The notes under the pieces: generated by a model
Seen by the model: only the letters and a program-made list of their open reading frames with translations
Databases searched by the model: none
What the model was told of the DNA's origin: nothing
Shown: piece after piece, positions 1 to 47,392 of the stretch
Layout: each line of letters opens with the position of its first letter
How positions within the stretch are numbered: the first letter of the stretch is position 1
Virus record (IMG/VR): IMGVR_UViG_3300036828_001403
Span: 1-47,392 of that record
Length of the DNA: 47,392 bases
Source: a virus
Strand: one strand, 5' to 3'
Translations under genes and position numbers: made by a program

Positions 1-299
1 AGTCGATTGCGGACCAGAATCCCCGCAATGCACGGCTGCAGGAATTCGCCAAGTCACATATTGCGGAAGCCAAATCTCGGGCGGAATTTCTCCAGAAGCA
101 GCAGGACTTGGAATCGGGTCGAGCCGACCACAAAGCGGAATTTCAACAGACGGCAGCCGATCGCGAGCAGGCGCACGCCGACATGGTGGCGATGCGACAG
201 CAGGGCCTCGCACTACAGCAGCAGAATGAGCAGGCCAACCAGCAGTTCAAAGCCATCACGGTTCAGATGCAGCAATCGAAGAACAAGGACGAGCAGCAG
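1..299. repeat. Left copy of terminal direct repeat (circular junction)
   Basis: Bases 1-299 align without gaps to 47094-47392. I count 11 substitutions, all between 128 and 220 (128, 142, 143, 153, 186, 204-206, 209, 219, 220); the flanks are identical. Both copies lie in the same reading frame of one gene. An assembler overlap on a circular or circularly permuted genome, built from two co-occurring strains, explains this best. A true terminal redundancy would be expected to be identical. Confidence 0.9.
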
Positions 300-692
300 C
301 AGCACTTCGATAGCGCCTCGCGCAACCTGCAAACGCAATTGATGAATATCCAGAAATTGACGACCTCCGCGACGCCAGCATCCGCAGATCAGATTAAGAG
401 CCAGATCGACAAGTGGAACGCGCAGGCCAGGACGTTGAAGACGCAGGCCGATAAAGCGGGCCTCGATTACGACGAGAGTCTATTCGAGCCGGTAACGGCC
501 AAGACGATTCAGAATCATCCTTGGTTGGGTGGTTTGAGCGGCACTACTACGAGCATTGAATCGGGTGCCGCTCCGCCGTCTGCTACAGCGCGACCATCTG
601 GTGTTGGTTCCGATTGGACTCAGACTTCAGTGAAAGGCAAGCCCGCGTGGGTGAGTCCTGACAAGACCAAAGCCGTTTTTATAAATGGCTGA
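3..692 (+). CDS. Internal virion (ejection) protein, C-terminal part
   Basis: This frame is open from the first base and is the continuation of the gene that begins at 46511 and runs off the right end. Joined across the terminal overlap, the protein would be roughly 500 residues. This portion is very rich in Gln, Ala, Lys and Glu with long predicted helices (the stretch around RADHKAEFQQTAADREQ), typical of an elongated coiled-coil virion protein, and it ends in a small Gly/Ser/Pro-rich tail. It overlaps the next gene by 8 bases, so the two are translationally coupled. Its place after the nozzle-like and GNAT-like genes and before a second large Ala/Gly-rich protein fits a podovirus ejection protein. 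No enzymatic motif is visible. The function is inferred from order and composition. Confidence 0.6.
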   Translation, partial: SIADQNPRNARLQEFAKSHIAEAKSRAEFLQKQQDLESGRADHKAEFQQTAADREQAHADMVAMRQQGLALQQQNEQANQQFKAITVQMQQSKNKDEQQQHFDSASRNLQTQLMNIQKLTTSATPASADQIKSQIDKWNAQARTLKTQADKAGLDYDESLFEPVTAKTIQNHPWLGGLSGTTTSIESGAAPPSATARPSGVGSDWTQTSVKGKPAWVSPDKTKAVFING

Positions 693-2688
693 TGTTGTTT
701 CCATCAATCCAAAGGATGTTGATCCGGTAGTCTCGATCAATCCTGCGGATGTCGATCCGCCATCCCCCTCTATCATGGACCCGCACCCGGTCCAGTCCGG
801 AGTCAGGCGCATCGGTCGAGTAGTCGGCGCTCTTGACCCAACCAACCCCGCCAATTTGCCAAGGGTTGCTCCTCCCGCAGCGGGAACTGCTACTGCGATA
901 GGCGCTCCTCTTGCCGGAGCAGCTATCGGTGGAGCGATAGGCGGTCCTCCAGGTGCGGTCGTGGGTGGTTTAACGGGTGCCGCGGTGGGCGGTTTCGGCG
1001 CGCCTTATGCTGAGTACGCGACCAGCAAGGCGTTGGGGAATCATCCTGCGGTCCCGGCTTTTTCTGATGCGGTGAAGGGTGCGGTTATCAACACGGTCTT
1101 TGAAGGCAACGCGCAAGTGAGCAAATTTGTCGGGGCAAGCGAACGGGCCGCTGCCGCAGAACTGGCCGGGCAGACGACGAGAACCGCAACCGAGATGGAG
1201 CGTCTCCCGCCCGAACTCAGAACACCGGAAAATATCCGCGCGGCCGCAACCAACCGCGATTTTCTCGGCCGGATGGGTATGAGTCCGCAGGAAATAGATG
1301 CGGCGATTGCTGATCCAGCGGGAACGGCAGAACGCTTACAGCAGTCGGTTAATGAAGGATTATCGGTAGCCGATACCTTCAATAAGACGGTGGAGGGGGA
1401 ACGCGCAAGGTTCAAGACTCGTTACGATGCGGCCTATGGCGCACAGGCGAATGCTCCGGTCGATACCAAGCCTATGGCCGATCAAATGCGTCAGATTGCC
1501 CAAGGGCAGGGACAGCACGAACTGACCCCGACCTTCAGGAATTTCCTGCTGCGTAAAGCTGATGAACTAGAAGGGCTAACTCCCAAGACCGCCCCAGTTC
1601 CCGGTGAAGTCTTGCAAGGAGCGACCAAGGCGCAGGCTGCGCAATATCGAGGAATTGATCTGGACCCCGGCACCCAGGCTCAATTGGAAGCACAGAAACG
1701 GGGTATTACCGACAATCGTGAGCTTCGTCGGATCGGTCAAGAAGCCCGAGCAGCAGCCCAAAAAGGACCAACCACTACGGTTCAAGATTTACGCTCGCTG
1801 CGAACCGAGATACGTGAGAACGTTCCGGCTGGTGCGACCAATCTGGATCGCAAGATCGCCGGGCAACTCGACCAGTCCATTACCGACAACTACGAGAAGT
1901 CGATTCTCGATCATGGCGGAACCAATGAGCAGATAGGGCAACTCCGCGGTATCGATCAAGATTACGGGGAGTTTCAGCGGACTATTGGCACGCTCAAACC
2001 AGGCAGCAAGGAATTCGGCGAGCAGACCGCTGATGCTTTCTTTCAGACCGCCAAGAACAACCCGACCCTGGCATTGAACTACGTACGCATGGCGGAAGAA
2101 TCGGGGACCATGCCCGAGTTTCGCGAGCAATTCCTGAAAAACCTCACCGGAGAGATGCAGGCGACTGATCAACCATTAAGCCAGATGGAAGTCCTCCAAA
2201 AGCTCCAAACGACGTGGCGCACTACGGAGGATGGCAAGCAGGTTTTGCGATCGGTGTTTGGAAAGAACTCTCCGATGGCCGATCCGGTCGAATTCTCCAA
2301 AATCTACTCGAATGTCGCAAGTGCAAGCGGGAAGGCGAAAGCGGCTGAAGCTGCTCAGAGCGTCATTTCCGGCTACATACGCTCGCCGAGGATGATCGTA
2401 AGTCTCGCCTCGTTCTACGCGACCTATTCGTTGATCGTCGGGCATGCCGGATCTCCGTGGGGTGACCTGCGCAAGAATCCCCAAGCTGCCCTCACCGGCA
2501 TCGTGGGTGCGGCGCTTACGTTAGCGGGAGTGAACAAGATCATGTCAACGGTATCGCCGCAGGTCCAGAGAACCTACGCGAGCTGGCTGGTGAATCACGA
2601 CCCCGAAAGTTTTGCCAATCTGATTCGGATGACCGGTGCGACGACGACCGGCCTCACGAGTCAGCCGTCAGAAGAGACTCGCCCTTAG
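685..2688 (+). CDS. Large internal virion / DNA-ejection-like protein
   Basis: A 667-residue protein. Residues about 60-110 are a Gly/Ala-rich hydrophobic segment (repeated GAAIGGAIGG-type glycine-zipper sequence), the middle is long, helical and rich in Gln, Arg and Glu, and residues about 565-625 contain two more hydrophobic stretches. Glycine-zipper segments plus long helices are common in podovirus proteins that are ejected to make a channel through the host envelope. I see no lysozyme or transglycosylase motif. It starts inside the end of the preceding gene. Its 3' end overlaps the convergent ATP-grasp gene by 35 bases. Assignment as an ejection protein comes from order, size and membrane-active composition; the exact family is not recognised. 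Confidence 0.6.
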   Translation: MADVVSINPKDVDPVVSINPADVDPPSPSIMDPHPVQSGVRRIGRVVGALDPTNPANLPRVAPPAAGTATAIGAPLAGAAIGGAIGGPPGAVVGGLTGAAVGGFGAPYAEYATSKALGNHPAVPAFSDAVKGAVINTVFEGNAQVSKFVGASERAAAAELAGQTTRTATEMERLPPELRTPENIRAAATNRDFLGRMGMSPQEIDAAIADPAGTAERLQQSVNEGLSVADTFNKTVEGERARFKTRYDAAYGAQANAPVDTKPMADQMRQIAQGQGQHELTPTFRNFLLRKADELEGLTPKTAPVPGEVLQGATKAQAAQYRGIDLDPGTQAQLEAQKRGITDNRELRRIGQEARAAAQKGPTTTVQDLRSLRTEIRENVPAGATNLDRKIAGQLDQSITDNYEKSILDHGGTNEQIGQLRGIDQDYGEFQRTIGTLKPGSKEFGEQTADAFFQTAKNNPTLALNYVRMAEESGTMPEFREQFLKNLTGEMQATDQPLSQMEVLQKLQTTWRTTEDGKQVLRSVFGKNSPMADPVEFSKIYSNVASASGKAKAAEAAQSVISGYIRSPRMIVSLASFYATYSLIVGHAGSPWGDLRKNPQAALTGIVGAALTLAGVNKIMSTVSPQVQRTYASWLVNHDPESFANLIRMTGATTTGLTSQPSEETRP

Positions 2689-3871
2689 CCATTGCTTCTC
2701 TGGCTTTCTGGAGTACATCCGTCGCGAAATGCAGTCCATCGGCGTTGACCGCCTCGGCTGCCTCTTCAGCCATCTCCGCCGCTTCTTCCGGTTCCGCCCC
2801 CCATCCCAAAGCCGATCCGAATTCCTCGTACTTGGAATCGTGGGGAATGATCCAGATCTTGCCGTCCAGCACGAAGTAGTTGTGAAAGGCGTAGAAGCAC
2901 TTCTTTGGAAAATCCACGCGCAGAAAGTCGTCCGCCACCACGTCAGACTTGAGTACGATTTCGCAAAAGTATTTCGCTTTGCCGTAATCCGGCGGCTCTC
3001 CCTTGAGCACTACCTGGGAGAAATTCCCGCAGGCCTGCGACATAATGCCGCCAGGTGGTGACGGCACCCGGCAAGTCGCGTCCGTCATGAAGACGGTGCC
3101 GTCCTCGGTGATGCGCATCTCGTTGGAGAAAAAACAGTTGTAGCCGGTGGAGGCGAAGTAATCTCCGATCACCTCGAAGATGGGCCGCAGCGGTTTGGGG
3201 GTTGTCTGGATCAGCCTTCCTGCATACCCCGCATCCTTGATCTCGCAGCCCAGGATCGCAGGTTCCATCCATCCATTACTGAAGTAAGTGTCGATGCCAA
3301 GTTCGCACGCCGACGGAATCGGGTCTTGCACGATAAAGCGCACCAGGTGACCGATGGGGCCGAAGCGTACCTGCAAACGATTGAACCACGGCTGCGCGCT
3401 CTCCCAGTCCACGAAATGAAACGTCTCGAGGTCGCCGCGGAACACGCTGACCTTGATAAACTTGTCCTTCTCGTGCTTCAGGTACTCATCAAGCTGCTGG
3501 AGTCCTTCGATCTCGCACTGCTCAATCACCGGCAGCTGGTGCTCTTCCAGCAAGTTCGCCATGAACCAGCGATCGGTCTCAAGATGATTGCCGGCGCCGC
3601 TGCCAAACACCGGAATCTTGAGCTCACGCGCCAGTTGCTCGAGTCCATTCAGATGGAGATCAAGCACCACCAGGTGGGAGGCGTTGCCCTCCAGCATGTA
3701 GGTAATGGGATCATCGACGCGTTCTATATCGGGAATGCCGGTGCCGGGTGCGAATTCCCGCGAGGTCGGAAACGCGTTGTGCCACGATGAGTAGTAGGCG
3801 ACCGGCTGGTCTTGTGCCAGGCGGGCGGCGACGTTTACGAAGAGCCCATTATCAACGACGAGCAGTTTCAT
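2654..3871 (-). CDS. ATP-grasp ligase, phosphoribosylglycinamide-synthetase-like
   Basis: A 405-residue protein read leftward, the only antisense gene between the ejection and capsid genes. It starts MKLLVVDNGLF, an N-terminal strand like that of PurD-type proteins. A segment like the PurD lid-helix region follows near residue 95 (PVFGSGAGNHLETDRWFMAN), then KFIKVSVFRGD (nucleotide-binding strand), FIVQDPIPSACELGIDTYF and FMTDATCRVPSPP, where ATP-grasp enzymes place their metal-binding carboxylates. ATP-grasp enzymes join a carboxylate to an amine or thiol through an acyl phosphate. The substrate here is unknown. Purine synthesis, amino-acid tagging of a protein and nucleotide hypermodification are all possible. 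I chose the 3871 start over an upstream in-frame ATG at 3946 because homology-like sequence begins there. The C terminus is Ala/Glu-rich. Confidence 0.65.
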   Translation of the reverse strand: MKLLVVDNGLFVNVAARLAQDQPVAYYSSWHNAFPTSREFAPGTGIPDIERVDDPITYMLEGNASHLVVLDLHLNGLEQLARELKIPVFGSGAGNHLETDRWFMANLLEEHQLPVIEQCEIEGLQQLDEYLKHEKDKFIKVSVFRGDLETFHFVDWESAQPWFNRLQVRFGPIGHLVRFIVQDPIPSACELGIDTYFSNGWMEPAILGCEIKDAGYAGRLIQTTPKPLRPIFEVIGDYFASTGYNCFFSNEMRITEDGTVFMTDATCRVPSPPGGIMSQACGNFSQVVLKGEPPDYGKAKYFCEIVLKSDVVADDFLRVDFPKKCFYAFHNYFVLDGKIWIIPHDSKYEEFGSALGWGAEPEEAAEMAEEAAEAVNADGLHFATDVLQKAREAMAKGESLLTADS

Positions 3872-3878
3872 GACCCTG

Positions 3879-3907
3879 CTTGTAAAAGCACGCAGACGAT
3901 TTGACAA
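3879..3907 (-). promoter_or_regulatory. Candidate promoter for the ATP-grasp gene
   Basis: On the minus strand TTGTCA (3902-3907) and TACAAG (3879-3884) are separated by 17 bases, a reasonable sigma-70 layout. The -10 box is only a 4/6 match. Transcription would begin almost at the ATG at 3871, giving a very short or absent leader, so the promoter or the start codon may be misplaced. Confidence 0.3.
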
Positions 3908-3933
3908 GAGAAACCCGAACGCATAAGTGGTCT

Positions 3934-3962
3934 GGGACAGAAGCAAGCCACGAATTTATAAA
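3934..3962 (+). promoter_or_regulatory. Candidate rightward promoter before the capsid genes
   Basis: GGGACA (3934-3939) and TATAAA (3957-3962) are separated by 17 bases, a fair sigma-70 match. It lies just ahead of the first rightward gene after the antisense ATP-grasp gene and could restart late transcription there. A perfect TTGACA at 3901 is also present but lacks a good -10. Confidence 0.35.
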
Positions 3963-3977
3963 GGTTGGTACAGGACA

Positions 3978-4169
3978 ATGCCGCGTGGAAGCAACAGTTC
4001 CATCGAAACCGACCGGGTGAGCGCGCAGGAGCGATTCAACTCTTCGCGTGCGAACGGGAAGACTGACGCCGGTGCCGCAATCCCCAATTCGCCCTATGTT
4101 AAAAAAGGGTTCGGAAGTGAGACCGGCATGCAGAGGAACCCCAAGAAGATGCCCGCTCCTCGAGAGTAA
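3978..4169 (+). CDS. Small hypothetical protein upstream of portal
   Basis: A 63-residue hydrophilic protein, rich in Ser, Asn, Arg and Lys, with no hydrophobic segment and no recognised motif. An in-frame ATG at 3927 would add 17 residues, but it would lie upstream of the candidate promoter, so 3978 is preferred. It opens the portal-capsid gene run and ends 3 bases before the next ATG. It may be a minor virion or assembly protein; that is inference from position only. Confidence 0.5.
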   Translation: MPRGSNSSIETDRVSAQERFNSSRANGKTDAGAAIPNSPYVKKGFGSETGMQRNPKKMPAPRE

Positions 4170-4172
4170 GCC

Positions 4173-4517
4173 ATGCCCATCGGCGTCGACGTGTTTTTAA
4201 ACGCCAACCAGTGGGTGATCTCTTACGACGCTCTTACTGCCACTCACACGTTGCCCTACCAGTTGTGGCCTGACATCACCGACCTGCTGCAGATGAAGCC
4301 GTTTCTGCCACGGCGCATGGTGTGGACCGCAGTCGCGTCGGCCGCTGGCAACCAGGTCATCCTCCAGGACAGCCAGGGCGCCACCTACGTGCATTTCGTC
4401 GCTTCCGGAGCTGACTACCAGCCCCCGCAAGAATGGAAACGCTCCACCTACGAATCGGGTCCGATGAAGGTCATCATCACCCAGTTTGATGTGGGGGAAC
4501 TGATTATTTACCTCTGA
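4173..4517 (+). CDS. Hypothetical structural-region protein, 114 aa
   Basis: The protein is beta-strand-like with alternating hydrophobic residues and many Tyr, Trp and Val, and has no signal peptide or membrane span. It sits tightly between a small ORF and another small beta-rich ORF, just upstream of the portal gene. I do not recognise the family. Size and composition would suit a small virion component such as a decoration or fibre-attachment protein, but nothing in the sequence proves this. Confidence 0.6.
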   Translation: MPIGVDVFLNANQWVISYDALTATHTLPYQLWPDITDLLQMKPFLPRRMVWTAVASAAGNQVILQDSQGATYVHFVASGADYQPPQEWKRSTYESGPMKVIITQFDVGELIIYL

Positions 4518-4521
4518 ATCA

Positions 4522-4902
4522 ATGCCTGAGCTGCGTGTCACCCTCAAGTTCGAGTTGGATGGCGTCACGCTGTCCGATATGCCGCTGATCAGCCGGGTGA
4601 TTGTTGCGGAAGGCGGCGCCCCCGTCATCCAGGTGTTTGCCCCGGATAACAATTCCACCGCGTTCCACCCGATACCCTCGATCACTTCGCCCAATGTCGG
4701 GGTGTTTTTCGCGCACACCGATCAGACGCTCAACTTGAACCTCAACGCGTTCAGTGCGGTGCCCCTGCAGGCGGGCGGTTTCATCCTGATCTTCGGGACG
4801 CAACTGACGCAGGCGACCCCATCCACCGATGTGCAGATCAACAACCCGGCTCTCACCGGTGGTGCCAGCGCCAACGTCACGATCCTCCATACGGGCACCT
4901 AA
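4522..4902 (+). CDS. Hypothetical beta-rich structural-region protein, 126 aa
   Basis: A 126-residue protein rich in Thr, Val, Ile and Asn with strand-forming periodicity and almost no charged helical sequence. Four bases separate it from the preceding stop, and its own TAA directly abuts the GTG of the portal gene. Similar overall character to the preceding ORF suggests they work together, perhaps as minor head proteins. The family is not recognised. Confidence 0.6.
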   Translation: MPELRVTLKFELDGVTLSDMPLISRVIVAEGGAPVIQVFAPDNNSTAFHPIPSITSPNVGVFFAHTDQTLNLNLNAFSAVPLQAGGFILIFGTQLTQATPSTDVQINNPALTGGASANVTILHTGT

Positions 4903-6744
4903 GTGCGCACCGTAGCGGAAGGTGCCGGAGAGTCGCTCAAGCTCACTGCCGAGCAGCGCTCCCGCCTCTCGGCCTATCTGCAATCCGCGCATCGCGAAGC
5001 GCTCGACCAGCGTTTCGGCGTGGAGAAGATGTGGCAGCGTTGCGACAACTCCTACATCGGTCAGTCACCGGCCGATCCCAGGTGGACCCCATATAAGGAA
5101 GCTCCCGTTATCGAAGTCACCATCGGTGCCATGTGCACCGATTCGGTGATCGCGCAGGCCAACAACCTGATCTTTCAGACCGAGCCGATTCTCACCATCC
5201 GCCCCACCCACGAGAACTACCAGGCCAAGGCCGAGGCGCTGCAGCGGCTGGTCGATATCGAAGTCCGCGGCAAGATGTGGAATTTCCGCGGCGGTGCCAC
5301 CGAGGGCCTGGTGGACGTGGTCAAGAAAGGCAACGTGGTCTGGTACGTGCCCTTCACCAAGACCGTGCGGGTCACCGACATCGAGAAGGTGGTGACCTTC
5401 GGCCCCAAGATTTATTGCCTGCCGCTCGAGGATTTCATCATGCCCGCCAATTCCACCAAGGACGTGCAGGCCGCCCGCTTCGCGACCGCGCGTTTCTGGC
5501 TGGGGCGCAAAGATTTGAATCTCAAGGCGCGGCTCAACAACTGGTCGGTGGACGACGCGGTGGGCGGCGATTCCAACGCGCCGCGCTACACGCGCCTGCG
5601 CGCTGCGGGCCTGGCCGGCGTTGCGGGCGAGAAATACGAAGAAGTCGCCATTGCCGACACGTTCTGCTACTTCGACCTGTTCGAAGACGGCACCGAGTGC
5701 GACCTCGAACTGATCTGGAACATGACCTCCGGACGCATCCTGAAGGCCATGTGGAACCGCTACGACTACCGCCCGTTCGTGCTCGAGTGCTACCAGGACC
5801 AGGCTCACACCTGGGTTGGTCTCGGCGTCATGCAGATGTCGGAGCAGTACGAACGCATGGCGACCGAGTTATGGAACAACCACGTCTGGAACGCGATGAT
5901 CGCCAACATGAAGGCCTTCAAGGGGCCGTCATCCGCCATGCAGGAGGCCAGCGAGCTCTATCCGGGCGTGTTTCTCACTACCGACAACGGCGATGTGCAG
6001 GCCATGGATATGGGCATCGTCAATCCATCCTCCATCCAGGCCTTTACCATGATCATGCAAATGGTGCGGGATCGGACTGGCACCCAGCTGCTCAATCAGC
6101 CGATGCGCAACAACTCGCGGACCCCCGCCAATACCATGTCCATGATCTCGCAGCAGTCCAATACCCGCTTCACTCCCCAGTTCGACAACATGCGCGACGG
6201 CCTGGCCAACTGCGCGATGCAGTGCATCTATCGCCTCCAGGAACAGGTAAAGGGCGGACCCAACCAGAAACTGGTCAGGGACCAGATCCTTGCGTTGCTG
6301 GGCGACGAAGACGGGGAACTGGTCATCGACCTGTTGAAGCAGAAGCGCCCACTGGTGGAAGCCATTGAAGTCCAACTCACTGCTGCCAGTGTCTCGGTCA
6401 ATCGCGAGTCGGACCGCCAGAACCTCATGCAGCTGGCTACCCAGGTCTATCCGCTCTACTTCCAGGCCTGCCAACAACTGGCCGCCATCAAGGCGCATCC
6501 GCCGTTCCCCGGCGCCGACCAGGTGGCGGATCAGGCCGCCAAGATGATCAACAACATCATGCACAAGCTCTTGAAGACTTTCGACCAGATCGCCGAGGTC
6601 AGGAATCTCACCGTCGATCTCGATGCGATTCAGCCCGTCATGGCCAACTTGGGAATGGAACAGATTCCGGGTCAGATGCAGGGAGCCATGACGGGAATCA
6701 TGGGCGGTCCCAGTCCAAACGGTGCTGCTGGACCAAGGCAATGA
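4903..6744 (+). CDS. Portal protein
   Basis: A 613-residue protein starting at a GTG directly after the previous stop codon. The size, the N-terminal helical region followed by an aromatic, strand-rich core (residues about 40-330), and the later segment with TQLLNQPMRNNSRTPANT leading into long Gln-rich helices match podovirus-type portal (head-tail connector) proteins. These form the dodecameric ring at one capsid vertex through which DNA is packaged and ejected. The C-terminal roughly 130 residues are helical and end in a Gly/Met/Pro-rich tail. Position directly upstream of scaffold-like and capsid genes supports the call. The terminase is about 30 kb away on the linear map, although both lie in the same rightward block on the circle. 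Confidence 0.8.
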   Translation: MRTVAEGAGESLKLTAEQRSRLSAYLQSAHREALDQRFGVEKMWQRCDNSYIGQSPADPRWTPYKEAPVIEVTIGAMCTDSVIAQANNLIFQTEPILTIRPTHENYQAKAEALQRLVDIEVRGKMWNFRGGATEGLVDVVKKGNVVWYVPFTKTVRVTDIEKVVTFGPKIYCLPLEDFIMPANSTKDVQAARFATARFWLGRKDLNLKARLNNWSVDDAVGGDSNAPRYTRLRAAGLAGVAGEKYEEVAIADTFCYFDLFEDGTECDLELIWNMTSGRILKAMWNRYDYRPFVLECYQDQAHTWVGLGVMQMSEQYERMATELWNNHVWNAMIANMKAFKGPSSAMQEASELYPGVFLTTDNGDVQAMDMGIVNPSSIQAFTMIMQMVRDRTGTQLLNQPMRNNSRTPANTMSMISQQSNTRFTPQFDNMRDGLANCAMQCIYRLQEQVKGGPNQKLVRDQILALLGDEDGELVIDLLKQKRPLVEAIEVQLTAASVSVNRESDRQNLMQLATQVYPLYFQACQQLAAIKAHPPFPGADQVADQAAKMINNIMHKLLKTFDQIAEVRNLTVDLDAIQPVMANLGMEQIPGQMQGAMTGIMGGPSPNGAAGPRQ

Positions 6745-7013
6745 GTACTCCCGACAAACTCATAACCGCGATTCGCAATGACACCGCGATACTGACCAAT
6801 ATCGTCGGTTGGCTGGATAGCGAACTGCAGAAAATAGAAGCGTCAGCGCTCGCGCTCGAGCGGACCCATGAGGAATGGATGCTGCTCAAAGGCGAAGCGC
6901 GCTGTATAAGGCGGCTGCGCGATTTCCTCAAAAAGGAGGCGAGGTTGAAGGATGTGGAAGAGCAACCGAGAAATGGCGCGGTTCGACGAGACCTTCAAAA
7001 CCGCCTGCGCTAA
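6741..7013 (+). CDS. Small helical protein overlapping portal stop
   Basis: A 90-residue, mostly helical, charged protein that begins with a 4-base ATGA overlap of the portal gene, so it is probably translationally coupled. No recognised motif. The C-terminal segment (KKEARLKDVEEQPRN) is strongly charged. It might be an assembly factor, but the function is unknown. Confidence 0.6.
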   Translation: MSTPDKLITAIRNDTAILTNIVGWLDSELQKIEASALALERTHEEWMLLKGEARCIRRLRDFLKKEARLKDVEEQPRNGAVRRDLQNRLR

Positions 7014-7182
7014 TGCGGGCGTCTACCCGTCCCGACAACAATATCGGAAATGGCGTCACCATCGAGGCGCGGCCTACCTGTCGGCTAATAACCTAACGCG
7101 CAAAGACCGTGACACGCGCTATAAAGAAACGCCCATTCTTGACAAAGAACGGGAAAAAAGAATAGGGATTCAAGCTAACTAA
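6952..7182 (+). CDS. Small basic hypothetical protein
   Basis: A 76-residue protein rich in Arg, Lys and Tyr, overlapping the previous ORF by 62 bases in another frame. AAGG lies just before the chosen ATG; an alternative start is the in-frame ATG at 6973. Sequence such as YPSRQQYRKWRHHRG suggests a nucleic-acid-binding or translation-coupled small protein. No family recognised. The long overlap makes this less certain than its neighbours. Confidence 0.5.
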   Translation: MWKSNREMARFDETFKTACANAGVYPSRQQYRKWRHHRGAAYLSANNLTRKDRDTRYKETPILDKEREKRIGIQAN

Positions 7183-7228
7183 GTTTTATTTGCCGGATGT
7201 GCGAAAGGCCCCGGAGTCTTTTGCATGT

Positions 7229-8086
7229 ATGGCAGACGAAGCGAAACCTGATTCAACTCCTGCTCCCGCACCCGAAACTGACCAGGCTCTGATCGACCGC
7301 ATCACCGCCGGCGTAAAAGCCGGGGTCGAAGCGGTCATTCCCAAACTCAACGAACAGATCAACGCGCGGCCCGTCACCACGCCCTCACCCGTCCGCCCGG
7401 AGCCGGTGGTCCAGCTCGTCCGTCCGAGCGAGGAAGAAGTTGCCGAAGCAATGGTCGATGGCAACAAGGCCAAGGTTGCCGACCTGCTGCGCAAGCAGCG
7501 CGCCTACGACCAGAACGAACAGCAACGCGCATTCGGAAATTTGACCGCCCAGGGCGGCGCCGCCATCGGCTCCATCGCCAAGCAGGCCGCCGCTACTCTC
7601 CCCTTCTACAAGCGGTTCAAGAAAGAGATCGACCAGATGGTCGATGAGTATCTCGCAGCCAATCCCGGCACCATTGGCAGCTATGACATCTACGAACGCG
7701 CCCACACCATCGTGCGGGGCAACCATACCGAGGAACTGATCGAAGAGGCGCGCGAGGAAGCCATCCGCAAGACGCGCGAGCCGGAACCCGACTTGCTCCC
7801 CGAAGGCCGTCGCCAGGCCCCCGCCGAACAACCCGAGCCGCAAAGCTTGCAGGAAGCTCTGGTCGGAGACTGGAAGCGCGAGTTCCGCGATAAGCAGCGC
7901 CAGGTCGGCGGCCGCTCAGAAGACGAGGAACTCCGCAAGATGGGCTATCGCGAGGGGTTCAAGGACTTCATCACCGAGCGCAAGCGCAATGAAACCATCG
8001 AAGACGACACGGCTGGCAGTTTCGGGCTCGATAGGGACTGGGTGTGGGACAATCCTGAGAAAACCAAGGGACACTACGTGAACTGA
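7229..8086 (+). CDS. Scaffolding-like protein
   Basis: A 285-residue acidic, helical protein with a Pro/Ala-rich N terminus (residues 1-45) and long Glu/Gln/Arg/Lys helices, ending in a short aromatic tail. Position between portal and capsid genes and this composition are typical of head scaffolding proteins, which template procapsid assembly and leave before DNA enters. The ATG at 7229 with GGAG upstream is preferred over an in-frame TTG at 7190. It ends in a TGATG overlap with the next gene. No sequence motif proves the role. Confidence 0.55.
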   Translation: MADEAKPDSTPAPAPETDQALIDRITAGVKAGVEAVIPKLNEQINARPVTTPSPVRPEPVVQLVRPSEEEVAEAMVDGNKAKVADLLRKQRAYDQNEQQRAFGNLTAQGGAAIGSIAKQAAATLPFYKRFKKEIDQMVDEYLAANPGTIGSYDIYERAHTIVRGNHTEELIEEAREEAIRKTREPEPDLLPEGRRQAPAEQPEPQSLQEALVGDWKREFRDKQRQVGGRSEDEELRKMGYREGFKDFITERKRNETIEDDTAGSFGLDRDWVWDNPEKTKGHYVN

Positions 8087-8880
8087 TGCCGCTGAGCGGG
8101 GAACATAAACAAAAATTGGCGGAAGGGCGGGCCCGGGCGGCACTGGCACGCAAACAGGCAGCCGATGCCCGGGCATTACCACCGGGTGCGGACCGCAACG
8201 AGTTGCGCGCCATCAATAAGGATCAGCTCGAAGAGCAGATCGAAGAGCGCGCCAATGAAGCCGAGATCGAAGCGATCGATCCCGCCAAGCTCGAGCGCAA
8301 AGACAACGAGATCATGCGCCATGTCCGGAGACGCGATCGCAACGGCAGCGGCGTTCCAGTCGAGAACATGGAGGCCGGCTACCGCTACGCCTGGCTGACC
8401 AACGCCACGGCGCACGGCACCACCGCGCAGCCCAGCATTCGCCAGCAACTGGCCGATGCCAAAGGGGTCGGTTACGTGCCGGTGCAGGGCAAGGACGCGG
8501 CCGGCAAGAAATTCGAGAGTGGCGATGGCGTCTCAGGCACCACGCTGCGCGGCGTGGGCGACGTGTTCCTGCACAAGATCCGCGAAGAGGATTACCAGGA
8601 GACGCTCAGGGAAGACGAAGAGAAAAATCGCCGCCAAGGCATTATCGAGGATCGTGCGGTGGTTTACGCGCGCGACCGACTGGGCATGAATGTGATGCAC
8701 AACATTGCGGATGCCTCCGACAATTTCGTCAGCCAGCGCGAACGCTCTCTGGGCAGCGAAGCACTCAAGCCCGTCAGCCAAGCCACCACGCATTTCACCG
8801 AAGGAGACCTGCGCCGCGGCTCCATGAAAGGTCCCGACGGACAGACCCTCAAACCCGGTTTCGAGAGGAGATCATCCTAA
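8086..8880 (+). CDS. Helical head-region protein, possibly second scaffold
   Basis: 264 residues. The N-terminal 75 are highly charged (KQKLAEGRARAALARKQ) and likely one long helix; the rest is mixed, with a Gly-rich segment GVSGTTLRGVGD. Start and stop both overlap neighbouring genes by single bases, so the cluster is translationally coupled. I do not recognise the family. Its place between a scaffold-like protein and a decoration-like protein suggests a head-assembly or internal head role. Confidence 0.5.
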   Translation: MPLSGEHKQKLAEGRARAALARKQAADARALPPGADRNELRAINKDQLEEQIEERANEAEIEAIDPAKLERKDNEIMRHVRRRDRNGSGVPVENMEAGYRYAWLTNATAHGTTAQPSIRQQLADAKGVGYVPVQGKDAAGKKFESGDGVSGTTLRGVGDVFLHKIREEDYQETLREDEEKNRRQGIIEDRAVVYARDRLGMNVMHNIADASDNFVSQRERSLGSEALKPVSQATTHFTEGDLRRGSMKGPDGQTLKPGFERRSS

Positions 8881-9371
8881 TGGCAAGAATACTGCCCATC
8901 CGGCAGGACATCGGTGAAGGAACCTGGCAGTCAGTAGTCGATCACGGCATCGAGGCGGCTTCCCAGACCTGGAAGGCGGGAGCGCTGCTGGTGAACTCCA
9001 CCGGCTCTCTGGCGGAAGCGGTTACCGCGACTACCGGCTATGCGGGTACCCTGGTTGGCTTTGCACTCGGTCCCGCCACTGGAGTTGCGGGCAGCGACGT
9101 TGCCTTCACCCCGATGTGCCCCAACATCATCACCTTTTCCGGCAGCGTGGACGGCACTCTGGTCGCGACCAACGCGCCGGGCACCGGCTCAGTTGCTCAA
9201 ACCGGAGTGTGGAGCGGTATTGGAATCCAGAGAGACGCGGCGTCGTCGACCTGGTTTCTCTGCACCACCGGAACCGCCAGCGCGATCGTGGTCGGATTTA
9301 TCGATCCGCCGGGTACCGTCAATGGGCGGGTGCGGATCCGCATGCTGCAAGCGTCGACGTTGCTCATCTAA
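8880..9371 (+). CDS. Capsid decoration-like protein
   Basis: 163 residues, preceded by GAGGAG. The N-terminal sequence with EAASQTWKAGALLV and later AVTATTGYAGTLVGFALGPA resembles the small beta-rich head-stabilising (decoration) proteins that many tailed phages encode just before the major capsid protein. These trimerise or bind at capsid vertices to brace the expanded shell. It is strand-rich with very few charged residues. The gene is separated from the capsid gene by a small nuclease gene, which looks like an insertion. Recognition is by general resemblance, not a defined motif. Confidence 0.55.
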   Translation: MARILPIRQDIGEGTWQSVVDHGIEAASQTWKAGALLVNSTGSLAEAVTATTGYAGTLVGFALGPATGVAGSDVAFTPMCPNIITFSGSVDGTLVATNAPGTGSVAQTGVWSGIGIQRDAASSTWFLCTTGTASAIVVGFIDPPGTVNGRVRIRMLQASTLLI

Positions 9372-9746
9372 ATGGCAGAAAAAAGTACAGAAGCCGTTCG
9401 TAGATGGCGAGCACGGCAAGGAATAGAAAAGGTGCGAGAAATAGGACGCTTGGATTCACAGAAGCGCCGTAATCTTATTCCCCATCTGGCTTTGAAGGAC
9501 AACCACCAACTTTCGCACGAACAGGCGCGCTTTCTGTACGAACAGATGCAGAAGGCTGTTTGTGACATCTGCGGAAACCCCGACCGGAAAGTCGTGTTCG
9601 ATCACAACCATACGACCGGCAAATTCCGCGGGTTTCTTTGTCAAGCATGTAATTCGGGCATCGGCCAGTTTGCGGACGATCCCGCTCTCATGGAGAAAGC
9701 GATCATGTACCTTAAAAATGAAGGTGAAACCCGATGCCAGCCGTAA
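9372..9746 (+). CDS. Recombination endonuclease VII-like (His-Me finger) nuclease
   Basis: 124 residues. The C-terminal half has two zinc-binding pairs, Cys64-x2-Cys67 and Cys90-x2-Cys93, around the His-Me core FDHNHTTGKFRGFLC (Asp77, His78, His80), as in T4 endonuclease VII. That family resolves branched DNA before packaging; free-standing members also behave as mobile genes. The N-terminal half is Arg/Lys-rich. The gene starts one base after the decoration-like gene and overlaps the capsid gene by 13 bases. Wedged between two capsid genes it could be a resident packaging resolvase or a homing-type insertion. A separate RusA resolvase is present elsewhere in the window. Confidence 0.85.
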   Translation: MAEKSTEAVRRWRARQGIEKVREIGRLDSQKRRNLIPHLALKDNHQLSHEQARFLYEQMQKAVCDICGNPDRKVVFDHNHTTGKFRGFLCQACNSGIGQFADDPALMEKAIMYLKNEGETRCQP

Positions 9747-10642
9747 CTTCTGCGTTTGCTGACTTGTTGTCAACTAGGTTTCAAACCTTCCTCGTGAATG
9801 TCGGGAAAGAATATCGCCGCCTGTGGCCCGAGTGGGTCAAGGCGGTCGACATGCCTACCAACCCGTACATCTCCGAGAAGGTCTCGGGCATGGGGATCCA
9901 GAACGCCAAGCCGGAAGGCCAGCAATTCCCGCCCGACCTGCCAATCATCGGCTCCAGCTTCCAGGTCACTGCCACGCCCTACGGGCAGTTGTTCAGCGTG
10001 ACTTGGGAAATGTGGCGGGATGACAAGTATGGAGTGATGGGCGAGATGTGGGGCGACATGGGCCGCTCCAACCGGCTCCGACAGGAAGTTCAGGCCTTCG
10101 GCTTATTCAACAACGCCTTCAGCGTCAACTCCGGCTACGACAACGTGCCGCTGATCACCAATGCCGCCTTGCCGCATCCCAACCTCGACGGCAGCGTTCA
10201 GGTCAATCGGCCGACTCCCGATATCGCGCTGAGCCAGACCGGCATTCAGGCAGGCCAGATCAATTTCGACGGCCTGAACGACGACCGCTCGCGCCCGCAG
10301 GACGTGGCGGCCACCCGGCTCATGATCCAGCAGAGCAACCGCTACCTCGCACGCGAGCTGCTGGGCTCCAGCGGCAAGACCCAGACCGGCAACAACGAGA
10401 TGAATGCGCTCTTGAACGACGGTCTGGAGTGGGGCGTCGTCCGTTATCTGACCCGCACCCAGGATTGGTTCCTGCTCGCCCCGGCGGATCAGACCGATGT
10501 CGAGTTCATGTGGCGCGACCGTCCCCGAAGCCGCTCGTTCGACGACCCCTTCATTGAAGCGGCTGACTTCACTGTCTATCAGCGCTTTGCGATGAGAGTG
10601 GGGGACTGGAAGGGTGTGTATGGCAGCACACTGGGGTACTAA
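9734..10642 (+). CDS. Major capsid protein
   Basis: 302 residues, start within the nuclease gene. Features consistent with a tailed-phage capsid protein are the size, mixed alpha/beta content, many Trp and Phe, an N-terminal helical segment, and a strand-rich core with DLPIIGSSFQVTATPYGQLF and the C-terminal EAADFTVYQRFAMRVGDWKG. It lies after scaffold-like and decoration-like genes and is the only protein in the window with this size and position, so it is taken as the shell subunit, presumably HK97-fold. The fold is inferred from family knowledge, not shown here. Confidence 0.75.
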   Translation: MPAVTSAFADLLSTRFQTFLVNVGKEYRRLWPEWVKAVDMPTNPYISEKVSGMGIQNAKPEGQQFPPDLPIIGSSFQVTATPYGQLFSVTWEMWRDDKYGVMGEMWGDMGRSNRLRQEVQAFGLFNNAFSVNSGYDNVPLITNAALPHPNLDGSVQVNRPTPDIALSQTGIQAGQINFDGLNDDRSRPQDVAATRLMIQQSNRYLARELLGSSGKTQTGNNEMNALLNDGLEWGVVRYLTRTQDWFLLAPADQTDVEFMWRDRPRSRSFDDPFIEAADFTVYQRFAMRVGDWKGVYGSTLGY

Positions 10643-10646
10643 TTAG

Positions 10647-11165
10647 ATGCCTACTACGAACTTTCCGTATGGAATCGCGGGACCCGGCATCGTAAATACC
10701 GCCCTTACCTCGCCGCTCAATTTGCCCCAAAACACCACCGGCACCTTGTTCACGACAGCGGGCGGTCCGATTCTGGTCTGTTGCATCTTCGGCGTGGTGA
10801 CGACTGCCCTGGGCGCTACGGTGACCACCGTGCAGTTGTCCGCCAAGGTCGGTGCCCTGGCGTCAGTTCCTGTTTGCCTGGCGGGAACTGTTACCAGTTT
10901 GGCGGCGGGCACCGTACTGATGCCGATTACCAGCTTCGGGACGGCGCTCAGCGTGACGGCCACCGCCGGCGTCATCTATGCCGGTAATGGAACCGGAGTT
11001 CCGACTTCTTTCATCATGGGTGGACCGGGGATCATCACAGCGACGACTTCAGCCAACGACACCGGCCAGATCCAGTGGTACCTGATGTACGCGCCCTATT
11101 CGAATGTGGCTCCGAACGGGACTGGGACGGCAACCCCAGTGACCACGGTCACGCCGATCGCGTAA
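10647..11165 (+). CDS. Beta-rich head or decoration protein
   Basis: 172 residues starting 4 bases after the capsid stop. The sequence is almost entirely Gly, Ala, Thr, Val, Pro and Leu with alternating hydrophobics and two Cys, implying an all-beta domain. Low charge and location next to the capsid gene suggest a surface or decoration protein. The family is not recognised. Confidence 0.5.
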   Translation: MPTTNFPYGIAGPGIVNTALTSPLNLPQNTTGTLFTTAGGPILVCCIFGVVTTALGATVTTVQLSAKVGALASVPVCLAGTVTSLAAGTVLMPITSFGTALSVTATAGVIYAGNGTGVPTSFIMGGPGIITATTSANDTGQIQWYLMYAPYSNVAPNGTGTATPVTTVTPIA

Positions 11166-11183
11166 GTCGTTGGGCGGATACTC

Positions 11184-11306
11184 ATGAAGGATCGCAAGAC
11201 CCCGGAACTGCCGCCGGCCAAAAAGTCGGAGCCGATGCCGTCGGCCATCCAGAAGAAAGGCTATGGCGGCTACGACACCAAGAACACGGCCAAGGCCGGC
11301 AAGTGA
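11184..11306 (+). CDS. Tiny Lys/Pro-rich protein (40 aa)
   Basis: A 40-residue ORF of the form MKDRKTPELPP...YGGYDTKNTAKAGK. It is the first of three consecutive very small basic ORFs in a compact run, each with its own start. No known motif. The Lys-rich make-up suggests DNA or RNA binding or packaging with the genome. Confidence 0.5.
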   Translation: MKDRKTPELPPAKKSEPMPSAIQKKGYGGYDTKNTAKAGK

Positions 11307-11312
11307 GATCTC

Positions 11313-11543
11313 ATGAAGAAGAAACCAAAAGGTAAGAAGGCCAAGGCCAAGAAGATGGGAAAGGTCATGGGGGAATTCAAGGCGGGTTCCCTCAAGTCCG
11401 GTTCCGGTGACACGGTGAAAAAGCGCAAGCAGGCGATAGCCATCGGCCTCAAACAATCCGGGCAGTCGTTCGTCGATCGCAATCGGCGCATGGCCGCCAA
11501 AAAGAAAGGACTCGGCGGCCGGGTGGCCAAGGCACTGAGCTAA
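11313..11543 (+). CDS. Lys-rich protein resembling DUF6496
   Basis: 76 residues. The central MGKVMGEFKAGSLKSGSG followed by VKKRKQAIAIGLKQSG closely resembles the DUF6496-type proteins seen in phages and bacteria, small basic proteins of unknown function. The N terminus is a poly-Lys stretch and the C terminus is also basic. It lies between two other tiny Lys-rich ORFs in the capsid-to-tail interval, suggesting internal DNA-binding head proteins, but this is inference. Confidence 0.65.
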   Translation: MKKKPKGKKAKAKKMGKVMGEFKAGSLKSGSGDTVKKRKQAIAIGLKQSGQSFVDRNRRMAAKKKGLGGRVAKALS

Positions 11544-11557
11544 GGGAGTTTCGAGCG

Positions 11558-11677
11558 ATGACCAAGAAGAAAGGCGGCCTCGACAAGGGCGGCGCATTCG
11601 GCGTCAAGCAGGCGCACGCACCGAGCTCGAGCCCCTTCGGCGGCAAGAAGAAGGCAAAGAAGAAGGGGAAGAAGTAG
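11558..11677 (+). CDS. Tiny Lys/Gly-rich protein (39 aa)
   Basis: A 39-residue ORF starting MTKKKGGLDKGGAFGVKQ and ending in repeated KKKAKKKGKK. GGGAG lies 11 bases before the ATG. Third of a run of three small basic ORFs. Extreme charge suggests nucleic-acid binding. Its stop is one base before the GTG of the next gene. Confidence 0.55.
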   Translation: MTKKKGGLDKGGAFGVKQAHAPSSSPFGGKKKAKKKGKK

Positions 11678-11678
11678 T

Positions 11679-12701
11679 GTGCCGGAGTCGGTCCAGGACA
11701 TCGCACGGCAGGCGGTCGGACAACTCGGCCTCGACCGCGGCTACGCGCTTGGAACGCAGTTCGCAAGCGAGGCCTATCAAGAGGTTTGCGCTCGGGCGAA
11801 GTTCCGCCATCTCCGCAAGATAGGACAGATTTATCTGCCTGCCCCTTTCCAGGCGGGCTCCATCACTCTCACTCTCGATAGTCCAGTCGTAACGCTCAAT
11901 GCGGTCGCGCTGGCCGCAGCCCAAGCCAACCAGTTCTACAAGTGGCCAGAGGGTTTTAGCGGCCTCTGGTTCCGTCCGCAAATCGGCATCACCTGGTATC
12001 GCATCGCGGAAGCCTACGTTGCGAACGGAATCGGCACGCTCATTCTCGAGACGCCGTTTGCATACGACAACAGTTATCTGGTCGGCACTTCGCAACTGAC
12101 CCAGAGCAACGTCACCTACTTCATCATTCCGCGCTACCAGCAGCTCGATCCCACCGCACGCCAGTTGGGCGTGTTCATGGTCGACTACGTGTTCCGGCCG
12201 CTTCGGGTCGTCAGCGAAGATCAACTCAACCGCATGGTGCCGGGGCGCTTTCTCATCTCGAGCTATCCCGAGTACGTGGCGGAACTGAATTCCAACTTGA
12301 ATCTCACCGGCATGCCCAAGCAGATCGAAGTCTATCCGTACCCGAGCAATTCGGTGACGCTCCACTACACCTTCTGGCAGACTCCGCCGGTGCTGGGCTT
12401 CGGCGACTACCTTCCACCCACCATCGATACCGACATCATTCGCACCGGGACCAAGATGTTCCTGGCCGGCAGTGAGTCGGGCAAGGCAGTCAGAGCGGGC
12501 AATATGGAGGCGGCCGCCTACTGGCGCAACGTCGCCAACCAGGAAGAGACCAAGTACGAGGGCAAGATCAATCGCGCCATCCGCAACGATCGCGGGCCGG
12601 AAGACCTGAAGATGACGATTCGAAGAATGGGATGGCAGGGGCCGATCGATTACGACGCGATAACGACCGCATTCGAAAATTTCCTGGCAGTTGGTTATTG
12701 A
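11679..12701 (+). CDS. Tail adaptor / tail accessory-factor-like protein
   Basis: 340 residues from a GTG start. The N terminus is helical (SVQDIARQAVGQLGLDRGYALG) and the rest is strand-rich with many Tyr and Pro, ending in a charged helical tail (KYEGKINRAIRNDRG). Position after the capsid genes fits an adaptor that joins the portal ring to the tail. Two shorter proteins at 36902 and 37496 have comparable organisation and location next to tail genes, so more than one connector protein may exist. Function inferred from order and general character. Confidence 0.5.
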   Translation: MPESVQDIARQAVGQLGLDRGYALGTQFASEAYQEVCARAKFRHLRKIGQIYLPAPFQAGSITLTLDSPVVTLNAVALAAAQANQFYKWPEGFSGLWFRPQIGITWYRIAEAYVANGIGTLILETPFAYDNSYLVGTSQLTQSNVTYFIIPRYQQLDPTARQLGVFMVDYVFRPLRVVSEDQLNRMVPGRFLISSYPEYVAELNSNLNLTGMPKQIEVYPYPSNSVTLHYTFWQTPPVLGFGDYLPPTIDTDIIRTGTKMFLAGSESGKAVRAGNMEAAAYWRNVANQEETKYEGKINRAIRNDRGPEDLKMTIRRMGWQGPIDYDAITTAFENFLAVGY

Positions 12702-12703
12702 GC

Positions 12704-14596
12704 ATGAAACGTCTGGCCATGGTCCTGCTGATACTGCTCGTGTTCTGCGTCCAGGTTTGGGCGGGCGATGACAGTAACACCGCTATGCCGCTCGACACGG
12801 TGAATCCAACCTCCCCGACCTTCGGCGGTAGCACCTACACGTCGCAGCTCTACAACAGTCTCTCCAAAGAAGACGCCGCGCGTTGGGTTGAGCAGTTCGG
12901 GGCCAATTTCGTCTCGACCGTGGCCAACGCCAATGCGTGCCTCGGAGGCACCGGCGTGGGTTTGAGCATGACGCCGGTACCGTGCGTGGCCTACAACCTC
13001 GGCTACCGCAGCACGGAAACCGGCTCCATCACCTTCTCCAACAACATGACGACCTGGGTCGCCATGGACGAGAACACTGCGGGCAACAACCCCGGCCTCC
13101 CGAATTTCACCCGGGTGGGTAACACCCACTACCTGATCAATACGATTGACGTCACCCAACCGGCTATGGCGGCCGACTCCCAACTCCTGATGAAGGTCGT
13201 CACCGCAGGCGGCTCCATTACCGGGGTAACCGATCTGCGGGCGGCCAGTCTATTTACCAGTTTCACCGCAGGTCCAGGCCGAATCTCGATCACCGGCAAC
13301 AGCGGCAACGGCACCGATCAAATCAGCGGGGTCAATGTAAACGGCGTTGCGAATGCGGCCACGTTTGCTGGCGCTGACATGGGAGCGAAAGTTAATGCTG
13401 CAATAGCCTCGATGCCTAATGGAGGGAAGGTCCAGATCCCGTCGGGGAATTATAGTTTCAGCACGACTATTCAATGTCCCACCACTGTTCACCAGGGTTA
13501 TATTATCGAAGGTGCAGGGTCGGGGATGTCACCGGACGTCGGGGCGCCTTCAAACACGTACCTTGCTTACACTGGAAACACAGACGCCATAAATCAGGTC
13601 GTGACGGTTTTTGCTAATCAAAATTTGCCGGGATGTCAGTTACGAGACTTGACTCTCGATGGTATCGGAGCGGGTCCGAGTGCAGTGGGGTTTCATTTTG
13701 GTGGAGTAGAGCATGGAGCTACGTGGAATGTAATTATTAAAAGTTTCAAAGGGGCTGGTATTGAGATTGAGAATGGACCTACCAACGAATGGACCGAACG
13801 CTATGACCTGGAGGGAATGCTTTGGTCTAATACGATCGGTATTAACTTTGTTGTGGACACTGGTGGTAACGCTTCTCTAGGTCATGGCTTTATAAAAGAG
13901 TGGCTTAACGTCCCGAATAATGGAATTGGCATACAAGTCAATGGTGGTGTCGTCAATGGATATGACACTGGCCAGATTTATTCTACGAGTATATGGCTAA
14001 ACGGTAACATAGGTGTTGGCAATACTGGAACGGCCACGGTATGGAATATCACCAATGGTGGATTTGTCGCAGGCGCTATGGTTGATGCAGAATATGAGTG
14101 CAATGCAGCAACGTGTGTAGAGGCAAATCTCAATGGTCTTTATGCTGTATTCAATCCTCTTGCTCGTTATGCTCGAGCTGGTGGTCCTTGGACCATTACT
14201 GGTACGGCGGCGAATTATATCGTAATACCGTCGCCGGTACATCATATTATTGCGGCGAGCATACCGCTCATATTGTCTGGAAATACGTTCGATATTTTCC
14301 CAATCTTTGGTGTCGCTAGTGAGGGTTCGGCTGCTCCCAATGGCCCTCAACAATTAGCGATGTCTTGTGGATTCTTGAATGCGTGTACTTCCTATCCTAC
14401 ATTTCAATTGTATGACGTAAATACCAGTGCGGACGTTGCAGGAGCATCAATCACTTGTGTTAGTGCAAACACCGTAACGAATAGCACTCATATTTCACTT
14501 ACTCCCAACCACAGCTATACAGTTAGAGCGGCAACCGCTGCGACTGGTTGCACCGGCACGACAAACTTCGTGGTGACATTAGACCAACTCTGGTAG
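12704..14596 (+). CDS. Spike/fibre with signal peptide and pectate-lyase-like beta-helix
   Basis: A 630-residue protein. It begins MKRLAMVLLILLVFCVQVWA, a clean Sec-type signal peptide, followed by a fibre-like region, then near residue 222 the segment GADMGAKVNAAIASMPNGG with VQIPSGNYSF, the usual opening of pectate-lyase-type right-handed beta-helices found in spikes and depolymerases. The remainder is Asn/Gly/Thr-rich, as in beta-helix coils. The ATG at 12704 is chosen over an in-frame start at 12632 because the signal peptide begins there. From about 13350 on, base composition turns clearly more AT-rich than the 5' third, suggesting that the helix domain was acquired separately. Catalytic residues are not identifiable. 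It probably binds or degrades a host polysaccharide. Confidence 0.7.
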   Translation: MKRLAMVLLILLVFCVQVWAGDDSNTAMPLDTVNPTSPTFGGSTYTSQLYNSLSKEDAARWVEQFGANFVSTVANANACLGGTGVGLSMTPVPCVAYNLGYRSTETGSITFSNNMTTWVAMDENTAGNNPGLPNFTRVGNTHYLINTIDVTQPAMAADSQLLMKVVTAGGSITGVTDLRAASLFTSFTAGPGRISITGNSGNGTDQISGVNVNGVANAATFAGADMGAKVNAAIASMPNGGKVQIPSGNYSFSTTIQCPTTVHQGYIIEGAGSGMSPDVGAPSNTYLAYTGNTDAINQVVTVFANQNLPGCQLRDLTLDGIGAGPSAVGFHFGGVEHGATWNVIIKSFKGAGIEIENGPTNEWTERYDLEGMLWSNTIGINFVVDTGGNASLGHGFIKEWLNVPNNGIGIQVNGGVVNGYDTGQIYSTSIWLNGNIGVGNTGTATVWNITNGGFVAGAMVDAEYECNAATCVEANLNGLYAVFNPLARYARAGGPWTITGTAANYIVIPSPVHHIIAASIPLILSGNTFDIFPIFGVASEGSAAPNGPQQLAMSCGFLNACTSYPTFQLYDVNTSADVAGASITCVSANTVTNSTHISLTPNHSYTVRAATAATGCTGTTNFVVTLDQLW

Positions 14597-14603
14597 CCCA
14601 TAT

Positions 14604-14765
14604 ATGAAGTTACTGTTGACTTTGTTATTTGCCAGCACTGTTTGGGCTGCACCGCCAATTCCTACACCAATTCCAACTGCAATCCCTACGGTTGATGTTC
14701 CCCACTATCATCCACCTCAACCCATACCAACGCCTGTGCCCACGCCAGCCAAGGGAGAGAGATAA
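14604..14765 (+). CDS. Small secreted Pro/Thr-rich peptide
   Basis: 53 residues: MKLLLTLLFASTVWA is a short signal peptide, and the mature part is a Pro-Thr-Ile-rich disordered segment with HYHPP. The start follows the spike stop by 7 bases; the stop overlaps the next ATG by one base. AT-rich like the end of the spike gene. Perhaps an exported partner of the spike; no known family. Confidence 0.55.
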   Translation: MKLLLTLLFASTVWAAPPIPTPIPTAIPTVDVPHYHPPQPIPTPVPTPAKGER

Positions 14766-15085
14766 TGGCATCATCCATACCGACCGGCTCGATTCCGCAG
14801 CTGGGTGGCAGCATGACCGAGTCCGATGCGAGTGCGGTGCTGCGCCACGACACCCGCGCCCGCTTCTGGCTCGGCCTGTTCATCATCGCTCAGTTCGTGT
14901 TCTTGGTCGCCTACATCGTCTACTCGGGCCGGGAGCTGCCCGACTCGCAGTTGATACTGGGCGCTGAAATCGGCTTTGTCACGGTGGTGTTGCAGTATTT
15001 TTTCGGCTCTTCGAGTGGCTCTGTGACCAAGTCAGCAAAGGGCGAGCCGCCCAGCGCCGAGAAGCTGCCCGCCGCTAGTCCATGA
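14765..15085 (+). CDS. Holin-like two-span membrane protein
   Basis: 106 residues with two hydrophobic spans (about 34-53 and 64-82) separated by a short polar turn, followed by a Ser/Gly-rich then charged C terminus (FFGSSSGSVTKSAKG). The FFGSSSGS-type sequence after the last span is seen in several phage holin-like proteins. Holins form the timed lesion in the inner membrane that starts lysis. The next gene, overlapping by 4 bases, is also a membrane protein, which supports a lysis cassette, but no endolysin is recognisable beside it. Confidence 0.55.
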   Translation: MASSIPTGSIPQLGGSMTESDASAVLRHDTRARFWLGLFIIAQFVFLVAYIVYSGRELPDSQLILGAEIGFVTVVLQYFFGSSSGSVTKSAKGEPPSAEKLPAASP

Positions 15086-15471
15086 GCGATGACCTAGAAC
15101 TCGCCAAGGAGGTCTCGGGGAAGGCGCCTTGGTGGGCGACGGCGCCGATCTGGCTGGCCGCTGGAATTGTCGGTGTCCCCAGTTTGATGGCTATCGGTGC
15201 GGGCTATTTCATCGCGCAGACCGTGGTTCGTAATCAGAAGTTATTGGAGCAGTACAACTTGAGCGAGCTACACATACTCAACGAGGTGGACAAGGAGAAC
15301 GACCTGCGCTGGAACGCGGTACGCCAGTACATCGTAGATGACCTGCGCGCTCAGTATCAGACATGTATTCATGCGGCCAAGAACAATGACCAGCGGAGCG
15401 ATTGTCTGACCCCACAGTCACGCATGGAGGAGTACGGCATCGCCAAGAAAAAGAGAGTTGCAGGGGAATGA
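15082..15471 (+). CDS. Single-span membrane protein in lysis-like cassette
   Basis: 129 residues: a short polar N terminus, one hydrophobic span (about residues 20-45), then a long charged, helical domain with two Cys (CIHAAKNNDQRSDC). ATGA overlaps join it to the genes on both sides. Topology (N-anchor, helical soluble domain) is compatible with an inner-membrane spanin or a holin accessory protein, but no family is recognised. Confidence 0.5.
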   Translation: MSDDLELAKEVSGKAPWWATAPIWLAAGIVGVPSLMAIGAGYFIAQTVVRNQKLLEQYNLSELHILNEVDKENDLRWNAVRQYIVDDLRAQYQTCIHAAKNNDQRSDCLTPQSRMEEYGIAKKKRVAGE

Positions 15472-15590
15472 AGCGTCAAGTGAAAGAGTGCATCGAGTGC
15501 GGCGACCGCACGGTGCACTGGTGCCCGCGCTGCCAGCGCTACGTCTGCCACCGCTGCAAGACTCTGCACAAGGCCAAATGCATCGGTTAG
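15468..15590 (+). CDS. Tiny zinc-finger protein (40 aa)
   Basis: 40 residues with Cys-x2-Cys (CIECG), Cys-x2-Cys (CPRCQ), Cys-x2-Cys (CHRCK) and a final His-x3-Cys, a dense B-box-like zinc-binding pattern. Overlaps the previous gene by ATGA. Such mini zinc proteins usually bind nucleic acid or a protein partner; its place among membrane genes is unexplained. Confidence 0.6.
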   Translation: MKRQVKECIECGDRTVHWCPRCQRYVCHRCKTLHKAKCIG

Positions 15591-15600
15591 GAGGCCAACA

Positions 15601-15759
15601 ATGGAGTATCTTTTCGCCATTTTTGCCGTTACCTGGATTATATTTAATTTGCCTCTTCCACTTGTCGGCGGGGTCGGAACCACCAAACTTATCGTCGGTC
15701 TGGTGGCGATTATTTTGTTGGTGTTGGTACTGCTCGGAATGATGCCGCATCGCGGCTGA
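15601..15759 (+). CDS. Tiny two-span membrane protein (52 aa)
   Basis: 52 residues almost entirely hydrophobic, with two spans separated by a Gly-rich turn (PLVGGVGTTK). A GGAGG ribosome site lies 6 bases ahead of the ATG. It may be a second holin or antiholin, given the neighbouring holin-like gene. Too short to assign on sequence alone. Confidence 0.55.
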   Translation: MEYLFAIFAVTWIIFNLPLPLVGGVGTTKLIVGLVAIILLVLVLLGMMPHRG

Positions 15760-15778
15760 AGGGGGATCTATGGAATAC

Positions 15779-16258
15779 CTAGTGCGACTTGTTGCGCTGG
15801 TTTTCCTTGTTGGTCACGAACCGGCAATTGGTCGGTTCGTAGTGGCCGTCGTTGTCGATGCGGTCAATTTGCAAACCGCGCTGGTAACCATGGGCCAAAG
15901 CCCAGTCGATGAACGCTTTTGCGCTGTTCCGCCACTCCGAGCAGACCGAGATCCCTCTCCCGCCGTAACGGTGCCAATTCTTTGCGCGAGGCCATTCACA
16001 TCGCACGATCATGTTGTTCCATACGCGGTGGAGTGGAGTGCCGGTCATTCCATGGATGCGGCGGGGCGGAAATTCCCGCCGATAGCATCCACAGGATCGG
16101 GAAGGTTTGGCCTTGGATCGGAGGCTGAAGCCTCTAACGACTTTGAACACCCCACAATCGCACCAGCAAAGCCATGTTGCGCTACGTCCCAGCCTTCCGG
16201 CTCGGGAAACTACCAGCCATCGCCCGTAACGCCGTCCAGCCAAGTCGAGGGCTTTCAT
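15779..16258 (-). CDS. HNH homing-type endonuclease (antisense)
   Basis: 159 residues, read against the surrounding genes. The N terminus (MKALDLAGRRYGRWLV) and the Cys-rich segment (CWCDCG, SCGCYRR) match phage HNH endonucleases with a zinc-ribbon-like head. The C-terminal half has HGMTGTPLHRVWNNM, YGGRGISVCSEW and LQIDRIDNDGHYEPTNCRFV, the typical HNH catalytic block. The start at 16258 is chosen because the family-like sequence begins there; an in-frame ATG at 16270 adds four residues. Such genes are mobile and insert without disrupting neighbours; here it separates two rightward genes. Target unknown. Confidence 0.85.
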   Translation of the reverse strand: MKALDLAGRRYGRWLVVSRAGRLGRSATWLCWCDCGVFKVVRGFSLRSKAKPSRSCGCYRREFPPRRIHGMTGTPLHRVWNNMIVRCEWPRAKNWHRYGGRGISVCSEWRNSAKAFIDWALAHGYQRGLQIDRIDNDGHYEPTNCRFVTNKENQRNKSH

Positions 16259-16293
16259 CTCCCACAGCATAATACTGAGGGAAGGAAGTAACC

Positions 16294-16467
16294 ATGCGAA
16301 AAAAGAAAAAATACATAAAGATTGTGTTAGTAGTGTTGCTCGGGACGCTATTCTTGAATAGCGCGGCTTGGGCGCGGCATCACAAGAAGAAGGCCTCGCC
16401 TACGTCTACGCCAACAACGAGTACGCGGATTTCTAACCCGGCGAGTTCACCGGACCCGCCCAAATAG
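16294..16467 (+). CDS. Small exported basic/Thr-Pro peptide
   Basis: 57 residues: RKKKKYIKIVLVVLLGTLF followed by LNSAAWA forms a signal peptide with a strongly basic n-region. The mature part is HHKKK then a Ser/Thr/Pro tail. GGAAGGAAG gives a good ribosome site. Resembles the other small secreted late peptides at 14604 and 41767 in design, not in sequence. Function unknown. Confidence 0.55.
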   Translation: MRKKKKYIKIVLVVLLGTLFLNSAAWARHHKKKASPTSTPTTSTRISNPASSPDPPK

Positions 16468-16483
16468 TTGAGGAGGATAGTGT

Positions 16484-17176
16484 ATGGACCCATTCTATGC
16501 GCTGATTGTTCCGATGCCGATGCCAGCTCGGCCACCCGATGAGAAGCCGCCGTGGTATCCTGGACACCCTGAGCACCCGATCCCACCGGGGATATGGCCG
16601 ACGCCGCCCGGAAGTGCTGGACCACCGGGGTATCCCTCGCACCCGATCTATCTGCCGGGATACCCAGCTCATCCGATTGCTCCGGGCGGACCCCCTCCGG
16701 GCATTTGGGGCGGTGCCCCGCTACCTTGGCCCACTCCACCGATTTACTATCCGCCGCCAGGGTATCCGGCGCATCCTATTGCTCCGGGTGGTCCGCCACC
16801 GGGGATCTGGGGAGGTGCCCCTCTTCCAGTACCGACTCCGCCTATCTATTATCCGCCGACGCCCGGTACGCCTCCGGGGATCTGGGGTGGAGCACCTTTG
16901 CCAGTGCCGACACCACCCATTTACTACCCACCGGCAGCGGGTGGTCCGCCACTGGGTACTTGGGGTGGAGACGCTCCGTGGCCGGGGTATGCCACGCCGC
17001 CGATCTATCTGCCGCCTGAAGGTGTGCCACCTGAGATAACAGTGCCAGAGGGTAAGGCGTTGGTTATCCTTTATGTGCCGGGAACAGGCTACAAGGCAGT
17101 TCTGATACCGAAGCCCGGACCTCCGGGCAATCTTCCCCCTGTTCCTCCTGAGACGCAGCCAGTTGCGCAGAAGTAA
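16484..17176 (+). CDS. Pro/Gly/Tyr-rich tandem-repeat protein
   Basis: 230 residues, dominated by Pro, Gly, Tyr, Trp and Ile. A unit of about 37-42 residues containing GPPPGIWGGAP and then PTPPIYYPP occurs three times between residues about 65 and 165, with degenerate copies on either side; PGYPAHPIAPGG occurs twice. The last 45 residues (EGKALVILYVPGTGYKAV) look like a small folded strand pair. No signal peptide is visible. Low-complexity Pro-rich proteins of this kind occur in some phages without known function. Good ribosome site GAGGA upstream. Confidence 0.6.
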   Translation: MDPFYALIVPMPMPARPPDEKPPWYPGHPEHPIPPGIWPTPPGSAGPPGYPSHPIYLPGYPAHPIAPGGPPPGIWGGAPLPWPTPPIYYPPPGYPAHPIAPGGPPPGIWGGAPLPVPTPPIYYPPTPGTPPGIWGGAPLPVPTPPIYYPPAAGGPPLGTWGGDAPWPGYATPPIYLPPEGVPPEITVPEGKALVILYVPGTGYKAVLIPKPGPPGNLPPVPPETQPVAQK

Positions 17177-17185
17177 GAAATGATT

Positions 17186-17218
17186 GCCGTCACCTCGGAC
17201 TTGATCTGGGGTGACGGC
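17186..17218 (+). repeat. Inverted repeat, possible RNA hairpin
   Basis: GCCGTCACC (17186-17194) and GGTGACGGC (17210-17218) form a perfect 9-base stem with a 15-base loop just after the Pro-rich gene. No T-run follows, so it is not a standard intrinsic terminator; it may be a processing or stabilising hairpin. Confidence 0.5.
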
Positions 17219-17357
17219 ATCACCCAGGAGAGAACTGGGCCGGTGAAAAAAGGGGGATGGCGGATGTGATTACGGTTCTGCGCTTCGTCTAGGGAGTTAC
17301 TAAACCTTTCCATCCCCCAGCTCGATTAAACCTTCCGCGCTGGGACAATTCAATGAG

Positions 17358-17570
17358 ATGGCGGGCCAGAAGACATGGTGTGAGATAGCCTGCTGGGGGT
17401 GTAAGCGGCCGATCGTATATACGTGGGCGACACCATCGAAATATCGGCACCTGGTGGAAGGAGTCTTCTTTTGCCCATCCTGTTATTTGCGAGGGGCGTT
17501 GCCAGGCCTAAAGGGGCAACTGCGCCGGCAGTGGCGTAGCATGCGACCGGTTCAAGAAGAGCTAAACTAA
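17358..17570 (+). CDS. Small zinc-ribbon-like protein
   Basis: 70 residues with Cys-x3-Cys-x2-Cys near the start (CEIACWGC) and Cys-x2-Cys later (FFCPSCY), plus a basic C-terminal helix (LKGQLRRQWRSMR). It looks like a small nucleic-acid-binding zinc protein. It is the last gene before the late terminator. The interval 17177-17357 holds a hairpin and only a doubtful 29-codon ORF. Confidence 0.5.
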   Translation: MAGQKTWCEIACWGCKRPIVYTWATPSKYRHLVEGVFFCPSCYLRGALPGLKGQLRRQWRSMRPVQEELN

Positions 17571-17612
17571 CTCGCCACCCAGTTTCGCTCGTTGGCAGCC
17601 TCTTTAACTGAA

Positions 17613-17646
17613 GTGGGTCCTTCGATTGAAGGACCCACCTTTTCTT
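17613..17646 (+). terminator. Strong intrinsic terminator of the late block
   Basis: GTGGGTCCTTC (17613-17623) and GAAGGACCCAC (17628-17638) make a perfect 11-bp stem with a GATT tetraloop, followed by CTTTTCTT. It is a rightward rho-independent terminator at the end of the virion and lysis genes, facing the leftward early operon. Confidence 0.9.
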
Positions 17647-17728
17647 AGCGCGCCGGCGTTTGGCCCCGCCGCCGGTTATGTCGATCCTTTCAGCCAGTGC
17701 GGCCTCGACGATATTCCAATGGAGGAGG

Positions 17729-17745
17729 TTTCGGCAGTGCCGAAA
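17729..17745. promoter_or_regulatory. Perfect palindrome, left operator candidate
   Basis: TTTCGGCA-G-TGCCGAAA, 8-bp arms around one base. An identical-arm copy occurs at 18242-18258. The two bracket a ribbon-helix-helix gene and a small membrane gene, suggesting an operator pair for that regulator. Confidence 0.55.
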
Positions 17746-17765
17746 TCTCTACCACGATGACCGCA

Positions 17766-17951
17766 TCAGCGGATGAGATGCGCCACGGCGAGGATGATAC
17801 CGGCTACTGCCGCGATGCCGGCCATGATAGTGGCGAGGGCGACAAAGGGTTGCCAGCGCATCTCTTGGCGGAATTTGTCGATTTGAGTGGTCATCAGTTC
17901 AATCCTTAAGTTCTGTTCTTCGATATCAAGGTGCTCATCCTGTTCAGTCAC
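17766..17951 (-). CDS. Small coiled-coil membrane protein (61 aa)
   Basis: 61 residues: about 35 charged helical residues (IEEQNLRIELMTTQIDKFRQ) followed by one hydrophobic span (FVALATIMAGIAAVAGIILAV). It overlaps the stop of the upstream ribbon-helix-helix gene by 4 bases. Similar short helix-plus-anchor proteins are common in phages and prophages, with unknown role. It is the last gene of the leftward operon. Confidence 0.6.
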   Translation of the reverse strand: MTEQDEHLDIEEQNLRIELMTTQIDKFRQEMRWQPFVALATIMAGIAAVAGIILAVAHLIR

Positions 17952-18181
17952 TGTGCCACGGCCCGGCTGCCCACTTTGCCTTTGGAATGTCCATTTGGCT
18001 TGCCTCCTCCGACCCTGAGGCCTTCATCCAACGCGTTCTGAACAATCTGCCGCATCACGGTCGCGATACCGCCGCCGGTCTTCTCAGCGATCGTCGTGAG
18101 CTCGGCGTGCATTTCGGGGGTGATCCGAATCATCACCGAAATGGTCCGCCCTGGTCTGGAGAATTTTTCAATACGCTGCAT
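17948..18181 (-). CDS. Ribbon-helix-helix DNA-binding protein
   Basis: 77 residues. GRTISVMIRITPEMHAEL is the short strand and first helix, followed by ATVMRQIVQNALDEGL as the second helix: an Arc/MetJ-type fold, which binds palindromic operators as a dimer of dimers. The C-terminal tail is Gly/Lys-rich. A GTG at 18262 would extend the N terminus by 27 residues and would then place the 18241-18259 palindrome inside the gene; the shorter form puts the palindrome about 60 bases upstream, the natural position for autoregulation. A candidate phage repressor or plasmid-partition-like regulator. Confidence 0.65.
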   Translation of the reverse strand: MQRIEKFSRPGRTISVMIRITPEMHAELTTIAEKTGGGIATVMRQIVQNALDEGLRVGGGKPNGHSKGKVGSRAVAQ

Positions 18182-18240
18182 GCTGATAGGGCTACACGAA
18201 ATCGTCTCGGTAATCAAGTTGATTATCCACGACCTTGGCT

Positions 18241-18259
18241 GTTTCGGCACTGCCGAAAC
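18241..18259. promoter_or_regulatory. Perfect palindrome, right operator candidate
   Basis: GTTTCGGCA-C-TGCCGAAAC, 9-bp arms around one base. Shares the TTTCGGCA/TGCCGAAA arms with 17729-17745 and lies upstream of the ribbon-helix-helix gene on its transcribed strand. Confidence 0.55.
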
Positions 18260-18293
18260 CACCTCGCCACGCCGCGGTAGCGCTCAGGCCTAT

Positions 18294-18599
18294 TCACTGA
18301 GCGCCATTATTCTGGTCCTCGTAGGCGGCGATTATCGCTCGCAGTTTCCGCGCCGCAAATACGGTCCGTTTCCTCATCGCCTGTATCGCCGCGTTAATTT
18401 CGCCGACCCACTGCTCACTATCGATCACCGCCTGCCTCATCACCTGAGTTACCCTGATGAGGCCTCCCCAATGCTTGAGCACTTCCGACAGGTTCCTCAA
18501 TTGCACGACCTGAGTCTTAACTAACGATTCGGTGGCCTCTACCTTCCTCAGGACCCCGTGCAATTGTTTGTCATCCTTACGCGTCACTTTTTTCGGCAT
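18294..18599 (-). CDS. Helical basic hypothetical protein, 101 aa
   Basis: Starts MPKKVTRKDDKQLHGVL; an upstream in-frame ATG at 18635 is considered less likely. The body is helical with heptad-like leucines and basic residues, possibly a small coiled coil. It is read in the leftward recombination operon, with about 150 bases to the RusA gene. No recognised family. Confidence 0.55.
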   Translation of the reverse strand: MPKKVTRKDDKQLHGVLRKVEATESLVKTQVVQLRNLSEVLKHWGGLIRVTQVMRQAVIDSEQWVGEINAAIQAMRKRTVFAARKLRAIIAAYEDQNNGAQ

Positions 18600-18752
18600 G
18601 CCGCTATTCAACTCCCTTATCAAAGCAGCAAGCATCGTACTTATCGCATCACGTCTGCAACTTGTATTTGTAATGTTGATGTGCCCCTAAGGGGGCTCGG
18701 GGAGGCTTTTTATCAGCAGGCCCGCCTTCCTTGGAGTGAACACTTTCCACCG

Positions 18753-19229
18753 TTAGCTTTCCAGAGCGAGCTCGGGCTCGATGCGATCGTGCAGCTCGGC
18801 CTCGCGCACTATCATCTCCACTCGCGGTCGGTCGCTGTACCATTTCTCGATGTGTGCGGTCACGATAAACTTGTCGTCCCGCACCACGATGCCGGTAATT
18901 GCATCGGCACTTGCTTTGCACAAGTTATCAACGTCAGGGGTCACCGTTGGTCGCATGAGCCCTCGTCGGCAGAAGTCCTTCTTGCGGTTGGACCAGGACT
19001 CTGGGATCTGGAAGTAGACACGCAGTGTGAAGTCCACCGCACAGGCCAGCGGCGGCCGGCCTCTCATCACCTGGCTTGCGGTGTAGCGGGCCTGATCCTT
19101 CCACCCAGAGTACTTTGCCTCGTCGTAGGCGTGGGTACCAAAGCGGCCGTCCTTCGCAGTCCAGGACGCCACCTTCTTTGAGAACGGCCGCGCTTCGCCA
19201 GCCACGATTATGACGATGGGCTGGCTCAC
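18753..19229 (-). CDS. rusA: RusA-family Holliday junction resolvase
   Basis: 158 residues. The opening VIIVAGEARPFSKK, the middle VYFQIPESWSNRKK and the signature TPDVDNLCKASADAITGIVVRDD match RusA. Asp99, Asp101 and the Asp118/119 pair correspond to the metal-binding acids, and Lys105 to a conserved lysine. RusA dimers cleave four-way junctions symmetrically. The GTG at 19229 is chosen since it overlaps the stop of the upstream helix-turn-helix gene by GTGA and has GGAG 9 bases ahead; the GTG at 19253 lacks a ribosome site. It completes a recombination set with exonuclease and RecT. Confidence 0.88.
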   Translation of the reverse strand: MSQPIVIIVAGEARPFSKKVASWTAKDGRFGTHAYDEAKYSGWKDQARYTASQVMRGRPPLACAVDFTLRVYFQIPESWSNRKKDFCRRGLMRPTVTPDVDNLCKASADAITGIVVRDDKFIVTAHIEKWYSDRPRVEMIVREAELHDRIEPELALES

Positions 19230-19408
19230 GGCTTGAAACTCCGGTTCTGGCACCAGCGCTCAAAGGCTTCCGCATCGATCCGGTAGTCTCCCACGAGTCC
19301 GATCCTGTAAACGGGAAAGTCTTTGCTTCTGATCAGGTTACGGTAGACCGTCGCCGGGGACACTCGCAGGAACTCGGCCACTTCCTTGACGGTCAGCAAT
19401 CTCTTCAT
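19226..19408 (-). CDS. Helix-turn-helix (excisionase-like) protein
   Basis: 60 residues: MKRLLTVKEVAEFLRVSPAT and the following YRNLIRSKDFPVYRIG form the MerR/excisionase-type winged helix-turn-helix. Such small proteins act as excisionases or local regulators. Coupled by GTGA to RusA downstream and by ATGA to the gene upstream. It may instead be a regulator of the recombination operon, since the integrase is 5 kb away. Confidence 0.75.
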   Translation of the reverse strand: MKRLLTVKEVAEFLRVSPATVYRNLIRSKDFPVYRIGLVGDYRIDAEAFERWCQNRSFKP

Positions 19409-19665
19409 GGCGAAGTCCCGCCAGAATGGTGCGCCTCGTAAACCACTTCGAGAATCGCGCGGACCATGGTCCAAGTCTCATCCGCTCCGGCCAGCAGGCC
19501 GAGGCTATGCGCAATGAAGGCGACCGCGTTGACTCGTTCTTCGAGGCAGCAGCCTCCATCATGGATACGTTCTTCGTGGTCTTGGATGAATTGCAAAATC
19601 CGGTCGCGTCCAGCACCCAGATGCTTCTCGTCGTTATCGCGCATCTTTTGAATCTCGTCGATCAT
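19405..19665 (-). CDS. Hypothetical 86-aa operon protein
   Basis: Helical and acidic at the N terminus (MIDEIQKMRDNDEKHLGAGR), with a Cys pair and an Ala/Val-rich hydrophobic C-terminal half that is too polar for a clear membrane span. Overlaps both neighbours by 4 bases, so co-translated with the recombination genes. No known family. Confidence 0.6.
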   Translation of the reverse strand: MIDEIQKMRDNDEKHLGAGRDRILQFIQDHEERIHDGGCCLEERVNAVAFIAHSLGLLAGADETWTMVRAILEVVYEAHHSGGTSP

Positions 19666-19853
19666 CGTCTCCTCCTGAAGTCACGCGGTCGATGAAAATG
19701 CGCGGTCCTAGGCCAGTCGCGCAGGCGCCGGTAGGTATTCCCGCACTGAGGACACATGCGCTGATCCCAGAGTTCGCCCGGTGAAGAGCACCAACACTGG
19801 AAAGCATCGCCGCACCGGGGGCAGGTGTGTTGATGTTCATTCGTCGTGTTCAT
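19662..19853 (-). CDS. Small zinc-finger protein (63 aa)
   Basis: Contains CPRCG, CWC and CPQCG, a rubredoxin-like pair of zinc knuckles, and a very basic tail ending in RRRR. Overlaps both neighbours by 4 bases. Probably a nucleic-acid-binding accessory protein of the recombination operon. Confidence 0.6.
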   Translation of the reverse strand: MNTTNEHQHTCPRCGDAFQCWCSSPGELWDQRMCPQCGNTYRRLRDWPRTAHFHRPRDFRRRR

Positions 19854-20035
19854 TGGCTCTTTTCCGCTTGATCGAGATAGACATCGACCTCGATGCGAAT
19901 CTCGTCCAGGTCAGCGACCGTGATCTCGTGTTGCTGCGCGAGCAGACAGAAGAGCTTCTTTACGAGGTCCGCATCCGGCGCGGCCATACCGCACGCCAGA
20001 CCTTCCATAAAGTACAGCGCCTGCTCCTTAGTCAT
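19850..20035 (-). CDS. Small hypothetical protein (61 aa)
   Basis: MTKEQALYFMEGLACGM followed by acidic helices; start at 20035 is preferred to a GTG/ATG-type extension at 20062. Overlaps the upstream gene by 8 bases and the downstream zinc protein by 4. No motif recognised. Confidence 0.55.
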   Translation of the reverse strand: MTKEQALYFMEGLACGMAAPDADLVKKLFCLLAQQHEITVADLDEIRIEVDVYLDQAEKSQ

Positions 20036-20774
20036 CGGCCTCTCGCAGGGTGCGCGGTTCAAACTTATGCTCGATGACCAGACCAGGAGGCTGAATCATG
20101 CCGCGGTTGTCGGTCAGCAGTTTCTTGAGCTTGGAGTACTGATGCTTGACGAGGTAGTGCATCTCCGGTTTGCTCGTGACCCAAGTCAGGTAGGCGGTGA
20201 GATCGGAAAAGACGATCTCGCCCTGCTCATCACGCTGCGGGGTCCAGACCTCGACGAGACTTTCACCCTCAGGCTTCCCGGCATCAGCGTCGACCACGAT
20301 CGTGACTGGGGGGAGGGGCATGACCGCCTGAGCCTCGGCCTCGGCCGTCTTACCGATCTTGCGCAAGTGCTCGAGCTCGGCCTCACGCTGCTGGGCCGCA
20401 AACAGGTTGGCCTGCTGTTCTTTCTTGCGGCGCTCTTCCTCGACCGCGCGACGGCGCCCGATCTCGTAATCGCTGCGGACGTCGTAGCAGTACTTGAGAA
20501 AAATCTCGGCCCGCTTGCGCGCGCGGTTGAAGACGCCGGACGCGTACTTATGCGCCTCGTGGAGCCGGCGCTTCTGCTCGGCGAGTGGCGAAGCATCGAC
20601 GGAATCGAGATAGGCCTTGAGATCGCGCGAATACTCCAGGGCGATCGCCGCCTTGAGCGGACCCATCTCCATGGCGCGCAGCGCCATATAGCGCCGGTCG
20701 AGGGTCTGCCAGACGTCTTCAAATACCTGGGCAGAGTTCTTGATATCTTCAGCGGTCGCTAATTCCATTTCCAT
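20028..20774 (-). CDS. Coiled-coil protein of the recombination operon
   Basis: 248 residues. Residues about 60-135 are a long Glu/Arg/Lys/Gln coiled coil (RRAVEEERRKKEQQANLF), followed by a small strand-containing C-terminal domain (LVEVWTPQRDEQGEIVFSDL). AGGAG lies 8 bases ahead of the ATG. The setting between a PD-(D/E)XK nuclease and small zinc proteins suggests a role in recombination or replication, e.g. a host-nuclease inhibitor. I cannot assign a family with confidence. Confidence 0.55.
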   Translation of the reverse strand: MEMELATAEDIKNSAQVFEDVWQTLDRRYMALRAMEMGPLKAAIALEYSRDLKAYLDSVDASPLAEQKRRLHEAHKYASGVFNRARKRAEIFLKYCYDVRSDYEIGRRRAVEEERRKKEQQANLFAAQQREAELEHLRKIGKTAEAEAQAVMPLPPVTIVVDADAGKPEGESLVEVWTPQRDEQGEIVFSDLTAYLTWVTSKPEMHYLVKHQYSKLKKLLTDNRGMIQPPGLVIEHKFEPRTLREADD

Positions 20775-21309
20775 TTCTGAACTCCTGAATCGTCCAATAG
20801 CTGTCCATCAGGGAGCGAAACCGGTCCAGGTCGCGGAAGTCCTCGTGCGGATAGAGTTTGTAGTTGCCGTCAGCCATCAGCAGCAGGCCAAAGCGCCGCA
20901 TCGTCGGAGAGCCAATCGCCAGAACCTGGCCGGCGGTCTGCAGTCGACACCAGGCCGGCATCCCACCTGACTTGAGCTCGAGGTCGACCAGGCGGCCGAG
21001 GTCGTCCAGCAGACCGATTTGGTCAGGGTGCGAGACAAAGCGCAGCGCCTCGCACCGGTACTCGCCCTCGCATTCCCACAGCTGAAACTCGTGCTCGCGA
21101 AGAAAGCGCCGGTAGGCATCGAGATACGGACAGCACTCGGGATGCCTGCTTTCCCACCCATCACCGAGTGACTGGTTACGGGCGATGAGATGGCAAGCGG
21201 CCGTGACCAGCCGACCGCGGCGCATCGCGCCCTCGTTGCTGTGCTGATCGAGCTCGGCCATGAAGCCGAAAAAGCGCAGCACTCCGGTCGTACTCGGCCA
21301 GTTCTTCAC
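20749..21309 (-). CDS. PD-(D/E)XK-superfamily nuclease
   Basis: 186 residues from a GTG that overlaps the RecT stop. Motif reading: HPDQIGLLDD (Asp102/103), then VDLELKSGG (Asp109, Glu111, Lys113), then CRLQTAGQ (Gln124). This G-x-x-D ... D-x-E-x-K ... Q arrangement is that of Cas4/RecB-like and phage recombination exonucleases. Coupled to RecT, it most likely trims double-strand ends to give the single strand on which RecT acts. Short for the family, so it may be a minimal nuclease. Confidence 0.75.
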   Translation of the reverse strand: MKNWPSTTGVLRFFGFMAELDQHSNEGAMRRGRLVTAACHLIARNQSLGDGWESRHPECCPYLDAYRRFLREHEFQLWECEGEYRCEALRFVSHPDQIGLLDDLGRLVDLELKSGGMPAWCRLQTAGQVLAIGSPTMRRFGLLLMADGNYKLYPHEDFRDLDRFRSLMDSYWTIQEFRNGNGISDR

Positions 21310-22442
21310 GTCTCTAGGGTGCGTAGGTACTGCTCGATCTCGTTGGCCTGCGACTGGCGCAGGTGCTTGAGCGCCCCCACGCCGTACTTTTCCTGGATGT
21401 GCTCGAAGAGCCAGGTCGGCTTGAGTCCGGCACCGGTGGTCTTATCGATTAGATCGTTCTGGGTGTCGGCGCTGATAAGCTCGTCAGTCGGCGGCGGAGC
21501 AGCAGGTGGTGGTGGAACCTCTTTGAGTGGCGGCGGAGGCGGTGCAGTCGCCACGGGCGGCCTTCTACGCCCTCCCCCATTGTCTGGTAGTGGGGTGCTG
21601 CGTTCTGCACTCACAACCTCCGCCGCCCGTGCTGCCGGCCGGGGTGCTGCAGCCTTGGCCGGCTTCTCGCGAGTCTTGCCCGGCAGGTCGTCGTCGCCGG
21701 CGCTTTCTTCAACGTGTTTGTACTCGGCGTCCTCAACCTCCATGGTGCGGCCGAACCGCTGCCAGGCCTCCCGGTTCTCTTCGCTTGGCCCGCAGACCTC
21801 GATGAACTTCGCCAGCCGGCGAACCGCAGTCTTCATCGCCATGGCCGGGTAGTGTTGGGACCAGGCTGGGCCGTCGGCATTCCTCGAGACGAGGCGAGCT
21901 CGCTCAATTTCGCCCAGCGGACACCAGCGATGCTGCATCAGCGGCACACCGGGACGAAGCTCCATCGGGAGCCAAGCCACCGCGTAGGCGCCGCGGATGT
22001 TCTTCTTGTCGAAGAGCCAGCGGGCGTCGTTGCGGCGTTCATCGTCAAGCTGGGGGCGATGACGCAGAAGTTCCTCGTCGCCCAAGCGCAGCTCGAAGTC
22101 GTCGCCATCGTAGACGCAAGCCGCGTTGATCTTGAGCACCGCGCCGGCGTGAATGAGCTGGTAGACCAGGCCGCGGTACTGGATCATCAGCTGCACTTCG
22201 TCGCCGAACGGGGCGATGGCGCAGTGATCGTACGCACTTCCGATCATGAGGCCGCAGTCGGCCGCCTTTAAAATCGCGTTGAGTAGCGATTCGGGATTGC
22301 GCTGGGCTACGGCCGCTAACTTCGGGTTGCGGTCGAGGTTGTAGCAGAGGGCAATGAACTGCTCGGGCGTGAGGTACCGGGGCAGGCGCTGGACGATGGT
22401 CTCGCGATTACGGTCAACCAGTTGTCTGACTAATTCACCCAT
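21306..22442 (-). CDS. recT: RecT-family single-strand annealing protein
   Basis: 378 residues. NPKLAAVAQRNPESLLNAI, then LKAADCGLMIGS, GDEVQLMIQYRGLVYQLIHAG and VYDGDDFELRLG are the conserved RecT core, and SQHYPAMAMKTAVRRLAKF continues it. RecT proteins coat single-stranded DNA and anneal complementary strands. Residues about 235-325 form an unusual Pro/Ala-rich linker (PPPPPLKEVPPPPAAPPP) before a small C-terminal helical domain, longer than in typical RecT. AGGAG lies 9 bases before the ATG; the long open frame upstream to 22877 is not coding. Overlaps the downstream nuclease by 4 bases. Confidence 0.9.
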   Translation of the reverse strand: MGELVRQLVDRNRETIVQRLPRYLTPEQFIALCYNLDRNPKLAAVAQRNPESLLNAILKAADCGLMIGSAYDHCAIAPFGDEVQLMIQYRGLVYQLIHAGAVLKINAACVYDGDDFELRLGDEELLRHRPQLDDERRNDARWLFDKKNIRGAYAVAWLPMELRPGVPLMQHRWCPLGEIERARLVSRNADGPAWSQHYPAMAMKTAVRRLAKFIEVCGPSEENREAWQRFGRTMEVEDAEYKHVEESAGDDDLPGKTREKPAKAAAPRPAARAAEVVSAERSTPLPDNGGGRRRPPVATAPPPPPLKEVPPPPAAPPPTDELISADTQNDLIDKTTGAGLKPTWLFEHIQEKYGVGALKHLRQSQANEIEQYLRTLET

Positions 22443-22447
22443 AGGTC

Positions 22448-23134
22448 TTACTCCTCGTCCTCCAGAACCGGCATGGTCGATAACTGCTTGGCCCGATCGC
22501 GAATGTACTGCAGGCGTTGGAACACGACATAGAGCCGGCGCACGTCGTTGCGACACCAGCGCTGCACGAGCTCGAGCGGCTGCTCGACGAGGTTGCTGTG
22601 GCTCGTGCGCTTGGCCGGGAGGCCGGCCAAAAAAGACAGCAGCGACAGACCCCCGCGGGGTCCCCGGGTCGCCCCGTAGGCGTTGAGCAGGTCCATCACG
22701 TCCACATGCCAGTCTTCCTGGAAGCGGTAGCGGTTGCCGTAACGCTGGTTGAAATGCTGAGGAATACGAATCGAGTAACGCAGCGCGGCGAGCTCGAGCA
22801 CGGGGAAATCGAATCCGCGGCCGTTGAAGCTGACCAGCGTGCCGCGGCGGGGTTCGCTCTGGAAGCTCCCGATCCAATCCCAGAACTCACGACACACGCT
22901 CTCGCTATCCTCCCCTTTAATACAGCCTAGGCGCGTCAATTCACCGGTGGTCTGCTCAACCAACCCTATGGCGATCGCTACTGGGAGATGATACGAATGC
23001 GGAATCCAAACTGACTCATCGTCACCAGTACGCTGTTTCTGGTCAGCGAGATACTCCTCGCGGTCGCAGTTCTCGACCTGCTCCACGAGCTCCCAATCGA
23101 TCCTGGTCTCTATGTCGAACAGCGCGTAGGTCAT
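22448..23134 (-). CDS. PolB-like DEDD 3'-5' exonuclease
   Basis: 228 residues. ALFDIETRID gives exonuclease motif I (Asp7, Glu9), LVSFNGRGFDFPVLE motif II (Asn104, Asp109), and WHVDVMDLL with QRWCRNDVRRLY motif III (Asp197). This is the pattern of the stand-alone predicted 3'-5' exonuclease related to DNA polymerase B proofreading domains. First gene of the leftward operon, five bases upstream of RecT, so it presumably acts on ends in the same recombination pathway or in proofreading-like cleanup. No polymerase domain is attached. Confidence 0.82.
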   Translation of the reverse strand: MTYALFDIETRIDWELVEQVENCDREEYLADQKQRTGDDESVWIPHSYHLPVAIAIGLVEQTTGELTRLGCIKGEDSESVCREFWDWIGSFQSEPRRGTLVSFNGRGFDFPVLELAALRYSIRIPQHFNQRYGNRYRFQEDWHVDVMDLLNAYGATRGPRGGLSLLSFLAGLPAKRTSHSNLVEQPLELVQRWCRNDVRRLYVVFQRLQYIRDRAKQLSTMPVLEDEE

Positions 23135-23406
23135 AGCATCTGTCTCATTGAGTCGTCCCTGCTCACTTCAAGCATTAGTTGGTATGCAGGGAATTACCTC
23201 GCGCGCTCAAATAACGACAGCGACGAGATACGGTGTAATCCACAATCAGTGATTCGAAACGGCATCGAGTTCACCGATAATGCACGAATAGCAGCTTTGG
23301 TTGTGGATTAACGCCAGCGCTCGCCTTGCCGAAAAACCGCGTCGGAGTAAGTTTCGGAGGCTAACTGCGAGGCTTACAACTCTACCGACGGACGGAGGGA
23401 ACCAGT
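23135..23406. promoter_or_regulatory. Divergent control region between early operons
   Basis: 272 bases with no gene, between the leftward recombination operon and the rightward lysogeny genes, so it must carry both promoters. It contains a perfect inverted repeat TAATCCACAA (23236-23245) / TTGTGGATTA (23301-23310) 55 bases apart, and a shorter pair TCCCTGC / GCAGGGA near 23156-23202. I see no fully convincing -35/-10 pair. Confidence 0.5.
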
Positions 23407-23826
23407 ATGCGTTCAACAAAGCCTGGAGTGGTGAGCGAACTGAACGGCAACGGGAGGAAAATTAACGTCGCGGAACTGGCCAAGAAATTGAGTTGCCATG
23501 CCAAGGAACTGTATCGCGAAATCGAAGAAGAAAAGTTGGCCGAGTGGGATGGGATTTACCAAGTGTTCCCCGGCAAGCGGGGAATTCGCGTTGACGAGTG
23601 GTTATTCCTGCATCGCCGGCTGACGCGGCTGACGCCACCGAGTTTGACCGGTGACGAGTGGCTACGCGATGCCCATCGAGCGTTCTTGGCTTTCGCCAAG
23701 CCCTTGCGTACCGTGCTGGATCGCTTCATCGAAGAATCGGAAGGCCAGTACGAGAAGGCGAGTATACGGCTTGAGAACCGGGCTTTTGAGCAGGAACTCA
23801 AAGCGGAGAAGGAGGCAGCGAAATGA
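23407..23826 (+). CDS. Putative DNA-binding protein near integrase
   Basis: 139 residues. INVAELAKKLSCHAKELYRE reads like a helix-turn-helix, followed by a second basic segment (FLHRRLTRLTPPSL) and an acidic helical C terminus. GGAGGG precedes the ATG. First gene of the rightward lysogeny group and coupled by ATGA to the next helix-turn-helix gene, so a regulator or excision factor is likely. No family assigned. Confidence 0.55.
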   Translation: MRSTKPGVVSELNGNGRKINVAELAKKLSCHAKELYREIEEEKLAEWDGIYQVFPGKRGIRVDEWLFLHRRLTRLTPPSLTGDEWLRDAHRAFLAFAKPLRTVLDRFIEESEGQYEKASIRLENRAFEQELKAEKEAAK

Positions 23827-24041
23827 GTGCTACGGTCCACCGTCTACCGGAACCGCTCGACCCCGAGGAGCACGAAATTCTGACGGTGGCCGAGTTCGCG
23901 GCCCGGGTGAAGCGCACCCCGAAAGCCATTTACAAGCGCATCCGCTTGAAGCAGCTGCCGGCCGGCTGCCTGAAGCGGGTACTGGGGCACTACGCCATCG
24001 ACTGGACCGTCTTCAAACGCTCGATTGAGGCGCTCAACTAG
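23823..24041 (+). CDS. Excisionase-like helix-turn-helix protein
   Basis: 72 residues: EILTVAEFAARVKRTPKAIY and then KRIRLKQLPAGCLKRV is a MerR/excisionase-type DNA-binding fold like the protein at 19226. Location directly before integrase and its promoter makes it the best excisionase candidate of the window. Overlaps the previous gene by 4 bases. Confidence 0.65.
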   Translation: MSATVHRLPEPLDPEEHEILTVAEFAARVKRTPKAIYKRIRLKQLPAGCLKRVLGHYAIDWTVFKRSIEALN

Positions 24042-24044
24042 CTC

Positions 24045-24073
24045 TTGATTACCGTACCTGTAAGCACTATGAT
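24045..24073 (+). promoter_or_regulatory. Integrase promoter
   Basis: TTGATT (24045-24050), 17-base spacer, TATGAT (24068-24073): the best sigma-70 promoter seen in the window. It lies between the excisionase-like gene and the integrase start, with AAGGAG following at about 24092. Confidence 0.7.
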
Positions 24074-24109
24074 TAGCACGGCTGCGAATTCCACAAGGAG
24101 ACGGAAGCA

Positions 24110-25489
24110 ATGTCTGTTGGCTTCGAACGTGGTCGCGATAAGTTAATCATCTACTTCGACCTGCCCGGGTGGCCGACCCGCATCAAGATTGGGCTTGGGG
24201 AGAAGTACACCAAGGAGCGCCACCACCACTACAACGAGGGCAAGGGCCAGCTCGGCGACAAGGTAAGGGGCTGGATTGGTGGCGCGCGCTGGAAGGAACT
24301 GCTCGAGCGCTTTCCCGACAGTCAGCCACTGCGCCGCGCGCTTGCAAGCAAGGTCGGCGGGGTCGAGCTCACCGTGGGCGCTATGCTCGACGGGTTGGTC
24401 GAATACTGGGAGCGCAAGGGCCGCCGGCAAATCGACAAGCTCGCCAGCAAGCTCGAGCATCTGCGCGAGTTCTTCAAGGCCGAGACCTACGTGACCGACA
24501 TCACCGACCTTCGGGTCGACGACTTCGTAAGCCACATGCGCAAGGCCGGCTTCTCGGGCGCGACCATCAACCGCTGCCTCTCCCATCTGAAGACCGCCTT
24601 TCGCAAGGTTGCCAAGCGCCACGGCATCGAGCGTGTGCCGGTCATGGAAATGCAGGCCGAGGCACCGGCGCGGGAAGACTTCTACGAGCGCCACGAAGTC
24701 GATCGACTGGTAGCCGAGCTCCCCCGCCACGAGCAGGCGGCGACCATGGTGGGGTTCTTTACCGGCTGGCGCCGCGATGCGGTATTGTCGCGCCGGCGCA
24801 CGACCGACGTCGATGCCGAGTTCCTCTATCTCGACGCGGATCACGCCAAGAACAAGAAGCCCCTGATGTTCCCGCTGAGCTCGTATCCTGAACTGCGGCC
24901 GCTGCTGGAGAAGCAGATTGCCTACGTTCGCGAGCTCGAGCTCAAGCTGGGGCGCGTCATTCCGTGGTTGTTCCCGAACCCCGAGACCGGCGAGCGGCTT
25001 AAGACTTTCTACGACTCGTGGCGTGGCGCGGTGGAGCGGGCCGGACTTGAAATCGATCCGCTGACCCAGCAGCCGCGGCTACACTCGGTGACCGGAGAGC
25101 CGGTGAAGCGCCTCTACCATGGGCTGCGGCGTACGGCGACCCGCAATCTCGAGGACCTGGGGATGAGCACGCTGGAGACCATGGACCTCGTGGGACACAA
25201 GACCATGGCCATGCACCAGCGCTACCGCGGTCTGGCCGACAAGACCAAGGCGCGAAAATACGGCGAAAAGATCGCCGCAGCGGTGGCGGCCCGGGCGCCG
25301 TCCAACTTGTCTAGCGGCGATTTTGTCCAACATACGTCCAACAGAGACCTCCTGCAGGAAAGCGACTGCACCGAGGTGGTCGCCGAGCCGGTAAAAAAGG
25401 CAGCAAACTCAAGGGGTTTTCGTGCCGGGGGCGGGACTCGAACCCGCACGGACCTTTCGGTCCAGAGGATTTTAAGTCCTGGGAAATAG
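24110..25489 (+). CDS. int: Tyrosine integrase (site-specific recombinase)
   Basis: 459 residues. An N-terminal arm-binding-like region (about 1-75) and a core-binding SAM-like domain (about 85-180) precede the catalytic domain, which shows TGWRRDAV (Arg221), HGLRRTATRN (His337, Arg340), LVGHK (His363) and MHQRYRGL (Tyr372), the R-H-R-H-Y set. It integrates and excises the phage genome by strand exchange. The last roughly 23 codons (RAGGGTRTRTDLSVQR) are a translation of the tRNA-derived att core, a common arrangement in which the attachment site overlaps the 3' end of int; on integration this end would be re-formed by host sequence. Own promoter just upstream. Confidence 0.93.
   Translation: MSVGFERGRDKLIIYFDLPGWPTRIKIGLGEKYTKERHHHYNEGKGQLGDKVRGWIGGARWKELLERFPDSQPLRRALASKVGGVELTVGAMLDGLVEYWERKGRRQIDKLASKLEHLREFFKAETYVTDITDLRVDDFVSHMRKAGFSGATINRCLSHLKTAFRKVAKRHGIERVPVMEMQAEAPAREDFYERHEVDRLVAELPRHEQAATMVGFFTGWRRDAVLSRRRTTDVDAEFLYLDADHAKNKKPLMFPLSSYPELRPLLEKQIAYVRELELKLGRVIPWLFPNPETGERLKTFYDSWRGAVERAGLEIDPLTQQPRLHSVTGEPVKRLYHGLRRTATRNLEDLGMSTLETMDLVGHKTMAMHQRYRGLADKTKARKYGEKIAAAVAARAPSNLSSGDFVQHTSNRDLLQESDCTEVVAEPVKKAANSRGFRAGGGTRTRTDLSVQRILSPGK
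25322..25342 (+). repeat. Left arm-type integrase site pair
   Basis: TTTGTCCAAC-(4 bases)-GTCCAAC, inside the int gene and 81 bases left of the att core. A further GTCCAAC lies at 25300-25306. The same two-part unit with the same 4-base spacer occurs right of the core at 25607-25627. Confidence 0.7.
25423..25480 (-). other. attP: attP core: 3' half of a tRNA-Leu(UAA) gene
   Basis: Read on the minus strand this is anticodon stem-loop (AGGA / CTTAAAA / TCCT, anticodon UAA), the long class-II variable arm (GGACC GAAA GGTCC), a perfect T-arm (GCGGG, TTCGAGT, CCCGC) and the acceptor 3' strand CCCCGGC plus discriminator A. No 5' half and no CCA follow, and pairing fails just outside the anticodon stem, so it is not a tRNA gene but the attachment core. 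Integration into the host tRNA-Leu(UAA) gene would restore an intact tRNA. Confidence 0.88.
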
Positions 25490-25606
25490 GTACACGAGAG
25501 TACACATGGATAGAGTACAGCAGCCATTTCGCCCTACGGGGACAGGTGAATCTGCACTTCTGGCTATTCGACCTGAGTCTACGCAGTTCGACGGGAAACT
25601 ACCCAG

Positions 25607-25627
25607 TTTGTCCAACCAGTGTCCAAC
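25607..25627 (+). repeat. Right arm-type integrase site pair
   Basis: TTTGTCCAAC-(4 bases)-GTCCAAC, same orientation and spacing as 25322-25342, 127 bases right of the att core. Between core and this site, short GTACAC repeats occur at 25489-25505. Confidence 0.7.
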
Positions 25628-25658
25628 GCCTCAGTAGCTATCATCGGGGGTTGGAACG

Positions 25659-27317
25659 ATGGACCTGCGCTCCCTTGCGCAACTGGTTCCGGGTAGTCAT
25701 TTCCTCACCGAGCTCAAAGCTCAAGCGCGGTGTGTACTACCTGGCCACCAAGACTCAGATCAATCCCTGCTCCTTCGGCAAAACGGCGAGCGCCTCACCA
25801 TCGGATGCTACGGCGGACTCGGTCATACCGCCGATGCACTGCTCACTGCGCTCCATCTCACCCGCTCAGACCTCGTAGTCAGTCGACCTGCTTCTCAAAC
25901 ATCATCGGCCGCTTTGCCACCAGGGAGCCCGTCTGCCGCACTTTCGACGAACGGAACGACTCACGATGCCACCATTTGGAACGGGCACGTAGAACCGCCC
26001 CAGCACCGCGATTTCGGCAAATGGCAACTCGAGGTCGGGTACCAGTTCAAGGGGTGGTTCGGTGCGATACCCGAGAACCAGCGTGAACTGTTGGCGAGCG
26101 ACGATGACGAGACAGGCCTTATCGAGACCCTCATTAATCAGGCGAAGGACTCGATAGCAGCGGAGAAGCGACCAATCTGGCCGGCGCCTGAGTTGACCGA
26201 GACGGAGGTCGACGAGGAACTCCGTCGTCTCGCGACCATGGCAGTTCGCGCGTTCCGCGATGATTACCACTTGCCGGCGGTTGCGGAGCAGCATCTGCCG
26301 GCCTTAGGTGAGATCGACCGAACCCCCATCGACGCCTACGAGGCCGCGCAGATCATGTACGCCGACCGTCGCACTTACTGGTTGGGAAGGGCTGGTAAAC
26401 GCGGATGCTCAATAATTTTGAGCGGGCCGATGGGCGCCGGGAAAACTACCTTCGAAATGAATTTCGCCTACCGTCGCGGCCAGGGCGAAGAGTTCCTTGG
26501 TCGCCCGTGCGAGCAGGGCAAGACACTGATCGTAGTATCGCCGAAGGAATTCGATGCATGGGCCGACACCATCGGCTTCTGGGGCCTGCGCGAGGTCATT
26601 TATCTGTTGCGCAGCACCCAAGCCCATTTTGTCGACGGCGCAGCCGCGCAGGCTCGCTGGTTAGAGAAGACCATGAAGGAAGGTAGGTTTGATGTCGTCG
26701 TCCTCGATACCTTATTCGATTTCTTTGGCATGGCGCCGAACAACTCGGGTGACGCCAATCGGAACGCCCTAGCGGAACAGACTCCCCTGCTCGAAGTCAT
26801 CAATCGGAATTCATGGGGCCTACTCGCCGGTGGGCATACCACCAAAGCCGACGCGCAGGCGATTGTTCCGCGCGAGCCGGAAGAGTCATTCGCTGGGCAC
26901 ACAGGCTGGGCTGCTCAACATCGGATGCGGATGACCATCCGGCGCAAGAGCAAGGGCATGTTCGCCCTGATCACCGGACGCGGCGGTTACGGTGATGAGG
27001 GCATTCTCGAAGAACGTCTGCTGCTTTTCGACCAGGAAACGCGCCTTCTGACCTTGGGTGGAAAGTTCAGCGAGTATCTGGGCGAAGCGGCGATGCCGGA
27101 GATTGAGGACAAGCTAGCGGCTGGTGGTTGGTTTAGTCGGTCTGAGTTGATGCAGCAGACCGGTAAAGGAAAGAACTGGGTTTATGCAGGACTCAAGGCC
27201 GGTTTGAAGCAGGGAAAGCTTAAGTGGAATGGGCTGCGTACGAATAAATCGAAGTACGCGCAGCCCGCTGAACCGGACGAGGATCTTGACCTCTTCGGGA
27301 TCTCCAAAAGTAAATAG
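25659..27317 (+). CDS. Replication protein: primase-like zinc finger plus RepA-like ATPase
   Basis: 552 residues. The N terminus, with Cys25, His30 and Cys50 in ARCVLPGH ... LTIGCYGG, looks like a degenerate primase (CHC2) zinc finger. After a linker, IILSGPMGAGKTTFEM (Walker A, Lys262) and FDVVVLDTLFDF (Walker B, Asp350) define a RecA/RepA-like hexameric helicase ATPase, continuing through LLAGGHTTK and ITGRGGYGDEG. The C-terminal 80 residues look like a winged helix (SELMQQTGKGKNWVYAGL). It probably opens or unwinds the origin, for which the iteron cluster immediately downstream is the obvious candidate. No DNA polymerase gene is visible, so host replisome use is expected. Confidence 0.8.
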   Translation: MDLRSLAQLVPGSHFLTELKAQARCVLPGHQDSDQSLLLRQNGERLTIGCYGGLGHTADALLTALHLTRSDLVVSRPASQTSSAALPPGSPSAALSTNGTTHDATIWNGHVEPPQHRDFGKWQLEVGYQFKGWFGAIPENQRELLASDDDETGLIETLINQAKDSIAAEKRPIWPAPELTETEVDEELRRLATMAVRAFRDDYHLPAVAEQHLPALGEIDRTPIDAYEAAQIMYADRRTYWLGRAGKRGCSIILSGPMGAGKTTFEMNFAYRRGQGEEFLGRPCEQGKTLIVVSPKEFDAWADTIGFWGLREVIYLLRSTQAHFVDGAAAQARWLEKTMKEGRFDVVVLDTLFDFFGMAPNNSGDANRNALAEQTPLLEVINRNSWGLLAGGHTTKADAQAIVPREPEESFAGHTGWAAQHRMRMTIRRKSKGMFALITGRGGYGDEGILEERLLLFDQETRLLTLGGKFSEYLGEAAMPEIEDKLAAGGWFSRSELMQQTGKGKNWVYAGLKAGLKQGKLKWNGLRTNKSKYAQPAEPDEDLDLFGISKSK

Positions 27318-27335
27318 CTGGGTTTATCATCTATG

Positions 27336-27509
27336 AAAAAACTTGTCCCTATGCGAGAGGCAACTTGTCCTCTTGTCCCTAGGACAAGTTTGTCTAGATG
27401 CAGTATACAGTTTATGACCAAAAAACTTGTCCCTATGCGAGAGAATTTCAATCTCTCAGAGTGTTCAAACAACTTGTCACTTGTCCCTACACGATCCTAG
27501 AGGACAAGT
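27336..27509. repeat. Iteron cluster, candidate replication origin or operator array
   Basis: The octamer ACTTGTCC occurs at 27341, 27363, 27425 and 27479 (with ACTTGTCA at 27472 and CTTGTCC at 27372) and inverted as GGACAAGT at 27382 and 27502; another inverted copy lies at 27590 in the next gene. CTTGTCC-CTA-GGACAAG at 27372-27388 is a perfect inverted pair. The stretch CTTGTCCCTATGCGAGAG preceded by six A occurs exactly twice, 84 bases apart (27336-27359 and 27420-27443). Such clusters next to a replication ATPase are typical iterons. Confidence 0.75.
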
Positions 27510-27521
27510 TTAGTTTGAAGT

Positions 27522-27531
27522 GAGGTGATCC
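27522..27531 (+). promoter_or_regulatory. Extended Shine-Dalgarno of the 27533 gene
   Basis: GAGGTGATCC is complementary to the 3' end of 16S rRNA over 10 bases and sits directly before the ATG at 27533. It supports that start. Confidence 0.7.
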
Positions 27532-27532
27532 G

Positions 27533-27787
27533 ATGCCATACATCGAGCGACAACTCAAGGCTGCGTCCGATCCAATTTTGATGCGCAGGGGACAAGTTGC
27601 TCACGCCTGTGTTCAGCACGACGACTATTGCCCGGTGCTTACACTATCGGGCGGCTGCATCTGCGACCCAGACATTCTGGTGCTGTGCGAGAACGGAGAC
27701 CGGTACGAGATCGATCGACAAGGGAGTGTCGTCTCAGCCCGCGCGACTTTGGTCTGTCACCATGGATACGAGAAACTCCGGTCATAA
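27533..27787 (+). CDS. Small Cys-containing hypothetical protein (84 aa)
   Basis: Four Cys and several His in HACVQHDDYC, GGCICDP and VLC suggest a metal site. Strand-rich C-terminal half. Strong ribosome site. It is the first gene after the iteron cluster, and an inverted iteron octamer lies within it. Function unknown. Confidence 0.55.
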   Translation: MPYIERQLKAASDPILMRRGQVAHACVQHDDYCPVLTLSGGCICDPDILVLCENGDRYEIDRQGSVVSARATLVCHHGYEKLRS

Positions 27788-27803
27788 GAATTGCCAAAAT
27801 TTC

Positions 27804-27815
27804 AGGAGGTGATCC
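27804..27815 (+). promoter_or_regulatory. Full-length Shine-Dalgarno before GTG 27816
   Basis: AGGAGGTGATCC matches the 16S rRNA anti-Shine-Dalgarno tail over 12 bases and ends at the GTG start, implying very efficient initiation. Confidence 0.75.
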
Positions 27816-28037
27816 GTGGACGATCGATGCGCTTTTGGAACCATGCTTGGTTGGCTCGAACTACACCGAGGGGAACGGCTGAGTAATCGGGCCATCGAAG
27901 AGGCGATTGTCATTCTGGCCCAAGTCATCATCGAGGCCAAAGCTCAGGTTATCGATCACTTCGAACTCATTGAGCAGGCTGACAAGAAGGCCGCAACGCT
28001 AATCGCGCTCCGCAGACCATCAGAGGAAAAGAAGTGA
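27816..28037 (+). CDS. Small helical hypothetical protein (73 aa)
   Basis: GTG start with a 12-base Shine-Dalgarno match. Helical throughout (AIEEAIVILAQVIIEAKAQV), moderately hydrophobic, charged C terminus; no clear membrane span. Unknown role near the replication module. Confidence 0.6.
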   Translation: MDDRCAFGTMLGWLELHRGERLSNRAIEEAIVILAQVIIEAKAQVIDHFELIEQADKKAATLIALRRPSEEKK

Positions 28038-28108
28038 CTGGGTCCGAAAGCAGCCGCATTTCGACGTAGAGGCGTAGCCAGAGGGTCGGAAGGAGAAAGG
28101 TAGGGCTG

Positions 28109-28399
28109 ATGGTGCCTCAAGACTCTCAGACCTCGAATCTACGCAAAAGAACTCAAGCGCTGGTACTTTCTAACGCCAAGGTCAACAGGCGAATGCTGTG
28201 GCCGGCAGAGGTCCGAGAGCGAGGACTGAAAGTCTTCTCGATCGTGATCCAGTTAATTCACGATAACTCTCGTATACCGGTCGAAATTCGGTCGCGAAAA
28301 GGTGGCTCGTTCTACGCAATGGCGAGGGGCCGCGTGGTCAAGGGAGCGAATCGCAGCGAAGCTCTGCTGCGCCTGGTCGAGGATCATGGTGGAGGATGA
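28109..28399 (+). CDS. Small basic hypothetical protein (96 aa)
   Basis: Arg/Lys-rich N terminus ([19 protein letters not shown]) and a mixed strand/helix C-terminal half ([16 protein letters not shown]). Purine-rich sequence GGAGAAAGG lies upstream. Its end precedes the secreted hydrolase-like gene by 4 bases. Possibly a DNA-binding regulator; family not recognised. Confidence 0.5.
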
Positions 28400-28403
28400 A
28401 GAG

Positions 28404-30173
28404 ATGAAGACGTTGATGACGATGTTGCTGATGCTCGCGCTGATGGTCGGTGCGGTTACTCAGGTTGGAGCGAAGGATAAGCCGAAGAAAAAGCCCCATC
28501 CCACACCCACCCACACGCCAAAAAAAAAGAAGCCCACTCCAACACCCACAGCGACACCGACCGCAACGCCAACTCCGACGACCACACCTACATCGACCCC
28601 GACTCCTACAGCCACTCCAACTACCACGGCCACCAAGACTGCGACGCCGACGCTCACGCCAACCGCAACCGCGACCCCCACCAAGACTGCGACTCCAACT
28701 GCTACGCCGACACCGACTCCCACTAAAACCGCAACACCTACAGCGACCCCAACCAAGACGGCAACACCCACGGCCACAGCAACAAAAACACCCACGCCGA
28801 CTTCGACCTCGACGCCTGGGTCAGTCGCTCGCGCCAATGACGTACTCGATTCATGGGGTGTCGGCACGAAATTGATTCAAGGCGACAACGAAGCTGGCGT
28901 GATCAGCGGCTTCAAATATCTCGGATTCCGCTACGGCCGCGATGACGCGACTTACTTCCGCACGCCCAACCAATTCGGTGGCGATGCGCAGGAACTCTGC
29001 GATGTTCACGCAGCCACTGGGGTTCTCTACGGCGAGTTGCCGATCAACTTCATAGGCGACACGGAGGTCAACGGTGCCTGCACCGACGGTGAGAACGACT
29101 CGACTATGTGCGAGTGGCAGTTCCTGCAGGCCTGCGGCGCGCTCGGCTTCCTCGAGGGCCCCAACGAACCCAACAACTTCGGGTTCACCTACAAAGGCAA
29201 CGGTTGTAACGGCTCGACCATGGTGGGGTGCGCCACATACATGAAAGAGCTCTATGCGATGGTGCATTCAGTGTTCCCAGGTATGCCGCTGTGGGGGATG
29301 AGCGAGGTCGGTTCGGAGAACGAGGACGATGGCCTGCAGTTTCTCACGGTTCCTGCCAATGCCGGCACGCTCAACGATGGCGCGACCTTCGCGGACGGTG
29401 GCAACGCGCACAACTACGTTCAGGGCAACGGATCCGCGGGCAATACACCGATCGATAATCACGCGAGATATGCGGAAACCATCGCGCGCAGCGGACCATA
29501 CGCCGGGTTGTGGGACGCCTACGGCGAGTACTGGGGAACCACTTGGCGAGGCCAATTCCCCGGCGCATCGGCCGGCCAGAATGACCGACCGAAGATCACG
29601 ACCGAAACCTCCTGGAACGTATTCTCAGGGCCGGTCGGCGAGGCGATGAAGGGCAATCTCATCGTGGATATGTTGCTCGATGCGACCCAGCTCGGGTGGA
29701 CGCGCACCATCGTGTACCAGATGTTCAACGCGCGTCCGAACGATTCTGGCTACGGCTTCTGCAACAACGACGGGACGCAGACCGTCTGCGATGCGAGCAA
29801 CGCAGTGGCGGCAGGTGTCGATATGCACAACCTGACCAGCATCCTCGCTGACAACTCCTCAGGCTTTACGCCGACCACGCCAGCCGGATACTCGGTCACC
29901 GGATTGCCGACCTCGAGTCAGGACCCGGCTTATCCGTTCTCTGCGTATGCACAGCTGATTGAGAAGTCGAATGGGACCTATGAATCGGTCATTTGGGGAG
30001 AGGCATTCCAGTCGCAGACGACTACCGACGTAACGATTCACTTGGGTGTAGTGCATCAGAACGTGAACGTGTACGACATCACGGTTGAGCCGCCGCTGAT
30101 CCAAACGATCGCCAGTACGGACACCGTCGTCCTGCCGGTCAAGGACCATGCAATGATCGTGGAGTTCAAGTGA
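28404..30173 (+). CDS. Secreted protein: Thr-Pro linker plus clan-A glycoside-hydrolase-like domain
   Basis: 589 residues. [20 protein letters not shown] is a signal peptide; residues about 32-137 are a Lys-rich then Thr-Pro-Ala repeat linker ([13 protein letters not shown]); the rest is a globular domain. EGPNEPN places Glu255 and TTETSW places Glu401 where clan GH-A TIM-barrel hydrolases have their acid/base and nucleophile, with SEVGSEN and HNYVQGN between. A C-terminal beta-sandwich-like part ([19 protein letters not shown]) follows, as in GH39/GH30-type enzymes. GGAGG precedes the 28404 ATG; longer frames upstream are rejected. Likely a secreted enzyme on a polysaccharide, expressed during infection or lysogeny. 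Substrate unknown. Confidence 0.7.
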
Positions 30174-30346
30174 CCTCGCAGATGGAACTATGGCCGTGCC
30201 GCACCCGAGTAGTGATGAACTGTCTAGGGTGCGGCGCGGAGATCATAGTTTGCGAGACTCGCGACGAGATGATTTACAGCGAATATCAGGACGTTGAGGG
30301 ACGCTGCTTCGACTGCTCGGGAAAGAGCCGGCCTAACCGATCCTGA
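30170..30346 (+). CDS. Small zinc-finger protein (58 aa)
   Basis: GTG start overlaps the hydrolase-like stop (GTGA); an in-frame ATG at 30182 is an alternative. [12 protein letters not shown] and [10 protein letters not shown] supply two zinc knuckles. Its 3' end overlaps a convergent small membrane gene by 14 bases. Role unknown. Confidence 0.5.
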
Positions 30347-30467
30347 TCATCCAAGCAACGAACAATCCGACAAGGAAGCCACAAACGAAAATCCAGCGGC
30401 CGTAATTCAGCATCTGGTCGTGGAGTTTTTCGAGAATTAACTCCATTCGGTCCGGTTCTATTATCAT
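30333..30467 (-). CDS. Tiny single-span membrane protein (44 aa)
   Basis: About 22 charged helical residues (MIIEPDRMELILEKLHDQ) then one span ([17 protein letters not shown]). Convergent with the rightward zinc-finger gene. Last of the leftward accessory cassette. No family recognised. Confidence 0.45.
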   Translation of the reverse strand: MIIEPDRMELILEKLHDQMLNYGRWIFVCGFLVGLFVAWMIRIG

Positions 30468-30576
30468 TTAACGATTCCCGCTTAGTTTCCCCTTGCTGAA
30501 TGGAGCGACTTCATAACATCGGAGCGTTAAGCCCGCTAGCGATGGTTATTGAATGTCCAAAAGACCATTGCTCCGA

Positions 30577-30690
30577 TTATTTGTTAAGGTCTTTAAGTGC
30601 CCAAACCACCAACCAAAGTGCGAGGCCGACGAATACCGACGCCACGCATATTTGAGCGGGAACTGCGATTAATGCTGGGATCATTCGCAT
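30577..30690 (-). CDS. Tiny membrane protein (37 aa)
   Basis: MRMIPALIAVPAQICVASVF and a following hydrophobic stretch to ALKDLNK make one or two spans. Six bases separate it from the lipoprotein gene upstream. Not certain to be expressed. Confidence 0.4.
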   Translation of the reverse strand: MRMIPALIAVPAQICVASVFVGLALWLVVWALKDLNK

Positions 30691-30696
30691 ATCCCC

Positions 30697-31095
30697 CTAG
30701 TTCGAGCTGCGCATCGCGAGCACGTTCTTCGCGTCGTAGCAGAAGCTCACGAAACGCTCGCCATTACGGGTGGCCAGTTCGGCAGGAGTCGTCGCGAGCT
30801 CGGCGATCCCCAAGGTCAACGCATCGATCGCGACCTCACCAAACACAATGGCGGCCTTTTGCGCGCCATCGGGCCCGCGGGTGACCAGCTGGTAGTTGTC
30901 GCAGGAGTATTCGCCTTGTGTAGTGGTCGAAGCAGGCGCGCCGAGATTGGTTCGCACCTGGTCGCGCGATGTGCCGACCACGTACTGATTGACATCTATG
31001 GGGTCAGGGCGAGTCAGCTCCAGCCCGACGCTACAACCGGAGACTGCGAGTGCCATGCTGACACCCGCGATTAAGAGACCAACTGTTCTGTTCAT
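30697..31095 (-). CDS. Lipoprotein
   Basis: 132 residues. MNRTVGLLIAGVSMALAVSG followed by Cys21 is a signal peptide with lipobox (AVSGC), so the protein should be lipidated and anchored in the envelope. The mature part has VVGTSRDQVRTNLGAP, resembling the BamE/SmpA-like motif, and a hydrophobic helix (AIVFGEVAIDALTLGIAEL). Phage lipoproteins often block superinfection or alter the host surface during lysogeny. A GGGAGGGAGT ribosome site lies upstream. Its family resemblance is limited to one motif. Confidence 0.75.
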   Translation of the reverse strand: MNRTVGLLIAGVSMALAVSGCSVGLELTRPDPIDVNQYVVGTSRDQVRTNLGAPASTTTQGEYSCDNYQLVTRGPDGAQKAAIVFGEVAIDALTLGIAELATTPAELATRNGERFVSFCYDAKNVLAMRSSN

Positions 31096-31100
31096 TTAAC

Positions 31101-31147
31101 TCCCTCCCTGGGAATTGGATTGGGTTGTTGCTGGATTAACCTCCAGC
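31101..31147 (-). repeat. Cassette-flanking direct repeat, copy 1
   Basis: Shares TCCCTCCCTGGGAAT, GCTGGATT and CTCCAGC-GGGG with 31797-31838. On the minus strand GCTGGA / TCCAGC form a hairpin, and a relic of a coding end (Pro-Ala-Gly-Gly-stop) is still readable, followed by a GGGAGGGA ribosome site for the lipoprotein. Confidence 0.65.
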
Positions 31148-31152
31148 GGGGT

Positions 31153-31791
31153 TTATTTCGCGTGCTTTAGGAACTCGTGCAATGCTCGGTAGATTCCCTC
31201 GCGTTGGGCAGTTGTCATGGGCGTACCTGTCAGGTGCCATACTGCGATTGCGGGACAGCCCCACAGATTGCCAACTTGGACGCCTTCTTCGGTACGTTTG
31301 AATTGATAAGCCTGGATCTTGTCGATGACTTGGAAGCCGATAACGATGATCTTGCGCGGCTGGATGGCCTCGATCAGTCGCTGGGCGTGATCGTGGCTGA
31401 ACGACTCGCATAGGTGGCGCAGATCGGGCTTTACGTCAGTTTTCCAAACCTGGTCGTTGGGCGCACGAAAGAAGTTGATATTGGTGCCGGTGCTCTTTTT
31501 CAAGAACTCCACACCGAAAATACTTTGGAGCCTTTGAGCCAAATGCCAGCTCGCAGTTGCGTACTCGCTTTCCTCAGGCCAGGTCTCTTTTTCGTTGCGG
31601 ATCTCGTCCGGGGCCACGCCGCCTACTTGTAGGCCAAGAAAGAAAACCGGCGGTCGCACATACGGCGGCCCGTAGAGAATCTTGAAGCCTCGCGCGGCGC
31701 CATTCAGCTCCGGTTCGATCTCATCGTAAAAGGTCTTGGTCGCAGCGTATGTGGCGATCGGAATCTTGCGGGTTAATGTGGGGTGTTTCAT
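31153..31791 (-). CDS. Uracil-DNA glycosylase-like protein
   Basis: 212 residues. PPVFFLGLQVGGVAPD, NINFFRAPND, then IQPRKIIVIGFQVIDKI and WGCPAIAVWHLTGTPMTTAQ follow the order of the uracil-DNA glycosylase fold (glycine-rich water-activating-type loop, central strand, terminal His loop). The canonical catalytic Asp/Asn is not clear, so enzymatic activity is uncertain; it might be a UDG-fold binding protein. It sits between direct repeats 31101-31147 and 31797-31838, which suggests it entered as a cassette. GGGAGGGA precedes the ATG. Confidence 0.55.
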   Translation of the reverse strand: MKHPTLTRKIPIATYAATKTFYDEIEPELNGAARGFKILYGPPYVRPPVFFLGLQVGGVAPDEIRNEKETWPEESEYATASWHLAQRLQSIFGVEFLKKSTGTNINFFRAPNDQVWKTDVKPDLRHLCESFSHDHAQRLIEAIQPRKIIVIGFQVIDKIQAYQFKRTEEGVQVGNLWGCPAIAVWHLTGTPMTTAQREGIYRALHEFLKHAK

Positions 31792-31796
31792 TTTGT

Positions 31797-31838
31797 TCCC
31801 TCCCTGGGAATCTTGGATTGCTGGATTTACCCTCCAGC
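31797..31838 (-). repeat. Cassette-flanking direct repeat, copy 2
   Basis: Near-copy of 31101-31147. It overlaps the 3' end of the zinc-finger gene (Pro-Ala-Gly-Gly-stop) and includes the ribosome site of the UDG-like gene. The GCTGGA (31820-31825) / TCCAGC (31833-31838) stem is conserved. Confidence 0.65.
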
Positions 31839-32036
31839 CGGGGTTTTAGTCTTGTGATTCTTGCTGTTGCCGTTGCGCTTGACGACCGCAGAAATGTCCG
31901 CGATCAGGAAACGTGCACAACGATCGCATAATCGGATGGGTGGACGGTGTGCAAAAGTAACCTCGAGATGCGCCCGATTGTGACAATCGTGACAATATCC
32001 GAGGGTCTCGGTTTTCGAGAGCCGGCGGACCTTCAT
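31827..32036 (-). CDS. Small zinc-finger protein (69 aa)
   Basis: GYCHDCHNRAHLEVTF and IRLCDRCARFLI provide two Cys-x2-Cys pairs with adjacent His. Basic tail (KRNGNSKNHKTKTP). Start at 32036 overlaps the upstream stop by ATGA; longer frames are rejected. Probably nucleic-acid-binding. Confidence 0.6.
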   Translation of the reverse strand: MKVRRLSKTETLGYCHDCHNRAHLEVTFAHRPPIRLCDRCARFLIADISAVVKRNGNSKNHKTKTPAGG

Positions 32037-32200
32037 TTGGGCGGCGGCAGTTGTTGAATGACGATCGGTGCCGGCGGAATCGAGCCCAGTTTGTAACCCA
32101 GCACGCCGGCAATGGCGGCTGCGGCTATGACTCCTGCAATCAACACTTTCCAAAACTCAAAGCCGGCCATGGTGAGCTTGTAATGAGTGTCTGCCTTCAT
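32033..32200 (-). CDS. Small single-span membrane protein (55 aa)
   Basis: Polar N terminus (MKADTHYKLTMAGFEFWK), one span (VLIAGVIAAAAIAGVLGY), and a Pro-rich exterior tail ending LPPPK. Overlaps the zinc-finger gene by 4 bases. An internal ATG at 32170 could also serve. Unknown role. Confidence 0.5.
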   Translation of the reverse strand: MKADTHYKLTMAGFEFWKVLIAGVIAAAAIAGVLGYKLGSIPPAPIVIQQLPPPK

Positions 32201-32222
32201 GTTCTCGATATGAGCCTCGCGC

Positions 32223-32669
32223 TCATCCTCTTGGCAGAAAATCTTCGGTCAGAATCTGTTCGAGCGTCCACGGGCATTTCTCAGGCAACAGCTGCTTCCA
32301 GACGTCGTCGGCCAAGCGCATCTCAAAGCCCCCGGCATAGCGGCGCGCGTGTGGATAGGCTTTTACCAACAGGTTCTCCAGCTGACCGCGCAGGCTGGGG
32401 GATTCCTCAAGCAGGTCGGCGATTTCTTTGCGTGCTAGGAAGACAGATTTTCGCCAGCTGAATTCGCCTCGATGGCTTTCCGCGTAGCGGAATTTAAGTA
32501 AGTGCAACAGCAACCGCTCCAGTTGGCTGCGCAATTTATGTTTGTCCGACCGCGCCATTCCTTCCAGCTCCTCCGCGACGTTGTCCCAGTCCAACCATTT
32601 GGGTCGGACCTCTCGGAGCATGGCGGCTTGAGAATGGCACCATGCATAGAAGTCAGTATCGATATTCAT
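32223..32669 (-). CDS. DUF29 family protein
   Basis: 148 residues, the normal DUF29 length. DTDFYAWCHSQAAMLREV, LDWDNVAEELEGMARSDK, LLLHLLKFRY, SPSLRGQLE, AYPHARRYAG and CPWTLEQIL follow the family pattern closely. DUF29 proteins are helical, common in cyanobacteria and proteobacteria, and of unknown function. Presence in a phage accessory cassette suggests transfer from a bacterial genome. No ribosome site stands out. Confidence 0.85.
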   Translation of the reverse strand: MNIDTDFYAWCHSQAAMLREVRPKWLDWDNVAEELEGMARSDKHKLRSQLERLLLHLLKFRYAESHRGEFSWRKSVFLARKEIADLLEESPSLRGQLENLLVKAYPHARRYAGGFEMRLADDVWKQLLPEKCPWTLEQILTEDFLPRG

Positions 32670-32755
32670 TTCGCTATCTCACACCTTGAGAGCATTTAAC
32701 GAACGGACCTCATTTTGGCCTTCATTCGAGATTGGTCACCGTCCGGGCCTCAGGG

Positions 32756-32911
32756 TTAGGTGCGCGGTTCAGTCACGGTGGTCCAAACGAACCACACGAC
32801 GGTGCCGATAATCATCAGCATCTCGAAGTCGTCCAGATGGGCCGTAGGGGACAGCACGGCGTGCACCAGGAACACCACGCCGACCGCGTACAATGCTGCC
32901 AGCAGTCTCAT
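32756..32911 (-). CDS. Tiny two-span membrane protein (51 aa)
   Basis: Span 1 LLAALYAVGVVFLVHAVL, acidic turn HLDDFE, span 2 MLMIIGTVVWFVWTTV. Overlaps the next membrane gene upstream by ATGA. Could be holin-like or an accessory envelope protein. Confidence 0.5.
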   Translation of the reverse strand: MRLLAALYAVGVVFLVHAVLSPTAHLDDFEMLMIIGTVVWFVWTTVTEPRT

Positions 32912-33036
32912 ATAAGACGTCCCGAGAAAGCGATTATGACCACCATTGCGGCCAGTCCGAATCTGACCATTTCGCTATCGCCGGCCAAGCACGCATCCGC
33001 GATCCCGATGATGATCAATAGACCAAAGAATTCCAT
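32908..33036 (-). CDS. Tiny two-span membrane protein (42 aa)
   Basis: MEFFGLLIIIGIADACLAGD then MVRFGLAAMVVIIAF: two hydrophobic segments around a charged turn. AAGGAGTGAGG lies upstream on this strand. Coupled to the 51-residue membrane gene. Confidence 0.5.
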   Translation of the reverse strand: MEFFGLLIIIGIADACLAGDSEMVRFGLAAMVVIIAFSGRLI

Positions 33037-33049
33037 GTGAACTTGTTCC

Positions 33050-33235
33050 TCACTCCTTTACGGATTTGCCACTGCGCACCCGGCGCATGCGCTCGGCGCG
33101 CTCCTCCGCGGTCTTGGAACGCCAATAGGCCCGCACTTGTGCCGCCGCTGCCTGGTGTGCGCGAGGCTTTTCCCAGCGCTTGTGCACCAGCGCCTGGGCG
33201 ACCGGATCCTTTCCGGGGGTTTTCATGACCTTCAT
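33050..33235 (-). CDS. Small basic protein (61 aa)
   Basis: Arg/Lys/Ala-rich helices (AQVRAYWRSKTAEERAERMR). Two in-frame starts (33235 and four codons in). Possibly DNA-binding; first certain gene of the leftward accessory cassette. Confidence 0.5.
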   Translation of the reverse strand: MKVMKTPGKDPVAQALVHKRWEKPRAHQAAAAQVRAYWRSKTAEERAERMRRVRSGKSVKE

Positions 33236-33262
33236 ACCTCACACTACTTAATACGTATCACA

Positions 33263-33287
33263 TCAGGATTCATTCAGTCAGGATTCA
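33263..33287. repeat. Short direct repeat in accessory control region
   Basis: TCAGGATTCA at 33263-33272 and 33278-33287, period 15, with the 8-bp palindrome ATACGTAT at 33251-33258 beside it. Sits upstream of the leftward cassette; may be an operator. Confidence 0.4.
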
Positions 33288-33356
33288 CCAAAAGCGCACT
33301 TTCACGAAAATCCCCCCCGAATCTCCTCGCCTGAAACCTGGAGATCCCCGCAATCT

Positions 33357-33563
33357 TCAAAAGCCGGCTTGAAACTGTGTCAGGGAAAGTGGCCGCCCCA
33401 TCGCTGGCGCCTTCCAGGTGGTGTTCTGTCGCGCCTCGCGCCTGCGGGCCTGCCGGTCTTCAGGGGGAGTAAAAGCCTTGAGCCCGCCGGGGCGGCCAGC
33501 TCCTATCTTAGCCCACAACTCTTGACCCAACCCCCTCTGCACGCGCAAATCTTCATCAGGCAT
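33357..33563 (-). CDS. Possible small Arg-rich protein (68 aa)
   Basis: GRPGGLKAFTPPEDRQARRR resembles segments seen in small phage and bacterial proteins. No ribosome site; its start lies just before a divergent GTG start at 33569, so at most one of the two may be real. Confidence 0.4.
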   Translation of the reverse strand: MPDEDLRVQRGLGQELWAKIGAGRPGGLKAFTPPEDRQARRREARQNTTWKAPAMGRPLSLTQFQAGF

Positions 33564-33568
33564 CGACG

Positions 33569-33808
33569 GTGAAGAAAAAGCACCAGAAGAAAGGCAGCAA
33601 GAAGCGCAGCCAGCTGTCCGCCTCCGTGGCAGTGATTGCAGAGATTCTCGCCGCCTCTCTCGAACGCGATAACGCTCCCCTACTAGCCAGTGCCTGGCGC
33701 CTTAAACTCTTCGAAATTCGCGACCAACTACGCCCTCCTACTCTGGCAACGACTCCTAGCACCTCTGCCCAGACCGACCAGACCCAAGCTTCCTTCAGCA
33801 TCCCTTGA
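33569..33808 (+). CDS. Small basic protein (79 aa)
   Basis: GTG start, weak ribosome site. Poly-Lys N terminus (KKKHQKKGSKKR), amphipathic helices (VAVIAEILAASLERDNAPLL), Thr/Ser-rich tail. Its stop overlaps the next start (TGATG), supporting expression together with the membrane gene downstream. Confidence 0.5.
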   Translation: MKKKHQKKGSKKRSQLSASVAVIAEILAASLERDNAPLLASAWRLKLFEIRDQLRPPTLATTPSTSAQTDQTQASFSIP

Positions 33809-34017
33809 TGAACCTCTCTGACCTCATCGCGCTGCTCATCTACCTGGCCATCCTCGGACTGATCTTCTATCTGCTCGATTGGCTCATCGGGCAAATCCCC
33901 ATGGTTCAACCAGTCCGCGTCGTCATCCGCGCTGTCCTCGCCCTCATCCTGATTGTCGTCCTCCTCCAGGCCCTCGGCCTCCTCACCGGTCCGCTCATCC
34001 TTCCTAGAATCCGATGA
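33808..34017 (+). CDS. Two-span small membrane protein (69 aa)
   Basis: Span 1 LIALLIYLAILGLIFYLLDW, loop IGQIPMVQPVR, span 2 VIRAVLALILIVVLLQALGL. The layout resembles the Thivi_2564-type small membrane proteins of phages and bacteria. Could be a holin. One-base stop/start overlap with the preceding gene. Confidence 0.6.
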   Translation: MNLSDLIALLIYLAILGLIFYLLDWLIGQIPMVQPVRVVIRAVLALILIVVLLQALGLLTGPLILPRIR

Positions 34018-34026
34018 GTTGAATCC

Positions 34027-34335
34027 ATGCCCTTCAATTCAATAACCGGCCGCGCTGCTCTCTGTGCTCAAGGCGGTCACGCTTCCGCTCGCTACTGGCG
34101 CGCTCGTAATTGGTCCCATCAAAAAGACTCCATCCCCATGGCTCGCAAAGTGTGGCAGCGCCTGTGTCTCAGCAGGTTTATCAGTGACGTTGACGCCCGT
34201 TGCAAGTCTGCAACTGGTCTCGGGTTGAGTGAGATCGCGCAGCTGTACGACCGCGGAATACTAGATACCTGGTTGACCGAACTGACGGAGCGCGAACGCC
34301 AGGAGCGTCGCGTCAATCGTACAAAGAGGAGTTAA
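34027..34335 (+). CDS. Hypothetical basic protein (102 aa)
   Basis: Starts 9 bases after the membrane gene. The second half (LSEIAQLYDRGILDTWLTEL and RERQERRVNRTKRS) looks genuine and helical; the first 37 residues look less so, and an ATG at 34138 is an alternative. No known family. Confidence 0.45.
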   Translation: MPFNSITGRAALCAQGGHASARYWRARNWSHQKDSIPMARKVWQRLCLSRFISDVDARCKSATGLGLSEIAQLYDRGILDTWLTELTERERQERRVNRTKRS

Positions 34336-34609
34336 AATCCTCTAGAGTAATCGGAATCACTAAGTATTGAGCGCACTATTCGCCCGCGGCCACGATCGTT
34401 GGATGCCTGTTGGATATGTTGGGACACCAAGGACCCTCCGCAGCGAGCTCGACGACCTGACCCACCTGCTCGAGGCACGGGCGGCTCGTACACGCTGGCG
34501 CGCATCATCTATATGCGTGCGCGTCCCCCCGGGGTGGGGACCCCCAGCACTCGGTGTTGATGTAGCTGACCCCTTCGTACCAACTAGTTAAAAAATTTAG
34601 GTAGTACAG
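34336..34609. other. Gap before terminase region, no confident gene
   Basis: Contains a weak 62-75 codon rightward frame (TTG 34367 or ATG 34403 to 34591) without a ribosome site, and a hairpin GTCCCC (34523-34528) / GGGGAC (34536-34541). AT-rich just before 34610. Could hold the promoter for the late block. Confidence 0.4.
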
Positions 34610-34831
34610 ATGAAGACCAGGGAAGAGATGCGTCGGAAGGCGGGAGAGATGCAGATACCGTTGGTGGAGTTTTTCAGGCGGCATCTTAGTAGTGGGTATG
34701 GGGATGAGGTAGAGCAGTTGAGGTTAGTAGGTTACGTGTGTGAGGCGATGATGAGGATGGTGGAGGAGGAGTTGGTGAGTATCAAGATGCAGGGGGAGGC
34801 GGATAGTAATAATAGGGGGAGGAGTAAGTAG
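34610..34831 (+). CDS. Small helical protein ahead of terminase
   Basis: 73 residues, charged and helical (VEQLRLVGYVCEAMMRMVEE). It occupies the usual terminase small subunit position but is shorter than typical TerS and lacks an obvious helix-turn-helix. Codons are heavily G-ending as in the next gene. Confidence 0.5.
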   Translation: MKTREEMRRKAGEMQIPLVEFFRRHLSSGYGDEVEQLRLVGYVCEAMMRMVEEELVSIKMQGEADSNNRGRSK

Positions 34832-34897
34832 TTAGAGAGAGGAGAGTAGTAGGTAGGTAGTAGGAGGGAGAAGGAAGGAGATGAGGAAGAAGAGGAG
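34801..34897. other. 97-base tract without a single C; candidate packaging site
   Basis: The plus strand from 34801 to 34897 is only A, G and T, mostly A/G runs, spanning the end of the small gene, the intergenic 49 bases and the terminase start. Such strand-asymmetric DNA next to terminase might be a pac-like site or able to form unusual structures. Confidence 0.5.
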
Positions 34898-36227
34898 CAG
34901 GCAAAGGGGGAGGAGAGGAGGGCTGGTGAGGGAGAAGCCGAGGCGGGAGGCGATAGAGGAGTTGGCGGAGGAGATGAAGGCGGGAGGGGAGAAGGTACCA
35001 GGGGGAGGGACGGAGGATGAGTTCAAGGAGTGGATGCGGGTATCGGCGGAGCGGGAGCTGTGGTTTTTTTCGCGGTGGGTTTTGGGGAACGATCATTTAA
35101 GTTTGGGGACGTTTCATCGGCGGGAGGTATGTCCGTTTCTGACGGATTTCAGTAGTTCGCGGTACAAGTTGTTGTTGATACCGATGGGGTGTTTGAAGAC
35201 GACGGTAGCGAGCCGGAGTATGCCGTTGCATGCGATGGTGCAGCCGGCGGGGCGCAACATTTATATACCGGGGATGGTGGGGTCGGACATGCGGGTGCTG
35301 CTGGCGAACGAGAACAGCCAGAAGAGCAAGGAGAATCTGGATGTTTTGGCGCGGCATGCGGAGGAGAATCCGTGGCTGTACTGGCTGTGGCCGAGCGTAT
35401 TTTGGGCGTACAAGAAGGAGGCGAAGCGGTGGACGGACGAGGGGTTTGAGGTGAAGCGGAGGGCGGTGTGGGCGGAGCCGTCGGTGAAGGCGATAGGGAT
35501 GAAGACGGGGTTTATTGGGGGGTATTTCGAGATAATTGTGGGGGATGACATCGCGGCGTTGCAGGCGTCGATGGATCCGCCGCTGATGGATCGGGCGAAG
35601 AAATTTAGGCGGGCGTCGATGACGCGGCTGGCGGACAAGCGCAAGGGGATACACGTAGGGGTGGGGACGCACTGGGGGGCGGATGACGTGTACGTGGAGT
35701 GGAAGAAGGATCCGCGGGTGGACACCCTGGTGCGGTCGGTGGTGGAGTTCGACGAGGAGCGCAAGGTGGAGGTACCGCTGTGGCCGGAGAAGTATCCGCT
35801 GGATGTGATTGAGACGATGCGCAAGGGGATGGACCCGGTAGAGTTTGCGCTCTGGTACCTGAACAAGCCGGTGGCGTCGGGGTTTACGGCGCTTAGCTGG
35901 AGCGACTTGCGGGAGTACGTGCTGTCGCCGGACGGGATGGAGCTTTACTTCAACGATTCGGAGCTGGATCAGAGGATAGCGATGCGTTACCAGACCATCA
36001 GCCGCAACCTGGGGTTCGTGCTGGGGTCGGCACGGTACGATCCGATGAACGCGCGGCCGCGGCTCAAGGTGCCCAGGAACATGGACGAGGACTTCGTGCT
36101 GCATGAGCGGCTCAAGTATAACCGTTGCGAGCAGTGCGGGCTTGCGCGGGGCGAGGACGGGAGCATGACGTGCGAGCACGCTCAGCCGGGCGGGCAATAC
36201 GGCTATCGGTACCTCGGGCCGCAGTGA
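34881..36227 (+). CDS. Terminase large subunit, ATPase part
   Basis: 448 residues. LLLIPMGCLKTTVASRS (Gly103, Lys106, Thr107) is a deviant Walker A; EIIVGDDIA (Asp222/223) is Walker B; GVGTHWGADD fits the coupling motif. The packaging nuclease domain is missing and follows as a separate ORF. The C terminus has a zinc-like pattern (CEQCG and CEH). GAAGGAAGGAG precedes the ATG. Nearly every third codon position in the first two thirds is G, unlike the C-rich third positions of neighbours. Confidence 0.82.
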   Translation: MRKKRSRQRGRRGGLVREKPRREAIEELAEEMKAGGEKVPGGGTEDEFKEWMRVSAERELWFFSRWVLGNDHLSLGTFHRREVCPFLTDFSSSRYKLLLIPMGCLKTTVASRSMPLHAMVQPAGRNIYIPGMVGSDMRVLLANENSQKSKENLDVLARHAEENPWLYWLWPSVFWAYKKEAKRWTDEGFEVKRRAVWAEPSVKAIGMKTGFIGGYFEIIVGDDIAALQASMDPPLMDRAKKFRRASMTRLADKRKGIHVGVGTHWGADDVYVEWKKDPRVDTLVRSVVEFDEERKVEVPLWPEKYPLDVIETMRKGMDPVEFALWYLNKPVASGFTALSWSDLREYVLSPDGMELYFNDSELDQRIAMRYQTISRNLGFVLGSARYDPMNARPRLKVPRNMDEDFVLHERLKYNRCEQCGLARGEDGSMTCEHAQPGGQYGYRYLGPQ

Positions 36228-36234
36228 AGCTGGT

Positions 36235-36867
36235 ATGCCGCAAACCGTAAACGTGGCCAGGCTGTACAAGGTCGCCTTTGCGGACCCTGCTGGCGGACCG
36301 GTGATGGGACGCCGGCAGTCGGGATTGTCGCGGGCGGCTATTTGCGTGCTGGGCGAAGACGACCTCGAGCGGATGGTTATTCTGGACAGCTTCGCGCGGC
36401 GCATCCCGCCCGACTTGTACATCAACAAGATCTTTGAAGTGCAGGCCCGCTGGCGGCCGGCGGTGTTCGGGGTCGACGCGACCGGACCGCAGCTCGCCTT
36501 CTACCAGATCCTGCTGAAGGAGGCGCGCGAGCGCGCGGTCAAGTGGAACCCCCGGCCCATCGCGCTCAAGTTTGACAAGATCGACACCATCGAGAAGACC
36601 ATCCAGCCCATCGCCGCGGCGGGGCGGTTGCTGCGGCCGCCGGAACGCGACTGCAATGCGCTGGCCGAGGAGTGGCGTCAGTTTCCGACCGGCCAGTACC
36701 TGGACGCGATGGATTGCCTGGCGCAGTGCGTGCGGCTGATGCCGACCGTGCTGCCGGCGCACATGAAGCTTATGGGGGAAAAACAACTGCGCGATCACCT
36801 CACCCGCATGGGCTTTCGCCCCGAGCAGATCGCCGAGCGAATAGCGCAACGGGATCAATTTCGCTAA
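36235..36867 (+). CDS. Terminase large subunit, nuclease part
   Basis: 210 residues. KVAFADPAGG (Asp17), PAVFGVDATG (Asp81) and GQYLDAMDCLA (Asp157, Asp160) are the RNase H-like acids of terminase nucleases, and LKFDKIDTIEKTIQPIA matches the conserved linker to the third motif. Begins 7 bases after the ATPase ORF, in the +1 frame; its frame is open back to 36169, so a frameshift fusion is possible. Separate proteins could still assemble as one motor. Confidence 0.8.
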   Translation: MPQTVNVARLYKVAFADPAGGPVMGRRQSGLSRAAICVLGEDDLERMVILDSFARRIPPDLYINKIFEVQARWRPAVFGVDATGPQLAFYQILLKEARERAVKWNPRPIALKFDKIDTIEKTIQPIAAAGRLLRPPERDCNALAEEWRQFPTGQYLDAMDCLAQCVRLMPTVLPAHMKLMGEKQLRDHLTRMGFRPEQIAERIAQRDQFR

Positions 36868-36901
36868 GAAGTCATTCGAGGAACCCGGGAAAAACTAGCA
36901 C

Positions 36902-37495
36902 ATGGCTGAGAACGCGGGACAAGCCAGCATCATGATCGCCGACCGGGTGCGCGACCCGCACTTCATCGGCACGACCCAGCAGCAGGTCATCTCGCTCCTC
37001 TCGTACAGCCAGCAAATCGTTAACGGTGCACTGTCCGACATAGTCGGCACGACCAACCTGCCCATCCAGCCGCGCACCCTGATCTACCAGCTTTCGGGCT
37101 TCATTCCGACCGCCATGAAAGTGCTGGCAGTGACCGACGCCTCGGGCCGCGACCTCGACCCGCTGTTCGACCTGGCCACCCTCCAGGCCATCGACATGCG
37201 GTGGCCGACCTCGCTGGGGAGTGCCCCACGCTTCTGGGTCCAGGTCGGCGCCGACATCATTATTATATATCCCGGTACGGAGACCCGGCAGGCGGTGACC
37301 GTGCAGTATGGTCAATTCATCTCGGCGCTGGAAACTGCGGCGGATTCAACCACCGTTGCAATTGAAGACGACGCCTCCGTCAATGCGCTGACCGAGGTTC
37401 TCTTATTGCTCAAGGGACGCGACCTGAACGCGGTCAAGGGTGCCATGGACCGGTTTACCGTCGGCATCCAGGAACTTCTGACGGAGAAGCATTGA
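36902..37495 (+). CDS. Neck/connector-like protein (197 aa)
   Basis: Mixed helix and strand, with an N-terminal helical half (QQQVISLLSYSQQIVNGALS) and strand-rich YPGTETRQAVTVQYG. Directly upstream of another similar-sized protein and the fibre genes; likely a head-completion or tail-adaptor protein. Family not proven. Confidence 0.5.
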   Translation: MAENAGQASIMIADRVRDPHFIGTTQQQVISLLSYSQQIVNGALSDIVGTTNLPIQPRTLIYQLSGFIPTAMKVLAVTDASGRDLDPLFDLATLQAIDMRWPTSLGSAPRFWVQVGADIIIIYPGTETRQAVTVQYGQFISALETAADSTTVAIEDDASVNALTEVLLLLKGRDLNAVKGAMDRFTVGIQELLTEKH

Positions 37496-38122
37496 ATGGG
37501 GGCCCAAACGGACTGCGCCACCCTGGTGCAACTGCTCTCCAACGGGCAGGCCGACCCTACCCTGTTCAACAATTTCTACAGCGAGATCATGGCGTTGCGG
37601 GAAATCGCCCGTTTCCACACCATCGCCGTTCCCATCACTTTTACCGCGCGAACCTCCGTCGTCATTCTGCCACCGCCGGTCATCAACCTGCTGACCCTTA
37701 TATATAATGATACGGTCCTGTCGGACCTCGGGCTGCGCGAGCTCGAATCGATGAATCCCGGCTGGCGAAATACCGTAGGTTCCCCCTACGCTTTTACCCG
37801 CCAGGCCGAGAATTCGAAGCAGGTGGAGGTCTACCCGGTTCCGTATCAGACCTCGCCGCCCATCATTCCGATCCACGGTCTGCCCACCGGCCGGGACTAC
37901 ACCCCCGGCAACGGCATCGCCGTCTACATGGAAATCCGCGCCGGCGACTGCCTGCCCTATCTGGTACTTCCAGTCGCCTTGTACGTGCTCGAGCGGGAAT
38001 ACCTCCGCGAATCCGACCACATGGACCTGGCGTTCGCCGGGATGTGCAAGGAAATCGGCAAGCAGCTGCTGGCTCTGCTCGGCGACATCTTCACCGGTCC
38101 GAGGCAGGATGCCAAGTCATGA
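37496..38122 (+). CDS. Neck/connector-like protein (208 aa)
   Basis: Starts at the base after the previous stop. Helical N terminus, strand-rich core with many Pro and Tyr, and a helical C terminus (LEREYLRESDHMDLAFAGM). The pattern resembles the 340-residue protein at 11679. Probably a tail adaptor or tube-completion subunit. Confidence 0.5.
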   Translation: MGAQTDCATLVQLLSNGQADPTLFNNFYSEIMALREIARFHTIAVPITFTARTSVVILPPPVINLLTLIYNDTVLSDLGLRELESMNPGWRNTVGSPYAFTRQAENSKQVEVYPVPYQTSPPIIPIHGLPTGRDYTPGNGIAVYMEIRAGDCLPYLVLPVALYVLEREYLRESDHMDLAFAGMCKEIGKQLLALLGDIFTGPRQDAKS

Positions 38123-38925
38123 GCTTCAGATTGCGGCGCTTCTCGCAGCCGCTGGAAGGCAGGGGCCTCCATGAGCAGCTGAACCGCCTCGTTTACGACC
38201 TGGAGAACCAGTTCAACAGTATTTCCACGCCGCCCGCCGCAGCCGCAGCGGCACCCAGCGCCACCATTACCGAGATTGCCACAGGCGGAGGTGGCGGTGA
38301 GGGTGGCGGCGGGGGAGGCGGCGTCACCTCACTGACCGGCACCCTCGACGAAATAATCGTTGACGTTCCGTTCGGAGACGCCACGCTTTCGCTCGACGGT
38401 CCGCACGCCTTCACCAGTGAGACCCAGTACAGTCTGCTGCTGGGCCAGGGCAGCGCGCCCATCTCGTCGCTGGGGGTGGCCGGCAACGGCCAGATACCGA
38501 TCGGTTCCAACGGAGCCGCTCCCGTGCTGGCCACGTTGACCGCCGGCTCAGGGGTTACCATCACCAACGGCCCCGGCGTCATAACCATCGCCTCCACCGG
38601 TGGCGGAGGAGGCGGCACCGCCTTTTTCACCATCGTCACGACTGCGACCACTCCCTACACGGTAGCCGCAGGCGCCAACATCTATATACGGGGTTCAGCC
38701 ACGGCCGGGGCCAATCAAGTGGTGAATCTTCCTGCGGCGACCGGCAGTGGAGTAATCCTGATGTTCAAGAAAATGGACAGCAATCCCCACAATCTGGTGG
38801 TGACGCCGAACGGAACCAATACCATCGACACCTACGCCAGCTACACCCTGACCACCCAGTTTTCAGCCATTCAGATTCTCGATGCCGCCGCAGGGGTGTG
38901 GGACCTTGTCAATGCGAAGCCTTAA
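38119..38925 (+). CDS. Gly-rich fibre-like protein (268 aa)
   Basis: ATGA overlap with the previous gene fixes the start. A helical N-terminal segment, an Ala/Pro run, two poly-Gly hinges, and Gly/Thr/Ile repeats ([16 protein letters not shown]) typical of phage fibres. Overlaps the large fibre gene by 14 bases. Probably a fibre base or adaptor. Confidence 0.6.
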
Positions 38926-41770
38926 GCTGGCGCTATTGCTGCTGCTGGTGCCTCAAGTCTGCTGGGCTCAGGCCGTAGGCTCCGTATTGATGGGGCAGGG
39001 ACCGGGCGTCTCTCCGACCTATGTTACCAGTCCTGTCATCGCCGGCACCGTGACTGCGCCGGTACTCGACTTGCCCGCTGCGAGCTCGTCGCAAATATTC
39101 TTCGGCTCAACGACTACGCCTAACGCGACCATCAGCCAAAACGCTTCCGACAACATCAACCTGACGTATGGCGCACATTGGAATGGCAGCGCCTGGGTAG
39201 CGGACAACGGCACCGCATTCATCGAAGGCATCAACGGAGCATTCACCTTTTATGAGAGTACTGGTTTGACGGTAGGCAGTACTTTCACCCCGACCCTGAT
39301 CAGCGCGATGACTGCTTCCGGCCTGAATGTACCTGCACTAACGATTGCCGGTGCGGCGCTGGGTGGGAGTTGTTCAGGCGGGCAGTTCGTCAACACCATC
39401 AACCCGGCCGGGGTGCCGTCATGCGCGACACCCGCTACTGGTGGCAGTGGTTACCCCAGTGGTGCTCCGCCGCAGATAGGAGGTTTCTCAGCGACCAACA
39501 CCGCAGAGGCCGAGACGCTGGGTGGTGATGCCACTCTGACGAGATCGGGCGCGAACGCTTACTCGATTAGCGTGACCAAGTCCGGCGGCACTGCTCTCAC
39601 GTCGCTGTTCGCGCCGTTGACCAACGCAGCGGGTGGTTCGGGCAATTACGCACCAATAGCTTCGCCGGTCTTTACGACTACGGCGACCTCGCCCACACTC
39701 TTGCTGACTAGCGCCTCGACCCAGATATTTTTCGGTTCAACGACCACGCCTGAAGCGGCACTAACAGCGAACACCGCCGATTCTCTCACCGTATCCGCTG
39801 GGGCACATTACAACGGCACTAACTGGATCGCGGATGCCACCACCGCGCAGTCGCAGAACTATACTCCCAGCGGGTTCGGCTTTTACATGAATAGCGGTCT
39901 GACGGTGGGGAGTTCTTACACTTCGACTGCGATCGCCTCTCTGGGTACTACTGGCTTTAATCTACCAACGGGCGAAACCTACCAAGTGAACGGGGTGCCG
40001 ATTGGTGCTACCGGGCCAGCTGGTCCTACAGGTCCACAAGGTAATCCCGGACCGACAGGCGCTACTGGACCGATTGGCCCAACAGGCACGCCGGGTGCGA
40101 CAGGTACCCAAGGCGCTACCGGGCCAACTGGAGCAACGGGTCCGATAGGACCAACTGGAACTCCCGGTCCAGCGGGCACACAAGGAGCGACAGGTCCAGC
40201 CGGTCCCGCTCCCAGCGGTGCGCCTCCGCAAATTGTAGGTTATAGCGGAACCAATACAGTTGAAGCTGATACGGTTTCTGGCGATGCGACCCTGAGCAGG
40301 GCATCTGCCGGTTCCTACACCATCGCGGTGACCAAGACGGGGGGCGTGGCGTTCACCGGACTTGCGACCGCAGCGATACCTCTGAGCATTGCCAACGGCG
40401 GGCGCGGGTCCAGCACCGCGCTTGTGGCAGGACAGATCGACATTGCCCAGTCAGCTACTGCTTTCGCTGGAGTCGCCATGTCAGGTGACGCGACTATCAC
40501 CAGTGCAGGGGCAATCTCGGTCGCTAAGACAGGTGGCGTGGCGTTCAGCGCGCTAGCTACAGCAACAGTTCCACTGTCCATCGCAAACGGCGGTAGTGGT
40601 TCGGCCACGGCTCCGACCGCAGGGCAAATTCGCGTTGCGGCCTCTGCGACTTCTTTCCCCCCCGTGAGTATGAGCGGCGACGCGACCATAGCCAGCACTG
40701 GTGCGGTCACGGTGACCAAGCTCAACGGTACCACACCAGGAGGTACATGCTCGGCCGGTAATTTCGTCTCTACGATCAGTGCGAGTGGCGTGCCGACTTG
40801 TACGACACCGGCTACGGGCGGCGCTCCGACGACTAACCCGGCAGGAGGGCAAAACAACTATGCGCCGCTGGCCTCGCCTACTTTTACAGGCACAGTCACT
40901 GGCCCGACACTGAACCTGACCACCACCACCGCCACGCAAATATTCTTAGGGTCATCGACTACGCCAGAAGGGACAGTAAGTGCGCTTAGTGGTTCCAACA
41001 TAAATCTTGCAGGAGGTGCTCACAACAACGGGACCAACTGGATCGCGGACAGTACTGTGGCAGGAATAGTCACCGCCGCCGGTGCTGGTATCAATTTTTA
41101 TCAGGACACAGGGCTGACGGTAGGCAATACTTTCACCCCGACCCAAGTGGCCGGATTTAACGGCAACGGCTTGGTGTTGAACAACACCACCTCGACGCAA
41201 ATTTTCATTGGCTCCGCGACTACGCCTGAAGCTGCACTGACAGCGAATGCTACCGATGCCTTCAACATATCCGCTGGTATGCATTACAACGGCACCAACT
41301 GGATCGCAGATGCCACCGCCGCCCAATTTCAGAATTTTAATGCTAACGGTTTTGGCTTTTACATGAATACTGGTCTGACGGTGGGGAGTACCTTCACTCC
41401 CACCGAAGTGGCCATGCTCAATGGTGGTGGAATTTACTTTAATGTCCCGCCGAGTACCGCATGGGAAATGAATCAAGCCGCTAATACCGTCACGGTTGCC
41501 ACTGGTAGCAACTACCCATTGGCGGTTGCAGCAGGAATGATCGTTATCACTGATACGTCCGTCTCTGGGACGACAGCGATATATATCTGCGGTGGTGGTA
41601 CGTGCAGTATGGTCAGTACCACTGGTGCGACCTTCGTTGCCAGCACCACCACACCCGCATCAGGCAAGACTTCAGTTGCTAGTAACGGGACGAAATATAC
41701 AATTTACAACAATCAAGGTTCATCCGTGATTTATGGGTTATTCCTGGTTGAGACAAGAAACACGCTATGA
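38912..41770 (+). CDS. Large tail fibre with signal peptide, collagen-like segment and repeated module
   Basis: 952 residues. Starts [20 protein letters not shown], a Sec-type signal. A roughly 75-residue module with [23 protein letters not shown] and [11 protein letters not shown] occurs four times, near residues 60, 270, 675 and 760. Residues about 364-434 are uninterrupted collagen-like Gly-x-y triplets. Between are [20 protein letters not shown] repeats as in many fibres. It probably forms a trimeric fibre that contacts the host. The signal peptide is unexpected for a cytoplasmically assembled virion protein. Confidence 0.75.
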
Positions 41771-42009
41771 TTAGGATACTCATAATGACGGCGCTTTTGG
41801 GTGCAACTACGGCGTTCGCCCAAGCGCCGCCGCCCGCCTTGTCCACCGACCCGCAGCAAATTGAGAACCTGCTTCAGGCGACTGGGTGCAGGGCGGAAGA
41901 GACCGCCGCCGCACAGACCATTGCCAGTCTGCAAAAGCAGATTAACGACCTGCGAAAGCAGCTCGACGCCAAAGACCCGCCTCCCAAGGGCGGCGCAACC
42001 AAACACTAA
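41767..42009 (+). CDS. Small secreted coiled-coil protein (80 aa)
   Basis: [20 protein letters not shown] is a signal peptide with AFA-Q cleavage; the mature part is a short coiled coil ([20 protein letters not shown]). ATGA overlap with the fibre gene. Could be a periplasmic spanin-like or fibre-partner protein; no lipobox. Confidence 0.55.
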
Positions 42010-42027
42010 CACTAGGAGAATCACGTC

Positions 42028-42765
42028 ATGGCGAAATATCCTGTAACTGGAAGCAGTCCCGGCTCGGTGGAAATTCCCGATAATCCTTCCGGTGGTGGTG
42101 GAGGTGGTGGGTCTGTACTCGAGGGGTTGGCAGGAGCGTCTCAGAGTTTTCCCGCCGTCAGCGGACACGCGGGCTACGCAACCGAATACCTCGATCCGCA
42201 GGGCTACTTCCGCACCATTAAACCCGGCTCCAACGACGTGTTGTCCATCGCTCCCGGCAATTGGCCCCCCGGCTACCGCGTCCCCAACGGCAGCAAAGGC
42301 GGCGGCTATGCGGCATCCGGGACACAGGCGAAGGGCACTGAACCGATAAGGCTCCAGCCCCCGGTCTCGGGAACCAATCGCGTTCAGTATCTGACGCTGG
42401 TGAAAATTTTGGTGCGCAATCCCGGCAACGCGAAAGGCAACTTCTACGTGGGGTTAGGTGTCGCCAACGTGAATGGCCCAAATCGGCCTATGGCACCCTA
42501 TCTCGGATATGCCCATGACCTGGGCGTGTGGGAAAACCAGATGGCACCCGAAACCCTCGATCCCGGCGCTGCGCGCACCATAAGCATGTTTCGGGTGGAT
42601 ACCTGCGACGACCAGATGGACGGAGGCATCTCCGGCTGGCCCAAGTGGGAGATGACGCCCGATCCCAAGACCCTGCTCTATCCAGCGGTGGCGATCAACT
42701 TCGCCAATGTAGGCTCGGGCGACCTTGAGGTCGGAAATGTATTCGCTGTCGGCTGCGTATTATAG
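42028..42765 (+). CDS. Beta-rich tail-region protein (245 aa)
   Basis: An N-terminal Gly-rich linker, then a strand-rich domain with many Pro, Gly, Asn and Trp (FYVGLGVANVNGPNRPM). AGGAG lies upstream. Possibly a fibre tip or receptor-binding head. Family not recognised. Confidence 0.5.
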   Translation: MAKYPVTGSSPGSVEIPDNPSGGGGGGGSVLEGLAGASQSFPAVSGHAGYATEYLDPQGYFRTIKPGSNDVLSIAPGNWPPGYRVPNGSKGGGYAASGTQAKGTEPIRLQPPVSGTNRVQYLTLVKILVRNPGNAKGNFYVGLGVANVNGPNRPMAPYLGYAHDLGVWENQMAPETLDPGAARTISMFRVDTCDDQMDGGISGWPKWEMTPDPKTLLYPAVAINFANVGSGDLEVGNVFAVGCVL

Positions 42766-42808
42766 GGAATGAAAGCGCTTAATCTAATTGGGCAGCAGCG
42801 AGTCATCC

Positions 42809-45520
42809 ATGGCTACCAAGAGAATTAGTTTCAACGATTTTAATAGAAGAATGGTTCTCGCCGGCGGCCGCGAACAAACCGGCCCCGCCGCACTTCGCCG
42901 CGCTACCGGAGTCGCCCCCATAAACACCACCTCGGTGCTATCGCGCTGGGGCTCGACCCTGCTTTTCCCGGGGATCACAGCAACCCAACTCTACTACTGG
43001 CACGGTTCCCGTTACGCCTACGACGGGAGCTACCTCTATCGCGACGGGGTGATTATCGAATCGGGCTTCAACGGTACTCGCTTGAGCTTCAACTCGATGC
43101 CGCCGCAAGGCGGCCTCGACGATTATCTGTTCATCCTGGGCGGCGGAAAGGCGCCATTCAAAATCGCGCCCAATGGCACCGTCACCAACTGGGGCATCCA
43201 AGCGCCACCCAACCAGATGCAGGCGAACAACCAGCCCATCGAGCAGATCGTTATCGACGCCTTCGATGTCACCGCTGGCAACTGGATTACCAACGGCAAC
43301 TGCACCCGCTCCAGCGATACCAGCGAATTCATCCAGGGCACCGCATCGCTGAAGGTGCTGCCCACCGCAGCTCCGTGGCGCATCGTCAATACCGCGGTAG
43401 CGACGCTCAACCTCGGCAACTACTCCCCCTCTGGCGACATCTCGCTGGAAACCGACGTCATCCAGTTCTGGATCTTCTTCAACGGCAACTTCAACCAGAC
43501 CTGGATCCAGCTTGATTTCGACGTCTCCGACGCTACCTTCCGGAACAATTACTATAGCTACGTGATGGGCTTCATTTCCTCGAGTTCCAGCAATCCGAGC
43601 GTCAACCACAGCGTGCAGGTCACCTACGCTTTTCAGCAAGGGCAGTGGCAGCAAATCACCATCCCCAAGAGCGAGTTCCGGCGGGTCGGCAACGCGCTGC
43701 AGCAGGACTGGTTCAACGTGCGCGGAGTGCGCTTGTCGGGCGGCGGCTTTGCCAATTACGCGCTGTTCGACAACCTGACCATGTCGGGCGGCTGCGCCAT
43801 GGGCGCGGGTCCGGCCGTCGGACACGGCGGCTCCGAATACGACTACCGGGTCGTCTACCGCAACCTGACTACCGGCTCGCAGTCCAACCCCAATTCCGAT
43901 CCAGCCAAGGTCTTTGGCGTGGCGCTCAACAAGGTGCTCCTGTCCAACATCCCGACCTCAAGCGATCCGCAGGTCAATGCCCGCGATCTCTACCGGACCC
44001 AGGCGCTGACCGTGGCCGGCGGCACTGGCACCGCCTTCTATCTCGATACCATCTACGACAATGTCACCACGACCTATCTCGACAATACCGCCGACCAGAG
44101 CTTTCGGATGTCCACCACTCCATGGCAGCCGAACGTCGGGGTCCCGCCCGACGCAGCTGCGCCGTATTACATTGATGCGGGCAACGGCTATTACTTCAAA
44201 TTGATCCATGGTGGCACCACGGCAGCCGCTCCGCCCACCTGGATCATTCCGTCCAGTACCTGGGCGGCCAACTCTGCCTTCGTGGTCGGTGAAACGGTCG
44301 CGCCGATCCAGGGTGGGGGGGATTTCTTTCAATGCAGCACCGCCGGCACCAGCGGAGTCGTAAAACCTAATTGGGCCGCCGGTGGAGCGCCACTTATAGA
44401 CGGCACCGTGACGTGGACCAATATCGGCTTGATGACGACCGTCGAATCGACCGGCCCGCAGTGGCAGTACGAAGGCATCAACTCGACCCCGGTACTCGGC
44501 AACGACGCAGTCCTACTCGATAACGCACCACCCGCCGCGACCTACACCCAGGCCTACGGGCCGTTCCAGGGATCGATGTTCTACACCGGAGACACTGCCG
44601 CGCCCGGCTACATCTATGCCTCGCCGCCCGGGCGGCCCGAAGGCGTGGGACAGGCCTACATGGTGACCGGGACCGACGACCCCATGCAGGCGATGCAGGA
44701 ATACGACGGCGTGCTCTGGGCGTTCAGCCAGGACCACGCCTTTTATCAGCAGGGCGCTTATCCCGCCATCGCCTGGATCCCGGTGCTGGCCGCGCACGGC
44801 ACCGTCGCGCCACACACCGTCGTGCGGGTTCCTGGAATAGGCATCATCTATTGGGCGCATGACGGAATCAGAATTCTCTCGTGGGGCAGCTCAGTGTTGA
44901 TTGGCTTTCACGAATTGGGACCGCTGTTCCGCGGACAGGCGGAAGAAAATCTGCCCGCGTGGTCCTATCTCAATCCGCCGCAATGGGCCGCACGCAGCAA
45001 GGACGAAATCGTATTCTCGGATGGCCAGAACCTTACTCTGGCCATCGCCTACGACGGTTTGCTGGAAAGCAAGGTTGCGTGGCGGCGGCTTTCTCCGGTC
45101 ATGACCGCCTGCTACCATGACGAACAGACCGGCCAAATTCAGGCCTCGTTCAACGGTAACGTCTACCAGTACGAGCAGCCGGGAGTGCTGGCCGACGGAA
45201 CTGCCGCGATCCCATTCGAGATCCAGAGTCCCGCCGATTTTCCCGATCCCGGCGCTCAGTTCACGACCCAGCGGATCTATATCGCCGCCAATTTGAACGT
45301 CTCGCAGGTGGCGCAAAATCTCATTCCGGTGCTGATCATCGACGGGATGGAACGTACGCTGCCGCTGCTGCCTGCCACTGCGGGACGCACCACCTACGAG
45401 CTCGCGCCCCAGATGTGCGGGCGGCTGTTCGATGGCGTGCGGCTCACCGGCTCGCTCACTGGACGGGTGGAAATTTTCAACATCTCGGCCGACGTGTGGC
45501 TCGGGGAACAGCAGGCGTGA
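42809..45520 (+). CDS. Tail nozzle / stabilisation-like beta-propeller protein
   Basis: 903 residues from ATG 42809 (a TTG at 42788 is less likely). Strand-rich throughout with repeated blades such as YDGSYLYRDGVIIESG, GVLWAFSQDHAFYQQG and RVPGIGIIYWAHDGIRIL, as in podovirus tail-tube nozzle or P22 gp10-like stabilisation proteins. It should form the tail conduit below the adaptor. Its stop overlaps the next gene by GTGA. Confidence 0.6.
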   Translation: MATKRISFNDFNRRMVLAGGREQTGPAALRRATGVAPINTTSVLSRWGSTLLFPGITATQLYYWHGSRYAYDGSYLYRDGVIIESGFNGTRLSFNSMPPQGGLDDYLFILGGGKAPFKIAPNGTVTNWGIQAPPNQMQANNQPIEQIVIDAFDVTAGNWITNGNCTRSSDTSEFIQGTASLKVLPTAAPWRIVNTAVATLNLGNYSPSGDISLETDVIQFWIFFNGNFNQTWIQLDFDVSDATFRNNYYSYVMGFISSSSSNPSVNHSVQVTYAFQQGQWQQITIPKSEFRRVGNALQQDWFNVRGVRLSGGGFANYALFDNLTMSGGCAMGAGPAVGHGGSEYDYRVVYRNLTTGSQSNPNSDPAKVFGVALNKVLLSNIPTSSDPQVNARDLYRTQALTVAGGTGTAFYLDTIYDNVTTTYLDNTADQSFRMSTTPWQPNVGVPPDAAAPYYIDAGNGYYFKLIHGGTTAAAPPTWIIPSSTWAANSAFVVGETVAPIQGGGDFFQCSTAGTSGVVKPNWAAGGAPLIDGTVTWTNIGLMTTVESTGPQWQYEGINSTPVLGNDAVLLDNAPPAATYTQAYGPFQGSMFYTGDTAAPGYIYASPPGRPEGVGQAYMVTGTDDPMQAMQEYDGVLWAFSQDHAFYQQGAYPAIAWIPVLAAHGTVAPHTVVRVPGIGIIYWAHDGIRILSWGSSVLIGFHELGPLFRGQAEENLPAWSYLNPPQWAARSKDEIVFSDGQNLTLAIAYDGLLESKVAWRRLSPVMTACYHDEQTGQIQASFNGNVYQYEQPGVLADGTAAIPFEIQSPADFPDPGAQFTTQRIYIAANLNVSQVAQNLIPVLIIDGMERTLPLLPATAGRTTYELAPQMCGRLFDGVRLTGSLTGRVEIFNISADVWLGEQQA

Positions 45521-46305
45521 TCGTTTACGATCCTACGCAGCATGAGATCATTTTGACCGACTGGTATCTCCGCCAGTTGTTATCCGAGCCTGAAGAGTTC
45601 CAGCAGTTATTCGCCAAACCACTCCGTTCTCTCACCGAAATTCTGAATTGGGCGAAGAATACGGTGAAAGTGATCTTCGAGCTGGATGCGCTGGGGGTTA
45701 CTCGAGCCGCCTGGTACGCGCCCGACCTCTCCGGGGCATGGTTCGGATGCTGGATGAGAAAAGACAAGCGCGGCGAGGTGGGTGCGGTCGTCTTCATCCG
45801 CAATGCCTATCGCTACGGACTCGAGTTTTTCCCGGTCCTAATCTCGCTTACCAAGCAGGAGCGTCTCGATCCGGTGCTGCGCAGACTCGGCAATGAATAT
45901 GTCGGGAAGGTGCCTTACTTGTTTGATGGTGAGGCGGCTTTCGTATATGTCCAAACCAAGGAGTCGTTCTATGGGCAGCTCTATGAGCGGAGGGGGAAAG
46001 ACCGCGACCAGCTCACAAAGCTCTCCCTACGCGCCGCAGTTGGCGCAATACGGGAGCCAGCTGTTCAAGATGTTCAAACCGACCGGGCAGCTCCTAGCGT
46101 CGCAAACGGCAGAAGGGCTTCAAACCGGCGGCGTCAACGCACGAATACCCATCGTCGACGCCAGCATGGGCGCAGCGCGCCAAGCGTACAGCAGCAGTTA
46201 CCAGAGCCTGAAGAACCAACTGGCTCAATCGGGACTGCTGAACAGTTCATTCGGCCAACAGATTTTGGGCCAGGAACAGATGGCAGGCGGCCAGCAAATC
46301 GCTAG
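45517..46305 (+). CDS. GNAT-like protein with long overlapping tail
   Basis: 262 codons from a GTG overlapping the nozzle stop. Residues 1-150 (AWFGCWMRKDKRGEVGAVVF, FPVLISLTKQERLDPVLRRL, YVGKVPYLFDGEAAFVYVQT) resemble the GNAT-fold proteins often found in podovirus tail/ejection modules. The last about 110 residues overlap the next gene and are Arg/Gln low-complexity, probably not selected as protein. The true end may be near 45980, with the remaining frame a sequencing frameshift or genuine overlap. Confidence 0.5.
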   Translation: MIVYDPTQHEIILTDWYLRQLLSEPEEFQQLFAKPLRSLTEILNWAKNTVKVIFELDALGVTRAAWYAPDLSGAWFGCWMRKDKRGEVGAVVFIRNAYRYGLEFFPVLISLTKQERLDPVLRRLGNEYVGKVPYLFDGEAAFVYVQTKESFYGQLYERRGKDRDQLTKLSLRAAVGAIREPAVQDVQTDRAAPSVANGRRASNRRRQRTNTHRRRQHGRSAPSVQQQLPEPEEPTGSIGTAEQFIRPTDFGPGTDGRRPANR

Positions 46306-46507
46306 CCTGCCCGCGAGCATGACTGGGCAATTCCTTTCGGGTGCGATTCCGACCGTGACCGGCTTTGCTCAGACCGGTACGGGCGCGGTGGGACAGGCGG
46401 CGCAGGTTCAGCAGACTGCCACCTCTACGCCGTCGTTCTGGCAATATTTCATGCAGGGCATGCAGGCCGCCGGCCCAGCCATAGGGGCAGCCGTCGGCGG
46501 AGGTTGA
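45971..46507 (+). CDS. Gln/Ala/Gly-rich virion-like protein (178 aa)
   Basis: AAGGAG at 45958-45963, 7 bases before the ATG, sets this start over the longer 45893 frame. Ser/Gly-rich N terminus, then helices (QAYSSSYQSLKNQLAQSGLL) and a Gly/Ala hydrophobic C terminus (QAAGPAIGAAVGGG). Fits a small ejection protein, first of three. Confidence 0.6.
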   Translation: MGSSMSGGGKTATSSQSSPYAPQLAQYGSQLFKMFKPTGQLLASQTAEGLQTGGVNARIPIVDASMGAARQAYSSSYQSLKNQLAQSGLLNSSFGQQILGQEQMAGGQQIASLPASMTGQFLSGAIPTVTGFAQTGTGAVGQAAQVQQTATSTPSFWQYFMQGMQAAGPAIGAAVGGG

Positions 46508-46510
46508 TAA

Positions 46511-47392
46511 ATGGCGGCCTTGCTGGGAATGGCGCTCGGTGGCCTGGCAGCTTACGGGGCTGGACAATCGCGCCAGAAACGCGCGGGGCAGCAGAAGGCC
46601 GCCGACCTCATGCTGCAGGCCGGATTCCAGTCTGGTGACCCGAATGCATTCGACTCACCGGACATCCAATCCACCATCGCCAAGGCTTACGGCAGCGACT
46701 TCGCGAAGTCCCTGCCCCATTTCGCTCAGTCGATGAACCAGCCGATGCCCGGCATGCCGGCGATGCCCGGAATGGGCGGACCGCAAACCGCTGGTACCGC
46801 TCCCGCGGGCGCAGCCCCAGCTCCGGGTGCTCCTGCGCCCGCTCGTGGTGGACCCAATCTGATGCTGCCCAAGGTAGCGGGCAATATCCCCAGCCAGATG
46901 CCGATGACCTCGGTGACCGGACCCAGCGGCGCCCCGGTTCCCGGCACCACCGAAGGTCCTGCGGGCCGTGGCGGGACTCTGCCTGCGGCAGCACCACCCG
47001 CAGCCCCAGCTCCAGCCGCAGCGACAGGGCCTCCTCCCGAGCACGGCGATCCGAACGACCCGCAAACCTGGCTGCGCTACGCCGATAGCATCCAGTCGAT
47101 TGCGGACCAGAATCCCCGCAATGCACGGCTGCAGGAATTCGCCAAGTCACATATTGCGGAAGCCAAATCTCGGGCGGAATTTCTCCAGAAGCAGCAGGAC
47201 TTGGAATCGGGTCGAGCCGAGCACAAAGCGGAATGGCAACAGACGACAGCCGATCGCGAGCAGGCGCACGCCGACATGATGGCGATGCGACAGCAGACTC
47301 TGGCACTACAGGCGCAGAATGAGCAGGCCAACCAGCAGTTCAAAGCCATCACGGTTCAGATGCAGCAATCGAAGAACAAGGACGAGCAGCAG
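46511..47392 (+). CDS. Internal virion (ejection) protein, N-terminal part
   Basis: Truncated by the window end; continues at base 3. A hydrophobic Gly/Ala N terminus (MAALLGMALGGLAAYGAG), helical part, a Pro/Ala/Gly linker (residues about 75-175), then the coiled coil that repeats the left end of the window with six residue changes (for example Phe to Trp and Gly to Thr). Starts 3 bases after the previous stop. Confidence 0.6.
   Translation, partial: MAALLGMALGGLAAYGAGQSRQKRAGQQKAADLMLQAGFQSGDPNAFDSPDIQSTIAKAYGSDFAKSLPHFAQSMNQPMPGMPAMPGMGGPQTAGTAPAGAAPAPGAPAPARGGPNLMLPKVAGNIPSQMPMTSVTGPSGAPVPGTTEGPAGRGGTLPAAAPPAAPAPAAATGPPPEHGDPNDPQTWLRYADSIQSIADQNPRNARLQEFAKSHIAEAKSRAEFLQKQQDLESGRAEHKAEWQQTTADREQAHADMMAMRQQTLALQAQNEQANQQFKAITVQMQQSKNKDEQQ
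47094..47392. repeat. Right copy of terminal direct repeat
   Basis: Counterpart of bases 1-299 with the same frame and 11 substitutions clustered in 47221-47313. Marks the circular join. Confidence 0.9.

Follow-up and report, generated by a model that had tools for sequence, protein, structure and literature searches.

A PurD-like ATP-grasp gene beside portal, ejection-type and tail genes in uncultured bacterial viruses

The locus and its genes

The stretch of DNA analysed here, called the window, is an IMG/VR virus record of 47,392 bases from an uncultured bacterial virus. Its minus strand carries at 2654..3871 a gene for a PurD-like ATP-grasp protein of 405 aa (P0001), in which a pre-ATP-grasp domain, an ATP-grasp domain and a PurD-type C-terminal domain can be recognized. 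The gene runs from an ATG at 3871 to a stop codon at 2654-2656. The open frame extends upstream to a TTG start at 3946, and the ATG is preferred because it fits the conserved N-terminus of the relatives.

The neighbouring genes lie on the plus strand. A 667-aa protein encoded at 685..2688 is regarded as ejection-type from its position and from a homologous cluster in relatives, with no firm family match. The 3' ends of this gene and of the ATP-grasp gene overlap tail-to-tail by 35 bp. On the other side, divergent to the ATP-grasp gene, a conserved basic Gly/Lys-rich protein of 63 aa is encoded at 3978..4169. The far side of the slot is formed by a small 114-aa gene (4173..4517), and a similar gene of 115 aa is found at the same place in L223, a relative discussed below. 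A small conserved gene of 126 aa (4522..4902), whose place and approximate size are kept in relatives, stands just before the gene of an SU10-like portal protein (4903..6744; PF23899, E=3.8e-18). The portal gene is within about 1 kb of the ATP-grasp gene, and the major capsid protein is encoded further on at 9734..10642 (PF25209, E=3e-14). The lone leftward ATP-grasp gene that an earlier note on this DNA had placed inside the virion block is therefore confirmed at 2654-3871, between the ejection-type and portal genes. The promoter candidate that the same note had assigned to it was not recovered: a sigma-70-type scan of 2500-4300 found no such site and no intrinsic terminator, though the gene may have a phage-specific promoter.

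The ATP-grasp frame is a genuine gene with syntenic orthologues under purifying selection. An antisense orthologue of 57% identity occupies the same position in L002, a phage whose portal is 82% identical to that of the window. The dN/dS ratio of the ATP-grasp gene is 0.03-0.04 within a close group of relatives (L007, L009, L015 and L020); comparison of the window gene with L002 or L027 gives about 0.2, a rough value as these pairs are near saturation. The third-position GC of the window gene is 0.73.

Elsewhere in the window, an integrase is encoded at 24110-25489 on the plus strand (phrog_1, E=4.5e-30) and a RecT-like annealing protein at 21306-22877 on the minus strand (phrog_148, E=6.8e-34). 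These two genes suggest that the phage may be temperate. Frames 1-692 and 46511-47392 match separate parts of one gene of about 345 aa in L027 and L002. The genome may therefore be circularly permuted, with the ends of the record falling within that gene.

Relationship to GAR synthetase

The AlphaFold model of the window protein reached a pLDDT of 93 when built with a 33-member family alignment, and 46 when built from only two sequences. In VIA, the top 13 matches were all GAR synthetases, with Z scores of 25.7-28.4 over 356-368 residues, and PurT followed at Z 23. The best superposition was with 2xcl (Z 28.4, 368 residues aligned, rmsd 3.4). Foldseek also ranked GAR synthetases first (E about 1e-18), and the L-amino acid ligase 3vot placed below PurD. 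The structure-based search that the earlier note had proposed thus puts PurD first, ahead of PurT. At the sequence level, the best profile match was to PurD, with E=1e-9. The NCBIfam model TIGR00877 gave E=1.5e-5 and 24.1 bits over residues 75-137 only, and 19.4 bits in a genome-wide search, both below its cut-off of 288 bits. Together, the weak TIGR00877 match, the PurD profile match and the fold searches bear out the likeness to PurD that had been noticed from the sequence. Neither Pfam, even at E=10, nor PHROGs gave a match to the window protein, and none of the BFVD viral structures spans the whole fold (best TMq 0.46). The predicted fold and the residues K140, E251 and D264 place the protein in the ATP-grasp superfamily, and the comparisons point to a true but very divergent cousin of PurD.

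The residues tell a different story from the fold. Among 25 PurD sequences, 87 positions are invariant; 79 of them could be aligned and 9 are kept in at least 90% of the family, the alignment being uncertain around E. coli residues 195-245. The motif RFGDPE, a PROSITE-like GARS signature that was checked against the sequences, is present in 23 of 25 PurD sequences and in 0 of 33 family members. The substrate-loop motif GPNTGGMG is likewise found in 22 of 25 PurD sequences and in none of the 33. With roles assigned by alignment to PurD and from models without bound ligands, the P-loop residues A150, G152, K153 and G154 of E. coli PurD align with R145, D147, L148 and E149 of the family, and the metal ligands E286 and N288 with D264 and T266.

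The protein might nonetheless be a functional GAR synthetase that raises purine supply, a reading to which we give a negligible probability. It would explain the fold, the PurD-like C-terminal domain and the weak TIGR00877 match. The P-loop, the metal ligands, GPNTGGMG and RFGDPE are all changed, however, and 24 bits is far from the 288 required. A housekeeping role in purine supply was rejected on the residues. With 9 of 87 invariants kept and both motifs absent from all 33 members, the window protein has the PurD architecture and appears not to be a GAR synthetase. This agrees with the earlier note, which had set it apart from housekeeping PurD: the full set of GAR-synthetase residues is not there.

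The family has its own conserved residues. The 33-member alignment holds 22 invariant columns, which include R145, G146, E149, E190, D194, E210, K212, E251, R253, D264 and R268, and lysine is found at position 140 in 94% of the members (E251 and D264 in 100%). This pattern bears on whether the protein is a catalytically dead ATP-grasp scaffold which serves as a virion or assembly protein. The rebuilt P-loop, the altered PurD metal ligands (E to D and N to T) and the location within the virion block would suit a scaffold. Against it stand the near-constant K140 and the invariant E251, R253, D264, R268, E190, D194, E210 and K212. Polar residues that stay invariant across 27-57% identity suggest a working polar site, and the changes of gene orientation described below suit catalytic amounts better than structural ones. 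A dead scaffold is therefore considered very improbable.

A family in uncultured viruses

Single-protein and two-sequence scans of IMG/VR returned one relative at most. Hand-made DNA motif patterns, unlike the sequence scans, recovered the family. The pattern for D-A-T-C-R-x-P-S-P-P found 22 stretches of IMG/VR, with family members in 20, and a looser pattern found 53, with family members in 52. The family motif reads E-x-R...D-x-T-C-R-x-P-S-P-P, and 33 non-redundant members form the family alignment (A4).

Outside IMG/VR, a search of 50,697 annotated phage records matched none of the five family members tested, and no match to the window protein was found in plasmids. Bacterial genome contigs yielded one locus, on a contig of 7.3 kb in the bin of an Acidiferrales MAG, which is the sole hit in 396 genomes of that phylum. 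This contig is considered phage-like because it carries the same virion genes. The family is thus large and apparently undescribed in uncultured viruses, and an earlier mention may exist.

Several members show particular features. Two IMG/VR contigs, 3300046517_000933 (L034 and L035) and 3300047321_000419 (L032 and L036), contain the ATP-grasp region twice, near both contig ends; they are probably longer than one genome length. In L072, one open frame at 20-1675 joins a family member to an N-terminal HAD-like sequence (IGFDFDGTI), a part for which Pfam gave no HAD match. Moreover, the members in L039, L040, L041, L042 and L044 have N-terminal extensions of about 80-130 aa with a shared RGF..DG.F..R motif, which we take to resemble a small phage protein type.

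Genomic context in relatives

The gene is antisense in the clade of the window and mostly on the same strand as the virion genes in the other clades. A portal gene stands beside it in L061 (phrog_1216, 1.4e-21), in L062 (phrog_156, 2e-70) and, weakly, in L065. In much of the L049-L081 group, the terminase gene is followed by a gene of about 107 aa, one of about 745 aa and then the ATP-grasp gene. Profile-profile comparison gave no confirmation that the 745-aa neighbour in this largest partner-bearing clade is a portal, so it is a portal by position only. In the L037, L040 and L044 group, a tail-protein gene lies upstream, and the ATP-grasp gene is flanked by a giant gene and the gene of a pectate-lyase-type tail spike; this order resembles that of T7. 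The label ejection-type for the giant genes, which encode about 1,200-1,800 aa, reflects their position only. Phages of several unrelated architectures thus have the family gene next to genes for portal, ejection-type or tail proteins.

Among phages with related portals, the slot could be read in 8 contigs (10 loci), and a family member is present in all 8, antisense in 7 and sense in 1. The sense-strand case is L223, whose portal is 69% identical to that of the window. Its family member shares only 27% identity with the window protein, being closest to that of L080 (39.6%). In the tree it groups with the L050-L081 branch (97/96 support). Gene lineage and strand have thus changed, and the slot has been retained. 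Where the window protein has DATCRVPSPPG, L223 reads DPTPRMPGQTG; C267, P272 and P273 are changed, which suggests that some of the conserved residues are non-catalytic.

The occupied slot bears on another reading of the gene, as a moron or auxiliary metabolic gene that has a promoter to itself, is expressed early or in the lysogen and alters host metabolism. The lone antisense position fits this reading, and the integrase gene of the same genome makes expression from a lysogen possible. Yet every portal relative whose slot could be read has a family member there, and the genes of other clades are mostly sense-strand and often abut a partner gene. Furthermore, no promoter was found in the sigma-70-type scan, and the family is very rare in cellular genomes, with the one phage-like contig in 396 genomes of one phylum. 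We consider this explanation improbable.

The 63-aa basic gene adjoins the ATP-grasp gene in every relative of the window clade, L223 included. Its product is 92% identical to that of the window in L002, 68% in L027 and L223, and 45-48% in L018, L020 and L026. Beyond this clade, the gene has one doubtful match, in L061 (E=0.26). The earlier note had suggested looking for precursor peptide-like neighbours in relatives, and the closest candidate is the conserved, basic 63-aa gene at 3978-4169. A small ORF upstream of the ATP-grasp gene in L030-L036 (c19) was dismissed, being antisense over the conserved 63-aa gene and its neighbour.

These neighbours raise the question of a ligase which tailors the virion, attaching an amino acid or peptide to the ejection protein, the portal or the 63-aa basic protein during assembly. 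Such a role is possible, though we regard it as unlikely. It is suggested by the neighbouring portal, ejection-type or tail genes, which recur across several architectures, by the Lys-rich 63-aa neighbour conserved across all window-clade relatives, and by a slot that is still occupied after gene replacement. However, the PurD-type ATP-grasps known so far act on small molecules. The confinement of the 63-aa gene to the window clade, bar the doubtful L061 match, also argues against it, and the antisense orientation in this clade is unexpected for an assembly factor.

A small HExxE protein beside the ATP-grasp gene

In many phages, the ATP-grasp gene abuts a short gene whose product, of about 125 aa, has an HELxE motif and the invariant residues H48, E49, E52, D70, H100 and E107 (alignment A5). 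For instance, it is encoded at 1780-2163 of L050, where it abuts the PurD-like ATP-grasp gene, and 28 other loci are included in A5. The two genes abut in 29 fetched loci (26 contigs). The small gene lies upstream or downstream and once, in the window clade, convergent (L018 and L030, one contig). No convincing Pfam, PHROG, PADLOC or PDB match was found for the protein. This frequent partner, like the sense-strand arrangement of most other clades and the gene replacement within the slot, becomes visible only through relatives and was beyond the reach of the earlier note.

A scan with the HExxE protein alone returned 111 further loci. A PurD-like ATP-grasp was present in the fetched stretch in 61 of them and at most 300 bp away in 55, counted with a pooled profile that spans two PurD-like groups. 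Only pooled counts are used because the iterated profile for the second group absorbed the first. The HExxE protein is abundant in uncultured phages and also occurs without ATP-grasp genes. The window and most of its close kin are without this partner, and the function can therefore do without it.

The second PurD-like group stands beside the same HExxE gene, for instance in L160 (3522-4868, plus strand) and L161 (3231-4634, minus strand). It shares with the window family a PurD-like ATP-grasp gene that abuts this small gene. In contrast to the window family, it has retained motifs that recall PurD (RFGYD in L160 and L161, GPNTG also in L161). It forms a separate branch in the tree and includes an unannotated INPHARED record, MW202796.

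Proposed activity and significance

The reading that we slightly favour overall is a phage-specific ATP-grasp carboxylate-amine ligase, derived from PurD, which has taken a new acceptor and meets a catalytic need around particle assembly or genome delivery. What was observed is the fold, the loss of PurD signatures, the family, its context and its partner; the chemistry, the timing and the product are inferred. The proposed reaction begins with the phosphorylation by ATP of a carboxylate positioned over the ATP-grasp site. The pre-ATP-grasp and C-terminal domains would hold an amine, and its attack on the acyl phosphate would give an amide together with ADP and phosphate. The core that serves ATP and metal would be retained in a modified form (K140, E251, D264 and R268). 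The P-loop and the phosphoribosylamine/glycine side would have been rebuilt (R145-G146-x-x-E149, E190/D194/E210/K212 and R253), and for this reason the product would not be GAR. The use of ATP by the family is itself presumed from sequence, as the P-loop region is strongly altered.

The virus would need the enzyme as a catalyst and not in the amounts of a structural component around the time when particles are assembled or the genome is delivered, a view that the retention of the slot through changes of strand and gene lineage favours. Gene order is no proof of late expression, and in the window clade the gene runs against the virion genes. In many phages the enzyme would work with the abutting small HExxE protein, and in the window phage without it. 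As for the product, the PurD-type architecture tilts towards a small molecule and the gene neighbourhood towards a modified virion protein. The product favoured here is a small amide or aminoacyl conjugate, ahead of direct modification of virion proteins. For the earlier note's suggestions that the enzyme could modify a virion or host protein, or make a nucleotide for DNA modification, the analysis found no evidence of such a substrate.

A bolder proposal, rather unlikely in our judgement, is that the PurD-derived ATP-grasp and its HExxE metalloprotein-like partner form a widespread new phage module for the amide-linked modification of portal or ejection proteins. If true, this module would include an enzyme of the PurD lineage that acts on a protein.

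The enzyme family recurs in uncultured viruses, its tested members are unmatched in annotated phages, and by position it is linked to the genes for genome delivery. It is kept by phages whose portals are unrelated, and in one lineage a distant cousin on the other strand occupies the slot, which suggests that the function is valuable there. Its substrate could reveal a virion-protein modification or a small molecule with a use in infection. The often adjoining HExxE protein offers a concrete two-protein system for study.

Relation to known systems

PurD is the closest known relative in architecture. The three-domain fold over residues 1-396, the ATP-grasp core and the C-terminal domain are common to both. 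In contrast, identity is 12-17%, 78 of the 87 PurD invariants are not kept and the P-loop is replaced in the family. The viral distribution and the virion-gene context also distinguish the family from PurD.

Viral ATP-grasp peptide ligases of the R2K/CDC123 type are predicted to modify proteins (PMC7824862, PMC4431377). According to the literature they belong to a different ATP-grasp lineage. These and the other published phage ATP-grasp systems are unlike the window family in size, partners or position.

LUZ24-like and phiEco32-like phages are described as carrying amidoligase, glutamine amidotransferase and ATP-grasp genes (Iyer et al. 2009, as given in PMC10580990). They share with the window phage the presence of putative phage-borne amide-bond enzymes. 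Neither an amidoligase nor a glutamine amidotransferase was found among the neighbours and larger window ORFs scanned. In UFV-P2, the ATP-grasp protein ORF28 (291 aa) is encoded among the early genes, which there include those of an amidoligase and of a glutamine amidotransferase (PMC3890496). The window gene is longer, encoding 405 aa, and in contrast to ORF28 it lies in the virion block.
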